Shown: one piece after another, positions 1 to 64,000 of the stretch
Layout: each line of letters starts with the position of its first letter
How positions within the stretch are numbered: the stretch's first letter is position 1
DNA from: Pseudomonadota bacterium
Lineage (GTDB): Bacteria; Pseudomonadota; Gammaproteobacteria; Burkholderiales; Gallionellaceae
Length of the DNA: 64,000 nt
Reading direction: 5' to 3'
Assembly (NCBI GenBank): GCA_021783995.1
Contig: JAJXTH010000001.1
Span: forward strand, 1 to 64,000
The notes under the pieces: generated by a model
Told to the model about the DNA's origin: nothing
Databases searched by the model: none
What the model saw: only the letters and a program-made list of their open reading frames with translations
Position numbers and translations under genes: made by a program

Positions 1-50
1 GCCAGCTCCCTGAACTCGTTTGTGTATTCCTGCTTCGGTATTTTCATCAT
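1..50 (-). CDS. IS3-family transposase OrfA, N-terminal fragment
   Basis: Two adjacent ATG codons (50-48 and 47-45) open a frame reading MMKIPKQEYTNEFRELA up to the window edge. This matches the usual start of helix-turn-helix OrfA proteins of IS3-family elements, a short basic segment followed by a Y-T-x-E-F-x-E-x-A core. A purine-rich ribosome site lies a few bases upstream. Only about 17 residues are visible, so the subgroup cannot be given. The gene lies wholly inside the insertion sequence that breaks the receptor gene. Confidence 0.65.
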   Translation of the reverse strand, partial: MMKIPKQEYTNEFREL

Positions 51-116
51 TTGCCTTTCCAAAAGTAACGTTAATTTTACGCTACCCATGGAAGACTATT
101 TTTCGGGGGAACCTCA
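1..116 (-). mobile_element. IS3-family-like insertion sequence, left end (partial)
   Basis: Read on the minus strand, a terminus starting TGAGGTTCCCCCGAAAAATA begins at 116, inside the TonB receptor reading frame. IS3-family ends typically start TGA followed by a C-run. About 65 bp inside the end, a start codon with a Shine-Dalgarno-like GGAAAGG opens a transposase-like OrfA. The other end, and so the target duplication, lies outside the window. The terminus and the reading-frame switch are visible; the IS3 assignment rests on the OrfA start and end pattern. Confidence 0.72.
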
Positions 117-976
117 CTCAGTCCCATATTGGGGCCAAATTGTGCAAGCTGCGCAGAGGTTGCACCCTGAGATGCATTCTGTGTCGAAGAGTTGTGCATG
201 GCCACGAAGGTGATTGCGGTATTTTCAGAAATTGGCTTAATAAATTTCGCAAACAGGTTGTCGCGCGTCATTTTGTTATTCAACATATAGCCGTCTGTTG
301 AAAAATGCTTGTAATCGACGAATGCGCTGAAGTCATTGTAATTTTGCATCACGCCTGTATCAAACTGGACACCTTCCAGATGCGTGTTGAAGCTTCCCGT
401 GGATAAGTATGGCGTCAATGCAGTATTTGAACCTGGATTCTTGGAATTAATCGCGATAGTGCCTCCAAATGTCGCATCGCCTATCGTGCTGGCATTACCT
501 GGGCCGCGGTCAACAACCACATTCCCGGTATCCTGGGACATGAAATAAGAGGTGACATGGTGGGTGAAATCGTCTCCGTCTGCAAAAGGAATGCCGTCGA
601 AAGTCACGTTGTATTGACCGTCCTGAAAACCTCTCAGGGTCATTGCACCGCTGTCGTTGCCTCCGGGCCCGTTCGGGCTGACGTTCATCACGCTGGGTGC
701 GATATTTGCAACGTCAGTGTAATTGGAAGCCCCTGTTATATTATTTTGAATATACTGTTGGCTGATGACGGATTGTGGCTCGGTTGCGACCAGTGATCCC
801 TGGGTTGGAGCCTGGTAGGGTGCCGAACTGGCTGTTGCTGCCGGCGTAGACGAACCGCTGCCAGCACCGCTTGATACAGTCCCCAAATCAACAGCCAATG
901 CTTCTGTAAAACTATTGGTAATGACCAGACTGCCAAGAATCAGTTTGACGATCGTTTTAACGTGGAATTGTTTCAT
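117..976 (-). pseudogene. TonB-dependent outer-membrane receptor, 5' part, interrupted by IS
   Basis: The frame starts at 976 with a long signal peptide (cleavage near ALA, about residue 28) and runs through a TonB plug domain. It contains MTLRGFQDGQYNVTFDGIPF and VVDRGPGNASTIGDATFGGT, the usual plug motifs before the barrel. About 287 native residues remain; then the insertion sequence starts at 116, and the frame reads 12 foreign residues before a stop at 77. Complete receptors have 650-900 residues, so most of the barrel is missing here. No TonB box can be pointed to with certainty. The substrate cannot be told from this part. The gene is divergent from the two-component system at 1285, which may once have controlled it (inference). 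Confidence 0.85.
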
Positions 977-1284
977 TGTGGGACCTTTTTCAGTAGTTAA
1001 ATTTAAAGTACTGCATGTGCGGATAAATGTTCCTGGTGGCTTGCTGACGGCGCAATTTACGGAGGAAAAATGAATTTTTTGTTACGAATATGAGCTTAAA
1101 AAAATATAAATTTTTTTAAGCTCGATTTAATTATTCATCTGCTACTATTGCCAGACACATTTCATATCTTATTGTTTTTTATTGGTTTTTTGTTTTTATC
1201 TGCGGCGCTTCGATTAATATGTCAGTCAACACTTGGCTTTGCATATGCGCCCGGTAATTCATCAGCGAGAGTTTGGAGTTCGGT
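977..1284. other. Intergenic region between divergent receptor gene and two-component system
   Basis: This 308-bp AT-rich stretch must hold the promoters of both divergent units. Its clearest structure is the perfect inverted repeat at 1092-1123. A T-rich tract covers about 1165-1200. No convincing open frame is present, and I could not fix a -35/-10 pair with confidence. GGAG at 1275-1278 is the ribosome site of the regulator gene. Confidence 0.6.
1092..1123. repeat. Perfect 13-bp inverted repeat, possible operator or hairpin
   Basis: GAGCTTAAAAAAA (1092-1104) is followed by a 6-base spacer and its exact complement TTTTTTTAAGCTC (1111-1123). It lies midway between the divergent receptor gene and the response regulator. 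No free T-run follows, so it is not a standard terminator. It could be a regulator binding site or an RNA hairpin; the sequence alone does not decide. Confidence 0.6.
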
Positions 1285-1944
1285 ATGCGTATACTTCTGG
1301 TGGAGGATGATCCGATGGTGGGTCAAAGCATTTGTGCAGCGCTAAAAATTGCACAATTCACGCTGGACTGGGTTAAGGATGGCATTGAAGCTGAACATGC
1401 CATCGCGTGTGAGAATTATTCGCTGTTATTGCTGGATCTTGGGTTGCCCCGCAAGAGTGGATGGGAGATTCTCAAGTCCTTGCGTCAGCAAGGTATCCGT
1501 ACTCCGATTTTAATACTGACGGCGCGCGATGCAGTTGAGGATCGGATCCTAGGGCTAAATCTCGGTGCTGATGACTATCTGATAAAACCTTTCAATCTTG
1601 ATGAGCTGATTGCAAGAATGCGCGCCTTGCTCAGGCGCAATTCAGGGCAGGAATCTGCTCAGATTGTTTATGGCTCACTCTTGATAGATACGGTCAAGCA
1701 CGAGGCGAGACTAAAGGGGGAGCCGGTCAGTCTGTCTGCGAAGGAATTCGCGATGTTTTATGCGCTGATGGAAAAGCCAGGAGCGGTTTTATCCCGTGAT
1801 AAATTGGAAGAAAGAATTTACGGGTGGGGCGATGAAATTTCGAGCAACACTGTGCAGGTTTACATTTACTACTTGCGAAAAAAATTTGGCGCAGATGCCA
1901 TTCTGAATGTACGGGGTGTTGGATACAGAGTGGGTCTAGTGTAA
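1285..1944 (+). CDS. OmpR/PhoB-family response regulator (QseB/PmrA-like)
   Basis: A 219-residue two-domain regulator. The receiver domain (about 1-115) has the acidic pair in LVEDDP, the phospho-acceptor Asp51 in LLLDLGLP, the Thr of ILTARD and the Lys in YLIKPF. The C-terminal winged helix (about 125-219) has the OmpR-type LSAKEFAM core and the final VRGVGYRV strand. ATG 1285 is chosen because GGAG at 1275-1278 sits 6 bases before it; an in-frame TTG at 1273 is less likely. Its stop overlaps the kinase start (TAATG), so the pair is translationally coupled. The target genes are unknown; the broken TonB receptor next door is one candidate. Confidence 0.93.
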   Translation: MRILLVEDDPMVGQSICAALKIAQFTLDWVKDGIEAEHAIACENYSLLLLDLGLPRKSGWEILKSLRQQGIRTPILILTARDAVEDRILGLNLGADDYLIKPFNLDELIARMRALLRRNSGQESAQIVYGSLLIDTVKHEARLKGEPVSLSAKEFAMFYALMEKPGAVLSRDKLEERIYGWGDEISSNTVQVYIYYLRKKFGADAILNVRGVGYRVGLV

Positions 1945-3284
1945 TGTCCATTTACAGGCGATTGATGATTCTTCTCTTCTCGGCATTGGTTTTGACAGGC
2001 GCCATAACGGGCACAACAATTTACAAAAAAACCCTGTCGGAAGTGAATGAAATGCAAGACTATACACTCAGACAAACCGCCTACTCCATGCAGTATTCAA
2101 ACAATTTAATCCTGCCGCCCTCAGTAAAACTCACAGACGCCGGCCGTGATGCGAACGAAAGCATTTCAGACAATGATGACTTCGAATTTATTGCCCAGAT
2201 ATGGGGAAAAAATGGCAATCGGCTTTTTTCAACAGATCCTGAAAAGAGCATACCGTTATTCCAAGGCAGCGGCATAGCAACTGTTGTCTGGCAGAAGCAA
2301 AAGTGGCGTATCTTCAACCTGCAATCCAAAGACAAGATCATTCAGGTTGTGCAATCCTTTGATGCCAGAGAAGAAACTGCCGCCGACATTGCAGAACGCG
2401 CAGTATTGCCTGTTATATTGCTGATCCCGGCCTTGGGTTTTTTGATCTGGGTGGGCATCATATTTGGCTTACGTCCGATTAAACGCATCTCCCGTGAGCT
2501 CGAGGAGAGGCACGCGGACTCAATGGATCCGCTGACATTGGAAAACCTGCCTGTTGAAATAAAATCAATGGTGTTTGCATTAAATGCATTGTTGCAAAGG
2601 CTTGCCAATTCATTCGAATTGCAAAAACAGTTCATTGCGGATGCTGCACATGAATTGCGTACCCCTCTGACTGTCTTGAATCTTCAGGCTGAAATCATGT
2701 CACGCTCAAAAGACCCTGATGAAATATCAGAAGCGCTTTTGAATTTAAAATCAGGCATTGCACGCACTACACATCAAGTGGAACAACTGCTGACTTTGGC
2801 AAGACAGCAACATGCAAGCAAACACATGGCATTTGAAAATGTTGATCTTGTATATTTGGCTGAAAGCGTGATTTGCGAACTATCGCAATTTGCTTCTTCA
2901 AAGAACATAGATCTGGGGTTAGTGAGCGCAAGCAAGGTCTTTGTCAACGGAAACAGAGAGTCACTGAGAACACTGCTTGTGAATCTTGTCGACAACAGTA
3001 TTCGGTATATTCCAGAAGGAGAAACAATTGATGTTTTTGTCAATGCTGATGGAGAAAAATGCATACTTGAAGTATCAGACTCGGGCATGGGAATTCAGGA
3101 TGCTGATATGGAGCGGATTTTTGATCGTTTCTATCGGGGTCTCGGACACGACGCTATCGGAAGCGGGCTAGGACTTGCCATTGTAAAAAGCATCATTGAA
3201 ATGCATGGGGCCTGCATTGCGCTGGATAAGGCTCAGAACGGCACAGGATTAAAGGTCAGGGTTGAGTTTGTCTCAGCTCATTGA
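1944..3284 (+). CDS. Sensor histidine kinase, membrane-bound
   Basis: A 446-residue partner of the preceding regulator. There are two membrane helices, about residues 7-26 and 154-176, with a periplasmic sensor segment of about 125 residues between them. A linker leads to the dimerisation/phosphotransfer helix with His236 in the FIADAAHELRTPL motif. The ATPase domain has an N box (NLVDNSIRY), a G1 box (DSGMGI), an F box (IFDRFYRG) and a G2 box (GSGLGLAI). The layout resembles QseC/PmrB-type sensors. The signal is not recognisable. It converges on polA with about 60 bp between. Confidence 0.92.
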   Translation: MSIYRRLMILLFSALVLTGAITGTTIYKKTLSEVNEMQDYTLRQTAYSMQYSNNLILPPSVKLTDAGRDANESISDNDDFEFIAQIWGKNGNRLFSTDPEKSIPLFQGSGIATVVWQKQKWRIFNLQSKDKIIQVVQSFDAREETAADIAERAVLPVILLIPALGFLIWVGIIFGLRPIKRISRELEERHADSMDPLTLENLPVEIKSMVFALNALLQRLANSFELQKQFIADAAHELRTPLTVLNLQAEIMSRSKDPDEISEALLNLKSGIARTTHQVEQLLTLARQQHASKHMAFENVDLVYLAESVICELSQFASSKNIDLGLVSASKVFVNGNRESLRTLLVNLVDNSIRYIPEGETIDVFVNADGEKCILEVSDSGMGIQDADMERIFDRFYRGLGHDAIGSGLGLAIVKSIIEMHGACIALDKAQNGTGLKVRVEFVSAH

Positions 3285-3345
3285 GTGTTCGCACGAAAGA
3301 TCACCGAAGTGGCGCATGGCTGGTTCAAACGTTTTTTGGGAACCA

Positions 3346-6102
3346 TTAGTGCGCCTCCTCCCAGTTCTTTCCCGATCCCGCTTCGACCAGCAACGGCACA
3401 TGCAGTTCGGCGACACTGCACATCAGATGCGGCAGCTTCTCCTTCACCAGATTAAGCTCGTCTTCCGGCACTTCAAGCACAAGCTCGTCGTGCACCTGCA
3501 TGATAAGCCGCGTCTTCAGTTTTTCGCCCGCTATCCAATCCTGCACTGCAATCATCGCAAGCTTGATGATATCTGCCGCGGTACCCTGCATCGGTGCATT
3601 GATCGCGGCGCGCTCCGCTCCCTGTCGCTTCATGCCGTTGCCGCCGTTGATATCGGGCAGCCAGAGCCTGCGGCCAAACACGGTTTCCACATAGCCTTGC
3701 TCTTTCGCCTGCAATCTTGTGCTGTCCATGTAGTTCTTCACCCCGGGATAGCGCGCAAAATAGCGGTCTATATATGCCTGCGCTGCCCCCCGCTCAAGGC
3801 CCAGCTGCTTTGCAAGACCGAAGGCTGACATGCCATAGATCAGTCCGAAGTTGATCACCTTCGCATAGCGGCGCTGCTCGTTGCTCACGTCATCGGGCTG
3901 AACTACAAAAATTTCTGATGCTGTTCTACGATGCACGTCCTCATTATTTGCGAATGCACTCAAAAGTCCGGCATCGCCCGACAGATGCGCCATGATGCGC
4001 AGCTCGATTTGCGAATAGTCCGCAGCGACGATATGGCTTCCGGAAGGTGCGACGAAAGCCTCACGGATTCGGCGCCCTTCCGGGTTTCTGATCGGGATGT
4101 TCTGCAGGTTAGGATCGCTTGAAGCCAGCCGCCCTGTGACGGCAACCGCCTGGGAATAGCTGGTGTGCACACGCCCGGTTTTCTTGTTCACCATTTTCGG
4201 CAGCTTGTCCGTATAGGTGGACTTCAGCTTCGCCATGCCCCTGTATTCGAGCAGCAGCTTGGGCAGCGGGTAATCGAGCGCCAGCTCCTGCAGCACTTCC
4301 TCGTCTGTCGAAGGTGTGCCGCTCGGCGTCTTCTTCTTAACAGGAAGACTGAGCTTCTCAAAAAGTATCTCCTGTATCTGCTTCGGAGAATTGAGGTTGA
4401 AAGGCTGGCCTGCCGCCTCGTATGCGCGCGCTTCAATTTCAATGAGCTTTGCGCCCAGCTCATGGCTTTGCACTTGCAGCAGATCGCAATCGAGCAGCAC
4501 GCCGTTTCGTTCCATCTCGTAGAGCACCTGCATCGCAGGCATCTCGATTTCCCGGTACACATGGCGCAGGCCTTTTTGCGTTTCGATCTGCGGAACAAGG
4601 TTCTGATGAAGCTGCAAGGTGATGTCCGCATCCTCCGCAGCATAATGCGTCGCGGTATCGAGATCGACCTGGTCGAATCCGATTTGCTTGGCACCCTTGC
4701 CCGCCACCTCGGTGAAGCTGATCGTCTTCACATGCAGATGACGCAGCGCAAGATTGTCCATGTCGTGTGGCTTGTGACTTTCCAGCACGTACGACTCCAA
4801 CAGGGTGTCGTCCTGTATCCCGCGGAGCAATATGCCGTGATTTGCGAAGATGTGCATGTCGTATTTCAGGTTCTGGCCCAATTTCTTGTGCGCATCGCTC
4901 TCCAGCCACGATTTTAATTTGAGCAGAGTCTTGCTCCGATCGAGCTGATCCGGTGCACCGGGATAGACATGTGAAAGCGGAAGATAGGCAGCCTCATGTG
5001 GCGTGATCGCGAAGGAAATGCCGACGAGTTGAGCCTGCAACGCGTCAAGCCCGGTCGTTTCCGTGTCGATGCAAACGAGGTCAGCCGTGTTGAGCCTTGC
5101 AAGCCATGCGTCGAGCTGTTCATCGTTCAATATAGTCTGGTAGCTGTCGCGTTTGGTGCGCGCAGCTTCGGCTTCCTGGATCGATGATTCGGATGAATTC
5201 AGATCGTGCCTTCCTCGCGGGGAGGATGGCTGCCCAGCGGTTTCACCGCTGACCTCACGCAACCAGGTCTTGAATTCAAGCCTCTCATACAAGCGCGCAA
5301 GCTGCTCCTTGTCTGGCTCGGAAGCCAAGAGTTCGCCATAGCTCATCGGCAGATCCACGTCGCACTTCACGGTGAGCAGTCGGCGCGCCATGGGCAGCCA
5401 GTCCAGCGTATTCCTCAGGTTTGCCCCCACCACCCCGCTGACGGCGTCCGCATTGCGCATGAGATTGTCCAGTGAGCCATGCTGCTCCAGCCATTTCACC
5501 GCCGTTTTTGGGCCGACTTTCTCCACACCTGGCACATTGTCTACCGCATCTCCGGTCAAGGTCAGAAAGTCGACGATAAGCTCGGGCGGCACGCCAAACT
5601 TGGCTTTCACCCCCGCCTCATCGAGAACCTCGTTGTTCATCGTGTTGACCAGCATCACATGCTCATTCACGAGCTGGGCCAGGTCCTTGTCACCGGTCGC
5701 GATGATGGAGAGCACACCATCCCTTGCGGCCTGGCTTGCCAGCGTGCCTATCACGTCGTCCGCCTCGACACCCTCTATCGCCGCGATTTTCCAGCCCGAT
5801 GCAGCAATCGCCTGATGCAGCGGCTCTATCTGCCTAGCCAAGTCTTCCGGCATGGATGGACGATGGGCCTTGTACTCCGGGTACCATTCGTCGCGGAACG
5901 TTTTCCCTTTTGCATCAAATACGCAAAGGCTATAATCCGACGGGTAATCCTGTCTCAGTCGGCGCAGCATGTTGAGCACGCCATAGATCGCGCCCGTGGG
6001 CTCTCCCAGACGATTGCGAAGATCCGGCATCGCATGAAAGGCGCGATACAGAAAGGACGAACCGTCCACCATAAGCAGGGTTTTAATTTTTTCGGAATTC
6101 AT
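3346..6102 (-). CDS. polA: DNA polymerase I
   Basis: A full-length 918-residue enzyme for Okazaki-fragment maturation and repair. The N-terminal 5'-nuclease domain (about 1-290) begins LLMVDGSSFLYRAFHAM. The 3'-5' exonuclease domain (about 320-510) keeps the metal-binding Exo I motif CIDTETTGLD, so proofreading is probably active. The polymerase domain carries motif A (DYSQIELR), the O-helix motif B (RRYAKVINFGLIYG) and motif C (QVHDELVLEV). It is divergent from the LOG-family gene, with only 18 bp between the start codons, so the promoters must overlap the coding ends. Confidence 0.98.
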   Translation of the reverse strand: MNSEKIKTLLMVDGSSFLYRAFHAMPDLRNRLGEPTGAIYGVLNMLRRLRQDYPSDYSLCVFDAKGKTFRDEWYPEYKAHRPSMPEDLARQIEPLHQAIAASGWKIAAIEGVEADDVIGTLASQAARDGVLSIIATGDKDLAQLVNEHVMLVNTMNNEVLDEAGVKAKFGVPPELIVDFLTLTGDAVDNVPGVEKVGPKTAVKWLEQHGSLDNLMRNADAVSGVVGANLRNTLDWLPMARRLLTVKCDVDLPMSYGELLASEPDKEQLARLYERLEFKTWLREVSGETAGQPSSPRGRHDLNSSESSIQEAEAARTKRDSYQTILNDEQLDAWLARLNTADLVCIDTETTGLDALQAQLVGISFAITPHEAAYLPLSHVYPGAPDQLDRSKTLLKLKSWLESDAHKKLGQNLKYDMHIFANHGILLRGIQDDTLLESYVLESHKPHDMDNLALRHLHVKTISFTEVAGKGAKQIGFDQVDLDTATHYAAEDADITLQLHQNLVPQIETQKGLRHVYREIEMPAMQVLYEMERNGVLLDCDLLQVQSHELGAKLIEIEARAYEAAGQPFNLNSPKQIQEILFEKLSLPVKKKTPSGTPSTDEEVLQELALDYPLPKLLLEYRGMAKLKSTYTDKLPKMVNKKTGRVHTSYSQAVAVTGRLASSDPNLQNIPIRNPEGRRIREAFVAPSGSHIVAADYSQIELRIMAHLSGDAGLLSAFANNEDVHRRTASEIFVVQPDDVSNEQRRYAKVINFGLIYGMSAFGLAKQLGLERGAAQAYIDRYFARYPGVKNYMDSTRLQAKEQGYVETVFGRRLWLPDINGGNGMKRQGAERAAINAPMQGTAADIIKLAMIAVQDWIAGEKLKTRLIMQVHDELVLEVPEDELNLVKEKLPHLMCSVAELHVPLLVEAGSGKNWEEAH

Positions 6103-6120
6103 ATTTGTAAAGGGACTGAC

Positions 6121-6837
6121 ATGAACGATACGCCCAAGCTGCCAACATCCGACATCCCCGAAGCCTGGGATGCGAAGGAAGCATGGCGCGTTTTCGGCAT
6201 TATGTCAGAATTTGTGTCCGCCACCGATCGTCTTGCTCACATACATCCCGCGGTCAGCGTGTTCGGAAGCGCGCGCATGAAGCCTGATCACTCCTATTAC
6301 AAACTCTGCGAGGAGATCTCCCGCCTGCTTTCGGACGCCGGCTTCTCTGTGATCTCGGGTGGCGGGCCGGGCATCATGGAAGCAGCCAACAAGGGAGCCT
6401 TCTACGGCAAGTCTCCCAGCGTCGGGCTCAACATCCAGCTGCCGCACGAGCAGTCCAACAACCCCTACCAGAACATCAGCCAGTCCTTCCAGCATTTCTT
6501 CGCAAGAAAGGTCATGTTCGTGAAATTCGCCCACGCCTATGTCGTGATGCCAGGCGGATTCGGCACACTGGACGAGTTGATGGAAGCGCTCACGCTGGTG
6601 CAGACAGGCAAGACGCGGCGCATGCCCATCATCCTGGTCGGCTCGAAATTCTGGGGCGGCATGATAGAGTGGTTCAGGACATCTTTGCTGGAGGAAAGGG
6701 TCATCAGCCCCGGAGACATCGACCTGATCCAGTTGATCGACAACCCGATCGAAGTCGTCAATGCGATCTTCAAGCATTACGAGTCATCTGGCTTTGAACC
6801 TACCGAGGCGGAACGCGAGCGCCAGCTTTACCTGTAA
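6121..6837 (+). CDS. LOG-family protein (TIGR00730-type Rossmann fold)
   Basis: A 238-residue protein with both family hallmarks: GGGPGIMEAANKGA in the first half and PGGFGTLDELMEAL in the second. The second is the PGGxGTxxE motif of LOG phosphoribohydrolases, often mis-called lysine decarboxylases. Such enzymes cleave the N-glycosidic bond of nucleoside 5'-monophosphates. An extra N-terminal segment of about 60 residues matches the longer bacterial subgroup. GGGA lies about 8 bases before the ATG. The substrate in this organism is not known. Confidence 0.88.
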   Translation: MNDTPKLPTSDIPEAWDAKEAWRVFGIMSEFVSATDRLAHIHPAVSVFGSARMKPDHSYYKLCEEISRLLSDAGFSVISGGGPGIMEAANKGAFYGKSPSVGLNIQLPHEQSNNPYQNISQSFQHFFARKVMFVKFAHAYVVMPGGFGTLDELMEALTLVQTGKTRRMPIILVGSKFWGGMIEWFRTSLLEERVISPGDIDLIQLIDNPIEVVNAIFKHYESSGFEPTEAERERQLYL

Positions 6838-6880
6838 ATCGGATAAAATGCGCGCATTACAACAAATAGGCATCATTATC

Positions 6881-7228
6881 ATGCGCCTTACATCGACCTT
6901 GCTGCTTTGGGGGCTCTCGCTTTCCGCCCTGGCAGCCACCCCCGAGCCGCTGCCGCCGCCGACATTCACACCTGCGCCGGAAGGTCAGGCAACAGAGCCT
7001 CCTGCGAACCAGCCGTCTGCCGAAGAGCCTGAAGTGACCATCATCAAGCAGACAGAGCAGACCATAGAGGAATATCGCGCAAACGGACAATTGTTCATGA
7101 TCAAGGTCACCCCCAAGGTCGGACCTCCTTACTATCTGGTCGACCAGCGCGGAGACGGAAAATTCGCCCGCCAGAACAGTCTGGATACCGGCTTCCGCCC
7201 TCCGCAATGGATCATACACCGGTTTTGA
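6881..7228 (+). CDS. DUF2782 family exported protein
   Basis: A 115-residue protein with a signal peptide (about residues 1-18, ending SALA), a Pro/Glu-rich spacer, and a conserved end with VTIIKQTEQTIEEYRANG and GPPYYLVDQRGDG. This pattern is typical of the DUF2782 family found in betaproteobacteria just before thrB. The function is unknown. An alternative ATG at 6848 would add 11 residues before the signal peptide; 6881 is preferred because the hydrophobic signal then starts at once. The stop lies 3 bp before the thrB start. Confidence 0.75.
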   Translation: MRLTSTLLLWGLSLSALAATPEPLPPPTFTPAPEGQATEPPANQPSAEEPEVTIIKQTEQTIEEYRANGQLFMIKVTPKVGPPYYLVDQRGDGKFARQNSLDTGFRPPQWIIHRF

Positions 7229-7231
7229 TTC

Positions 7232-8173
7232 ATGTCTGTTTACACGACCGTCACCGAGGACGAGCTGTCCAAATGGCTCGCCGATTATTCTCTGGGTCAG
7301 CTGCAGGAACTGCAAGGCATCGCATCGGGAATCGAAAACACCAACTATTTCGTCACAACCGGCAATGGCCGCTTTGTGTTGACGCTGTTCGAGAAGCTCA
7401 CTGCCGACGAATTGCCGTTTTATCTGAACCTGATGGCGCATCTGGCACGCCACGGCATTCCCTGTCCGGCTCCTGTGGCAAACCGTCACAACCAGTTTCT
7501 GGGCATGCTGAAGAACAAGCCAGCCTGCATCGTCAGCCGCCTGGCGGGGAAATCCATCACGCAGCCGACGACAGCGCACTGCGAGGCTGTGGGTGAGATG
7601 TTAGGACAGATGCACATCGCGGGCATGAGCTTCACACAAATGATGCCCAACCCGAGGGGCGCATCCTGGCGCAGCAACGCCGCACCCATGGTGCTACCTT
7701 TTCTGAGCGCATCTCAGGTAGAGTTGCTCCAGAGTGAAGTTGCGCTGCACGCAGATCAGAATTTGCCAAACTTGCCGCAGGGCCTGATACACGCGGACCT
7801 GTTCCGCGACAACGTGCTGATGCAGGCTGATCGCATAGGCGGATTGATCGATTTCTATTTCGCCTGCACAGACGCATTGTTGTATGACGTTGCGATCACC
7901 GTCAACGACTGGTGCATGAAGGCTGACTCCAACCTGGATGCAGAGCGAGCGCAGATATTTTTGCGCGCATATCATCGCGTGCGCCCGTTCGAACAAACTG
8001 AAGCTGCGGCATGGCCGCTCATGCTGCGGCTTGCCGCACTGCGCTTCTGGCTTTCCCGGCTGTTCGATTTTCACCTGCCGCGCGATGGCGATCTGACACA
8101 TGCTCATGACCCGGCACATTTCGAACTGATCCTGCGCAACCATATTTCGACGGACCGCGCCGTCTGGTTGTAG
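7232..8173 (+). CDS. thrB: Homoserine kinase, type II
   Basis: A 313-residue kinase that phosphorylates homoserine in threonine synthesis. It belongs to the choline-kinase-like (APH) fold, not the GHMP family. The start, with GIASGIENTNYFVTT, and the catalytic loop GLIHADLFRDNVLM (about 187-200), followed by LIDFYFACTD, are characteristic. It follows the DUF2782 gene by 3 bp and precedes a membrane protein gene by 9 bp, so the three genes probably form one transcript. Confidence 0.95.
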   Translation: MSVYTTVTEDELSKWLADYSLGQLQELQGIASGIENTNYFVTTGNGRFVLTLFEKLTADELPFYLNLMAHLARHGIPCPAPVANRHNQFLGMLKNKPACIVSRLAGKSITQPTTAHCEAVGEMLGQMHIAGMSFTQMMPNPRGASWRSNAAPMVLPFLSASQVELLQSEVALHADQNLPNLPQGLIHADLFRDNVLMQADRIGGLIDFYFACTDALLYDVAITVNDWCMKADSNLDAERAQIFLRAYHRVRPFEQTEAAAWPLMLRLAALRFWLSRLFDFHLPRDGDLTHAHDPAHFELILRNHISTDRAVWL

Positions 8174-8182
8174 AATCCGGTT

Positions 8183-8938
8183 ATGGAAAACATGGAACCC
8201 GAACGTCTGGAAGCCAGGACAGGTCTGCAATGGATCAAGAAAGGCTATGCGCTTTTCATGAAGGCTCCATTGCTTTGGATCGCGCTCATCATCGTCTGCT
8301 TCATCGCAGCCGCTGCATTATCGAGCATACCCGTCATAGGGGAACCACTGACAAGCCTTCTGATGCCGGTCGTTGTGATAGGTCTGATGGCAGGCTGCCG
8401 CTCCCTTGAAAATGGAGAAGAACTGGAAATCGCGCACTTGCTGAGCGGTTTCCATAAGCAAACCTCGAATCTTGTGACACTGGGAGGCATCGCTCTGGTC
8501 AGCCAGTATCTGATCTTCGGTGCGATGATCCTGCTGGGCGGCACGAGGCTGGTCGGCATACTGACGGGAAATCAGGCAACCGATCCTGCCGTAGTCGAAC
8601 AGGCATTTGCAGGTTCGGGGGCTGCAATACTGCTGGGCAGTTTGTTGTTCACTCTGCTGTTGATGTCCATGCAGTTCGCTCCCATGCTGGTGTATTTTCG
8701 GGATGTGCCTCCGATCAAGGCGATGAAACTGAGTTTGAACGCCTTTATCCGCAACGTTGCTCCCATGTTCGTTTACGGCTTGGCTTTCATGCTTCTCGCA
8801 TTGCTTGCCAGCATGCCAATGATGCTTGGCTGGCTGGTATTGATGCCCATGGTGTTCACCACCATGTACGCGAGCTTCTGCGATATCTTTCCGGTGTCCA
8901 TGCAGGACAGCCAGGACACCGCCCCGGATCGCCAGTGA
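8183..8938 (+). CDS. BPSS1780-like integral membrane protein
   Basis: A 251-residue membrane protein with five or six hydrophobic spans, at about 30-50, 55-70, 98-118, 148-170, 190-215 and 215-235. The first residues contain RTGLQWIKKGYALFMKAP, a signature of the BPSS1780 family that often sits downstream of thrB in betaproteobacteria. The biochemical role is unknown. A second ATG at 8192 is an equally possible start. The stop lies 1 bp from the stop of the convergent MEKHLA gene. Confidence 0.72.
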   Translation: MENMEPERLEARTGLQWIKKGYALFMKAPLLWIALIIVCFIAAAALSSIPVIGEPLTSLLMPVVVIGLMAGCRSLENGEELEIAHLLSGFHKQTSNLVTLGGIALVSQYLIFGAMILLGGTRLVGILTGNQATDPAVVEQAFAGSGAAILLGSLLFTLLLMSMQFAPMLVYFRDVPPIKAMKLSLNAFIRNVAPMFVYGLAFMLLALLASMPMMLGWLVLMPMVFTTMYASFCDIFPVSMQDSQDTAPDRQ

Positions 8939-8939
8939 C

Positions 8940-9386
8940 CTACGCTTCTACGACAAAAGTCGCTGCCTGACCGTGGCAGGCGCCCCTGGCGTCTACTAGA
9001 TTCCACACCGTTCCATCGGCAATCGTGAAGCGCTCTCCGCTACTTGCAATTCGCACGCCCCTGTAGTTGTCGACATAGCCTTGCCTTGCCACTTGCTCGA
9101 GCAAAGCTGCGCGCGCAATCCGCGCCATGGGTTCAGCGGAAAGGCGGGAGGGCAGCCGCGCAAACGTCTCGAAATCCATTGCGAAGCACTGCAAGGCCAT
9201 GCGGTTTCCATAGAAGAAAACAGGGTCCGCTTCCGGCCCGTGCGCTACGATTGCCCGATTCTCATTCCACATTGCAAGAGGATCGAAACGTTCGACCAGG
9301 ACCTTTCCGGTCAGGCGATGATAGCTTTCACAGATCAGCGCCAACCGCGGGTCGTTCAGCGCGGATTCAGGAACCCTGTCGCTCAA
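8940..9386 (-). CDS. MEKHLA-domain protein (PAS-like)
   Basis: A protein of about 148 residues made almost entirely of a MEKHLA domain, a PAS-related ligand-sensing fold better known from the C terminus of plant HD-ZIP III factors. Visible features are LICESYHRLTG, VFFYGNRMALQCF and the closing TIADGTVWNLVD. The preferred start is TTG 9386, whose first base follows GGAGG by 4 bases and which overlaps the uvrD stop. An in-frame ATG at 9422 lies deeper inside uvrD. Translational coupling to the helicase is likely. The ligand is unknown. Confidence 0.72.
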   Translation of the reverse strand: MSDRVPESALNDPRLALICESYHRLTGKVLVERFDPLAMWNENRAIVAHGPEADPVFFYGNRMALQCFAMDFETFARLPSRLSAEPMARIARAALLEQVARQGYVDNYRGVRIASSGERFTIADGTVWNLVDARGACHGQAATFVVEA

Positions 9387-11518
9387 AGCGCCTCCAGCTT
9401 TGCATATTCCAGCGCCAGCCATTTGCTACCCGCATGTTTGAAGTTGACCTGCACGCGACCGTCCTTGCCTGAGCCCTCTATCGCAGTGACCACGCCCTCC
9501 CCGAATTTCTGATGCATCACCCGCTGGCCTGGCCGCAAGCCAGCTTGGGCAGCATGCGATGGCGCAGAGAGGGAAACATAGCCGAACGCCTCGAAAGGAT
9601 TTCTCTGCTGAATGCGGGGAGAAAGCCACTGCAGCAACTCTTCAGGCAACTCGTGCAAAAAACTCGATGGCACGCCGTAATTCACCTGTCCGTTCAGCAT
9701 GCGCCGCTGTGCAAAGCTCATGTAGAGACGCCGCCTTGCCCTTGTGATCGCCACATACATCAGCCGCCTTTCCTCATCCAGACCTCCATCCACCCTCTGG
9801 CTGTTCTGGTGCGGAAACAGACCTTCCTCGAGACCCGTGATGAAGACAGCATTGAACTCCAACCCCTTGGCCGCATGTACTGTCATCAGATGCAAAGCAT
9901 CTTCCTGATCTCCTGCCTGGTGTTCACCCGCTTCAAGCGATGCATGGGTGAGAAACGAGCTCAGGCTGTCGTCCTCGTTTTCATGCACGAACAGCGTGGC
10001 CGCGTTAAGGAGCTCCTTCAGATTTTCCAGTCGTTCCTCTGCCTCTCGTTTCTTTGCCCCCGTCTCGTTCTGGTAATGCGCGATGAGTCCGCTGTGCACC
10101 AGAACATGGTCGATGATTTCAGGAAGCGGAAGGTTTTGTGTGCCGATGCGCAACGACTCGATCAATCCTACAAAGCCCGTCATCTTTCCGACGCTGCGTG
10201 CCGCCGCATCGAACAGAGCGGTATTGTTCATGCGCGCCGCTTCCTGCAGTTGCTCTATGCTGCGCGCCCCTATCCCTCGGGTTGGAAAATTGACGATGCG
10301 CAAGAGCGCATTGTCGTCGTCCGAGTTTTCCATGAGCCGCAGATAAGCCAGCGCGTGCTTGATTTCCTGGCGCTCGAAAAAGCGCAGTCCGCCGTAAACG
10401 CGGTACGACAAACCCTTTGACACCAGCGCATGCTCCAGCACACGTGACTGCGCGTTAGAACGGTATAGCAGTGCGATTTCGGAAAGCTTCATGCCTTCCG
10501 ATTTAAGTGTGGCTATCTCATTCACGATGAAGTCTGCCTCCTCGACATCCGTCGGCGCTTCATAAACGCGCAACTTCTCTCCTCCTTCTTCCGCAGTCCA
10601 GAGCTTCTTGCCCATGCGGTTGCGGTTGTGACTGATCAGCGCATTGGCCGCATCAAGTATGTTGCCGTGGGATCGATAGTTCTGCTCCAGCTTGATCACG
10701 GACGCAACATTGAAATCGCGCAGGAGATCCTGCATGTTGCCGACATGCGCGCCGCGGAAGGCATAGATGGACTGATCGTCGTCGCCCACCGCAAAAAGCG
10801 CGTTGTTTTTGCCAGCGAGAAGCTTCAACCACTGATATTGCAGCGGATTGGTGTCCTGGAATTCGTCCACCAGGATGTGCCTGAAACGTTGCTGGTAATG
10901 CTCGCGTAATCCGGCGTTGCGCGACAGCAATTCATAACTGCGCAGCAGCAGTTCCGAAAAATCCACCACGCCTTCCCTCTGGCATTGCGCATCGTATTCG
11001 GCATACACCTCGACCTTGCGGCGCGAATATGGGTCGTATGCCTCAACCTCGTGAGCACGCAGTCCCTGCTCCTTGTTTGCGCTGATGAAATGTTGCATCT
11101 CTCGAGGCGGGAACCTCTCGTCGTCGACGTTCAACACCTTCATCACACGCTTGATCGCGGACAGCTGATCAGCGGAATCCAGTATCTGAAACGTCTGCGG
11201 CAGACTGGCCTCACGGTGATGCGCGCGCAAAAGCCGGTTGCAAAGCCCATGAAACGTGCCTATCCACATACCGCGCGCATTGACGGGCAGCATCGCGGAC
11301 AGGCGCATCACCATCTCCTTTGCGGCCTTGTTGGTGAACGTCACCGCAAGTATGCCATAAGGGCTCGCCTCGCCCGTGCTGATGAGATAGGCGATGCGCG
11401 TGGTGAGCACACGTGTCTTCCCGCTGCCAGCACCCGCAAGTATCAAAGCAGATTGATGAGGGAGAGTGACGGCTTGAAGCTGGGGAGGATTGAGGCCGGA
11501 TAAAAGATTCGCATTCAT
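9383..11518 (-). CDS. uvrD: ATP-dependent DNA helicase UvrD/Rep family
   Basis: A 711-residue superfamily 1A helicase acting in nucleotide excision and mismatch repair. Motif I is AGAGSGKTRVL, motif II is VDEFQDTN, and motifs III-VI follow, including GDDDQSIYAFRGA, the glutamine-rich LEQNYRS, LMTVHAAKGLEF and YVAITRARRRL. The C terminus has the basic RPGQRVMHQKFGEGVV segment that is conserved in UvrD and absent from Rep, which supports UvrD. ATG 11518 is preferred over GTG 11536. It lies downstream of prk, with a terminator between. Confidence 0.95.
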   Translation of the reverse strand: MNANLLSGLNPPQLQAVTLPHQSALILAGAGSGKTRVLTTRIAYLISTGEASPYGILAVTFTNKAAKEMVMRLSAMLPVNARGMWIGTFHGLCNRLLRAHHREASLPQTFQILDSADQLSAIKRVMKVLNVDDERFPPREMQHFISANKEQGLRAHEVEAYDPYSRRKVEVYAEYDAQCQREGVVDFSELLLRSYELLSRNAGLREHYQQRFRHILVDEFQDTNPLQYQWLKLLAGKNNALFAVGDDDQSIYAFRGAHVGNMQDLLRDFNVASVIKLEQNYRSHGNILDAANALISHNRNRMGKKLWTAEEGGEKLRVYEAPTDVEEADFIVNEIATLKSEGMKLSEIALLYRSNAQSRVLEHALVSKGLSYRVYGGLRFFERQEIKHALAYLRLMENSDDDNALLRIVNFPTRGIGARSIEQLQEAARMNNTALFDAAARSVGKMTGFVGLIESLRIGTQNLPLPEIIDHVLVHSGLIAHYQNETGAKKREAEERLENLKELLNAATLFVHENEDDSLSSFLTHASLEAGEHQAGDQEDALHLMTVHAAKGLEFNAVFITGLEEGLFPHQNSQRVDGGLDEERRLMYVAITRARRRLYMSFAQRRMLNGQVNYGVPSSFLHELPEELLQWLSPRIQQRNPFEAFGYVSLSAPSHAAQAGLRPGQRVMHQKFGEGVVTAIEGSGKDGRVQVNFKHAGSKWLALEYAKLEAL

Positions 11519-11545
11519 GGGCGCATTATCCCACACGCCTCATGC

Positions 11546-11572
11546 AAAAAGGGGAGCAGGACTCCCCTTTTT
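11546..11572 (-). terminator. Rho-independent terminator after prk
   Basis: An 11-bp perfect stem AAAAAGGGGAG / CTCCCCTTTTT with a 5-base loop (11557-11561). On the minus strand it ends prk transcription with a T5 tract just before uvrD. Its symmetry lets it work in both directions. Confidence 0.85.
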
Positions 11573-11592
11573 ACAGCCGGATTATGTATATC

Positions 11593-12489
11593 CTAGTTCT
11601 TCTTGTTTGCGATCATGTCGTGCATCACGGGCGACAATATGACTTCCATCGCATGGCTCATCTTGCCGCCGGGTATGACCAGCGTGTTAGCGCGAGACAT
11701 GAAGGAATTCGGGATCATCGCAAGCAGGTAAGGGAAATCGACCTTCTTTGGATCGCGGAAGCGTACCACCACGAAACTCTCGTCAGGCGTCGGGATGTCG
11801 CGCGCGATGAAAGGGTTTGAGGTATCCACGGTTGCAACGCGCTGAAAATTGATGTCTGTATGCGTGAACTGGGGCGTGATGAATTTGATGTAATCCGGCA
11901 TGCGGCGCATGATGGTATCCACGGTCGCTTCAGCAGAATACCCGCGCTCAGCCTTGTCGCGGTGGATCTTCTGTATCCACTCCAGGTTCACGACGGGCAC
12001 AACACCGATAGCCAGATCGACATATCTTGATGCATCGATGCCTCTCGACTCGTCCTTTACCATGCCGTGCAAGCCTTCATAGAAAAGCAGGTCCGAATCG
12101 GCCTCTATGTCTTCCCATGGAGTGAACACGCCAGGCTTGAGATCGGTCAGGCCAAAATGCGCATTGTGTTCCTTCGCTTCAGAATCGCTGTGCACATAGT
12201 AACGCCGTTTGCACATGCCAGTCTCACCATATGACTTGAACATGTCCTCGATCTTGTCAAAATGATTGGCTTCAGGGCCAAAATGACTGAAGGAATTGTT
12301 CCCCTCCAGCGCTGCCTTGGCAGACGCTTCGCGAAATGCCATGCGATCCAGGCTGTGCAGGCTATCACCCTCTATGATTGCAGCAGAGATCTTCTCGCGG
12401 CGAAAAATGTTTTCAAAAGCACGTTTTACGGTGGTGGTGCCCGCGCCAGAAGAACCGGTAACCGCAATAACGGGGTGCTTACACGACAT
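11593..12489 (-). CDS. prk: Phosphoribulokinase, class I (Calvin cycle)
   Basis: A 298-residue enzyme that makes ribulose 1,5-bisphosphate from ribulose 5-phosphate and ATP, the committing step of CO2 fixation beside RuBisCO. It has the P-loop GSSGAGTTTVKRAF (about 12-25) and the class I motifs EGDSLHSLDR, NHFDKIEDMF, FTPWEDIEADSDLLFYEGLH and YIKFITPQFTHTDINFQR. The length is typical of proteobacterial octameric PRK. GAGGAG precedes the ATG. It stands alone, without other cbb genes, so RuBisCO must be elsewhere. Its presence points to an autotrophic organism. Confidence 0.97.
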   Translation of the reverse strand: MSCKHPVIAVTGSSGAGTTTVKRAFENIFRREKISAAIIEGDSLHSLDRMAFREASAKAALEGNNSFSHFGPEANHFDKIEDMFKSYGETGMCKRRYYVHSDSEAKEHNAHFGLTDLKPGVFTPWEDIEADSDLLFYEGLHGMVKDESRGIDASRYVDLAIGVVPVVNLEWIQKIHRDKAERGYSAEATVDTIMRRMPDYIKFITPQFTHTDINFQRVATVDTSNPFIARDIPTPDESFVVVRFRDPKKVDFPYLLAMIPNSFMSRANTLVIPGGKMSHAMEVILSPVMHDMIANKKN

Positions 12490-12565
12490 AATGACTTCTC
12501 CTCAAACTATGTGATTGAATTTTTGGTGGTCTGCAATTCTATCTCAAACCGTCCTTTGCAACTAC

Positions 12566-12598
12566 TATATATACCATTCTCGCATCAGACAATGCCAA
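12566..12598 (-). promoter_or_regulatory. Likely prk promoter
   Basis: On the minus strand, TTGGCA (12598-12593) is followed after 19 bases by TATATA (12573-12568), about 80 bp before the prk start. The spacing is long for sigma-70, so this is a candidate only. Confidence 0.4.
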
Positions 12599-12668
12599 TT
12601 GCGCTTATTTTTCAGGCTTCAACCCTGCCTTTCAATTCAGAATTTAACTGCAGATAACTTAAGTACGG

Positions 12669-15406
<2,738 letters not shown>

Positions 15407-15416
15407 AACGCAACCG

Positions 15417-15941
15417 ATGAAACCTTTCTTTCTCGACCGATTGTCCAGATTCATCGCCATGCTGTCAGTTTTCATGCTGCTTACGGCCTGCGGTTATCAC
15501 CTGCGCGGCGAGGCCATCATGCCCTTCAAGACGATCTACATCTCTGCCGCCAATCCAGGATCGGCTCTGATAAAGGAGTTGCGCAAGAGCCTCAAGACCA
15601 ACAAGATCCAGGTCATGGAAAAACCCGACAAGGCCGAAGTCATTTTGAACATCCCGCTTGAACAGCAGGACAAGGTGATACTGTCTCTGGATGCAACCGG
15701 GCTCGTGAACGAATACCAGCTGCGCTACCGCGTATCCTTGCGCGCCTATGACAATCAGCAGCGGGAATGGCTGCCGGCAAGCGATCTTTTGCTGACCCGC
15801 GACCTCATCTATGACAATTCCCAGATCCTGGCCATGTCTTCCGAAGAGGCACTGCTTTACCAGAACATGCGCTCCGACATGGCGCAGCAGATCCTGCGCC
15901 GGCTGAGCCATGCCAAGCCCGTCGCATTACCTGAAAAATGA
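15417..15941 (+). CDS. lptE: LPS-assembly lipoprotein LptE
   Basis: A 174-residue outer-membrane lipoprotein that plugs and assembles the LptD translocon for lipopolysaccharide export. A short signal ends in the lipobox LTAC (lipidated Cys about residue 26), followed by the family-typical GYHLRGE. It lies 10 bp after leuS and overlaps holA by ATGA, the classic leuS-lptE-holA order. Confidence 0.93.
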   Translation: MKPFFLDRLSRFIAMLSVFMLLTACGYHLRGEAIMPFKTIYISAANPGSALIKELRKSLKTNKIQVMEKPDKAEVILNIPLEQQDKVILSLDATGLVNEYQLRYRVSLRAYDNQQREWLPASDLLLTRDLIYDNSQILAMSSEEALLYQNMRSDMAQQILRRLSHAKPVALPEK

Positions 15942-16945
15942 TGCAGCTCACCTGCGAAACACTGCCACGCCATCTCGACTCCGGACTCAAGCGGCTATAC
16001 GTGATCCATGGCGATGCGCTGCTTTTGGCGATCGAGGCTGCCGACAGCATACGATCTGCTGCGCGCAAAGCGGGCTATACAGAAAAAAGCATCCTGATTG
16101 CCGAACAGCATTTCAAGTGGGCCGAGTTGAAAAATCATGCGCAAAATCTTTCTCTTTTTGCCGAACGCCGAATGATCGACTTGCGCATCCCGAGCGGCAA
16201 GCCTGGCAGCGAAGGCAGCGCTGCTTTGCAGGATTATGTTTCTCATCTCAACGACGACGTGTTCACGCTGATCACCCTGCCAAAGCTCGACTGGAGTGCG
16301 CAGAAATCGTCATGGTTTTCCGCACTGACGCAACATGGCGTGATGATAAGCGCAGACGACATTCCCCGCGATCGTGTGCCTGAGTGGCTGGCAGTCCGAC
16401 TGCTGCGCCAGAATCAGTCGGCGGAGAAGGCAACCCTCGAATTTCTTGCGGATCGCTGCGAAGGCAATCTGCTCGCCGCATTTCAGGAAATACAGAAACT
16501 CGGTCTGTTGTTCCCGCCAGGCGAACTTTCATTCGCACAGGTGCAGGAAGCCGTTATGGATGTGGCGCGCTATGACATCTTCAAACTGACCGAAGCGATG
16601 CTGGGCGGCGATGCTGCGCGTTACGCGCATGTGCTCGACGGCCTGCGCGCGGAAGGTACTGCAGCGCCATTGATCCTGTGGGCAATCAGCGAGGAGGTGC
16701 GCACTTTGGGAAAATTGCTGCAAGCAACCCTGGGCGGCACGAGCCTGCGCGATGCGATGCGCGAGATGAGAGTGCGCAGGGAAAGGCAGGGTTTGCTGGA
16801 AAGCGCGTCGCGCCGTTTGAAGTTTCCTCACATCGAACGCGCCATCGGCCATGCTGCGAGGCTGGACAAGATGATCAAGGGGTTGCGCAGCGGCGACATC
16901 TGGGACGAATTCCTGCAGCTTGGCTTGCGCTTTGCAAAATCATGA
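15938..16945 (+). CDS. holA: DNA polymerase III delta subunit
   Basis: A 335-residue clamp-loader subunit that opens the beta sliding clamp. The N-terminal region has LYVIHGDALLLAIEAADSIR, the degenerate nucleotide-fold start typical of HolA, and the C-terminal collar domain ends GDIWDEFLQLGLRFA. The start overlaps the lptE stop and the stop overlaps the cutA start (both ATGA), so translation is coupled along lptE-holA-cutA. Confidence 0.92.
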   Translation: MMQLTCETLPRHLDSGLKRLYVIHGDALLLAIEAADSIRSAARKAGYTEKSILIAEQHFKWAELKNHAQNLSLFAERRMIDLRIPSGKPGSEGSAALQDYVSHLNDDVFTLITLPKLDWSAQKSSWFSALTQHGVMISADDIPRDRVPEWLAVRLLRQNQSAEKATLEFLADRCEGNLLAAFQEIQKLGLLFPPGELSFAQVQEAVMDVARYDIFKLTEAMLGGDAARYAHVLDGLRAEGTAAPLILWAISEEVRTLGKLLQATLGGTSLRDAMREMRVRRERQGLLESASRRLKFPHIERAIGHAARLDKMIKGLRSGDIWDEFLQLGLRFAKS

Positions 16946-17271
16946 ATGACTGCCTATTGGTGCTCACGAACCTTCCCGACAACGCTGCAGCTCAGAGGCT
17001 TGCACGGCGCATCATCGAATCGCGCGCAGCCGCTTGCGTGAACCAGCTCCCACCCTGCGTCTCTACCTACCGATGGCACGAAAGAATCGAAACTGTCAGC
17101 GAAGTGCCCCTGATGATCAAGACGACTGACAGCGCATATCCGCGTCTCGAAGCATTGATTCGCGCAGAGCACCCGTACGAACTTCCAGAAATTATCGCTG
17201 TCCCATTGTCCGCTGGCTTACCCGAGTATCTTGGCTGGGTAAGTCAGGAAACACAACTCTGCAAGGAATAG
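16942..17271 (+). CDS. cutA: CutA1 divalent-cation tolerance protein
   Basis: A 109-residue CutA1-family protein, a trimeric ferredoxin-like fold linked to copper and other divalent-metal tolerance. Family marks are VLTNLPD near the start, the RAAACVNQLP strand, STYRWHERIE and the HPYELPEIIAVP motif. The ATG overlaps the holA stop. It lies directly upstream of dsbD; the cutA-dsbD pairing is also known in Escherichia coli. Confidence 0.93.
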   Translation: MNDCLLVLTNLPDNAAAQRLARRIIESRAAACVNQLPPCVSTYRWHERIETVSEVPLMIKTTDSAYPRLEALIRAEHPYELPEIIAVPLSAGLPEYLGWVSQETQLCKE

Positions 17272-17273
17272 AT

Positions 17274-19061
17274 ATGCGTTTTGTATTGTGGCTGCTGCTC
17301 TGTTTCACAACGTTTTCGACACAGGCAGAAAATTTTCTGGATAGACTTCCTTCTTTCGGAGTACAAAGTCAGCCCGATTTCCTGCCTCCGGACAAGGCAT
17401 TCTCCCTGGTCGTCAAGGCAACCGGCAACCGCACGCTGGAAGCGGATTTTGATGTCACACCAAGCTATTACCTGTATAAAAGTAAAATCAGCTTTTCCGT
17501 CGATGGCGGGTCGACCAGGATAACCGCAATCAACCTGCCCAATGGAGAAATCAAGGAAGACCCGAATTTGGGCAAGATCGAAGTCTATCACCACTCCTTT
17601 TCTGCCAACATCGCTCTCGACCCCGCAAGTTCTCCCGTCATGTTGCATGCATCCTATCAGGGGTGCAGCGAAAAAGGACTGTGTTACCCTGCCCAGGAGA
17701 AGGTCTTCAAATTAGCCCTGCCTTCCGGCCCTCAGGCAACGGAGAGCATAAGACAGAAACCAGAAATCACGCAAACTGAAGACTCAAGAATCGCAGCCCT
17801 TTTCAGGCAAGGCAGCTTCTGGATGATCATCTCCTTTTTCTTCGGCGCAGGTCTTTTGCTCGCGCTGACTCCCTGCGTATTCCCGATGATACCCATTCTT
17901 TCAGGCATCATCGTGGGGAGGGGGCACAAGATCACCAAGGCTCACGCCTTCATCTTGTCGCTTGCCTATGTATTGGGCATGGCCATCACCTACGCCATTG
18001 CAGGTGTCGCAGCCGGACTTTCCGGCGATCTGATTTCCAGCGCACTGCAGACCCCCTGGGTGCTGGGCAGTTTTGCCACCCTGTTCGTGCTGCTATCTCT
18101 TTCCATGTTCGGATTTTACGAACTGCAGCTACCCAGCACCTGGCAAAGCAAACTGAGCGACACCAGCAACCGTCTGCATGGCGGACACATTTCTGGCGTA
18201 TTCGCGATGGGCGCACTTTCTGCTGTCATCATGGGCCCATGCGTCGCAGCGCCATTAGCTGGCGCACTGCTCTATATTGGCCAGACGCACGATGCGACTC
18301 TAGGCGGCGTTGCGCTCTTCACTCTGGCCCTGGGAATGGGTGCACCACTTTTGCTGATAGGCACTTCTGCAGGCGCACTTCTTCCCAAAGCCGGTGCATG
18401 GATGGACGGGGTCAAACGCTTCTTCGGCGTGCTGCTCCTTGCGCTGGCCATCTGGATCATTCAGCCTTTGCTGCCGATGAGCACGCAAATGCTGCTCTGG
18501 AGCATACTGCTGGTCCTTTCTTCCATCTACCTCTATGCGCTGGATGCGCTGCCTCACAATGCCAAGGGTAGCCACAAACTGATGAAAGGAGTCGGTCTTC
18601 TGGCGCTGCTTCTGGGCATAGCCTATCTGATCGGCGCCCTGTCCGGGGCCCGAGACCTGCTGCATCCTCTTGGTAATGTAAACAAGGCGCAAGCAACGCC
18701 CACCTCCATGTTCACACGGATAAAGAACCTTGCAGAACTTGATCAAAAGCTGCAAGAATCGAAAGGAAAGATCGTGATGCTGGATTTCTATGCAGACTGG
18801 TGCATATCCTGCAAGGAGATGGAACGCTTCACCCTCTCAGACCCGGCTGTACAGGAAAAACTCAAATCTGCCGTTCTTCTGCAGGCCGATGTAACCAAAA
18901 ACAACCAGGATGACAAGGAATTGCTGAAAAAATTTGGTCTTTACGGTCCGCCAGGCATCATGTTTTTCGATGCAAATGGCCATGAAATGAACGGTTCCCG
19001 CCTGGTGGGTATTCAGGACACTGCACATTTCCAATCCACATTGCAGCAAGTCGGGTTATGA
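17274..19061 (+). CDS. dsbD: Thiol:disulfide interchange protein DsbD
   Basis: A 595-residue membrane reductant conduit that moves electrons from cytoplasmic thioredoxin to periplasmic DsbC and the cytochrome c maturation pathway. A signal peptide precedes the alpha domain, with its redox Cys pair in QGCSEKGLCYPA. Eight membrane helices follow, with the key Cys in LTPCVFPMIP and IMGPCVAAPL. The thioredoxin-like gamma domain has the CISC active site (about 510-513) in YADWCISCKEME. All expected cysteines are present. Confidence 0.96.
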   Translation: MRFVLWLLLCFTTFSTQAENFLDRLPSFGVQSQPDFLPPDKAFSLVVKATGNRTLEADFDVTPSYYLYKSKISFSVDGGSTRITAINLPNGEIKEDPNLGKIEVYHHSFSANIALDPASSPVMLHASYQGCSEKGLCYPAQEKVFKLALPSGPQATESIRQKPEITQTEDSRIAALFRQGSFWMIISFFFGAGLLLALTPCVFPMIPILSGIIVGRGHKITKAHAFILSLAYVLGMAITYAIAGVAAGLSGDLISSALQTPWVLGSFATLFVLLSLSMFGFYELQLPSTWQSKLSDTSNRLHGGHISGVFAMGALSAVIMGPCVAAPLAGALLYIGQTHDATLGGVALFTLALGMGAPLLLIGTSAGALLPKAGAWMDGVKRFFGVLLLALAIWIIQPLLPMSTQMLLWSILLVLSSIYLYALDALPHNAKGSHKLMKGVGLLALLLGIAYLIGALSGARDLLHPLGNVNKAQATPTSMFTRIKNLAELDQKLQESKGKIVMLDFYADWCISCKEMERFTLSDPAVQEKLKSAVLLQADVTKNNQDDKELLKKFGLYGPPGIMFFDANGHEMNGSRLVGIQDTAHFQSTLQQVGL

Positions 19062-19107
19062 TTCAAAAATGTAGACAATTACCCCTAATTTGCGGCAAAC
19101 TGCGCAC

Positions 19108-19539
19108 ATGAAAGCCATACTCGTATTGCACGGCCCCAACCTAAACCTTCTCGGCAGCCGCGAGCCCGAAGTTTACGGGAGCACCACTTTAGAGGAAATT
19201 GATGCAAAGTTAGTCACATTAGCCGGTAAAAATGGGGCAACTTTGTCGTGTTTTCAAAGCAATGCTGAAGCAGACCTGATAGAACGCATTCATCAGGCCA
19301 GAACCGATGGAACGCAGTTCATTGTGATCAATCCTGCCGCCTTTACTCATACCAGCGTTGCGTTGCGCGATGCGCTGGCTGCTGTGTCTATCCCGTTCAT
19401 CGAAGTGCATCTGTCCAACGTGCATGCGCGCGAGGCATTCCGTCGCACATCCTACTTCTCCGATCTCGCCATCGGTGTAATAGGTGGCCTGGGCGCATCA
19501 GGATACGAATTTGCAGTGCAATATGCGCTGGACTATTAA
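19108..19539 (+). CDS. aroQ: 3-dehydroquinate dehydratase, type II
   Basis: A 143-residue dodecameric dehydratase of the shikimate pathway. The catalytic Tyr lies in PEVYGST after the [14 protein letters not shown] start, and the [15 protein letters not shown] and [14 protein letters not shown] motifs hold the active-site Asn and His residues. ATG 19108 gives the canonical start. It precedes accB by 15 bp, the aroQ-accB-accC order usual in proteobacteria. Confidence 0.96.
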
Positions 19540-19554
19540 GCAAGGAGAATTATT

Positions 19555-20010
19555 ATGGATTTACGCAAACTAAAGACGCTGATCGAACTGGTCGAAGCAT
19601 CCGGCATTGCCGAACTGGAAATCAGCGAGGGCGAGGAACGCGTGCGCATCACACGTACTGCCGCATCTTTCCAGCATGCCCAGCCGACCCTACCACCCGC
19701 TTCTGTCGTTGCGGCCCCTGTCGCTATCAGCGAACCTGCAGCAGCAACTGCACCAGTCACGCCTGCGGCGCAGGAAGGGCATATCGTGAAATCGCCCATG
19801 GTCGGCACCTTCTACCGCTCCCCTTCTCCAGGTGCTAGACAATTTGTGGACATTGGCCAGAGTGTAAGCACAGGCGATACGCTTTGCATCATAGAAGCCA
19901 TGAAACTGCTCAATGAAATTGACGCCGATCACAGCGGCGTCATCAAGGCCATACTCGTCGAGAACGGCCAGCCCGTGGAATTCGGTCAACCGCTGTTCGT
20001 AATAGGGTAA
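19555..20010 (+). CDS. accB: Biotin carboxyl carrier protein of acetyl-CoA carboxylase
   Basis: A 151-residue protein with an N-terminal helical segment ([15 protein letters not shown]), an Ala/Pro-rich linker (about 48-78) and a C-terminal biotinyl domain. The biotinylated Lys is about residue 117 in the [12 protein letters not shown] motif. A strong AAGGAG lies 7 bases before the ATG. It works with AccC in the first step of fatty-acid synthesis. Confidence 0.97.
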
Positions 20011-20014
20011 AACG

Positions 20015-21370
20015 ATGTTTGAGAAGATACTGATTGCCAACCGCGGGGAAATCGCGTTGCGCATACAGCGCGCCTGCCGCGAAATGGGCATCAAGACCGT
20101 CGTCGTGCACTCGGAGGCAGACGCCGACGCCAAGTATGTGAAACTAGCTGACGAATCGGTTTGCATAGGCCCGGCGCCCTCCAGTCTGAGCTATCTGAAC
20201 ATACCTGCCATCATCAGCGCAGCGGAAGTCACAGATGCGCAGGCAATTCACCCTGGCTATGGATTTCTTTCAGAGAACGCGGATTTTTCCGAACGCGTGG
20301 AAAAGTGCGGTTTCGTGTTCATCGGCCCGAAAGCCGAGACGATACGTCTGATGGGCGACAAGGTGAGTGCCAAGATCGCGATGAGAAAGGCCGGCGTACC
20401 CTGCGTCCCCGGCGCGGAAGGCGCATTGCCTGACAATCCCGCAGAAATCATCAAGATTGCCCGCAGCATCGGCTATCCTGTCATCATCAAGGCCGCTGGC
20501 GGCGGTGGCGGGCGCGGCATGCGCGTCGTTCATACCGAAGCAGCGCTGCTGGGCGCGGTCACCATGACCCGCTCCGAAGCGCAGGCCGCCTTCAACAACC
20601 CCATGGTATACATGGAGAAGTATCTGGAAAACCCGCGGCACATCGAGTTTCAGATACTGGCCGACCAGCACGGAAATGCCATCTTTCTCGGAGAGCGCGA
20701 CTGTTCGATGCAGCGCAGAAATCAGAAGATCATCGAGGAAGCGCCAGCGCCGCTGCTCAACGCACGTCTGCGCAACAAGATAGGCGAACGCTGTGCAGAA
20801 GCATGCCGCAAAATCGGTTATCGCGGTGCCGGCACCTTTGAATTTCTCTACGAGAATGGAGAGTTTTTCTTCATCGAGATGAATACGCGCGTTCAGGTGG
20901 AACACCCTGTGACGGAAATGATCACCGGCATAGACATCGTACGCCAGCAGATCCTCATCGCAGCCGGGGAGAAACTCACGATCCGCCAGCGCGATGTCCA
21001 GCTGAAAGGACACGCAATCGAATGCCGCATCAACGCCGAACACCCCTACAAATTCACACCATCGCCCGGACGCATCACATCCTGGCACGCACCTGGCGGG
21101 CCTGGCATCCGGGTCGATTCTCATGCATACAACAATTATTATGTGCCCCAGCATTACGATTCGATGGTAGGCAAGGTCATCGCTTATGGCGATACCCGAG
21201 AGCAGGCGATGGCAAGGATGCGCACCGCGTTGTCGGAAATGGCTGTAGAAGGCATAGAGACCAACATCCCGTTGCATCGCGAACTTCTGCTCGATGCGGC
21301 TTTCATGGGAGGCGGCACAAGCATACATTATCTTGAAGAACGCCTGGCCAAACGCAACAAGGAAAAGTAA
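20015..21370 (+). CDS. accC: Biotin carboxylase subunit of acetyl-CoA carboxylase
   Basis: A 451-residue ATP-grasp enzyme that carboxylates AccB-biotin. It shows the start [17 protein letters not shown], the glycine-rich ATP loop [12 protein letters not shown], the [15 protein letters not shown] segment and the catalytic [14 protein letters not shown]. The length matches the family. It begins 4 bp after accB, and its stop overlaps the prmA start by one base (TAATG). Confidence 0.98.
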
Positions 21371-22263
21371 TGGCATGGCAGTCGCTCATCGTTGATACGG
21401 ACGCGCAGCATGCCGAACTCCTGGGCGATGCTTTGCTGGAAGGCGGAGCGCTGTCTGTCGATCTGCTCGATGCCGATGCAGACACGCCCGATGAAGAACC
21501 GATCTTCGGGGAACCGGGAGAGCCTGCGCCCGGATTGTGGCGCCACAATCGCGTTTGCGCGCTCTTCGATGCCGATGCAGATGCCACAGGCATCCTGCAG
21601 AAAGCAGCCTCCGCTATCGGGCTTGCACCTGCGCCCGCTTACCGCCTCGAATCGCTGCCCAACAACGACTGGGTGCGTCTGACTCAATCGCAATTCGAAC
21701 CGATACAAATATCCAGGAGATTGTGGATCGTGCCGTCATGGCATGAGCCTTCGGACTCTTCAGCGATCAACATCATGCTCGACCCCGGACTTGCCTTCGG
21801 CACAGGCAGCCATCCAACCACCCGCCTTTGTTTGCGCTGGCTGGATGAGCACATGCAAGAAAGCCTGTCCGTTCTGGACTATGGCTGCGGTTCGGGCATC
21901 CTTGCCATCGCGGCGCTGAAACTCGGCGCATCCGCTGCCACAGGCGTGGATCTGGACAATCAGGCTGTCGCATCAAGCCAGGACAATGCAAGGGCCAACT
22001 GCGTCGAAAACGCCATGTTTTTTCTCCCGGATGCGGCACCCAAGAAAAAATACGATCTGGTCATCGCCAACATCCTGACCAACCCACTGCGTCTATTGGC
22101 ACCGCTGCTGGCAGACGCCACAAAAACCGGCGGACAAATCGTGCTGTCCGGCATACTCGAAGCACAGGCTGAAGATCTCATGAACCTCTATCGGCAGTGG
22201 TTCGAATTTGATGCACCCGTCTTCGAAGAAGGCTGGTCACGCCTTTGCGGGCGAAAGCGCTGA
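21370..22263 (+). CDS. prmA: Ribosomal protein L11 methyltransferase
   Basis: A 297-residue SAM-dependent enzyme that methylates ribosomal protein L11. The N-terminal recognition domain starts [11 protein letters not shown]. The linker has LDPGLAFGTGSHPTTRLCL, the SAM motif is LDYGCGSGILAIAALKLGA, and the NPPF-type site appears as IANILTNPL, as in PrmA proteins. It is translationally coupled to accC. Confidence 0.95.
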   Translation: MAWQSLIVDTDAQHAELLGDALLEGGALSVDLLDADADTPDEEPIFGEPGEPAPGLWRHNRVCALFDADADATGILQKAASAIGLAPAPAYRLESLPNNDWVRLTQSQFEPIQISRRLWIVPSWHEPSDSSAINIMLDPGLAFGTGSHPTTRLCLRWLDEHMQESLSVLDYGCGSGILAIAALKLGASAATGVDLDNQAVASSQDNARANCVENAMFFLPDAAPKKKYDLVIANILTNPLRLLAPLLADATKTGGQIVLSGILEAQAEDLMNLYRQWFEFDAPVFEEGWSRLCGRKR

Positions 22264-22269
22264 GTCAAG

Positions 22270-23256
22270 ATGAACGGCACGACACTATGCCCCCACTGCA
22301 GCACGCGTTTCAACATATCCGAAGCGCAACTCACCGCACATCAGGGCATGGTGCGCTGCGGCCACTGCATGCAGGCATTCGATGCGCGCCCAGGCTTCAT
22401 TCCCGATGCGCCAAGCCCTCAGCTTGCGCTGCCGATAGACGAACTGCCTGCGGATAATACCAGCATCGAGACGCGCCCCGATGCCGTCGCCATCGAACAC
22501 CATGCCTTTTCCGGCATCCCCGAACCAGAAATCCCGACACCCTCTGCCGAAGTCGAGCCAGATGTAAAGCCGGAATCTGTCCCGGAGCCGTTTGTGCATC
22601 CGGCGGAAGCTGATCTGCCTGACAGTCATGCGCATTATGTCGAACACCTGACAATTGCCGAACAGACGGACACAGACCATATCGATGCAGACGAGGACGA
22701 GGACGAGGGCGGGGCCGAAGTTTTCGTGAGGCCTCGCATCTGGCCATGGGCCGCAGGCTCCATCATCGCAACCCTGATTCTCTTTGCGCAATCAGTCTAC
22801 TTTCTGCGCATCGATATTGCCGCTCGCTTCCCTCCATTGAAGCCAGCACTGTCAACCTACTGCCAGATGCTGAACTGCAGCGTGCCATATCCGCAGAAAT
22901 CGGCTCTAATCAGCATCGAGTCATCCGGCCTCGATGCCGACCCTGCGCATGAAAATCAGATCACCCTCAATGCCCTGTTGCGCAATCGTGCAAGCTTCAG
23001 TCAGGCATTTCCCAGCCTTTCGCTTACCCTGAGCGACAACCAGGACAAGCCGCTCGCGCGCAGATTGTTTGCGCCCGTGGAATATCTGCCCGCCAACGAG
23101 AACGAAAAGGCTGGCTTCGGCGCAAATCATGAAGTCAGCATCAAGCTGCCGCTTTACACCGGAACGCTTAGGCCCATAGGCTATCAACTGGAATTTTTCT
23201 ACAGCGCCGCGACTGCAGACAACCATCCCGCAAGTTTGCCACGGGGGAAAAAATGA
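22270..23256 (+). CDS. Zinc-ribbon and DUF3426 membrane protein
   Basis: A 328-residue protein with an N-terminal MJ0042-type zinc ribbon (CPHC at about 7-10 and CGHC at about 31-34), a long acidic Pro/Glu-rich linker, one membrane helix at about 157-178 and a periplasmic DUF3426 domain. This design is common next to prmA in betaproteobacteria. The function is unknown; a zinc- or redox-linked membrane sensor is only a guess. It overlaps the dsbC-like gene by 4 bp. Confidence 0.8.
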   Translation: MNGTTLCPHCSTRFNISEAQLTAHQGMVRCGHCMQAFDARPGFIPDAPSPQLALPIDELPADNTSIETRPDAVAIEHHAFSGIPEPEIPTPSAEVEPDVKPESVPEPFVHPAEADLPDSHAHYVEHLTIAEQTDTDHIDADEDEDEGGAEVFVRPRIWPWAAGSIIATLILFAQSVYFLRIDIAARFPPLKPALSTYCQMLNCSVPYPQKSALISIESSGLDADPAHENQITLNALLRNRASFSQAFPSLSLTLSDNQDKPLARRLFAPVEYLPANENEKAGFGANHEVSIKLPLYTGTLRPIGYQLEFFYSAATADNHPASLPRGKK

Positions 23257-23957
23257 AAATTATCATTCATGCCTTGATGCTTCTGCTTTTTTCGGCTCAC
23301 GCCGCATACGCAGGGGAAGCCGAAATCAGCAGCGCGATGAAGAAAAAATTTCCCTATGCAACGCTTATCAGCGTAAGTAAAACGCCTTACCCCGGCCTGT
23401 ATGAAGTCGTATTTGACAATCAGATTGTTTATACCAACGAAAAGATGACCTACCTTTTCTCTGGCGACATCATAGACATGCATAGCATGCAGGACATCAC
23501 CAAGGCCAGGGAGAAACAGCTCTATCCCTCCGCTTTTTCAAAACTGCCGCTCGATCTCGCGATCAAAATGGTCAAAGGGAATGGCAGCAGAAGACTGGCC
23601 ATATTCACCGACCCCAACTGCGTCTACTGCAAGAAACTGGAAAAGGAAATGGTCAATCTCAAGAATACGACCGTCTATTTCTTTGTCTATCCCATCCTGC
23701 CAGGCTCGGACAAGCTGGCAAAGACGCTGTGGTGCACCAGTGACAGGCTCAAAACCTGGGAAAACCACATGCTTAACGGAATAGATCCCGAGCCGGGAAC
23801 AACTTGCGACACGAGCGTCTTCGGCAAGGTTGCAAAGCTCGCCAACCAATTGCATGTCAGCGCAACACCCACGATGCTGTTCGAGGATGGCACTTTACAA
23901 GCTGGCACCATGCCGCTGGATCAGATCGACAGCCAGCTTTCCGCTTCCGCAAAATAA
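23253..23957 (+). CDS. dsbC: Thiol:disulfide isomerase DsbC family
   Basis: A 234-residue periplasmic isomerase with a signal peptide (about 1-20), an N-terminal dimerisation domain and a thioredoxin-fold catalytic domain. The active site is CVYC in TDPNCVYCKKLEKEM. The second structural cysteine pair of DsbC proteins is also present (LWCTS and TTCDTS). It would be kept reduced by the DsbD encoded at 17274-19061. Its start overlaps the preceding gene (ATGA). Confidence 0.93.
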   Translation: MKIIIHALMLLLFSAHAAYAGEAEISSAMKKKFPYATLISVSKTPYPGLYEVVFDNQIVYTNEKMTYLFSGDIIDMHSMQDITKAREKQLYPSAFSKLPLDLAIKMVKGNGSRRLAIFTDPNCVYCKKLEKEMVNLKNTTVYFFVYPILPGSDKLAKTLWCTSDRLKTWENHMLNGIDPEPGTTCDTSVFGKVAKLANQLHVSATPTMLFEDGTLQAGTMPLDQIDSQLSASAK

Positions 23958-24267
23958 CCTCGGAAGCCCCCAAGAGCTCAACTTCCAGCTTGCAACCCAT
24001 TGTATATAAGAAATAATTAATATTCAATTCGCTGGAAAAACTTCCCTGCTGATGGAATAATTCATACAGTTAATCCGTCTTAACTGATAATTGGGCGCCC
24101 AAACTGACTCGTGGTGCGCCCTCGAAGCGATCCATCGAATCAATGCCATCTTTTACGAGGAGGACTGCAAGACGAGCAAGACATCCTGAAACTGAAGCGC
24201 TTGAAGTTTCTTAAATAAATTCCACAACAAAAATAAAAATCAAAAAGACATAATCAGGGGGAAGTAA
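23958..24267. other. Intergenic region upstream of the porin gene, with hairpin
   Basis: This 310-bp non-coding region must contain the porin promoter and leader. The clear structure is GGGCGCCC at about 24095-24102 pairing with GGTGCGCCC about 12 bases later. Its left arm is itself within a 12-bp palindrome, TTGGGCGCCCAA. The last 60 bp are A-rich and unstructured, ending in a strong GGGGGA ribosome site before ATG 24268. I saw no second gene. Confidence 0.55.
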
Positions 24268-25650
24268 ATGAAGAAGTTCACAAGATTCGCACTTTGTGCG
24301 TCCATGGCACTGGTTTTACCTGCAGCAAACGCCGCAAACTGGTTCGACATACAGACTATTTCATTGCCTGAATGGGGCAGTGGAAAATTCATCGGCTTTG
24401 TAGAACCGCTATACACGGACTACACGAGCTCGAATCTGGCGGCATCCAACAACCAGATCCCCAAGTTTAATATGGTCCAGCCAACTTCCAATCAGACCTC
24501 GGATCTGTTCGTGCAGCGTCTGCGCCTTTTCGAACGCGGCAGCATCAATCCCGACATCTCCTACTATGTCGGCGTTGAGGCTGGCCAGAATGCCTACGAT
24601 TACTCTTTCGGAAGCTATTCGCCAAGGCTCATCGATGCGAACGTGGTGTTCAGCAACTACATCCCCGGGGTGCGCCTCGAAGTCGGCAACATCCGCGCCC
24701 CAGGTCCCGAAGGCGCAATGGAAGGCTTCATGGCCTTCAACCTGCTGGACATGTTTCCAACAGGCATCACCCAGCTGATGCAGCCCACCTTTTACAACCC
24801 TTCTGTCGCCTATACGCAAATAGCTCACGGCATCAATACAGGTACGCCTTACGCCGTACCTGCGGCAAACGTCTCGGGAAACAACGGATTCCGCTATCCT
24901 GGTGTACAGGCTGAAAACTGGTTCATGGTCACTCAGCATACCGAAGTTGCTTACGGCCTGATGCTGGCCGACTACGGCCGCCTTTTCGATCAGGGCACTT
25001 CGAACGGACCCATCGTTGCAGGAAGGCTGCAGGCCTCATACCTCCTGGATGACCCAGAGACGATCAAGTCGTGCGATTACTGCAAGCGGTTCTTCAGGAA
25101 CGATCTGACCGGCTTCGTCTGGGCACAGCAGGCCCACCCATCCGTCATGGGCGTGGAAAGCACGATGAAGCGCGACGGCTTCGGCATGACTTTCAGGGAT
25201 GGATACATGCAGCACGGAGCGGTCGATGTAAAGGCCGAATATTTCGAAGGCAGCGGCAACATCGTCGCACCGGCCGTATTCAACACCTTTGCAGGCGCAG
25301 CATCTCAACTGACCAACGAGCTTGTTTATATCGGCAGCCAGAACAAGGCAAACGGCTATTCCGCATCCGCCGGCTACTTCCTGGACAAGAACTGGGAACT
25401 GGTCGCACGCTACGATTACTACGACCGCCTGCCCAACCTGGCTGATCAGGAAAGGATTTTCAAAGATTCGGCGATTGAAGCCGTGTACCACATGACACCG
25501 ATGAACAAGATCGTCGTGGATTACATCAGCAGATCCCTTGGCATTCCCAATCCGGGAGCGATACCTGCTGGTCCTCAACGCACATTGGCCCAGTCGATTG
25601 CCAATTCAATCGGCAACCAGTTTGACATCTGGGCGGTGTTTGCGTTCTAA
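24268..25650 (+). CDS. Outer-membrane porin-like beta-barrel protein
   Basis: A 460-residue protein with a clean signal peptide (cleavage ANA, about residue 22). It has alternating hydrophobic strands with many aromatic residues and a C-terminal Phe (IWAVFAF), the outer-membrane insertion signal. A short loop contains the cysteine pair CDYC at about 269-272, unusual for a porin. The family cannot be named from motifs alone; it resembles the 400-480-residue porins found beside electron-transfer genes in iron and sulfur oxidisers. It lies convergent to the tsdA-type operon, so it may pass thiosulfate or tetrathionate (inference). Confidence 0.75.
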   Translation: MKKFTRFALCASMALVLPAANAANWFDIQTISLPEWGSGKFIGFVEPLYTDYTSSNLAASNNQIPKFNMVQPTSNQTSDLFVQRLRLFERGSINPDISYYVGVEAGQNAYDYSFGSYSPRLIDANVVFSNYIPGVRLEVGNIRAPGPEGAMEGFMAFNLLDMFPTGITQLMQPTFYNPSVAYTQIAHGINTGTPYAVPAANVSGNNGFRYPGVQAENWFMVTQHTEVAYGLMLADYGRLFDQGTSNGPIVAGRLQASYLLDDPETIKSCDYCKRFFRNDLTGFVWAQQAHPSVMGVESTMKRDGFGMTFRDGYMQHGAVDVKAEYFEGSGNIVAPAVFNTFAGAASQLTNELVYIGSQNKANGYSASAGYFLDKNWELVARYDYYDRLPNLADQERIFKDSAIEAVYHMTPMNKIVVDYISRSLGIPNPGAIPAGPQRTLAQSIANSIGNQFDIWAVFAF

Positions 25651-25656
25651 GTCTTT

Positions 25657-25735
25657 ATCGGCATAGGGTGCAGCCATAGTGACTACGCCCCTGCCACACC
25701 ACCCGGCATGCGGGTCCGCACCGGGCGGTTGAAAC
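25657..25735 (-). mobile_element. Group II intron domain V and VI (3' end)
   Basis: Read on the minus strand, about 25732-25699 forms a 34-base hairpin of domain V type, with arms CCGCCCGG and CCGGGTGG (one G-T wobble), a two-base bulge and a short upper stem. It is followed by GTGTGG, then a second stem (AGGGGC with GCACCCT) ending CCTATGCCGAT at 25657. An intron ending in AY fits this. The end lies 6 bp from the porin stop codon. It is either an isolated remnant or the 3' half of the element whose 5' half starts at 26720. Confidence 0.68.
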
Positions 25736-25818
25736 ATGTGAGTTTGCCAATTAATGAAGCTTGCGATCCGCTTGCTATAGAATCGCATCTTTCTACCTTG
25801 AACAACGGGAACCGTATC

Positions 25819-26340
25819 ATGAGAAGAAAATTCGGACTGGCCGCCTTCGCGGTTGTAGCACTTCTACAGGGATCAGCCTGGGCCGATGCTGAAAACACGC
25901 TGCCTCCCTTGCAGATCGCCCACAGAACGGGCATCAAAGTGGTGATCCAGATCAATGATGCGGGCGTGATGCAGATGAACGGCATAAGCCGTCAGGTGAT
26001 GGCCGCCAAAAACCTTCATGACCAGTATGCCGCACTCGGGATGAAGCCAGGACAGGATTACGTGATCGTCATGGTGTTCAGAGCCGCAGGCTCGCAGTTC
26101 CTGCTGACCGACAATGCATATGACGCGAAATCCAGGATTCCGCATGAGAAGGGAAACCCCAGCCGCGCAATCATAGAAGCGCTGCAGAAAGATGGCGTCA
26201 AGATGTACGAATGCGGCGTCGCGATGAAGCTGATGGGATATCAGCCTGATGACATCATGCCATTTGCGCGCGTGGTCGCATCGGGAATCGGCGCGATTGT
26301 TGACTTCGAGCAGTCTGGATATTCCGAAATCACCCCGTAG
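25819..26340 (+). CDS. Periplasmic DsrE-like protein (first copy)
   Basis: A 173-residue exported protein with a signal peptide (cleavage AWA, about residue 22) and a DsrE/DsrF-like fold: KVVIQIND at the first strand, NLHDQYAALG in the helix, then VIVMVFRAAGSQFLL. The only cysteine of the mature protein lies in YECGVAMK, the position of the sulfur-carrying Cys in DsrE-type proteins. It is preceded by GGGA 8 bases before ATG 25819. The gene is bracketed by group II intron pieces that read on the opposite strand. The likely role is sulfane-sulfur binding in the periplasm, inferred from family and neighbours. Confidence 0.82.
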   Translation: MRRKFGLAAFAVVALLQGSAWADAENTLPPLQIAHRTGIKVVIQINDAGVMQMNGISRQVMAAKNLHDQYAALGMKPGQDYVIVMVFRAAGSQFLLTDNAYDAKSRIPHEKGNPSRAIIEALQKDGVKMYECGVAMKLMGYQPDDIMPFARVVASGIGAIVDFEQSGYSEITP

Positions 26341-26352
26341 CAACTTGCTCAG

Positions 26353-26720
26353 ATCCGGGATAGGGGCGGTCAGATAACCTGACCGTTCCCCTCCCACACG
26401 GCCTCTGCTGACTTCTCGCTCCGGCTTACTACCGTCGCCCTTTCGGGAAAAAGGCGAGATCTCCCCAGGCAAGAACACTCCTTCACTGCACACCCCCCGG
26501 ATCTACACCGCCTCGCCTTGATCACGAAAGCTTTGCGGCTTCTAGCCCGCTCGCCCTGCTCGGCAACACCTTCTATCCAGTTCTTGTTCATCGGCTCGCA
26601 GTTTCGCTCCACGCTTCCTCCCCACACTCGGTCGCCCTCATGCAGTTGCTTCGCTTCGTTCGTCGTGATCAACTCGCGGCGGGACTTGCACCCACAAGAG
26701 TGCGCCCATGCTGGGCGCAC
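26353..26720 (-). mobile_element. Group II intron-like 5' half with internal deletion
   Basis: On the minus strand the 5' boundary is GTGCGCCCAGCATGGGCGCA at 26720, a group II intron start, followed by GTGGGTGCAAGTCCC. The segment runs through domain I-III-like sequence to AGTCAGCAGAGGCC (about 26405-26392), which in related introns lies just before the reverse transcriptase gene. There it jumps directly to GTGTGGGAGGGG and a hairpin (GGTCAG/CTGACC) ending CCCTATCCCGGAT at 26353. The reverse transcriptase frame and domain V are missing here. The open frames on either strand are not genes. Confidence 0.7.
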
Positions 26721-26726
26721 CAAAAC

Positions 26727-26751
26727 AAAAAGGGCGCCCAAGCCCTTTTTT
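26727..26751. terminator. Bidirectional rho-independent terminator
   Basis: AAAAAGGGC (26727-26735) pairs with GCCCTTTTT (26742-26750) across a 6-base loop, giving a U-tract on both strands. It ends the minus-strand tsdA-type operon 16 bp after the second dsrE gene. The intron 5' boundary is only 7 bp beyond it, so without the intron block it would also terminate the porin transcript. Confidence 0.85.
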
Positions 26752-26766
26752 CTAAATCTTTAAAAC

Positions 26767-27270
26767 TCAGTTCATCGGATCTACGACGAAGTGCTTCTTG
26801 GCCTGCAGGTAGGCAACTTCCGCGAAGCCGGAAGGAACGATGTCTGCATCCGTCACATTGTAGAGCGTGTGGAAATCAATGCCCTGTTCTGCCAGAGAGT
26901 TGTTGCACACTTCGAAATGCACGCCCTTGCTTCTCAGCATGTCGATCTGCTTCTGCACTTTCTCGTCCGGGTTCTTCAAAAGTGTCAGACCCTTGGCATA
27001 CAGCACAACTGTCACCTCGAACTTGCCCTTCCACTCGTCGACCGCCTTCAGGCCGTTGGCGATGTTGCGCATCTTCATGCCCTGCACACCCTTGTCGTCG
27101 GTCGTGATAGGCACGACAACCTTCAGCACGCCATAGGACTCATGCTGGATGTTGGGCTTGACGTAGTTGCTTGCAGCTTCAGCACCAGCATCTGCGGCGA
27201 AGGAGGGAAGCGCTACAAACCCCAAGGAAGAAGCGAGAACGGTAAGTGCGAGTTTTTTATACAGTTGCAT
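26767..27270 (-). CDS. Periplasmic DsrE-like protein (second copy)
   Basis: A 167-residue exported protein: signal peptide to SFA (about residue 25), then a DsrE-like fold with LKVVVPITTDD, NIANGLKAVDEW, VTVVLYAKGLTLL and a single mature cysteine in FEVCNNSLAEQG. That Cys position matches periplasmic DsrE family proteins. AGGAGA lies 5 bases before the ATG. It is the last gene of the run pentaheme cytochrome, binding protein, DsrE. It is clearly diverged from the copy at 25819, so this is not a recent duplication. It probably carries sulfur released by, or fed to, the thiosulfate enzyme (inference). Confidence 0.85.
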   Translation of the reverse strand: MQLYKKLALTVLASSLGFVALPSFAADAGAEAASNYVKPNIQHESYGVLKVVVPITTDDKGVQGMKMRNIANGLKAVDEWKGKFEVTVVLYAKGLTLLKNPDEKVQKQIDMLRSKGVHFEVCNNSLAEQGIDFHTLYNVTDADIVPSGFAEVAYLQAKKHFVVDPMN

Positions 27271-27318
27271 GGTGATCTCCTGGTTGTAAAGTTACGGCTG
27301 ATTCAGAACTGCTACCTA

Positions 27319-28290
27319 CTACTTTTTCACTGCCTTGAATCCATACTGCTCGAAAACGGCGAGCCCTGAAGGCGAGTTCAGGAAGTCTACCCATTTCTTT
27401 GCACCCCCCGGATTCTTCGCGCCCTTCACCACTGCCGCGGCATAGATTCCTGTTGCATTCTGCTCGTCAGGAATCGCCACATGGCTGATCGGATTCCCCA
27501 CCTTTTCTTCAAAGATCGCCTCGGACTGCCATGTCACGCCTGCATCAGCCTTGCCCTGCATCAGATAGAGCGGAGACTGACGGTGATGGATGTGGGTGAG
27601 CAGCGTCTCGCCATTCTTGACTTTCGTCTCGTAAACAGCCTTTACGAGTTCCGCCCCACCCGCCTTGTTCAGACTGGCCTTGATCTGGCGCCCTATCCCT
27701 TCGAACTCGGGGTTGGGCATCACGAGACGCACGCCTGGCTTGCCGAGATCGTTCAGGCTCCTGATATGCGCAGGATTTCCCTTGGGCACCATGATGGTCA
27801 GCGTATTGGTCGCATAGGTCACGATGGGCGCATTCACATAGCCTTCCTTCAGCATGCTTTCGACTCTCTTCAGGCCGGCCGCATACACGTCAGCCTGCAC
27901 GGTCCAGGTCATGTTGCCCACGGTGATCGTGCCGCCCATCTGGATTTGCTTCGCAACCAAGCCGGGAGGAATCGTCTCGTAATAGATCTTGCCCTTGTAT
28001 TCTGGGTTCTGCTTCTCGAACTCCGCCACCAGCGGCGCCATCGCAAAGAAATAGTTACCGCCGACAAAGACCGCCAGCTTGTGGTCCGTCAGATTGCCGT
28101 GGAAGTCGGGCAAGTTGTCGACTTCAGGAACTGTGAAATCCATCCCTTTGTCCAGAGTCGGATTGTTTGCACCGCGGCTCCAGGGAGGGTATACGCCAAG
28201 CTCATTGTCTGCTGCATGGGCCGCGCATGTAAACGCAATCGCCGCGCAGGCAAAAAGCAGCCCTTTAAATTTCGACTTCAACAACATCAT
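27319..28290 (-). CDS. Orphan periplasmic substrate-binding protein (ModA-like fold)
   Basis: A 323-residue type 2 periplasmic binding protein with a signal peptide (cleavage AHA, about residue 26). Typical fold marks are KLAVFVGG at the first strand, NTLTIMVPKGNPAHI at the hinge, RLVMPNPEFEGIGRQIK and the ModA-like GKADAGVTWQSEA. A histidine-rich THIHHRQSP segment in the second lobe is unusual. No permease or ATPase gene is near. It lies between the pentaheme cytochrome (43 bp upstream) and dsrE (48 bp downstream), so it may hold an oxyanion or a metal for that system. AAGGAG lies 6 bases before the start. Confidence 0.82.
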   Translation of the reverse strand: MMLLKSKFKGLLFACAAIAFTCAAHAADNELGVYPPWSRGANNPTLDKGMDFTVPEVDNLPDFHGNLTDHKLAVFVGGNYFFAMAPLVAEFEKQNPEYKGKIYYETIPPGLVAKQIQMGGTITVGNMTWTVQADVYAAGLKRVESMLKEGYVNAPIVTYATNTLTIMVPKGNPAHIRSLNDLGKPGVRLVMPNPEFEGIGRQIKASLNKAGGAELVKAVYETKVKNGETLLTHIHHRQSPLYLMQGKADAGVTWQSEAIFEEKVGNPISHVAIPDEQNATGIYAAAVVKGAKNPGGAKKWVDFLNSPSGLAVFEQYGFKAVKK

Positions 28291-28333
28291 GAATTTCTCC
28301 TTCGTTTATCAAACCTGCAATTCATTAAAGACA

Positions 28334-30358
28334 TCAGTACCTTGAATCCTTGGGCTTTCCACCATTCGGCCAGTCGTGAACCTTGTCCGAAAAATCCGGA
28401 CGGGGCATGTGCGTGAAATACTCGCCGACATCGACCGCCTCCTGATCAGTCAAACCGCCCTGTCCCAGAGGGAAGTTCATCGTGTTGGCCATAGGCATGT
28501 TGCTCTTTGCAAACGCAGCCCCCGTATAGGTCTTCGCAATACCTGCGCCGACATTGAAGGACTGGTCTCCCCAAAGCGGCGGGAACACGAAGCTGCCGTC
28601 TGCCCGCTTCATCCCTTCGCCATTGTCGCCGTGGCAGACCGCACACTGATCCTTGTACACCTTCTTGCCGTTTTCGACATTGGGAAGGATGCTCTGGCTG
28701 ATCTTGCCCACACCGCGCCCGGGAATGGGTTTGTCCTTCTGGGCATCACCCTTCATGTTATCCATGAACGCGATCATCGCAATCATTTCCTTGGAATCCT
28801 TGTCCAGCACCTTGCCGTTCATAGAGCGCCTCATGCAGCCGTTGACCCTGTCCTTGAAATCGATCACCTTGCCGGCGCGAGGATTATAGGAAGGGAACAT
28901 AGCAGAAAGCCCAACATAGGGCGCGGCATGAGCCACCGAACCCCCAGCCAGATGGCAGCTGTTGCAGTTAAGCACATCGCCCACATTGTCAGGCAGCATC
29001 TTCTTCGTCTGATACATGAGCCGCATGCCGTATATCAGCTGGTCCGCATTCGCTTTGCTTAGCATGTCCGCAAAGCGGGGAGCGGCGAATTTGGAAGGCT
29101 CGACGGGCTTCAACTCGATCTCATCGCGCACCTTCTTGATCTGATCCGCAGTCACAGGCTCTCCCTGATTTCCCCACTTGGTGCGCACGAAAGTCACGAT
29201 CTCCGCGAGTTCCTTGTCGTTCAGACTGCGATAGCTGGGCATGCCGAAGGCGCGCTTTGCAGACTGGGTTTCAGGCGACATCCATCCGCTTAACACCACA
29301 TGGATGACGGAGGTCGGATCCTTGGACTGAACGGAAGAATTGTCAGCCAACGGAGGGAAGATCTTCTGTATCCCTCTGCCATCCATCTGGTGACAGGTGG
29401 AACAGAACTGCACATAACCCAGACCGCCACGCGTCTTGTACAGTTCATCATCCTTCGCCAGCACCGCGCCCTTCGGCTTCAAGGCCTCCGACTCGGAACC
29501 GGGTGTTAGCGAACTGATATATTCGCCCATCGCAGCGAGATCGCCGTCAGTGAAATTCTGTGTGCTGAAATGCACCACTTCGGTCATCGTGCCATAAGCT
29601 GTCGCATGACTGTTGTAGCCTGTCTTCAAAAACTGGGCAAGCTCCGGGCCAGACCACTGGTTGCGCAGATTGACCGCATGCCATCCTTCAACCGTCGCGC
29701 CCGTCAGGAAGTATTTTCCATCGCCGCCGTCCTGGCTCATGGTCTTTTCCTGGAAGGCAATACCGCGCGGGGTATGGCATGAACCGCAGTGGCCCAGCCC
29801 CTGCACGATGTAAGCGCCGCGGTTCCATTGAGCAGATTTCTGAGAATCGGCCTTGAAGGGCGTGTCATCGAGGAAAACCAGATTCCAGATTTTCAGGCCG
29901 AAGCGCATGCTGAACGGCCACATCATGTCGTTTTCCTTGTTCGGCTGACTCACCGGCTCAACGCCATGCATGATGTAGGCGTAAAGCGCGCGCATGTCGT
30001 CCGCAGAGGTCTTCGCAAAGGAAGGATAGGGCATCGCAGGATAGAGATTGTGGCCGTCTTCAGCCACACCCTTGCGCATCGCGCGATCGAACTGCTCGAA
30101 GGTATAACCGCCGATTCCGGTTTTTGCATCCGGCGTGATGTTGGTGGAATATACGGTGCCGAAAGGCGTCTTCAGACCCAGGCCGCCCGCCATGGTCTTG
30201 CCGCCCTTGGCCGTATGGCATGCAACGCAATCGCCGAGATGAGCGAGATACTCGCCCCGCTTGACCTGATCATTCTGAGTATCGGCAAAGGCCGTGTTCA
30301 ACAAAATCGCCGGAAGTACAACGCCAAACCAGCCCATCAGCCTTAATCCAAACGCCAT
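28334..30358 (-). CDS. Pentaheme cytochrome c: AdhB-like triheme domain fused to thiosulfate dehydrogenase (TsdA)
   Basis: A 674-residue exported protein with a signal peptide to about residue 25 and five CxxCH sites at about 44, 191, 319, 465 and 572. Residues 30-405 resemble the triheme cytochrome subunit of alcohol dehydrogenases. Residues 430-674 form a full TsdA module: CNSCH, then the catalytic heme-ligand Cys (about 508) in RVNGCMRRSMNGK, CAVCH, LWGDQSFNVGAG and the second-heme ligand Met in NMPM. TsdA couples two thiosulfates to tetrathionate. TsdA alone is about 270 residues; known TsdB-TsdA fusions have a shorter partner. ATG 30358 with GGAGGG is preferred over TTG 30361. Five hemes in one chain suggest internal electron relay. 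Confidence 0.9.
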   Translation of the reverse strand: MAFGLRLMGWFGVVLPAILLNTAFADTQNDQVKRGEYLAHLGDCVACHTAKGGKTMAGGLGLKTPFGTVYSTNITPDAKTGIGGYTFEQFDRAMRKGVAEDGHNLYPAMPYPSFAKTSADDMRALYAYIMHGVEPVSQPNKENDMMWPFSMRFGLKIWNLVFLDDTPFKADSQKSAQWNRGAYIVQGLGHCGSCHTPRGIAFQEKTMSQDGGDGKYFLTGATVEGWHAVNLRNQWSGPELAQFLKTGYNSHATAYGTMTEVVHFSTQNFTDGDLAAMGEYISSLTPGSESEALKPKGAVLAKDDELYKTRGGLGYVQFCSTCHQMDGRGIQKIFPPLADNSSVQSKDPTSVIHVVLSGWMSPETQSAKRAFGMPSYRSLNDKELAEIVTFVRTKWGNQGEPVTADQIKKVRDEIELKPVEPSKFAAPRFADMLSKANADQLIYGMRLMYQTKKMLPDNVGDVLNCNSCHLAGGSVAHAAPYVGLSAMFPSYNPRAGKVIDFKDRVNGCMRRSMNGKVLDKDSKEMIAMIAFMDNMKGDAQKDKPIPGRGVGKISQSILPNVENGKKVYKDQCAVCHGDNGEGMKRADGSFVFPPLWGDQSFNVGAGIAKTYTGAAFAKSNMPMANTMNFPLGQGGLTDQEAVDVGEYFTHMPRPDFSDKVHDWPNGGKPKDSRY

Positions 30359-30508
30359 CAAACCCTCCCTAAACGAGCCCGTACCAAAATATTAAGAAGG
30401 GCTATAACCCTCCAAATTAATCATGCAATCTTATGCCAAAAAAGAAAATTCGCATATAGGAATTTAATTATTAAATATACACTTTTAATAACCCGGATTG
30501 CCTGTGCA

Positions 30509-31357
30509 TCAGGCCTCGTCGAATGCGGTATCGCCTTCCATGACTTGCTGCCCAAGCAGCATATTCCTGAAATCGAACCGTTCGCCGTCCATCAGATGAG
30601 ATGGCACGACATTTTGCATCGCAGTGAAAATTGACTGACTGCGCCCCGGATATTGCCTTTCCCAGTTGTGCAGCATTTCCTTGATGTTCTGGCGCTGCAG
30701 ATTCTCCTGCGAGCCGCAGAGATTGCATGGAATGATGGGAAACTGCATGCCGCGCGCATAGCGGGCGATATCCTTTTCCGCACAGTAAGCCAGGGGGCGA
30801 ATCACAATATGATCACCCTTGTCAGTGACAAGCTTGGGCGGCATTGCCTTGAGCTTTCCCGCAAAGAAGAGATTCAAAAACAGCGTTTCTATCATGTCGT
30901 CTCGGTGATGCCCGAGCGCGATCTTGTTCGCGCCCAACTCTCCAGCCACCTTGTAGATGATGCCGCGCCGCAGGCGCGAACAGAGTGAGCATGTGGTCTT
31001 GCCTTCGGGTATTTTTTCCTTGACGATGGAATAGGTGTCCTGGGTCTCGATGTGATACTCGACCCCGAGCCTCGCAAGGTAATTTGGCAGAACGTCGGCA
31101 GGAAAACCCGGCTGCTTCTGATCGAGGTTCATCGCAATGATGCGAAAATCGATGGGCGCGCGTTTCTTCAATGTGAGCAGGATATCCAGGAGTGTGTAGG
31201 AATCCTTGCCTCCTGAAAGACATACCATCACGACATCACCCTCCTCTATCATGTTGAAATCGAAGATGGCCTTGCCCACAAGATGTTCCAGCCTTCCCTT
31301 GAGCCTGTTGAAATTGCCCGAGTGGTCCAAATGGACGGGTTGCGCGATTGCGTTCAT
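30509..31357 (-). CDS. ttcA: tRNA 2-thiocytidine(32) synthetase TtcA
   Basis: A 282-residue ATP- and iron-sulfur-dependent enzyme that thiolates cytidine 32 of tRNA. The PP-loop is [11 protein letters not shown], and the two cluster-binding pairs appear as CSLC and CNLC, both complete. GLGHHRDD-like sequence is present as [16 protein letters not shown] precedes the ATG. It lies 8 bp downstream of the pteridine reductase gene and is probably co-transcribed with it. Confidence 0.96.
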
Positions 31358-31365
31358 ACGAATTC

Positions 31366-32106
31366 CTAAAGGTTGACGCTTCTTCCGCCGTCGACGGCGA
31401 TGACCTGTCCGGTGATGTATGGCGCATCCTGCGCCAGAAAGACGATCGTCCTTGCGATATCGTCAGGTTCACCTTCGCGCTTGAGCAAGGTATGCGCGAT
31501 AATCCTGCGCCTCTCCTCATCATCCGCCCAACCCTCGCCCTCGGGCCAGATGATCACGCCTGGAGCAACCGCATTGACGCGCACCTGTGGCGCCATCTCC
31601 TGGGCCAGAGAACGGGTCAGCGCAACCAGCCCCGCCTTAGCCACGCTGTATAACAGATGGCCGTGCATGGGGCGCTCTGCATGGATGTCGACGATATTGA
31701 TTATGCAGCCGTGGCGACGGCGCAGTTCAGCAGCGGCAGCCTGAGCAAGAAACAGCGGGGCGCGCAGATTCGTGCCGAGCAGATCGTGCCAGTGATGCTC
31801 ATTGACCTCAGCCAGTGGCGTCGGATAGAAGCTGGATGCATTGTTGACCACCCCATCCAGCCTGCCGAAGCGCGCAACGACCTGTTCGACCAGCCGAGGC
31901 AAGGCATCCAGATCGAGCAGATCAGCCTGAAAGACGGCTGTACTTCCTTCGCGCTTGTCGTTGAGCTCCTGCTGCAAGGCCAGCGCCTCTTCCGAGGAGC
32001 TGCGGTAATGCAGCGCAATGTCGGCACCTGCCGCATGCAAACGACGACATATTGCAGCCCCTACCCTTCTGCCGCCTCCTGTCACCAACATCACTTTGCC
32101 TGACAC
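31366..32106 (-). CDS. Pteridine reductase-like SDR
   Basis: A short-chain dehydrogenase of about 246 residues. The cofactor motif [12 protein letters not shown], with the TGxxxRxG pattern and an Arg that selects NADPH, marks the pteridine reductase/FolM group. [10 protein letters not shown] and the YSVAKAG catalytic pair follow. GTG 32106 is preferred, with GGAGG 5 bases upstream and a start matching relatives. ATG 32118 adds four residues but lacks a ribosome site. It probably reduces dihydrobiopterin or dihydrofolate-type pterins (inference). Confidence 0.85.
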
Positions 32107-32150
32107 TGCATCCTCCATTAAACTTGACGATCTTGCGAATTATAACCGAC

Positions 32151-33314
32151 ATGCTCGACACATCCCCACTTCCCGCTCCCGCCCCTGAAGCCATACTGCA
32201 TAGCGATCGCATGGCGAAGCGTATCCGCGAAGAAATCACCGCAAACAGCGGCTGGATATCATTCTCACGCTACATGGAACTGGCCCTGTATGCGCCAGGC
32301 CTGGGCTATTACACCGCGGGCACGCACAAGTTCGGCGAGGCGGGCGATTTCGTGACCGCACCCGAACTCTCGCCTCTTTTCGGTCGCACCCTGGCAAAGC
32401 AGGTCGCAGAAATAACCTCGGCCAGCGCGCCGCACATACTGGAACTGGGCGCAGGCAGCGGGAAGCTTGCTCATGACATGCTGAAGGAACTGGAAAACCT
32501 GGGATGCCTGCCGGAAAGCTACAGCATCCTGGAAGTCAGCGCAGATCTGCGAGAACGCCAGAAAAACCTTCTTTTGCAAAAACTCCCGCACCTGCTGAAT
32601 CGCGTGCACTGGCTGGACCGCCTGCCTGAAAATTTCAGCGGCTCCATCGTTGCCAACGAGGTGCTCGATGCGCTGCCGGTTCATCGCGTGCGCTGGCAGC
32701 AAGGCAGGATAAGCGAGCTTGGCGTCACGCAGCATGAAACGGGATTCGCATGGCAGCCGAGCGATATCGGCCAGGGCGATCTGCTGCAGACGGCAAGGGA
32801 TATCAATATAGAGGCAGAAGACTATGTCAGCGAAATCTGCCTTGCTGCCAGAGGGCTCGTCAACAGCCTCGCGCACTCATTGCAGCAGGGCGCGATAGTC
32901 TTCATCGACTACGGCTTTGGCGCGCGCGAGTTCTACCACCCGCAACGCACGGCAGGCACGCTGATGTGCCACTATCGCCACCGCGCGCACGACAACCCGT
33001 TCTATTTGCCTGGGCTCCAGGACATCACCGCGCATGTCAACTTCACCGATATCGCCGAATGCGGCATCGATGCCGGGCTGGAAGTGGCAGGCTATACCAA
33101 TCAGGCCTTCTTCCTGATCAACAGCGGCATCACCGAATTGCTCAGCGGCACTTCACCCGAAGACCTCAAGGCCTATCTGCCTCTGTCAGCACAGCTGCAG
33201 AAGCTCACAAGCCATGCGGAAATGGGTGAGCTCTTCAAGGTGCTCGCATTGAGCAAGAAGCTCGACATTCAGCTGTCCGGATTTTCCTGCGGCGACTTGA
33301 CGCGACTGCTTTAA
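32151..33314 (+). CDS. MidA-like SAM-dependent methyltransferase (DUF185)
   Basis: A 387-residue protein of the MidA/NDUFAF7 family. It has ISFSRYMELALYAPGLGYY, the hallmark GDFVTAPELSPLFG, the SAM-binding ELGAGSGKLAHDML and the ANEVLDALPVHR motif. The eukaryotic member methylates a complex I subunit, so a respiratory role is possible; the bacterial substrate is not established. It is divergent from the pteridine reductase, and its end overlaps the EF-hand gene end by 4 bp. Confidence 0.9.
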   Translation: MLDTSPLPAPAPEAILHSDRMAKRIREEITANSGWISFSRYMELALYAPGLGYYTAGTHKFGEAGDFVTAPELSPLFGRTLAKQVAEITSASAPHILELGAGSGKLAHDMLKELENLGCLPESYSILEVSADLRERQKNLLLQKLPHLLNRVHWLDRLPENFSGSIVANEVLDALPVHRVRWQQGRISELGVTQHETGFAWQPSDIGQGDLLQTARDINIEAEDYVSEICLAARGLVNSLAHSLQQGAIVFIDYGFGAREFYHPQRTAGTLMCHYRHRAHDNPFYLPGLQDITAHVNFTDIAECGIDAGLEVAGYTNQAFFLINSGITELLSGTSPEDLKAYLPLSAQLQKLTSHAEMGELFKVLALSKKLDIQLSGFSCGDLTRLL

Positions 33315-33796
33315 GGATCTGTCCTGGGCTTCTTTTCATGCATCTGATTTGCATGCGTGCGCACGTAATCGGATATTTCCTTGAGCGTCAGCTCGCCATC
33401 GTGATTGGCGTCGATCTCGTCGAAATGTGCGCTGATATTGGGCAATGCCTTAGCCTCTTCGCGCGAAAGCATGCCGTTCTTGTCCTTGTCAGCCCTGGCG
33501 AGATTTTCCCTGAATTGCAGCTGTTTTCTTGCAACCTCGAGTATCTCCCTTTTGAATTCCTTGCGCGATATGACCCCGTCGTGGTTGGTGTCCATCCGTT
33601 CAAAGCTGTCCAGCAACGCGGGGGCATTCTGTTCGATCTCCTTTCTTGAAAGGGTACCGGACTTGTCCGTATCCAGTGCATTGAATGCCTGATCTATCTT
33701 GGCATCTCTCTCCTGCCTGGTCACCACGCTCTGCTCTTCCGCGACCGCTGCGCATGGCAGCATTGCAAAAAAAACCAACCACATTCCCTTACGCAT
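33311..33796 (-). CDS. Exported EF-hand calcium-binding protein
   Basis: A 161-residue protein with a signal peptide (cleavage AVA, about residue 19) and four EF-hand loops: DTDKSGTLSRKE (about 42), DTNHDGVISRKE (about 68), DKDKNGMLSREE (about 102) and DANHDGELTLKE (about 128). All four keep the acidic positions 1, 3, 5 and 12 or close substitutes, so Ca2+ binding is likely. Spacing between loops 1-2 and 3-4 is the usual paired arrangement. The partner is unknown. The gene begins 8 bp inside the end of cca and may be coupled to it. Confidence 0.85.
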   Translation of the reverse strand: MRKGMWLVFFAMLPCAAVAEEQSVVTRQERDAKIDQAFNALDTDKSGTLSRKEIEQNAPALLDSFERMDTNHDGVISRKEFKREILEVARKQLQFRENLARADKDKNGMLSREEAKALPNISAHFDEIDANHDGELTLKEISDYVRTHANQMHEKKPRTDP

Positions 33797-35024
33797 TTTT
33801 CATCCTTTTCTGTTCACTTTCAATTGCACCGATGCGCGCTTTTTGCACCGCATCTGCGATTTTACCGCCATCCTGGCATGAGCGCGCAATTTCGCCCGCA
33901 TCCACTGCGCGCGCAGTCGACAGCAATCTCAGCAGATAATCAGCCTGGGGATAATCGTCCTGCTCGTGTCCCCACCGCCCTCGCGCATCGGAAGCACAGG
34001 CCTGCAGGAGATGCTCGAACCTCTGAGGGCGCCGCCATGCATCCGTGGACTGAAACAACCTGGCAATGGTCTCGCTGCGCAGCTCCTTGGCCCTGTGTAT
34101 ATCGCCGTGATAGCGCGCTGCAAGGATTGCCAGATCGCGGCATTCGCCGCTTGCGCGCACGCGTTCCGACAGTTTTTTTGCGAGATCGACGCCGCGCATC
34201 TCGTGCCCGACATGGCGAGGCAAAATATCCACAGGCGTGGTCGCCTTGCCCAGATCATGCGTCAGCGCAGCATACCGCACCTCGAGCGGATAACCGCATT
34301 TCGCCGCATCGTCCACCACCAGCATGGTATGTATGCCGCAGTCAATTTCGGGATGATATTTCTCGGGCTGCGGAACGCCGAACAGCGCGTCCACCTCCGG
34401 CAGAATTTTTTGCAATGCTCCGCAGCCGCGCAACGTCTCGAAAAACCGTGAAGGCTTCTTCTCCATCAGGCCGCGCGAGAGCTCCTGCCAGACCCGTTCA
34501 GGCACGAGCGCATCCACTTCGCCGTTTTCCACCATCTCGCGCATGAGCGCCTGAGTTTCAGGAGCGACGCAAAAGCCGAAACGCGCAGCGAATCTCGCGG
34601 CGCGCAATATGCGCACCGGATCCTCGCTGAATGCCGGGCTCACATGGCGCAGTATGCCTGCGCGAAGATCTTCCTCGCCATGATAGGGATCGATCAGGTT
34701 TCCCGCCGCATCTTCGGCCATCGCGTTGATTGTGAAGTCGCGACGCAGCAGATCCTGTTCCAGCGTCACATCGGGCGCAGCGTGCACGACGAATCCTCTG
34801 TATCCTGCCGCCGTCTTGCGCTCGGTGCGCGCAAGCGCATACTCCTCATGCGTTACCGGATGCAGGAATACCGGAAAATCCCTTCCCACGGCCTGAAACC
34901 CAAGCGCTTGCATCTCTTCGACCGTGCTTCCCACCACGACCCAGTCACGATCCGCAACCGGCACGCCCAGCAAACGGTCCCTTACCGCACCGCCCACGCA
35001 GTAGATCTTTGCATCTCTACTCAA
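33789..35024 (-). CDS. cca: CCA tRNA nucleotidyltransferase
   Basis: A 411-residue class II enzyme that adds or repairs the 3' CCA of tRNAs. The nucleotidyltransferase motif is YCVGGAVRDRLLG with the metal-binding acidic pair in ADRDW. RRDFTINAMAEDAAG and the nucleotide-specifying region follow. The C-terminal HD phosphohydrolase domain has ALTHDLGKATTP, as in the multifunctional proteobacterial form. The only well-placed start is TTG 35024, which overlaps the slt stop by 8 bp. Confidence 0.95.
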   Translation of the reverse strand: MSRDAKIYCVGGAVRDRLLGVPVADRDWVVVGSTVEEMQALGFQAVGRDFPVFLHPVTHEEYALARTERKTAAGYRGFVVHAAPDVTLEQDLLRRDFTINAMAEDAAGNLIDPYHGEEDLRAGILRHVSPAFSEDPVRILRAARFAARFGFCVAPETQALMREMVENGEVDALVPERVWQELSRGLMEKKPSRFFETLRGCGALQKILPEVDALFGVPQPEKYHPEIDCGIHTMLVVDDAAKCGYPLEVRYAALTHDLGKATTPVDILPRHVGHEMRGVDLAKKLSERVRASGECRDLAILAARYHGDIHRAKELRSETIARLFQSTDAWRRPQRFEHLLQACASDARGRWGHEQDDYPQADYLLRLLSTARAVDAGEIARSCQDGGKIADAVQKARIGAIESEQKRMKNA

Positions 35025-36927
35025 GGCTGCCCCTGTCGTCCGATGAGTTCGGTCCTATGGTTCCCAAGCGCATTTTCAGGCTACGCTCGGGCGCACCGAA
35101 TTCCTCAGCATAAAACATGGTATTGTTCATCACCTTCTTCACGTAATCGCGCGTTTCTTCAAAAGGAATCGTCTCGACATAGATCGCGCCTTCCAGGGGC
35201 ACAGACGCGCGCCAGCGGCGTGCCCGACCCGGTCCCGCATTGTAAGCCGCAGAGGCCAGAACCGGGCTGCCATCCAGTGATGAAAGCATGTTTTTCATGT
35301 AATACATACCCAGGAGCAGATTGGTATCCAGTTGCTGCAGAAGCTCGCTGCGATAATCCTTCAGCCCCAGCTTCCTCGCGATCCAGCGGGCTGTCGTCGG
35401 CATCACCTGCATCAACCCCATCGCCCCCACGCCAGACCGTGCCGAGGTAACAAACCGGCTCTCCTGGCGCATCAGGCCATAGACCCATGCCTCTTCCAGA
35501 CCGTTTTCCTGAATATGCTGACGCATGACTGCACGATAAGGTGCAAGGTAGCGCAGGCTGAAGTCGTGCATCAGCACAGTCTTGTCGGCCGTATTGATCG
35601 CCCTGTCGTACATTTCATGGCGCCGCGCCAGTTCCGCCGCGGTCAGCAACTGCTGATCGTTGAAATCCCTTATCGCCCAATTCCACTCGCGCAACGCATC
35701 GATACGCAAATCCATCCGATAAAGCGCAATCGCGCGCTGCACACCAGGCAGATTTTCCATGTCCTCCACATCCTTCCTGTCAGGATGGAAAGCAGGCTGC
35801 GTGACGCTCAGGACCGGCGTATCGGATATCTCCTCACGCGCCAGTTCGCCATAGAAAGTGTATTCCGCGCTCAGGGGTACAAAAATCTTCAACGCATCGG
35901 CATTCCGACCCACAGCCTGCAATGCGCGCGCCTTCCAGTAACGCCAGGTGGCTTCGCCTTGTTGCGCGCCTGTCATCGCATCTATGCCCGACAGAACACC
36001 CTTCCAATCCAAAGCGCGCAGCGCTGCGCGCACCCGCCATGCCCGTTGCTGGTCGTTGAGCATTGCATCTTCAGTCTGCCCATACCAATGCAGCGCACGC
36101 GCATCGTGCTTGCGCGCCGCCTCATAGGCCAGCCAGCCATAAAAATAGGCGCGTTCTTTCTTGGAAAAATGTTGCTCGATTTTCTCCCAGCGTGCAATCG
36201 CAATATCCGGTGACTGCCTAGCCAGCCGCAGCAGGGCGAACATCGCAACCATCCTTTGTCCCTCGCTTTTGTAACCCGCCCTCTCAAGATACCGTCCAGG
36301 ATTGTTCATCGCGCGATCAAGCGCAACCGCTGAGATTGCGAATTTTCCGGAGAGCCTTGATGAAAGCGATTTGGCGAGCGTCACATTGCCTGCTTCCAGA
36401 GCCAGGCGCAACCGATTCCAGATGTCCTGCTCACTGATCACACCCGATGAAATGGCGGCATCGAAAGGCGCGCTGCAGCTCTCGGGCATGTCCTTCGCGC
36501 TGAACCACAATTCATGTGCCTCATTGAGCACAGCTGGTTCGCGCCTCATCCTGGACTGCAATGCATAGCAAACCAGCTCGACGTCGGGATTTTTGAGCCT
36601 GGGATACTCGCTGTCGAACAGGTCCCATTGCTTCTTCTTGCCCAGCATCTTGAGCCATTCGGCTCGCATCCTGTCGATCAGCGGCGTATCCTCTGGACGC
36701 GCCAGAAATGCCCGCACACTGTTTGCATCAGCGGTATCCAGATTCAGCCTCAACTGGTAGTAGGCGACATAGACCTCGAGAGGCGTTTCTTTCAGACGCG
36801 CCGCAAGCACAGCCAACTGCCGCGCATTTCCTTCGCGGAAGGCATTGCGGGCCTTCAGGAAATCATCGTCCTGATCGGCCAGCACTGAGGTGGTCATCAA
36901 AAGAATAAACAGGAAAAGGAATCTCAT
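35017..36927 (-). CDS. slt: Soluble lytic murein transglycosylase
   Basis: A 636-residue periplasmic enzyme that cleaves peptidoglycan to 1,6-anhydromuropeptides. It has a signal peptide (to about residue 18, VLA), a long helical superhelix (about 25-440) and a C-terminal SLT domain. The catalytic Glu is in LMRQESRF, and GAMGLMQVMPTTARWIA and ASAAYNAGPGRARRW give the lysozyme-like core. ATG 36927 is chosen because the signal peptide starts there; an upstream start at 36963 would add an unlikely leader. Confidence 0.95.
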   Translation of the reverse strand: MRFLFLFILLMTTSVLADQDDDFLKARNAFREGNARQLAVLAARLKETPLEVYVAYYQLRLNLDTADANSVRAFLARPEDTPLIDRMRAEWLKMLGKKKQWDLFDSEYPRLKNPDVELVCYALQSRMRREPAVLNEAHELWFSAKDMPESCSAPFDAAISSGVISEQDIWNRLRLALEAGNVTLAKSLSSRLSGKFAISAVALDRAMNNPGRYLERAGYKSEGQRMVAMFALLRLARQSPDIAIARWEKIEQHFSKKERAYFYGWLAYEAARKHDARALHWYGQTEDAMLNDQQRAWRVRAALRALDWKGVLSGIDAMTGAQQGEATWRYWKARALQAVGRNADALKIFVPLSAEYTFYGELAREEISDTPVLSVTQPAFHPDRKDVEDMENLPGVQRAIALYRMDLRIDALREWNWAIRDFNDQQLLTAAELARRHEMYDRAINTADKTVLMHDFSLRYLAPYRAVMRQHIQENGLEEAWVYGLMRQESRFVTSARSGVGAMGLMQVMPTTARWIARKLGLKDYRSELLQQLDTNLLLGMYYMKNMLSSLDGSPVLASAAYNAGPGRARRWRASVPLEGAIYVETIPFEETRDYVKKVMNNTMFYAEEFGAPERSLKMRLGTIGPNSSDDRGSLE

Positions 36928-37027
36928 CAGAAAACAGCCGCCAACTTGACTGCCGGTGAGCATACCACGGCTATCCTCCTCGTGGCATTTGCTCTGTATA
37001 ATTCAGAGTTTTCCAGGAAACTCCCCC

Positions 37028-37924
37028 ATGTGGTTCAAGAATATCCTCATCTACAATTTTCCGGCAGATCGCAAGATCACGGCTGACGCGCTGCAAGAAA
37101 AACTGGCCGCAAAGCCTCTTCTGCCCTGTAGCGGATTGACCCGGCAAAGCCGCGGCTGGATTCCCTGCGCTGGCGATGGCCGCCTGGTCCATTCCTTCAA
37201 CAATCAGCTCCTCTTCGCACTGGGAACCGAACAGAAATTGCTGCCCGCTTCCGTGATCAACCGTTTCGCCAGCGAGCGCATCGAAAATATCGAGGCACAG
37301 CAAGGCTACAAGGTGGGACGCCGTGAACGCAAGGAAATCAGGGAGGCGATCACAGAAGAGCTGCTGCCCAAGGCCTTTTCCCTGCAGCGCACCACCCATG
37401 CATGGCTGGATATGGAAAATGGCCGTCTCATCATCCATGCTGCATCTTCTGCGCGCGCAGAAGAGTTGCTCGAGTTTCTCAACAAGACGCTGGAGGACAT
37501 GCCAGCCAGACTGCTGCATACCGCACTTTCCCCGATGTCTGGGATGACTGACTGGCTTGCCGGCCAGCAACCGCCTCCCGGTTTCACGATAGACCGCGAA
37601 CTGGAACTGCGCGAAGCGGGCGACAGCCGCGCTTCGGTCCGTTACGCCAACCATGCGCTGGAAGGGGAAGAAATTCTTGCCCACATACGCTCCGGCAAGC
37701 GCGCGACCCGCCTGGGCCTCACATGGAACAGCCGCATATCCTTCGTGCTGACAGAACAGATGCAAATCAAGAAATTGCAGCTCCTGGACATCCATAAGGA
37801 AGAATCTGAAGCCGAATCAGCGGAAGCTCAGTTCGAGCTCGATTTTGCACTGATGACGGGCGAATTTGCGAAAATGCTGAACGACCTGACGGAAGCCCTA
37901 GGCGGCGAAATCATCAGCTCATAA
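37028..37924 (+). CDS. rdgC: Recombination-associated protein RdgC
   Basis: A 298-residue ring-forming DNA-binding protein that limits RecA activity. The family start MWFKNILIYNF is exact, followed by the LLPCSGLTRQSRGWIPC segment and the ERKEIREAITEELLPKAF helix. The end DLTEALGGE also matches. The length is normal. It is divergent from slt, with about 100 bp between start codons. Confidence 0.95.
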   Translation: MWFKNILIYNFPADRKITADALQEKLAAKPLLPCSGLTRQSRGWIPCAGDGRLVHSFNNQLLFALGTEQKLLPASVINRFASERIENIEAQQGYKVGRRERKEIREAITEELLPKAFSLQRTTHAWLDMENGRLIIHAASSARAEELLEFLNKTLEDMPARLLHTALSPMSGMTDWLAGQQPPPGFTIDRELELREAGDSRASVRYANHALEGEEILAHIRSGKRATRLGLTWNSRISFVLTEQMQIKKLQLLDIHKEESEAESAEAQFELDFALMTGEFAKMLNDLTEALGGEIISS

Positions 37925-37993
37925 AAATATTTTCAAATTTTGTGAACTTTTTCAAATCCCGCTTGCCTCACTCTTCAGTTAGCGCAAGCTATC

Positions 37994-38082
37994 ACCCATT
38001 CACCCCCTGAATGGGTATCTTAACTCTCCCTAAATAGTTAAGACGTTTTCCCCTGCTCCGCAAGGTTCAGGGGATTTTTTTT
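37994..38082 (+). ncRNA. Candidate small RNA with C-rich loops
   Basis: Three consecutive hairpins end in a strong terminator. Hairpin 1 is ACCCATTCA/TGAATGGGT with a loop of five Cs (38003-38007). Hairpin 2 is TCTTAACT/AGTTAAGA with the loop CTCCCTAAAT (38026-38035). Hairpin 3 is TCCCCTG/CAGGGGA followed by eight Ts. C-rich loops complementary to Shine-Dalgarno sequences are typical of trans-acting small RNAs such as sX13 of Xanthomonas. The 5' end is not fixed and may lie about 30-40 bp earlier; it might also be processed from the rdgC 3' end. Confidence 0.55.
38049..38082 (+). terminator. Rho-independent terminator
   Basis: The stem TCCCCTG (38049-38055) / CAGGGGA (38068-38074) has a 12-base loop containing a GCAA tetraloop-like core, followed by T8 at 38075-38082. 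It ends the candidate small RNA and any rdgC read-through. No U-tract exists on the other strand, so it is one-directional. Confidence 0.85.
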
Positions 38083-38145
38083 GCCCGCCAAATATACAAC
38101 CAAGCCACTAAAAATAAAAAGATAAATCAAGTTTCTGCCGAAAAA

Positions 38146-38976
38146 TCAGCCTAGCAAACCGCGCGGCTTGTGGGGCGCATTCGCAAACAACCTGTCGTAC
38201 GCCCAGCAGGGCAACCATTTGAGAAACCTGCCGGCCACGCCCATCTGCCAGGGAACCACCGCAAGGGCCCTCTGCTTCCGGATGGCACTGGCGATACGCC
38301 TGGCCGCTTCATCCGCTTCAAGAATGAAAGGCATGGGGTAGGGATTGACGCTCGTCATCACAGTCCTGATGTATCCCGGACAGATGGTCACGACCTTCAC
38401 ACCGCTGCGATGCAGTTCAACGCGCAGCGACTCGAGATAGACGATCGCGGCCGCCTTGGAGGCAGAATAGGCGCCCGCGCCGGGCAGGCCGCGAAAACCC
38501 GCAACGCTAGAAATGCCGACCAGCGTGCCGCGTCTAGCGTTTCGCATCCCAGCCACAAAAGGCTGAAAAGTCTTGACCATGCCGAGCACATTAATGTCCA
38601 TCACCTGTTCGAAAGCATGAGCATCCTCGACATATTCGGTCAGCGTGCCCACGCTCACCCCCGCGTTGGCGATGACGATGTCGGGCTGACCTGCTCTTGA
38701 TACAAAATCGGAGGCTGCCCGTTCCAGCGCTGCTCCATCGCGTACATCCAGAGGGTAGCAGTGCACCCTACCCGGAAAATCCAAAGACAGCGCGTCCAGC
38801 AGTTCTGCGCGACGTGCGATGACTGCAACTGTCGCTCCTCGCCCGAGATAGTGGCGCGCAAGCGCCAGCCCAAGACCGTCCGACGCGCCGGTGATCACCA
38901 CACGAAGACAGGAATCAGAATGCCGGGTAGCGAATTCTGGGATAACCGATGCCCCGCCGTTGACTGAATCCCGCAT
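38146..38976 (-). CDS. SDR-family NAD(P)-dependent oxidoreductase
   Basis: A 276-residue classical short-chain dehydrogenase with TGASDGLGLALAR (cofactor), NAGVS, the ISSVAG serine strand and YSASKAA with the catalytic Tyr/Lys. The C terminus has a hydrophobic stretch (AGRFLKWLPCWAYDRLF) as in membrane-associated SDRs. The substrate is unknown. The start is uncertain: the first 25 residues precede the usual RVVITGAS beginning and may not be translated. It lies 14 bp downstream of dsbA, on the same strand. Confidence 0.85.
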   Translation of the reverse strand: MRDSVNGGASVIPEFATRHSDSCLRVVITGASDGLGLALARHYLGRGATVAVIARRAELLDALSLDFPGRVHCYPLDVRDGAALERAASDFVSRAGQPDIVIANAGVSVGTLTEYVEDAHAFEQVMDINVLGMVKTFQPFVAGMRNARRGTLVGISSVAGFRGLPGAGAYSASKAAAIVYLESLRVELHRSGVKVVTICPGYIRTVMTSVNPYPMPFILEADEAARRIASAIRKQRALAVVPWQMGVAGRFLKWLPCWAYDRLFANAPHKPRGLLG

Positions 38977-38990
38977 CCGAAATTTTACTT

Positions 38991-39626
38991 CTAATGTCTG
39001 GCCGATTTTGCCTTGCGTTCGGTCCTGACCATTGCGATCACTTCATCGAGTGCGTGCAGAGTCGCTGCGGGCTGCAGCCCAGTGATCACATACCTTCCAT
39101 CCACGATCAGCGTCGGCGTGCCATTGATGCCATAGCTGCGTATCATCTGCTTGGCTCGCGTGACTTCGCTGTTCACCGTGAACGAGTTGTAGGCTGCGAC
39201 GAACTTCGCCTTGTCCACCCCCTGGCTTGCGACAAACGTCGAGATCGAGTTCAGATCATGCAGATCCATGTCCTTCACATGTATCGCCTGATAGATCGGA
39301 TCCTCCAGCTGCTTGCTCTTGCCCAATGCCTCCAGCGCATAGTAGGCGCGCGCAAGCGGCTCTGTCGAATCGCGGAATATCGTCGGCACATAGACCATCT
39401 CGACATCGCTGGGCATAGTCTTCTCCCACTTCATCAGCTCGTTGTGCAGATGATAGCAATGCGGACACTCGTAGAAGAAGAACTCCATCACCTCTATCTT
39501 CTTCGCACTCGCAGGCTGGGGTGTGGCGAGCATGGAATAATCGGTGCCGAGCTGTGCTGCAGAAAAGGCGGCGCCGGAAAACAGGAATGCGACCGCAAAA
39601 AGAAGAAACTTGAACCAGGATTTCAT
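38991..39626 (-). CDS. dsbA: Thiol:disulfide oxidoreductase DsbA
   Basis: A 211-residue periplasmic oxidase that introduces disulfides into exported proteins. It has a signal peptide (about 1-23, AFS/AAQ), the active site CPHC in FFFYECPHCYHLHNEL, and the cis-Pro loop GTPTLIVDGRYV. AAGGAG precedes the ATG by 7 bases. It lies 34 bp after the SPOR-domain gene; that argS-SPOR-dsbA order is usual in betaproteobacteria. Confidence 0.96.
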   Translation of the reverse strand: MKSWFKFLLFAVAFLFSGAAFSAAQLGTDYSMLATPQPASAKKIEVMEFFFYECPHCYHLHNELMKWEKTMPSDVEMVYVPTIFRDSTEPLARAYYALEALGKSKQLEDPIYQAIHVKDMDLHDLNSISTFVASQGVDKAKFVAAYNSFTVNSEVTRAKQMIRSYGINGTPTLIVDGRYVITGLQPAATLHALDEVIAMVRTERKAKSARH

Positions 39627-39660
39627 CTATATCTCCTTCAATATATGGAAAACTGACAAA

Positions 39661-40251
39661 TCAGTGAGACTGGGCTGCTTCGAATCCGCCCTGCTTCAAC
39701 GTGCTGCGCGCGCTCTTCAGTTCTTCTTCGCTCTGAAAAGGGCCGACCCGAACGCGATGCATCTGTCCATGCCCCTCGACCGTCACCGTTTGCACGCTGG
39801 CCTCCAGACCCTTCATCGCCAGAATGGCCTTCAGATTTTCGGCATCCGAGGCATTGGAAAATGCGCCCGCCTGCAGATAAACCGGTTTGAAAGGGGGCTT
39901 GGCCTGAGCCGCCTTGGCTTGCTCTGGTGCTGCAGCTTCCGGCTTTGGAACAGCCGCATCAGACTTGTCCGTCAGTACCTTGTAGAACTCAAACCTGGGT
40001 TTGGCATCTTCAACACCCGAAGCCGGCACGGGTGCAGGCGCGGGTGCAGGCTTTGCCACCTCCACATCCGGCCTGATGATTTCTGCAGGCTGATTCTGTT
40101 CTTTGTTGACAAAGGGGCTTGGCGATTTCAACAGATACCATGCGAGGCCTGCCGCCAGCGCAACGCCCAGCATCATGCCCAGCAGAATTCCCATCAGCAT
40201 CGAGCTGCCGCCCTTCCTGGCGGCGGGTTTGTTGCTTGCAGATCTACTCAT
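39661..40251 (-). CDS. SPOR-domain membrane protein (FtsN-like)
   Basis: A 196-residue bitopic protein: a short basic cytoplasmic tail, one membrane helix (about 16-40, Gly/Leu/Met-rich), a Pro/Ala/Lys-rich periplasmic linker and a C-terminal SPOR domain (about 122-192) with YLQAGAFSNASDAENLKA and HRVRVGPF. SPOR domains bind denuded septal peptidoglycan. ATG 40251 with AGGAAG upstream is preferred over TTG 40266. It is the usual neighbour of argS and may act in division. Confidence 0.85.
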   Translation of the reverse strand: MSRSASNKPAARKGGSSMLMGILLGMMLGVALAAGLAWYLLKSPSPFVNKEQNQPAEIIRPDVEVAKPAPAPAPVPASGVEDAKPRFEFYKVLTDKSDAAVPKPEAAAPEQAKAAQAKPPFKPVYLQAGAFSNASDAENLKAILAMKGLEASVQTVTVEGHGQMHRVRVGPFQSEEELKSARSTLKQGGFEAAQSH

Positions 40252-40269
40252 ATTCTTCCTACTCAATGA

Positions 40270-41946
40270 TTACATTTTTTCAGGTGCGCTGATTCCCAAC
40301 AGTGCCAGGCCATTCTTCATCACCTGTGCAGCGGCCGCAATCAGCGCAAGGCGCGCACACTTGGTCGCCTCATCATCGACCAGGAAGCGCGAGGCATTAT
40401 AATAGCTGTGAAATGCCGCGGCCAATTCCTTGAGATAAAATGCGACATGGTGCGGCGCCAGATCCATTGCAGCGTTCTCTATCACCTGCGGGTAGTCGAT
40501 CAGATGCTGCAGCAGTGCGATCTCATATTCCCCATTCAGAAGCGAAACATCCGCATTGATCAGGCTCAGGCGTTCTCCCCCCCAGATCTCGAGTACCGTA
40601 GAGATGCGCGCATGCGCATACTGGATGTAGTAAACAGGATTGTCGTTGCTCTTCGATTTTGCAAGGTCGATATCGAAGATCAGCTGCGAGTCGGGATGGC
40701 GCGCGGCGAGAAAATAGCGGGTCGCATCGCAGCCCACTTCGTCTATCAGATCACGCAGCGTGACATAGCTACCGGCGCGCTTGGATATCTTGACCTCTTC
40801 TCCGTTCTTAAGCACGGTGACCATCTGGTGCAGCACATATTCAGGCCAGCCTTTGGGGATGCCGACATTGAGCGCCTGCAATCCCGCCCTCACGCGCGTG
40901 ATCGTGCTGTGATGATCCGCTCCCTGTTCGTTGATCACGCGCACGAAACCGCGCTTCCATTTCTCAAGATGATACGCGACATCGGGCACGAAATAGGTAT
41001 AGCCGCCATCCGACTTCTTCATCACGCGATCCTTGTCGTCGCCAAAGTCGGTTGTGCGCAGCCAGAGCGCATTGTCCTGCTCATAAGTATGGCCGCTCGC
41101 GATCAGCTGCTGCACGACGTTCTCAACATGCCCGTCGCGATAAAGCTGAGATTCCAATGAAAACACATCGAATTCGACATTGAAAGCTCGCAGGTCGAGG
41201 TCCTGCTCGCGGCGCAGATAGGCCACCGCGAACCGGCGTATTGCCCCCTCGTCATCCGGATCACCTTCTCCCGTGAAGTGCTGATCGTCCGCCTCCACCG
41301 TTTCCCTGTCCATGTAGGCTCTGGCCACATCCGCGATGTAATCTCCGCGATAACCATCTTCAGGCCATGAAGAATCCTGAGGGGTTATCCCCTTGCAGCG
41401 CAATTGAACAGAGCGCATCAGGTTGTCGATCTGCACACCCGCATCGTTGTAATAAAATTCCCGCGTGACATTCCATCCCGCCGCATGCAGCACGTTGCAA
41501 AGGCAATCCCCCACGGCGGCGCCTCTTCCATGGCCAACATGCAGCGGCCCCGTCGGATTGGCAGAGACGAATTCAACCTGAAGCTTACGCCCCATCCCGA
41601 GATGAATGTGGCCATAACCCGCGCCCGCATGCAGCACGGCATGAACGATCTGCTGCTTGGCCGCTTCGGTCAACACCAGATTGATGAAGCCAGCCCCTGC
41701 GATCTCGATTTTTCCGATCACGTCGGACTTGGGCAGCGCTGCAATCAGCGCCTGCGCGATTTCTCGCGGCGATTTCCGCAAGGGCTTTGCAAGCTGCATC
41801 GCCAGATTGCACGCATAATCGCCGTGAGACGCGAGCTTCGGGCGCTCGATCAGGATCGCAACATCGGCATGATCGGGCGCAACCTGGCGCAATGCCAGAG
41901 AGAACAATTCGGAGATATGAGATTTGAAATTCAGTACAACAGACAT
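40270..41946 (-). CDS. argS: Arginyl-tRNA synthetase
   Basis: A 558-residue class I synthetase. The N-terminal Add-1 domain is followed by the HIGH motif in [14 protein letters not shown]. The KMSKS equivalent is [14 protein letters not shown], which lacks the canonical KMSKS as many ArgRS do. The C-terminal helical domain ends with the family-typical [23 protein letters not shown]. Confidence 0.97.
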
Positions 41947-42007
41947 TGAACAAGCACCTTGGTTAGACGCAGATTATATCATTTGAACATTGCGGGAAGG
42001 CTTGCAG

Positions 42008-42202
42008 TCACTGCGGGTAGCCTGGCTTCTTGCAGCCTGACTCCATGAAAGGCCCCTGAAACAGGACCCATGCTTCACCAGGCCTGATCTGTGAGCACAT
42101 CACGGTGCGGTCCGTAACATTCCGCCACCTGTACCAGGGCGCGCCCGAAGCGTACGCCAGGGTCGATATCAGCACCAGCAAGACAAGGGTCGCTGCTTTC
42201 AT
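42008..42202 (-). CDS. Small exported protein with two cysteines, hypothetical
   Basis: A 64-residue product with a signal peptide (about 1-20) and a short mature part of about 44 residues with WYRWRNVTDRTVMCSQ and GPFMESGCKKPG. The two cysteines probably form a disulfide. A purine-rich GGAGAGGA lies 7-14 bases before the ATG, which supports translation. It sits between prfC and argS on the same strand. I recognise no family. Confidence 0.6.
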   Translation of the reverse strand: MKAATLVLLVLISTLAYASGAPWYRWRNVTDRTVMCSQIRPGEAWVLFQGPFMESGCKKPGYPQ

Positions 42203-42249
42203 CTCATATCCTCTCCAAAGATGTCATGAATAGACTGCGGCCGCATATC

Positions 42250-43875
42250 TTAGTTCAGCTGCTGACCGTGCTCGCGTGTCGCGTGAAATTGTATCTTGGG
42301 CCAGCGCTCCTGGGCCAATCTGAGATTTACGCCTGTATCTGCAAGGTAAGCATAGTTTCCATCCACGTCCTTCGCAAGTCTTGCCTGGTTTGCCTTGACG
42401 AATTCGTTGAGATGCGCGGAATCCTGGCAGGTCACCCAGCGCGCAGTATGTATGCCTGCGCGCTCGAACACCGCATCGACCCCATATTCCGCCTTCAGCC
42501 TGTGCTCTACCACCTCGAACTGCAGTTGCCCCACCGCGCCGATCAGCGGATTGGAATCCACCAGCGGCTCGAAAACCTGAACCGCACCTTCTTCGCCAAG
42601 CTGCCTTAAGCCTTTCTGCAGCTGCTTTGCCTTCATCGGATCCTTGAGCCTCGCGCGACTGAAGAGTTCCGGCGCGAAATAGGGTATGCCCTTGAAGGTC
42701 AGGGATTCGCCTTCTGTCAGCACGTCACCTATCTGCAGTTGCCCGTGGTTGTGTATGCCTATGATGTCGCCCGCATAGGCTTCGTCCATGCGGGTGCGTT
42801 CGTTGGCCATGAAGGTCACCGCATTCGCAAGCTTCATCTCCTTGCCGGTCCTGCGATGTTTCACCTTCATGCCCGATGCATAGCGGCCGGAACACACGCG
42901 CAAAAATGCGATGCGATCCCTGTGGTTTGGATCCATGTTGGCCTGTATCTTGAAAACGAATCCGGTAAATGCGGGCTCCGTGGGAAGAACCTGCCTCACG
43001 TCCGTCTCGCGCGGCAATGGGGAGGGCGCCCAGTCCACCAGCGCGCGCAGAATTTCGCGAACGCCAAAGTTGTTGACGCCCGACCCGAAAAACACCGGTG
43101 TCTGCTGTCCGCGCAGGAATTCCTGCAGATCGAAGGATGCGCCAGCACCCATCACGAGTTCGGTCTCGTCCCTCATCGCCTGCATCTCGGCAGGGCATTG
43201 CAGGGCCAGCTGGTCTATTTCGGCCCCTTTCAATATCTCGACCTCCTGGTCCGCCCTCGCCTCTCCCGGCAAGAAGCGCAGAACCTGATCATTCAAGAGA
43301 TGGTAGACGCCCTGAAAGCGCTTGCCCATGCCGATAGGCCAGGTCACAGGAGCGCAACGGATTTTAAGGACGGATTCGATCTCGTCCAGCACTTCAAGAG
43401 GTTCCCTCACTTCACGGTCCATCTTGTTGATGAAAGTGATGATGGGCGTGTTGCGCAACCGGCACACTTCCAGAAGCTTGATGGTCTGCTCTTCGACGCC
43501 CTTGGCCGCATCCACCACCATCACTGCGGCATCCACTGCGGTCAGCACACGGTAGGTATCCTCCGAAAAATCCTGGTGTCCCGGCGTGTCGAGCAGATTG
43601 ATCACGCAATCGTCGAAAGTGAACTGCATCACCGAACTCGCAACCGAGATCCCGCGCTGCTTCTCGATATCGAGCCAGTCCGAGGTCGCATGCCTTCCGC
43701 TCTTTCTTGCCTTAACCGTGCCCGCCATCTGGATCGCACCGCCGAACAGCAGCAGTTTTTCGGTCAGCGTGGTCTTGCCCGCATCGGGGTGTGAGATGAT
43801 CGCAAAGGTGCGGCGGCGCTTCACTTCGCGCGAAATATCCGTTGCTTCATTCGGATCGATGTCTGTCTGATTCAT
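42250..43875 (-). CDS. prfC: Peptide chain release factor 3
   Basis: A 541-residue translational GTPase that recycles RF1/RF2. The G1 motif is [15 protein letters not shown]3 is [14 protein letters not shown]4 is [22 protein letters not shown] and the switch region [14 protein letters not shown] are RF3-specific. ATG 43875 gives the usual MNQ-type start; an upstream frame extension to 43914 is unlikely. Confidence 0.96.
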
Positions 43876-43999
43876 TATCCTGCACCATAAAAAAAGGCCC
43901 GCCTTAATCAGCAAGCCATTCTTTCAACGGCCACGGATTGCGCCCACGGCCCCAGCTGCCGATAATTATACATTGAGCCGAATACTTTTACCTTTCAAA

Positions 44000-45373
44000 A
44001 TGCCCATCACCGATCGCACAAAGGCCGAAGCGCTTTTCTTCAAGGGCATAAAACACATGCAAGAGGGCGAGAGCGCTGATGCGGAAGCCTGCTTTGAAGG
44101 CGCAGTCAAACTGCAGCCAGACTTTGCCGAAGCGCACACCAACCTCGCGATGATGCTTGCCATCCGCAATGAAGACAAGGCATCGGAGATGCATTATCTG
44201 CACGCCATCGCTTTGAATCCGAACTATCCGCAAACCCTTCTCAATTTTGGCGCGCTGCTTGCAAGGCAGAAGCGCTTCATCGAAGCCGAGGCCGCATACA
44301 GGAAAGCCATCGAACTCGATGCAAATTCACCGGCAGCATGGTCCAACCTGGGCGTTCTCTACGCCTGCATGAAGCGGGAAAATGAAGCCGAACGCTGTTA
44401 CCGCACCGCGCTTATGCTGGATGAACATTACGCCAGGGCACGTTTCAACCTGAGCTATATACAGCTTAGACAAGGGAGATTTGAAGAAGGCTGGCAATCG
44501 CTCGAAGCGCGCGACTGGTATGCACCGCTTGCGAGACAGCTTCAAATGCCGAGATGGAATGGAGAGCCGCTTGCCGGGAAATCCCTGCTGATCTGTTTCG
44601 AGGCGGGGCTGGGCGACGTGATCCAGTTCTGCCGTTATGCGAAAGTGCTAAAGAAACAGGGCGCTCTCAGCATCACGCTGTTGTGTCATCCTCCCTTGAA
44701 GCCGCTGCTCGCAACGCTTTCTGGCATCGACTCAATCATCTCCTTCGACGAGCCTCTTACTTCATCCGGATTGGACTTCTGGACGCCCTTGCTCAGCATA
44801 CCCTATTACTGCAAGACCCGACTCGATTCGATTCCCAATCGCCTGCCCTACCTACATGCGAATCCGGACCGAATCGAGAAATGGAAGCTTCTGCTCCCCG
44901 ATAATGGTTTCAGAATCGGGCTGGTCTGGCGCGGAAGCACACAATTCGAAAACGATGAAGACCGCTCCCTGCCTTCGCTCGCCCTGCTTGCCCCCCTCTG
45001 GTCGGTAAAAAATATTACCTTTGTCAGCCTGCAGAAGGGTGCAGGCGAAAACGAGACCCCGCCAGACGGCCAGCCGTTGATCCATATCGGACCCCTGCTT
45101 TCCGATTTTGCAGACACTGCCGCAGTGGTCGATTGCCTGGACCTTGTTATATCCGTCGATACGGCGGTTGCACATCTGGCAGGAGCAATGGGCAAGGCAT
45201 GCTGGGTATTGCTGCCAGATTACAGGACCGACTGGCGCTGGCTCACCAAACGCGCAGACTCACCGTGGTATCCGGAAGTCATGCGATTGTTCCGTCAGCC
45301 GGCAACGGGCTCATGGGCTCCCGTCATTGCCGAAGTGGTGAATGCTCTTAAAGCAATGGTGAAAAAATCCTAG
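44000..45373 (+). CDS. TPR protein with glycosyltransferase-9-like C-terminal domain
   Basis: A protein of about 457 residues. Residues 1-170 hold four or five TPR repeats (for example AEAHTNLAMMLAIRNEDKAS and PAAWSNLGVLYACMKRENEA). Residues 200-455 resemble the heptosyltransferase/GT9-like domain of TPR-glycosyltransferase proteins: FEAGLGDVIQFCRY, IGLVWRGSTQFENDEDRSLP, VSVDTAVAHLAGAMG-like VISVDTAVAHL and WVLLPDYRTDWRW. Substrate and role are unknown; protein or surface-polysaccharide glycosylation is possible. The start is uncertain because no ribosome site precedes ATG 44000; TTG 43973 is an alternative. Confidence 0.82.
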   Translation: MPITDRTKAEALFFKGIKHMQEGESADAEACFEGAVKLQPDFAEAHTNLAMMLAIRNEDKASEMHYLHAIALNPNYPQTLLNFGALLARQKRFIEAEAAYRKAIELDANSPAAWSNLGVLYACMKRENEAERCYRTALMLDEHYARARFNLSYIQLRQGRFEEGWQSLEARDWYAPLARQLQMPRWNGEPLAGKSLLICFEAGLGDVIQFCRYAKVLKKQGALSITLLCHPPLKPLLATLSGIDSIISFDEPLTSSGLDFWTPLLSIPYYCKTRLDSIPNRLPYLHANPDRIEKWKLLLPDNGFRIGLVWRGSTQFENDEDRSLPSLALLAPLWSVKNITFVSLQKGAGENETPPDGQPLIHIGPLLSDFADTAAVVDCLDLVISVDTAVAHLAGAMGKACWVLLPDYRTDWRWLTKRADSPWYPEVMRLFRQPATGSWAPVIAEVVNALKAMVKKS

Positions 45374-45385
45374 CCTGTATCGCCA

Positions 45386-45431
45386 CAGCAGCCACATCCA
45401 ATTCGCTACCAGCAATCAGCTGCTGTTTTTT
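45386..45431 (+). terminator. Possible terminator after the TPR gene
   Basis: CAGCAG (45386-45391) can pair with CTGCTG (45420-45425), which is followed by six Ts; a shorter CAGC/GCTG stem nearer the Ts is an alternative. The long loop makes this weak. The T-run overlaps the stop codon of the convergent rlpA gene. Confidence 0.35.
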
Positions 45432-46338
45432 AGTGCATGTTCAACACAGGCAGAAAACCCAGCTTGTCCTTCAGACTGTCTCGACTGCTTCTCGCATCAG
45501 CAAGGCTTGCATAAGGCCCCATGCGAACACGGGTCTTGTTGTCCTGCGTGAAGAGCATCAGCCCTTTCCCCGCATCGCCCAGCCTGGCCTTCATTTCGGA
45601 CAGGAACCTTTCCGCTGCGGCAATCGTGTTGAATGCGCCCAGCTGCAGGAAGATGCTGCCGGCAGGCACATCAGCCGGAAGCGGCGCACTGGTCACGGTC
45701 GCGACAGGCTGTTCGGGAGCTGTCGCAACCTCTTCCCTGACCGAAGGATAGGAGTTTGCAACCAGGCTTTCGATTTCCACTTCCTGGCTGCCATGGCCAA
45801 CGATGCCGAGCTTGTGCGCCGCAGTATAGGAAAGGTCTATCGCCCTGTCATGCAGAAAGGGACCGCGGTCATTGATGCGCACCACGACGGATTTTCCTGT
45901 TGCGACATTGGTCACGCGCGCATAGCTCGGTATGGGCAGCGTCGGATGGGCAGCCGTCATCGCATACATGTCGTATTTCTCGCCGCTGGACGTGCGCTGC
46001 CCGTTGAACTTCCTGCCATACCAGGAGGCAATGCCGCGCTGCTTGAAGTTACCCGGCTTGCTCAAAGGCCTGTAGGTCTTGTCCAGCGCGACATAGGGGC
46101 GATTGGCATAAGGATGCAGGGGTTCGCTGACCGGCACCGCGTCCGGAATCGCATCGATGTTTGGAGGCGGATGATCGTCCGGTCCGTCCCCTGCAAGATA
46201 GCCGCCCGAACCGGGAACCGGTGTCCCAACGGCGTGATGGCCAGCCTCAGGCTGCGCTGGCATTTCCGTCTGGCGCTGGGGTGCGCTGCTGCATGCAGTG
46301 AGAACCAGTGCCGAAAGCGCGATGATGAATAACCTCAT
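45430..46338 (-). CDS. rlpA: Septal ring lytic transglycosylase RlpA
   Basis: A 302-residue outer-membrane lipoprotein that cuts naked glycan strands. The lipobox is LTAC (Cys about 16). The double-psi beta-barrel has GIASWYGRKFNGQRTSSGE, AAHPTLPIPSYARVTN and the catalytic Asp in RINDRGPFLHDRAIDLS. A C-terminal SPOR domain (about 225-300) has FLQLGAFNTIAAAERFL. It is the last gene of the mreBCD-mrdA-rodA-rlpA unit. AAGGAG precedes the ATG. Confidence 0.95.
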   Translation of the reverse strand: MRLFIIALSALVLTACSSAPQRQTEMPAQPEAGHHAVGTPVPGSGGYLAGDGPDDHPPPNIDAIPDAVPVSEPLHPYANRPYVALDKTYRPLSKPGNFKQRGIASWYGRKFNGQRTSSGEKYDMYAMTAAHPTLPIPSYARVTNVATGKSVVVRINDRGPFLHDRAIDLSYTAAHKLGIVGHGSQEVEIESLVANSYPSVREEVATAPEQPVATVTSAPLPADVPAGSIFLQLGAFNTIAAAERFLSEMKARLGDAGKGLMLFTQDNKTRVRMGPYASLADARSSRDSLKDKLGFLPVLNMH

Positions 46339-46351
46339 GCTTGCTCCTTGT

Positions 46352-47452
46352 TCAAGTCTTGACGAGCTTCTTGTGCGTCTGGATGCTCATCAGCATACCA
46401 AAGCCTAACAGCAGCGTCAGCATGGATGTGCCGCCATAGCTCACCAGAGGCAGCGGCACGCCCACGATGGGCAAAATGCCGCTGACCATGCCCATGTTAA
46501 CGAAGGCATAGGTCGCAAACGTCAGCGTGATCGAGCCTGCCATCAGCCGCGTGAAATAGGTCGACGCATTGGCGGTGATCACGAATCCTCGCCATATCAC
46601 GAAAAAATAGATCGCGAGCAGGATAAGATTGCCGACCAGCCCAAACTCCTCGGAATAGACCGCGAAGATGAAGTCCGTCGTGCGCTCGGGCAGAAAGTCC
46701 AGATGTGTCTGTGTGCCGTTGAGATAACCTTTGCCAACTATACCTCCCGACCCCACCGCTATCATCCCCTGTATCGTGTGATAGCCCTTGCCCAGCGCAT
46801 CCTGTGTAGGATCGAGCAGCATCTCTATCCTGTGGCGCTGATACTCGTGCATCATCTTCCACATCACCGGCGCGCTTGCGACAGCCGCGACCAGCATGCC
46901 CACCATCACCCGCCAGCTCAAGCCCGCCAGGAACAGCACATAGAATCCGCTAGCGGAAATCAAAAGGGCCGTGCCGAGGTCGGGCTGCTTCGCGATTAGC
47001 CCGACAGGCATCAGCAGCAAGAGCGCTGCGACGAAATAATTCTTCATCCTGAGCGCGGCCTCGTGCTTCTCGAAGTACCAGGCCATCATCAAAGGCACGC
47101 CTATCTTCATCAGCTCGGAGGGCTGTATGGTCGCAACACCTATGTTGAGCCAGCGCTTCGCACCGTGGCTGGTGACCCCAAGCGGCGTCAGAACGCCCAG
47201 CAGCAGCAGCATTCCCACCACATAGATGGGCACCGCGGTGCGCATCAGATAATGCAGCGGCAGATTGGCGACGATCCACATGCAGACGAGCGCGACCAGG
47301 ATGTTCGCGCCCTGTGCCATGACCCTGTCCCAGCTGTGCTCACCCGCGCTGTACAAGGTCAAGAGGCTGACAGCCATCAGCATGGCCATGCCCGCCAGAA
47401 GCGGCCTGTCCAGATGCGCCATGATGCGCTTTAATAGCTGTCTTCTTGTCAT
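46352..47452 (-). CDS. rodA: Rod-shape peptidoglycan glycosyltransferase RodA
   Basis: A 366-residue SEDS-family polymerase with about ten membrane spans, working with PBP2 in lateral wall synthesis. Family motifs are TPLGVTSHGAKRWLNIG, QPSELMKIGVPL, KQPDLGTALLI and the C-terminal PLPLVSYGGTSMLTLLLGFG. It begins 1 bp after the mrdA stop, so synthesis of the two partners is coupled. Confidence 0.96.
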   Translation of the reverse strand: MTRRQLLKRIMAHLDRPLLAGMAMLMAVSLLTLYSAGEHSWDRVMAQGANILVALVCMWIVANLPLHYLMRTAVPIYVVGMLLLLGVLTPLGVTSHGAKRWLNIGVATIQPSELMKIGVPLMMAWYFEKHEAALRMKNYFVAALLLLMPVGLIAKQPDLGTALLISASGFYVLFLAGLSWRVMVGMLVAAVASAPVMWKMMHEYQRHRIEMLLDPTQDALGKGYHTIQGMIAVGSGGIVGKGYLNGTQTHLDFLPERTTDFIFAVYSEEFGLVGNLILLAIYFFVIWRGFVITANASTYFTRLMAGSITLTFATYAFVNMGMVSGILPIVGVPLPLVSYGGTSMLTLLLGFGMLMSIQTHKKLVKT

Positions 47453-47453
47453 G

Positions 47454-49361
47454 TCAGTCCACCACAGGAACGGCCGAAGCGGCAGGCTCCGCGACCTTCA
47501 CCGGATCCGGCACCTTGCCAAGCAGATAATAATCCATCACGCGGCGAGCGATGGGTGCAGCCGTTCCGCCACCATGTCCGCCGTTCTCAACCAGCACTGC
47601 GATCGCGATCCTGGGTTTGTCGACCGGCGCGAATGCGATGAACCAAGCGTGATCGCGATGCCTCTCGTCAAGCTTGCTGGCATCGTATTTTTCCCCCTGT
47701 TTCATGCCAACCACCTGCGCCGTCCCGGTCTTCCCTGCAATGGTATAGGGGGCACCCGCGGAAGCCTGTGCCGCCGTTCCCCCTGGCTGGGTCACCGCCT
47801 GCATGGCGCGCTTGACCAGATCGAGATTCTCCGGATCTATCCTGACGTCGAAAGCCTGGGGATTATCGACCTTGCGAACCTGCCCCGTGCTCGAATTCTT
47901 CACTTCCATCAGAAGGTGCGGATGATAGCCTATGCCGCCATTGGCGAGTGTTGCGGTCGCCATCGCAAGCTGCAAAGGTGTGACCAGGCTGTAGCCCTGG
48001 CCTATGCCCACCGACACCGTGTCTCCCGCATACCATTTCTGCTTGAAATGCTTCTGCTTCCATTCCTGCGAAGGCAGAAGTCCGGATGTCTCCCCGTCGA
48101 GATCGATGCCAGTCTTCTTGCCGAAACCGAAGCCCGAAAGATAGCTGAATATGCGGTCTATGCCGAGCTCTGTTGCAAGGCCGTAATAATAGGTGTCGCA
48201 GGAAACCACGATGGACTTGAACATGTCCACCATGCCATGGCCTCCCGGCTTCCAGTCCCTGTAATGATGCGAACTTCCCGGCAGCGTGAAATAGCCGGGA
48301 TCGCTGATCGTCTGAGTCGGCGATCGCACCTTGTAGTAGAGCCCAGCCAATGCCATGAATGGCTTTATCGTGGAGCCCGAAGGATATTGGCCGCGCAGCA
48401 CGCGATTGTTCAGCGGATGATCAAGCGACTCGTTGAGATCCTTCCAGCTGTCGGCATCTATGCCATCCACAAAAAGGCTGGGATCAAAACCCGGTTTGCT
48501 CACGAAGGCCAGCACCTCGCCGTTGCCGGGATCGATCGCAACAAGAGCCCCTCTGTGATCACCGAACGACTGCTCGGCGATCTCCTGAAGCTTTGCGTCT
48601 ATGCTCAATATCAGCGTATTGCCGGAAACGGGAGGCGTGCGCGAAAGTATGCGCACGGCGCGCCCTGCAGAATCCACCTCGACCTGCTCTATGCCTGTCT
48701 TGCCGTGCAGCTCATCCTCGTAATACTGCTCAAGGCCCGTCTTGCCGATGTAGTCCGTTCCACGGTAATTCGCGGCCTGATCGTTCTCCTCAAGCCTGTC
48801 CTGGTCGGCCTGGTTGATGCGCCCTATGTAGCCAAGAAGATGCGCCGTTTTGTCCGAATAGGGATAATCGCGGAACAACCTCGCCTTGATCTCGACGCCT
48901 GGGAATCGGTACTGCTGGGCTGCAAAACGCGCGACCTCCTCGTCGGAGAGGCGACTTCTGATCATCAGCGTCTCGAAGTCATGGCTCTCGGCCTGCAGCT
49001 TCTTGAAACGCTTGCGATCCCTGGGCTCTATGTCCACGATCTTGGCAAGCGCGTCTATGGTCGCGGGCAGATCCTTCACCTTGCTGGGTGTGATCTCCAG
49101 CGTGTAGCCCGAAAAGTTGTGCGCCAGCACCACGCCGTTCCTATCCAGTATCAGGCCCCGGTTGGGCACGATGGGCATGACCGAGATGCGGTTTTTTTCC
49201 GCCAGCGTCTGGTAATACCCGTGACGCACCACCTGCAGGTAGAAGAATCGGCCAAGCAGCAGCACAAGCAGCAGCAAAGCGAAGCCCATGCCGATGAACA
49301 GGCGCAAGCGAAAATTGAACATCTCCTGCTGGTGATTCTTGAGCTCGATGCGGTTGTTCAT
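47454..49361 (-). CDS. mrdA: Penicillin-binding protein 2
   Basis: A 635-residue transpeptidase of the elongasome. One membrane helix (about 18-42), a pedestal domain and a transpeptidase domain with the nucleophile in SGSTIKPFMAL (Ser about 328), the second motif SCD in VVSCDTYYYGLA and KTGTAQV. The start overlaps mreD (ATGA). An open frame of 728 codons on the opposite strand (47265-49451) is a shadow of this gene and its neighbours. Confidence 0.97.
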   Translation of the reverse strand: MNNRIELKNHQQEMFNFRLRLFIGMGFALLLLVLLLGRFFYLQVVRHGYYQTLAEKNRISVMPIVPNRGLILDRNGVVLAHNFSGYTLEITPSKVKDLPATIDALAKIVDIEPRDRKRFKKLQAESHDFETLMIRSRLSDEEVARFAAQQYRFPGVEIKARLFRDYPYSDKTAHLLGYIGRINQADQDRLEENDQAANYRGTDYIGKTGLEQYYEDELHGKTGIEQVEVDSAGRAVRILSRTPPVSGNTLILSIDAKLQEIAEQSFGDHRGALVAIDPGNGEVLAFVSKPGFDPSLFVDGIDADSWKDLNESLDHPLNNRVLRGQYPSGSTIKPFMALAGLYYKVRSPTQTISDPGYFTLPGSSHHYRDWKPGGHGMVDMFKSIVVSCDTYYYGLATELGIDRIFSYLSGFGFGKKTGIDLDGETSGLLPSQEWKQKHFKQKWYAGDTVSVGIGQGYSLVTPLQLAMATATLANGGIGYHPHLLMEVKNSSTGQVRKVDNPQAFDVRIDPENLDLVKRAMQAVTQPGGTAAQASAGAPYTIAGKTGTAQVVGMKQGEKYDASKLDERHRDHAWFIAFAPVDKPRIAIAVLVENGGHGGGTAAPIARRVMDYYLLGKVPDPVKVAEPAASAVPVVD

Positions 49362-49864
49362 TCACGATCCACGCGCAGCTGGCGCACTGAATGGAACAGG
49401 GAGCTGACAGGAATCCAGAGCAGCGTGGAAGTCAGGCAGCCCAGGAAATAGCTCCATGACAGCTGGCCATTGACCTGCCATTGCACCACCGCATAGGCGG
49501 AATAGGTCGCAAGCAGAATCAGAAATACCTGCGTGGTCTGCTCGCGCAGATCGAACATCCTGATACGCCGGCTCAGCACCACGCCGCCGAATGCAAGAAC
49601 AGTATAGGAAAGCGCATGCTGCCCGAACAGACTCGCGTCGTTCACGTCCGAAAGTATACCCACTGCCCAGGACAATCCTATGCCCATGCGATGCGGCTTA
49701 TGTGTGCACCAGTAGAGCATGACCACTGCAACAAAGTCGGGACGCAGAGCCAGCCATATGCCTTCCCATGGCAACGCATTGATAAAGAGCGCGACAAGCA
49801 CGCTGCTTGCAATGAACAGATTGCTGACGGGTCGCAGGATTTCATGGCGTTCCTGCATGGGCAT
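49358..49864 (-). CDS. mreD: Rod-shape-determining protein MreD
   Basis: A 168-residue membrane protein with about five spans, including SNLFIASSVLVALFINALP and the conserved LRPDFVAVVMLYW and WAVGILSDV segments. It bridges MreC and the wall-synthesis enzymes. ATG 49864 overlaps the mreC stop (TGATG); an in-frame TTG just upstream or ATG 49858 are possible alternatives. Confidence 0.92.
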   Translation of the reverse strand: MPMQERHEILRPVSNLFIASSVLVALFINALPWEGIWLALRPDFVAVVMLYWCTHKPHRMGIGLSWAVGILSDVNDASLFGQHALSYTVLAFGGVVLSRRIRMFDLREQTTQVFLILLATYSAYAVVQWQVNGQLSWSYFLGCLTSTLLWIPVSSLFHSVRQLRVDRE

Positions 49865-50769
49865 CAATGACCACCCATTTTTTTGGCTTTGGGCCTGGCA
49901 GGCGCCGGGGTCTCTTCCGGACGAGCAGGCAGCGATGAAGTCGGCGACAAGACCATTAGGTAACGGTGCTCATCCACGCCGCCCAGTGGGCTACAGACGA
50001 TGCGCGCGAAGGGATAGGCCGCATCGCGCTCCACCACGTCCACCTTTGCCACAGGAATGCCAGGAGGATATATCCCGTCTATGCCTGACGTCACCAGCAC
50101 ATCTCCCTTGACGATGTCGGCGCTGACAGGCACGTAACGCAGAGCGAGATGGCTTGTATCCCCGGAGCCGAATGCAATGCTACGCAGCCCGTTGCGCTGG
50201 ATCTGCACGGGAACAGCGTGGTCCTTTTCGGTGACCAGCGTGACTTCTGAAAGCCAGGGATAGACCCGGGTGATCTGGCCCACGATACCCTTGTCGTCCA
50301 TCACAACCTGGCCTTCCTGGATATTCGCAGCACTTCCCTTGTCGATCAGAATCTTGCGCCTGAACACGTCGCGTTCTGCATAGACGATCTCGGCAAATTT
50401 CACATTGGGCTGGCTGCGCTGCTGCAATCCCAGCAATGTGCGCAGCTGATGATTTTCGCGCAGCATGGCTTGCCATTGCACGAGCTGTGCCATGTCCGCC
50501 TCATGCTGGCGATGAAGCGCATTGTTTTCCTGAAGCAGGTGATTGTGACTCACGAAAAAATCTTCCGTCCGCTGCCAGAGCACGCCTGGCAGTGTCGCGA
50601 GACGCTGCACAGGATAGACCAACTCGGAAATCAGGCTTCTTGTGGATTCCAGGTAACGGTAACGCGCATCGACAAACATCAGAAGCAACGAAAGCACGGA
50701 AAAAAACACGAGGCGCGCAGCAGGACTCGGCCCCCTGTTGAACACCTGAAAAGTTTGCGTTCCTTCCAT
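49864..50769 (-). CDS. mreC: Rod-shape-determining protein MreC
   Basis: A 301-residue bitopic protein: a membrane helix at about 18-36, a coiled coil at about 65-105 (NHLLQENNALHRQHEADMAQ region) and a periplasmic beta domain with LIDKGSAANIQEGQVV and LVTSGIDGIYPPGIPV. The C-terminal tail is Pro/Ala/Lys-rich. It links MreB filaments to PBP2. Confidence 0.94.
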   Translation of the reverse strand: MEGTQTFQVFNRGPSPAARLVFFSVLSLLLMFVDARYRYLESTRSLISELVYPVQRLATLPGVLWQRTEDFFVSHNHLLQENNALHRQHEADMAQLVQWQAMLRENHQLRTLLGLQQRSQPNVKFAEIVYAERDVFRRKILIDKGSAANIQEGQVVMDDKGIVGQITRVYPWLSEVTLVTEKDHAVPVQIQRNGLRSIAFGSGDTSHLALRYVPVSADIVKGDVLVTSGIDGIYPPGIPVAKVDVVERDAAYPFARIVCSPLGGVDEHRYLMVLSPTSSLPARPEETPAPARPKAKKMGGH

Positions 50770-50830
50770 AGATCAGCAGGCCTGTGGCATCCCTGCCGCC
50801 CGACTTCCGATATATTCCAGGGCTGACACG

Positions 50831-51907
<1,077 letters not shown>

Positions 51908-51913
51908 TCAAAG

Positions 51914-51942
51914 TTGTTATGATACTCTATTAGCTCTATCAT
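51914..51942 (+). promoter_or_regulatory. Sigma-70 promoter of gatCAB
   Basis: TTGTTA (51914-51919) and TATCAT (51937-51942) are separated by exactly 17 bases. Transcription would start near 51949, only about 9 bases before the gatC ATG, and no ribosome site is visible. The message may therefore be nearly leaderless. Confidence 0.6.
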
Positions 51943-51957
51943 TATAAAGTTTTTACT

Positions 51958-52245
51958 ATGTCATTAAGCACTGCCGATGTCCGGAAAGTGGCGCGCCTTG
52001 CCCGCCTTGCGATGGACGACACCGAAATAGAGGCCGCCAGGTCGCAGCTGTCCGGCATCTTCGAGCTCATCGAGGAGATGCAGGCCGTGAACACCCAAGG
52101 CATAGAGCCGATGTCGCACGCCCAGGAACTTTCGCAGCGGCTGCGCGAAGACAAAGTCACTGAATCCGACCAGCGCGAGCTGTTCCAGGGAATCGCGCCG
52201 CAAATCGAATCAGGCCTATACCTCGTCCCACAGGTCATCGAATAA
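51958..52245 (+). CDS. gatC: Asp/Glu-tRNA amidotransferase subunit C
   Basis: A 95-residue subunit that stabilises GatA in the complex making Gln-tRNA and Asn-tRNA from mischarged precursors. It has [18 protein letters not shown] and the conserved C-terminal SDQRELFQ. It lies 5 bp before gatA. There is no Shine-Dalgarno sequence before the ATG. Confidence 0.95.
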
Positions 52246-52250
52246 CCATC

Positions 52251-53699
52251 ATGTTGAATTCCAGCCTCAAGCAAATGGCCGCCGCATTGCGCGCCAACGA
52301 GATTTCCAGCGTCGAGCTGACCGGGCTCTATCTCGAGCGCATCGCCGCGCACAATCCTTCCTACAATGCCTACATCACCGTCAATCCGGAAATGTCTCTG
52401 CAACAGGCGCGCCTTGCCGACGAAATGCTGGCAAGAGGCCAGGCACAACCCCTGACCGGCATCCCGATCGGACAGAAGGACATCTTCTGCGCGAAAGGCT
52501 GGCGCACCACATGCGGATCGAAGATGCTTGCCGACTTCATCGCACCCTATGATGCGCATGTGATCGAACAGTTCAATGCCGCAGGCGCGATCAATCTAGG
52601 CAAGACCAACATGGACGAATTCGCGATGGGTTCATCCAATGAAACATCCTATTTCGGCCCGGTGAAAAACCCCTGGGACCAAACGCGCGTACCGGGCGGC
52701 AGCTCGGGCGGTGCGGCCTCGGCGGTCGCGGCGCGCCTCTGTGCTGCGGCGACAGGCACCGACACCGGCGGCTCGATACGCCAGCCTGCGGCGCTATGCG
52801 GCATCACAGGCATCAAACCGACCTATGGAACTGTTTCACGCTACGGCATGATCGCCTTTGCCTCGAGCCTCGATCAGGCAGGGCCCATGGCGAGAAGCGC
52901 GGAAGATTGCGCGCTATTGCTTAATGCAATGACAGGCTTCGACGAGCGCGATTCGACTTCGCTTCAGCGCGAGAAAGAGGACTATGTACGCGACCTCGAT
53001 CTGCCATTGAAGGGATTGCGCATCGGACTGCCCAGGGAGTTCTTCGCGGAAGGACTGTCGCCCGACGTGGCGGCCCGCGTGGAGGACGCGCTTTCCGAAT
53101 ACAGGAGGCTGGGCGCCGTGACCGTCGACATCAGCCTCCCCAATTCGAAGCTGGCCGTGCCTGTCTATTACGTGCTGGCCCCCGCCGAAGCATCGAGCAA
53201 CCTGTCGCGCTATGACGGTGTGCGCTACGGCTATCGCGCGCCCGAATACGCAGACATCACCGAGATGTACGAGAAAAGCAGGTCTCAGGGATTCGGCAAT
53301 GAGGTCAAGCGCCGCATCATGATAGGCACCTATGTGCTCTCGCACGGCTATTACGACGCCTACTATCTGCAGGCGCAGAAGATCAGGCGTCTGATCGCGC
53401 AGGACTTTGCCGAGGCGTTCAAACAGTGCGACGTGATTATGGGGCCGACCTCCCCCTCCACCGCATTCAGGCTCGGAGAAAAGGGAGACGATCCGGTGCA
53501 GATGTATCTTTCCGACATTTACACCATCGCGGTGAATCTGGCAGGGTTGCCCGGCATGTCCATCCCCTGCGGCTTCGGCGACAACGGCATGCCGGTAGGC
53601 ATGCAGATCATCGGCGATTATTTTTCGGAAGCGCGCATGCTGAACGCCGCGCACCAATATCAACTCGCGACCGACTGGCACAGCCGGTCTCCTGTTTAA
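52251..53699 (+). CDS. gatA: Asp/Glu-tRNA amidotransferase subunit A
   Basis: A 482-residue amidase-signature enzyme that releases ammonia from glutamine. The catalytic Lys is in PIGQKDIFC, and the cis-Ser and nucleophilic Ser lie in [13 protein letters not shown] and [16 protein letters not shown]. The [10 protein letters not shown] segment is typical of GatA. The length is normal. Confidence 0.98.
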
Positions 53700-53708
53700 G
53701 GAAACACC

Positions 53709-55163
53709 ATGACATGGGAAACCGTCATCGGGCTGGAAGTGCACACCCAGCTCTCCACATGCAGCAAGATATTTTCCGGCGCCTCGACGGCCTATGGTGC
53801 GGAGCCCAACACGCAGGCTGATGCGGTGAGCATCGCGCTGCCCGGCGTGCTGCCTGTGCTTAACAAGGGTGCGGTCGAACGCGCGATCAGATTCGGTCTC
53901 GCGATAGGCGCGCATATCGCGCCGCGTTCGGTGTTCGCGCGCAAGAACTATTTCTATCCCGATCTCCCAAAGGGCTACCAGATCAGCCAGTTCGACCTGC
54001 CCGTGGTGGGCATGGGCGCACTGAAAATACAGGTCGAGCCGCTTTCCGGAAACGCTAAGCCTTATGAAAAGACAGTGCGCATCACCCGCGCCCATCTCGA
54101 GGAAGACGCCGGAAAGTCCGTCCATGGCGCAGCCCAGGGCATGACGGGGGTGGACCTCAACCGTGCCGGGACGCCTCTCTTGGAGATCGTGTCCGAACCT
54201 GACATGTGTTCGCCAGCCGAAGCGGTGGCCTATGCCAAGGCGCTGCACACATTGGTGCGCTGGATAGGCATATCGGACGGCAACATGCAGGAAGGCTCCT
54301 TCCGCTGCGACGTGAACGTGTCTGTGAGACGCAAAGGCGAACCCCTGGGCACGCGCCGCGAGATCAAGAACCTGAATTCCTTCAAGTTCATGCAGCAGGC
54401 GATCGATTATGAAGTTCAGTGGCAGATCGACACCATAGAGAGCGGCGGAAAAATCCAGCAGGCGACCGTGCTGTTCAACCCCGACACGGGAGAGACCCGC
54501 GCGATGCGCAGCAAGGAAGACGCGCACGATTACCGCTATTTCCCTGACCCCGATCTTTTGCCGCTTGCGATCACGCCAGAGATGATGGTGGAAGTTCGCA
54601 GCGCGATGCCCGAGCTTCCCGAGGCGCGACGCATGCGCTACATCGAACAGTATGGATTGACATCTTACGATGCATCGGCGCTCACCAGTTCCCGCGAGAT
54701 GGCCGATTATTTCGACTCATGCGTTTCTCTGGCTGGTCCTGCAAATGCAAAACTTGCAGCCAACTGGATCATCGGAGAAGTGAGCGCGCAGCTCAACCGC
54801 GACAATCTCGATATCGCGCAATGCCCCGTCTCACCGCAGCAGTTGCACGGCATGTTGATACGCATTGCGGACAACACCATCTCCAACTCGGGTGCGAAGG
54901 AAGTGTTTCGCACGCTCTGGTCGGAAGGCGGCGATGCCGATGCGATCATCGAGGCCAAGGGGCTGAAGCAGGTTTCCGATTCAAGCGCGATAGAATTGCT
55001 GGTCGACGGGATACTTGCTGACAATGCCGACAAGGTTGCCGAATACAGATCGGGCAAGGAAAAGCTGTTCGGCTTCTTCGTGGGGCTTGCGATGAAGGCG
55101 AGCAAGGGCAAGGCGAACCCGACCCAGCTCAACGAGATACTGCAGAAGAAGCTCGCAGGCTGA
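53709..55163 (+). CDS. gatB: Asp/Glu-tRNA amidotransferase subunit B
   Basis: A 484-residue subunit that activates the mischarged tRNA with ATP. It begins with [15 protein letters not shown] and contains [19 protein letters not shown] and [11 protein letters not shown]. The C-terminal helical and tail (YqeY-like) domains end [13 protein letters not shown]. It ends the gatCAB unit. A long frame on the other strand (52914-54527) is a shadow. Confidence 0.98.
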
Positions 55164-55171
55164 CAATAAGG

Positions 55172-55200
55172 TTGCCAGCTTTTGTGCTATCCCTCATAAT
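55172..55200 (+). promoter_or_regulatory. Sigma-70 promoter of the glycine-cleavage operon
   Basis: TTGCCA (55172-55177) and CATAAT (55195-55200) are 17 bases apart. The pair lies 9 bp after the gatB stop and just ahead of the glycine riboswitch, so transcription would start inside or at the edge of the first aptamer leader. Confidence 0.65.
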
Positions 55201-55217
55201 CCGCTCCGCCGTTCAGA

Positions 55218-55386
55218 CCAACGGGAGAGCGTGGACAATGTCCACCGCCGAAGGCGCAACACCCGCAACCGCTCAGGCAAAAGAACTGTTGGCACAGGCA
55301 AATCTGGAGAGCGCAGGCCAAAACCTGCCACCGAAGGGGCACGCGAACGCATTCCGTTTGTAATCTCTCAGGTACCGAGGACAGAT
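55218..55386 (+). promoter_or_regulatory. Tandem glycine riboswitch
   Basis: Two aptamers in series. The first (about 55218-55292, closed by CCAAC/GTTGG) has GGGAGAGCG, CACCGCCGAAGGCGCAA and CGCTCAGGCAAAAGAACTG. The second (about 55303-55386, closed by TCTG/CAGA) has TGGAGAGCG, CACCGAAGGGGCA and TCTCAGGTACCGAGGACAGA. These are the conserved cores of the glycine riboswitch, which binds glycine and usually turns gcv genes on. The position directly before gcvT fits. Confidence 0.93.
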
Positions 55387-55388
55387 GG

Positions 55389-55420
55389 GGCGCTGCGCGA
55401 TGTCGTGCAGCGCCTTTTTT
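55389..55420 (+). terminator. Riboswitch-controlled terminator
   Basis: GGCGCTGC (55389-55396) pairs with GCAGCGCC (55407-55414), followed by six Ts. The stem starts 3 bases after the second aptamer ends. It is the likely expression platform, ending transcription before gcvT when glycine is low. Confidence 0.85.
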
Positions 55421-55436
55421 ATTCCCGGAAGGCAAC

Positions 55437-56522
55437 ATGACGACTCTCAAGCAAACTCCCCTGAACGCAGCACACCGCGCGATGGGTGCGAAAATGGTGG
55501 ATTTCGGCGGTTGGGACATGCCGGTCAACTACGGATCCCAGATCGACGAACACCATCAGGTGCGCCGCGACTGTGGCATGTTCGACGTCTCTCACATGCG
55601 CGTTGTGGACATCAAGGGAGATGGCGTGCGCGCCTTCCTGCGCCATCTCCTGGCGAACAATCCAGACAAGCTCACCACAACCGGCAAGGCACTCTACTCA
55701 ACCATGCTGCGCCCCGATGGCGGCGTGATAGACGACCTGATCATCTATTTCATGAGTGAGTCCTGGTTCCGCATCGTGGTCAACGCCGGCACTGCGGACA
55801 AGGACATCGCATGGATGAAGGAACAGGCAGCGTCCCATGCGCTCAATCTCGCCATCACGCCCAGGCAGGATCTCGCGATGATCGCGGTCCAGGGTCCGAA
55901 CGCGCGCGCCAAGGTATGGGAAGCCCTTCCTGGGAGCCAGGAGCTGTCTGAGAATCTCGTTCCCTTCAGCGCGGTTGAGATGGGCGAGATGTTCATCGCG
56001 CGCACGGGCTACACGGGAGAGGACGGCTTCGAAATCATGATACCAGCGAAGGCAGCCCCCTTCTTCTGGGCGAATCTCGCGGAAAAGGGCGTCAAGCCCA
56101 TCGGCCTTGGCGCAAGGGATACGCTGAGGCTTGAGGCGGGCATGAACCTCTACGGGCAGGACATGGACGAAACGGTCAACCCGCTCGAGTCGGGCCTCGC
56201 ATGGACCGTGGATCTCAAGAGCCCCCGCGACTTCATCGGCAAGGCAGCACTCCTCGCCCATCCTCCGACAAGGAAACTGGCAGGCCTTCTGCTCACGGAC
56301 CGCGGCGTATTGCGCGGCCACCAGAAGGTGCACACCGCGCATGGAGAGGGCGAAATCACGAGCGGCAGTTTTTCACCCACGCTTGAAAAATCCATCGCGC
56401 TGGCCCGCGTGCCTTCTGGCGTTGCCATAGGCGACACGGTCCAGGTGGCGGTGCGCGACAAGATGCTCAACGCGCAGGTGGTAAAGTATCCGTTCGCAAG
56501 AAATGGCAAGGGCATGATCTGA
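55437..56522 (+). CDS. gcvT: Aminomethyltransferase (glycine cleavage T protein)
   Basis: A 361-residue folate-dependent enzyme that takes the aminomethyl group from lipoyl-GcvH and releases ammonia and methylene-tetrahydrofolate. It has [17 protein letters not shown], the folate-site [20 protein letters not shown] and the C-terminal [20 protein letters not shown] precedes the ATG. Expression is expected to depend on the riboswitch just upstream. Confidence 0.97.
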
Positions 56523-56550
56523 ATTTAGGATAAATCTCAAGGAGAAAAAA

Positions 56551-56940
56551 ATGAGCAACCCGGAAAATCTGAAGTACACGACCTCCCACGAATGGGTCAG
56601 GACAGAGGCGGACGGCACGGTCAGCATAGGCATCACGCAACACGCGCAGGAATTGCTGGGAGACATGGTGTTCGTCGAAGCCCCGGCAGTCGGACGCCAC
56701 CTCGCAGCGCGCGAGGAATGCGCCGTCGTGGAGTCCGTCAAGGCCGCAGCCGACGTGTATGCACCGGTCTCAGGCACGGTCACCGAAGCCAATGCAGAGC
56801 TCGATGGAAGCCCCGAATCCATCAACCAGGACCCTTATTCTGCATGGATGTTCAAAATGAGGCCGGACAATTCCAGCGATGTCGGCGCGCTGATGGACGC
56901 CACAGCATATCAGGCATTCGTTGACAGCGAAGCACACTAA
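56551..56940 (+). CDS. gcvH: Glycine cleavage H protein
   Basis: A 129-residue lipoyl carrier shuttling between GcvP and GcvT. The lipoylated Lys64 lies in [27 protein letters not shown] at the start and PYSAWMFKM near the end are typical. A strong AAGGAG precedes the ATG. Confidence 0.97.
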
Positions 56941-56950
56941 AAAACCTGTG

Positions 56951-56985
56951 GCCTGTAGCCGATGCGCCTACTACCGGCTACAGGC
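56951..56985. repeat. Inverted repeat between gcvH and gcvP
   Basis: GCCTGTAGCC (56951-56960) and GGCTACAGGC (56976-56985) form a perfect 10-bp stem with a 15-base loop, 10 bp after gcvH. No T-run follows, so it is not a rho-independent terminator. It could protect the gcvTH message end or be a copy of a dispersed palindrome. Confidence 0.6.
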
Positions 56986-57026
56986 TGCCTGCTCACCATC
57001 ACCCACGTTTTTTCAAACTGCTTGCC

Positions 57027-59879
57027 ATGAAGAATTCAGACCAATTCGTAAACCGCCACAACGGCCCCTCCTCAAAAGACGTCCAGGACATGCTGGAGAA
57101 GATCGATGCGCCATCGCTTGATGCACTGATCGACCAGACCATCCCACAGGCGATCCGGCTCAAGAAGCCGCTCTCACTTCCGGACGGCATGACGGAATAT
57201 GAATACCTCTCACATCTGAGAGGGATCGCAGCCAAGAACAGGCTCTTCAAGACATACATCGGGCTTGGCTACCACGACACCATCGTGCCGCCGGTGATAC
57301 AGCGCAACGTGCTCGAGAATCCGGGCTGGTACACGGCCTATACCCCCTATCAGGCGGAAATCGCCCAGGGCCGCATGGAAGCGCTGCTGAATTTCCAGAC
57401 CATGGTGACCGATCTGACCGGCATGGAGATCGCCAACGCATCGCTCTTGGACGAGGCGACTGCCGCAGCAGAGGCGATGACCATGCTGCACGGGCTGCGT
57501 GCGCACAACGCATCGCACAGGAACACCTTCTTCGTTTCGCACGAATGCTTCCCGCAGACCATAGAGCTGCTGAAGACACGCGCCAAACCACTGGGGATTG
57601 AGCTCGTGATAGGCGACTTCAAGACCGTGACTTTCAACGACTCCATGTATGGTGCACTGCTGCAATACCCTGCAGCCAATGGCGCAGTGCACGACTACCG
57701 CGAATTCGTCGATCGCGCAAAACAGCACGGCATGACGATCGCCGTGGCGGCAGACATCCTGAGCCTCGTCCTGCTCACCCCCCCCGGAGAATGGGGAGCG
57801 GATGTCGTGTTTGGGTCCAGCCAGCGCTTCGGCGTACCGATGGGATACGGCGGTCCGCACGCCGCATATTTCGCCTGCCGCGATGCATACAAGCGTTCCA
57901 TGCCCGGGCGCATCATAGGCGTGTCAGTCGACTCGGAAGGCAATCCCGCGCTGCGCATGGCGTTGCAGACCCGGGAGCAGCACATCCGCCGCGAGAAGGC
58001 CACCTCCAACATCTGCACGGCCCAGGCGCTGCTTGCGATCATGGCCGGCATGTATGCGGTATATCACGGGCCTTCAGGCCTTGAGACCATCGCAAAGAGA
58101 GTCCACCTCTCCGCATCGCTGCTCGCCGACGAGCTTGCGAAACTCGGGTACCAGATCGCGCATGACCGCTTCTTCGACACGCTGCACCTAATGCACACAG
58201 ACAACGTGAAGATACACGCGTTCGCGGAATCTTCCGAGATCAACTTCCGCTACAGCAGCGACGGACTTGGCATATCTCTCGACCAGACCACATCGATGGC
58301 CGATCTCAATTCGATCCTTTCGGTGTTCGCAAGGGCTGCAGGAAAGCCATCGCCCACCCTCACCGATCCCAGGCTGGAAGTCCAGCCCATGCGCATCGAA
58401 AAGAGGAAGTCCGCGATACTGGCCCACCCGGTGTTCAATACACATCATTCCGAAACCGCGATGATGCGCTACATCAAGAGGCTGGAGAACAAGGACCTTT
58501 CCCTGACCCACTCGATGATCGCACTTGGTTCCTGCACCATGAAGCTAAACGCCGCGGCCGAACTCCTGCCTCTGACCTGGCCCGGTTTTGCAAACCTTCA
58601 TCCCTTCGTGCCTGTCGAGCAGGCTCAGGGCTTCCAAGAAGTCATCTCAGGGCTCGATGCCGCGTTGTCCGAGATCACGGGCTTCGCGCAGATGAGCTTC
58701 CAGCCCAACAGCGGCGCCCAGGGAGAATATGCGGGCCTTCTGGTGATACAGGCCTATCATCGATCAAGAGGCGAAGGCAACCGCAACGTCGCGCTGATCC
58801 CCTCCTCGGCGCACGGCACCAATCCCGCGAGCGCTGCGATGTGCGGCATGAACATCGTCGTCGTGAAATGCGACAAGAACGGCAACATCGACGTGGACGA
58901 CCTGCGCGAGAAGGCCGAACTGCACAAGGAAAACCTTTCCTGCCTGATGGTGACCTACCCAAGCACGCACGGCGTGTATGAGGAATCCATCATGGACATC
59001 ACTCGCATCGTTCACGAGAACGGAGGCCAGGTCTACATGGATGGCGCGAACATGAACGCTCAAGTCGGCCTGACGAGCCCGGGCAACATCGGCGCAGACG
59101 TTTGCCACCTGAACCTGCACAAGACATTCGCGATCCCGCACGGCGGCGGCGGACCGGGCGCCGGCCCAATCGGGGTTGCTGCCCACCTGGCTCCATTCCT
59201 TCCTTCACATTCCGTGATCAGGACGGGAGGCGAACAGGGCATACACGCGGTGTCCGCAGCCCCCTATGGCAGCGCGCTCATTCTTCTCGTCTCCTACGGA
59301 TACGTCAAGATGATGGGAGGCAAGGGACTTGCAGAAGCCACGCGCATGGCGATCCTGAATGCGAACTACATCAAGGAATCGCTGAAGGATCACTTTTCGA
59401 CCCTTTATGTCGGGAGCAACGGCAGATGTGCGCACGAGATGATCCTGAACTGCGTGCCCTTCAAGCGCGATGCGGGCATCGAGGTCGCAGACATCGCAAA
59501 GCGCCTGATGGACTTTGGCTTCCATGCGCCCACCACTTCTTTCCCCGTGGTGGACACATTGATGGTCGAGCCGACAGAGAGCGAATCGAAGGCAGAGCTG
59601 GATCGCTTTGTTGACGCGATGATCGCGATCAGAAACGAGATAGACGAAATAGCTGCAGGGCGCGCGGACAGGAAGAACAATGTGATAAAACATGCGCCCC
59701 ACACCGCGAAGGTCGTCGTGACGAGCGACTGGAACAGGAGCTATACGAGAGAACAGGCGGCATTCCCGCTGCCCTGGGTAAAGGAGAACAAGTTCTGGCC
59801 GTCGGTCTCGCGCGTGGACAACGTGTATGGCGACAAAAACCTGATCTGTTCCTGCCCGCCGATCGAGAGCTACATGTAA
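57027..59879 (+). CDS. gcvP: Glycine dehydrogenase (decarboxylating), P protein
   Basis: A 950-residue single-chain PLP enzyme (fused alpha and beta halves) that decarboxylates glycine onto lipoyl-GcvH. It begins [17 protein letters not shown]. The second half has [41 protein letters not shown] and the PLP Lys (about 699) in [16 protein letters not shown]. The ribosome site is weak: none is visible before ATG 57027. It ends the gcvTHP unit. Confidence 0.98.
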
Positions 59880-59974
59880 TCAAGCCAGCGTGTCCGCACA
59901 AGCGGGCAGGCACCTTCACGGCGATAAGGCTATAATCACGGGGTCAGCGCATCATTCAACCACGGGATAAAGAC

Positions 59975-60916
59975 ATGAAGACTCTCATCTGCGGTTCGAT
60001 GGCCTACGATACCATCATGGTGTTCAAGGACCATTTCAAGAAACACATATTGCCCGAACAGATCCACATACTGAACGTCGCATTCCTGGTGCCCGAGATG
60101 CGCCGCGAATACGGCGGGTGTGCCGGCAACATCGCCTACAACCTGAACCTCCTGGGTGGCAACCCGCTCATCATGGCGACAGTGGGCGACGACTTCGCGC
60201 CCTATGCGAAGCGGCTCGAGAAGCTCTCCATCGAACAGACCCACATCCGCCATGTGCCTGACACATACACGGGACAGGCCTTCATCACGACGGATCTGGA
60301 CGACAACCAGATCACGGCTTTTCATCCGGGCGCGATGGGTCACTCCGAGCAGAACAAGGTGAGCAGCGCAAAGGATGTCACGCTCGGCATCGTTTCTCCC
60401 GACGGGCGGGATGGCATGCTGGAGCATGCAGAACAATTCGCCGATGCAGGCATACCCTTCGTGTTCGATCCTGGCCAGGGCATGCCGATGTTCTCTGGCA
60501 AGGAACTTCTGAGCTTCATCGATCAGGCGACCTATGTGACGGTGAACGATTACGAGGCAAAACTGCTGCAGGAGAAAACCGGCAAGACACTCAAAGATAT
60601 CGCGCAGTCCGTAAAGGCGCTGATCGTAACCCTCGGCGCGGACGGATCGATGATACATGCGGAAGGCAAGGAGATTTCCATTCCCACGCCCAAGCCCTCT
60701 TCGGTAATAGATCCGACCGGCTGCGGCGATGCATACCGCGCAGGCCTGCTCTATGGCATACAGCGCGGCTGGGACTGGGAGACCACGGGAAGGCTTGCAT
60801 CGCTGATGGGCTCGATCAAGATTTCGAGCCGCGGCGGACAGAATCACGCACCCACGCGCGATGAAATAAGGGAACAGTTCAAGCATCACTTCGGCTTCAG
60901 GATAGAGCTGCTCTGA
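59975..60916 (+). CDS. PfkB-family carbohydrate/nucleoside kinase
   Basis: A 313-residue ribokinase-superfamily enzyme. N-terminal LICGSMAYDTIMVF and the Gly-rich GGCAGNIAYNLNLLGG contact the substrate. The C-terminal signature DPTGCGDAYRAGLLYG holds the catalytic Asp. The long lid segment and YDTIMVF start resemble the adenosine-kinase-like bacterial subgroup, but the substrate cannot be fixed. A TATAAT lies at 59931-59936 upstream. It is followed 6 bp later by a fructosamine-kinase-like gene. Confidence 0.82.
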   Translation: MKTLICGSMAYDTIMVFKDHFKKHILPEQIHILNVAFLVPEMRREYGGCAGNIAYNLNLLGGNPLIMATVGDDFAPYAKRLEKLSIEQTHIRHVPDTYTGQAFITTDLDDNQITAFHPGAMGHSEQNKVSSAKDVTLGIVSPDGRDGMLEHAEQFADAGIPFVFDPGQGMPMFSGKELLSFIDQATYVTVNDYEAKLLQEKTGKTLKDIAQSVKALIVTLGADGSMIHAEGKEISIPTPKPSSVIDPTGCGDAYRAGLLYGIQRGWDWETTGRLASLMGSIKISSRGGQNHAPTRDEIREQFKHHFGFRIELL

Positions 60917-60922
60917 TCGTCA

Positions 60923-61798
60923 GTGAGCGACTGGCCCGTTATCGCCGCATCCATTGCATCCGCGACGGGCCGGCCCTTCGAGTTCGCAAGCCATGTGCCT
61001 ACCAGCGGTGGATACATCAACCAGACACTGCGCATTGCTGGCAAGGACGGCAGAGAATTTTTCCTGAAGCTCAAAGAAGTCAGGAAATATCCACTGCTGC
61101 AATCCGAAGTGACGGGACTGGCCGCAATCGCAAAGACCAGCTCGCTGCGCGTGCCCGCTGTCGTCGCGCACGGCACGACAGGGCACCACAGTTTTCTGGT
61201 GCTGGAATATCTGGATCTGCAATCGCATGGCCATGCAGGAAAGCTTGGCGAGGGGCTCGCTTCGATGCACCGCTTCACTTCCGATCGTTTCGGCTTTGAA
61301 CACGACAACCACATCGGCGCAACGCTGCAGCCCAACGCATGGCTGGACGACTGGATTGCATTCCTGCGGGAGAGACGGCTCGGTTTTCAATTGCGACTTG
61401 CAAGGCAGAACAACCTTGGCCTTCAGGATATCGGTGAAAAACTGCTGGAAGCCCTGCCCCATTTCTTTGCGAGCTACGCCCCCTCCCCTTCGCTGCTGCA
61501 CGGGGATCTTTGGGGCGGCAATCACGCGTACCTGCCCGACGGCACGCCGGTGATCTTCGACCCTGCAGTTTACTTTGGCGACCGCGAATGCGACATTGCG
61601 ATGACTGAGCTCTTCGGCGGATACTCCCAGGATTTTTATGCCGCATATCGCGAAAGCTTCCCTCTTGATGCCGGATATGCTGTTCGCCGCGATCTATACA
61701 ATCTCTACCACATCCTGAACCACGCGAACATGTTCGGCGGAAGCTATGTCAAACAGTCCGAACAGATGATGAAAAGGCTGCTGACTTCTGTCAACTGA
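60923..61798 (+). CDS. Fructosamine kinase family protein
   Basis: A 291-residue aminoglycoside-kinase-fold protein starting at GTG 60923, 6 bp after the PfkB-type gene. Family marks are GGYINQTLRIAGKDGREFFLK, the LVLEYLDL hinge, the NHIGATLQPNAWLDDW segment, the catalytic LLHGDLWGGNHAYLP and IFDPAVYFGDRECDIAM. Such proteins phosphorylate ketosamine adducts on proteins, starting deglycation. The link to the PfkB gene suggests related small-molecule or protein repair work (inference). Confidence 0.9.
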   Translation: MSDWPVIAASIASATGRPFEFASHVPTSGGYINQTLRIAGKDGREFFLKLKEVRKYPLLQSEVTGLAAIAKTSSLRVPAVVAHGTTGHHSFLVLEYLDLQSHGHAGKLGEGLASMHRFTSDRFGFEHDNHIGATLQPNAWLDDWIAFLRERRLGFQLRLARQNNLGLQDIGEKLLEALPHFFASYAPSPSLLHGDLWGGNHAYLPDGTPVIFDPAVYFGDRECDIAMTELFGGYSQDFYAAYRESFPLDAGYAVRRDLYNLYHILNHANMFGGSYVKQSEQMMKRLLTSVN

Positions 61799-61879
61799 AC
61801 AAGATCCCGCCCATGCCTTCTCTTGCCTCTTGCCGTGGCCATCTACGAAAGGCTTGTGGATCGACAATTCAGCATGCGC

Positions 61880-62929
61880 TCAATTCAGATCGTCCGGCCT
61901 TAGAAAAAACCCTGGCGGCAGAGCCTGCACATTCGACACTTCCTTGATAAAGCTCGACAGATCTGAGTGGATGCTGCTCAGCGTGCGATCGTGCGAAAAG
62001 CGCATCTCTCCGTTACCGATCGCATTGGCCACGACCATTGCCGGCAGGTCAACCTTGTATTGCCCGTAGTACTTGTCCATTTCGCTCGAGATGATGCGGG
62101 CGATCCTCATCCTTGCGAACATACCTCCAGCGTGATCGATCTCGTCTATCGCCTCGCGGTATGCATGAATCACGGCGGCGTATTGCGATTTCTTCACCGG
62201 ATCGTTGAGCGATGCGCGGCGGATTGCGAAACCGCCGTGCGGAAGCTCATCGGCCTGCCATTCGGTATAACCGCTGAACAGTTTCTGCAGGTCGACGCCC
62301 CGTTCTATGCTTTCCCCGCCAAACGGCATGGCCGATTTCAGCCTGAGGCCAGATGCTGCCGGTTCAACCAGGAGTATCCCAGAGGCGGGCAATGTGCCCT
62401 GGCATGCAGGTTCCGAATTCATCGGCTTGCCTCTCTCTATCAGACTCACGCCCTGCTTCACCGGCAGGTAACATATCGAAAAGTCATCCGATGACATGCC
62501 GCTGCGTTTCAATGCAGCCTGAAAAAGCATGTCAGGCGCGCCGCCTTTGCCGCTGGAGACAGGCCCGCTGACGATGAGACCCTTGCCTTTCAGCCCCCTG
62601 AAGTCATGCACGTCGGGTACGGTCATCTCGAAGAAGCCGCGCCAGAAGTAAACGCCTTCCAGCGCCAGATCAGGCACCTTGCCGTTTGCTTTCTGCGCAA
62701 TGGCATAGGTCATCGCTAGGAGACCATCGGCACCTTGATCGAAAGCCACATCCATTCCTGAGTTGTCCTTCACCGGAACGAGCTTCACCGGCAAATCGGG
62801 ATGATCGTGCATCGCAAGCAGCAGCGGAAACACGTTCGGATTGGGAGCTGCCGCAATCTCGAGTTCGACGCTACGCACATCGAGCGAGCATGTCAAAAGA
62901 GCTGCCAGGAATACATATGCGAATCTCAT
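61880..62929 (-). CDS. Orphan periplasmic NMT1/SsuA-like substrate-binding protein
   Basis: A 349-residue exported protein with a signal peptide (about 1-20, SLDVRS). The mature part has a type 2 binding-protein fold (VELEIAAAPNPNVFPLLLAMHD, the FRGLKGKGLIVSG hinge, SGKGGAPDMLFQAALKRSGM). It resembles SsuA/THI5/NMT1-type proteins for sulfonates, nitrate or pyrimidines. No transporter genes are adjacent. It could be a sensor or scaffold partner, or the transporter may be elsewhere. ATG 62929 is chosen because the signal peptide begins there; the frame extends upstream to 63013. Confidence 0.72.
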   Translation of the reverse strand: MRFAYVFLAALLTCSLDVRSVELEIAAAPNPNVFPLLLAMHDHPDLPVKLVPVKDNSGMDVAFDQGADGLLAMTYAIAQKANGKVPDLALEGVYFWRGFFEMTVPDVHDFRGLKGKGLIVSGPVSSGKGGAPDMLFQAALKRSGMSSDDFSICYLPVKQGVSLIERGKPMNSEPACQGTLPASGILLVEPAASGLRLKSAMPFGGESIERGVDLQKLFSGYTEWQADELPHGGFAIRRASLNDPVKKSQYAAVIHAYREAIDEIDHAGGMFARMRIARIISSEMDKYYGQYKVDLPAMVVANAIGNGEMRFSHDRTLSSIHSDLSSFIKEVSNVQALPPGFFLRPDDLN

Positions 62930-63083
62930 CGTTGCTTTCCTTTCGTTCCGGGATGTAACGGATGATAGGGGATTGGATTTACAGGCAGAGGGAACTTCGA
63001 CCATGATTCTCAATCGAATTCGCTTTTCATAGCAGAAATCAGGTGAATCAAAAGCTGAAGTGATACTCAGAAAGAGCTGTGTA

Positions 63084-63174
<91 letters not shown>

Positions 63175-63222
63175 GAACTGCACATTCTACCAGCTATCCT
63201 CAATTTCGTGCAGAATATTGCC

Positions 63223-64000
63223 ATGCGCAGACACATCTCACTGATCAGACTACTGCAAATCGGCATCTTTCTGTCGCTGTTGCTGTTCGGCTATACGCAT
63301 CTCAACAAGCCGCGATTCTTGCTGCCCTCCTGGCACAACGAGCTGGTAGCGCTTGTCGCCCAGGACACTACACTGTCAGACGAGGAGTTTTCCAAACAGC
63401 TCGCGCAGCAGTTTGCAGACTATCTCCGCGTCCCGCTCAGGATCGTGCTGGTACCGGCGGACAAGATTGAGACGATGCTGAACAACCATGAAGCGCACTT
63501 CTCGGCCTCGGGTTTCAGGCTGGATCAGAAGGCCGCCGACCTGCTCTACGGCCCAGCCTACCTGACCGTGCATGAGCAGGTCGCATTCAATGAGAACCAG
63601 CCGACCCCGCTCAAGCTCGAAGAGCTGGTTGGCCACCGTATCGCCGTGGTTGCAGGCTCCAATCACGAGAAGATGCTGATTGCGCTGCGCCAGCAGATAC
63701 CCAATCTCACCTGGGAGTCGCGCTCCAAGGAGACAGTCGAGGATCTTCTGAAGGAGGTCGCACAGGGAGATCTCGACTACACGCTTGCGAACCACGAGCA
63801 GATAGAACAGATGAACAACTTCTATCCGAACCTGGCGGTCGCCTTCGACGTCGGCAAGCCAGCTTCAATCGGCTGGGCATTCCCTGCCAATGCCGACAAC
63901 GACCTGATCTCGGCCACCGAACAATTCTTCTCGAAGATCGCCAACAACGACGAACTCAACAAGCTGGTAGACCGCTACTACGGGCACAACGACAGGCTGG
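63223..64000 (+). CDS. mltF: Membrane-bound lytic murein transglycosylase F, N-terminal part
   Basis: An open frame from ATG 63223 runs to the window edge (about 259 codons), so the 3' part with the SLT catalytic domain is missing here. There is a signal or membrane anchor (about 8-24, LLQIGIFLSLLLFGY), then a periplasmic binding-protein-like regulatory domain: ELVALVAQDTTL, LKLEELVGHRIAVVAGS and NDELNKLVDRYYG. This is the MltF layout, where the first domain senses muropeptides. It begins about 50 bp from the divergent tRNA-Ser gene. Confidence 0.85.
   Translation, partial: MRRHISLIRLLQIGIFLSLLLFGYTHLNKPRFLLPSWHNELVALVAQDTTLSDEEFSKQLAQQFADYLRVPLRIVLVPADKIETMLNNHEAHFSASGFRLDQKAADLLYGPAYLTVHEQVAFNENQPTPLKLEELVGHRIAVVAGSNHEKMLIALRQQIPNLTWESRSKETVEDLLKEVAQGDLDYTLANHEQIEQMNNFYPNLAVAFDVGKPASIGWAFPANADNDLISATEQFFSKIANNDELNKLVDRYYGHNDRL

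Follow-up and report, generated by a model that had tools for sequence, protein, structure and literature searches.

We describe a recurrent protein fusion in which an AdhB-type triheme cytochrome module, apparently acquired once, is joined to a seemingly complete thiosulfate dehydrogenase (TsdA), in the place where the known TsdBA fusion has a diheme module. The gene studied here lies in the first 64,000 nucleotides of contig JAJXTH010000001.1 (assembly GCA_021783995.1, a Gallionellaceae bacterium), referred to below as the window. Judging by its conserved residues, the product is quite probably a periplasmic thiosulfate/tetrathionate oxidoreductase with a three-heme relay of its own. No AdhB-TsdA fusion was named in the literature that we found, as judged from titles and the opening lines of abstracts.

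The open reading frame runs intact on the minus strand from an ATG at 30358 to a TGA stop at 28334-28336; the plus-strand translation of the same stretch contains six stops. An earlier, sequence-only reading of this DNA had left the strand unstated, and its coordinates and count of five CxxCH motifs proved correct when the frame was read again, with the motifs starting at residues 44, 191, 319, 465 and 572 (Table 1). A simple hydropathy scan found a single hydrophobic segment above threshold, at residues 2-20, and because this segment is N-terminal the protein is likely to be exported. Pfam recognised three Cytochrom_C stretches and SoxA-TsdA_cyt-c, the latter well above its cut-off (45.2 against 27 bits), and the 16 NCBIfam models listed all stayed below their cut-offs.

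Table 1. Features of the fusion gene and its downstream neighbours, in window positions
Feature	Position	Strand	Extent or basis
Pentaheme AdhB-like/TsdA fusion gene	28334..30358	(-)	674 aa, stop codon included
N-terminal hydrophobic export signal (putative)	30284..30358	(-)	about residues 1-25, by eye
Triheme AdhB/FdhC-like domain	29123..30271	(-)	residues 30-412
Heme c motif 1, C44-H48	30215..30229	(-)	C44 and H48 in 66/66 rows of family alignment A1
Heme c motif 2, C191-H195	29774..29788	(-)	CxxCH, family alignment A1
Heme c motif 3, C319-H323	29390..29404	(-)	CxxCH, family alignment A1
TsdA domain	28373..29080	(-)	residues 427-662
TsdA catalytic heme motif, C465-H469	28952..28966	(-)	alignment, relatives
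Cys508, predicted catalytic heme ligand (A. vinosum precursor Cys123)	28835..28837	(-)	4wqc alignment, PMC4423706
TsdA electron-transfer heme motif, C572-H576	28631..28645	(-)	alignment, relatives
Asn620-Met621, predicted heme-2 distal ligand Met	28496..28501	(-)	relatives, PMC5146829
Solute-binding protein (SBP_bac_11)	27319..28290	(-)	next gene downstream; signal-like N-terminus; possible functional neighbour
DsrE-family protein	26767..27270	(-)	export-signal-like N-terminus, one Cys; possible functional neighbour

The C-terminal half is a TsdA by every residue that we checked. Its domain matched Allochromatium vinosum TsdA (4wqc) with an E-value of 3.3e-43 (4.7e-44 for the C-terminal part alone), and the TsdA half of the Marichromatium purpuratum TsdBA fusion (5LO9) matched the same residues more weakly. 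Two heme c sites are present, together with a cysteine at residue 508, within N-G-C-M-R-R-S, that is predicted to ligate the catalytic heme, and an N-M-P motif at residues 620-622 supplies the methionine expected at heme 2. In the alignment, numbered as in PMC4423706, precursor residues Arg109, Arg119, Cys123 and Ser127 of the A. vinosum enzyme correspond to R494, R504, C508 and S512. According to that paper, Arg119 occurs in SoxA too, whereas Ser127, invariant in TsdA, is missing from SoxA; the fusion has the equivalents of both. The fusion thus shares its catalytic Cys, two Arg, Ser and heme-2 Met with A. vinosum TsdA (4WQ7/4V2K), and at heme 2 it carries the K-x-N-M of Campylobacter jejuni TsdA (Lys252, Asn254 and Met255; PMC5146829). 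Those two enzymes are, however, free-standing diheme proteins, whereas here one chain has five CxxCH sites. The TsdA hallmarks pointed out from sequence therefore stand, C508 being aligned to 4wqc and both C508 and M621 kept in all relatives aligned, and loss of the catalytic cysteine in close relatives was looked for and not found. Indeed, R494, R504, C508, S512 and M621, as well as K618 and the TsdA heme Cys and His residues checked, were invariant in 82/82 aligned relatives that have the fusion (distinct matches to the TsdA domain, 170 residues or longer, with the window's copy and loci L083, L094, L099 and L106 not among them); residue 620 was Asn in 79 of them and Asp in three. The heme-2 K-x-N-M was considered as a mark of tetrathionate reduction and discarded, since Asn also precedes the Met in 38/40 solo TsdAs.

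The N-terminal half belongs to a different family. Residues 14-412 matched the triheme cytochrome subunit of a quinoprotein alcohol dehydrogenase (8gy2_B; E 1.3e-106, 361 bits), followed among solved structures by subunits of glucose, fructose and aldehyde dehydrogenases, which bears out the triheme AdhB-like N-terminus proposed from the sequence. Three heme c domains of that fold are present. In our family alignment A1 (the window and 65 of 78 loci from named genomes, 13 being excluded as partial, broken or close to retained rows), the Cys and His residues checked in the three motifs were invariant in all 66 rows, window included, as were the candidate distal ligands Met109, Met258 and Met373. 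The fusion differs from AdhB/FdhC subunits (8GY2_B, 7W2J_C, 8GY3_A) in that a TsdA domain starts where the subunit match stops, in that its only hydrophobic segment is the N-terminal one, and in that no PQQ- or flavin-type dehydrogenase gene adjoins it. The likeness to subunits of alcohol, glucose and fructose dehydrogenases, the closest among solved structures, could mean that the triheme half continues to work for an organic (alcohol or sugar) dehydrogenase and that TsdA is carried along in a minor or detoxifying role. However, a Pfam scan of 13 neighbouring genes (20-35 kb of the window) found no PQQ- or flavin-type dehydrogenase, the only dehydrogenase being a short-chain, NAD(P)-type one; the TsdA residues checked are invariant in all 82 aligned relatives; and the fusion's triheme domain forms a clade of its own (100/99). 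We regard such a role as very unlikely. A different five-CxxCH protein was seen in another genome (L010:1495-3402), with about 260 residues carrying two CxxCH ahead of an AdhB-like triheme domain and without a TsdA match.

An AlphaFold model of the whole protein (pTM 0.80) resembles both parent folds and, loosely, 5LO9. Its pLDDT falls below 50 at residues 1-25, 106-110, 222-226, 476-478 and 629-633, the second of these stretches containing the candidate ligand Met109. The natural reading of the fusion is an electron relay built into the protein, and the model keeps both folds. The acceptor part of M. purpuratum TsdBA (5LO9) is a diheme domain, whereas that of the fusion, with its three CxxCH and AdhB-type match, is a triheme AdhB/FdhC-type domain of about 400 residues; the contrast with TsdBA drawn in the sequence-only reading is thereby upheld.

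The same architecture recurs widely. Scanning genome contigs yielded 78 fusion-type loci in named genomes, with a five-CxxCH frame in 75 of them (one, L094, is ended by a contig edge after the fifth motif); of the exceptions, two (L099 and L106) are cut by contig edges and one (L083:7905-9491, from Pseudomonas kielensis) stops early, at 529 aa and four CxxCH, and is apparently a broken gene. Hosts include Gallionella, Zoogloea, Thauera, Rhodoferax, Delftia, Comamonas, Burkholderia, Cupriavidus, Polynucleobacter, Pseudomonas and Methylobacter, so that the domain order does recur across many proteobacteria, and the closest relative named to species is Candidatus Gallionella acididurans (75% identity). 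Because other genomes have the two parts as adjacent genes in this order, a lost stop codon could look like a fusion; but the frequency of the five-heme frame, which extends to records titled complete (L064 and L066), and the flanking gene order kept in close relatives leave next to no probability that two genes were merged here by a frameshift or an assembly error. A frameshift or join near 29,100, named earlier as what would undo the proposal, can accordingly be dismissed.

The fusion is not core to the lineage, because a near-full-length copy was found in only 5/37 genomes of the genus sample, the one under study included. In the class sample 41/276 genomes had a TsdA-like match, with a fusion-length frame only for the window's genome, and in the phylum sample at least five of 397 genomes had the fusion. 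Among plasmids, 591 records matched at E 1e-30 or better, 11 of them covering at least 80% of the query; in those 11 the label on the gene is 'c-type cytochrome' or 'cytochrome C' (eight records) or is absent (three). Four of five plasmid records examined carry the fusion, hosts including Thioclava, Ideonella and Rhizobium; the fifth, from Paracoccus versutus, has an unfused pair. Altogether 98 fused locus rows represent 86 distinct sequences, window included, some of them from the same species. Two metagenome-assembled genomes, named Porticoccus and Rhodocyclaceae, share an identical fusion sequence, and one of the contigs is probably mis-binned or mislabelled. When IMG/VR was scanned with the family alignment, 39 stretches were returned and one relative, a partial one of 38% identity at the very end of its contig (L174), which is possibly host DNA. 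A 79-aa remnant matching query residues 609-673 (L148:4312-4548), probably a decayed copy, adjoins a gene that looks methylase-like by eye.

The two parts also occur as neighbouring genes. In at least four of 397 genomes (G303, G565, G653 and G400, the pair in G653 resting on match coordinates only) an adhB-like triheme gene is directly followed by tsdA, and on the P. versutus plasmid an adhB-like gene lies directly upstream of an unfused tsdA. In parts and order these pairs match the fusion, but they encode two proteins, and in those scanned (G303, G400 and P. versutus) each protein has its own N-terminal hydrophobic segment. We built trees of each domain after thinning the fusions (90 of 127 rows kept for TsdA, 69 of 108 for the triheme domain). 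In the TsdA-domain tree, which includes neither the A. vinosum nor the C. jejuni enzyme, the 46 fusions form one clade (98/93) with four unfused-pair rows as its sister (100/95; both together 100/99); 37/40 solo TsdAs stand apart (99/99), and the other three (L011, L016 and L112), on long branches, fall on the fusion side. The 47 fusions of the triheme-domain tree likewise form one clade. A single origin of the fusion is therefore well supported by the sequences, since the fusions form one clade in both trees. On descent from the unfused pairs the trees disagree: the pairs are sisters of the fusions by TsdA, yet by their triheme domain they group with solo AdhBs (98/97) and not with the fusions, although holding fusions and pairs as one clade in that tree was not rejected by the AU test (p-AU 0.139).

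How might such a protein work? In TsdA, two thiosulfates are joined into tetrathionate via a cysteine S-thiosulfonate, with heme 2 as the electron exit (PMC4423706), and the reaction is reversible (PMC5146829, PMC6879331). By analogy, two thiosulfates would be converted to tetrathionate at the Cys508-ligated heme of the fusion, again by way of a cysteine S-thiosulfonate, or the opposite reaction would run there. Electrons would then move on to heme 2, with its His/Met ligands (H576/M621), and from it into the N-terminal domain, whose three hemes would fill the role of a separate or fused diheme TsdB. From the triheme domain they might leave to a soluble periplasmic carrier feeding an oxidase, or to ubiquinone. 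A terminal-oxidase route is possible, and a quinone route is possible because AdhB-type subunits hand electrons to ubiquinone (PMC9171043); for the outer-membrane route that had also been suggested, nothing was found in support. Taken further, the quinone analogy would make the fusion a thiosulfate:quinone or quinol:tetrathionate oxidoreductase in one polypeptide, its TsdA wired to a quinone-reactive AdhB-type module; it would then be a molybdenum-free respiratory enzyme, controlled by a tetrathionate-sensing two-component system in some lineages. We consider this extended version unlikely.

As to direction, net thiosulfate oxidation seems somewhat the likelier in the window organism. It is favoured, weakly, because of the apparent kinship with Gallionella and because the organism's own genome encodes SoxA and SoxB (both above cut-off) and COX1-family proteins (heme-copper oxidases) and gave no match to cytochrome bd. 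A single-heme SoxA/TsdA-like cytochrome was also seen in this genome, on contig C25 (L176:5568-6044), directly after genes that look RND-like by eye. Neither a TtrS-like gene nor an unambiguous thiosulfate gene is present in the immediate surroundings of the fusion in the window, and apart from a solute-binding protein and DsrE-family proteins the neighbours scanned are of housekeeping type. The solute-binding protein directly downstream (PF13531) is distantly like sulfate and molybdate binders, its nearest named model being modA, whose cut-off of 62.5 bits it misses at 55.5. Such a protein is encoded no more than 4 kb away from 11 of the 86 distinct fusions; in one of these, from another class of the phylum (L181), a solute-binding protein of 69% identity stands beside a fusion about 60% identical to the window's. 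No transporter permease was seen adjoining the window's copy. DsrE proteins are usually regarded as cytoplasmic sulfur carriers. The DsrE-family neighbour, with one weak match among solved structures, is accompanied by a second such protein with an export-like N-terminus (window 25708-26340, plus strand), each having one Cys beyond the signal region.

Tetrathionate reduction is a possible direction too, because TsdA is reversible and because TtrS-like genes stand beside some relatives. In these, the fusion adjoins a kinase with a PhnD-like periplasmic domain and a response regulator. Compared with 72 families, a representative kinase (L074) matched best, over nearly its full length, the tetrathionate kinase TtrS (NF040750; E 5.8e-91), at 305.7 bits against a curated cut-off of 750, and we therefore call it TtrS-like rather than a proven TtrS; the regulator's best family is FixJ (195.7 bits), ahead of TtrR (141.3), and neither score reaches its cut-off. 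The kinase/regulator pair lies within 4 kb of 18/86 distinct fusions, and kinase and regulator are annotated next to the fusion on the Thioclava, Ideonella and Rhizobium plasmids. Where 4 kb of flank was available on both sides (68 fusions after removal of duplicates from 70), the TtrS-like kinase was found beside 14 and not beside the other 54, which appears to tie that part of the family to tetrathionate. In Zoogloea (L054) the gene order is ttrS-like, ttrR-like, fusion, tsdB-like, tsdA, and in G555 the fusion is divergent from tsdB-like and tsdA genes and is followed by a YeeE/YedE-like gene (below cut-offs); tsdB-like is here a name given by eye.

These neighbours invite the reading that the reverse direction is the main one and the protein a respiratory tetrathionate reductase without molybdenum, in which electrons would flow from ubiquinol or a reduced cytochrome through the triheme domain and heme 2 to the Cys-ligated heme. 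The exchange of electrons between AdhB-type subunits and ubiquinone (PMC9171043) and the tetrathionate reductase activity of Campylobacter TsdA (PMC5146829) would agree with it. However, in Vibrio parahaemolyticus TtrRS drives tsdBA, whose product oxidises thiosulfate (PMC11293645), so a TtrS-like sensor does not settle the direction, and its value as proof of a reductive role is weakened accordingly. The scores of kinase and regulator given above, the lack of an adjoining TtrS-like gene at the window's copy, and the SoxA, SoxB and COX1-family proteins of its genome also speak against a mainly reductive enzyme, which we hold to be doubtful.

To conclude, an intact TsdA site has been kept in the fusion across hosts that range from Gallionella, Zoogloea and Thauera to Thioclava and Rhizobium, despite the generic cytochrome labels that it bears in plasmid records. 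Besides the separate TsdB and the TsdBA fusion, its triheme module would give TsdA a third type of electron acceptor, and the unfused gene neighbours offer a setting in which the recruitment of this acceptor can be studied. If the fusion is active, surveys that look for stand-alone TsdA may under-count thiosulfate and tetrathionate turnover.
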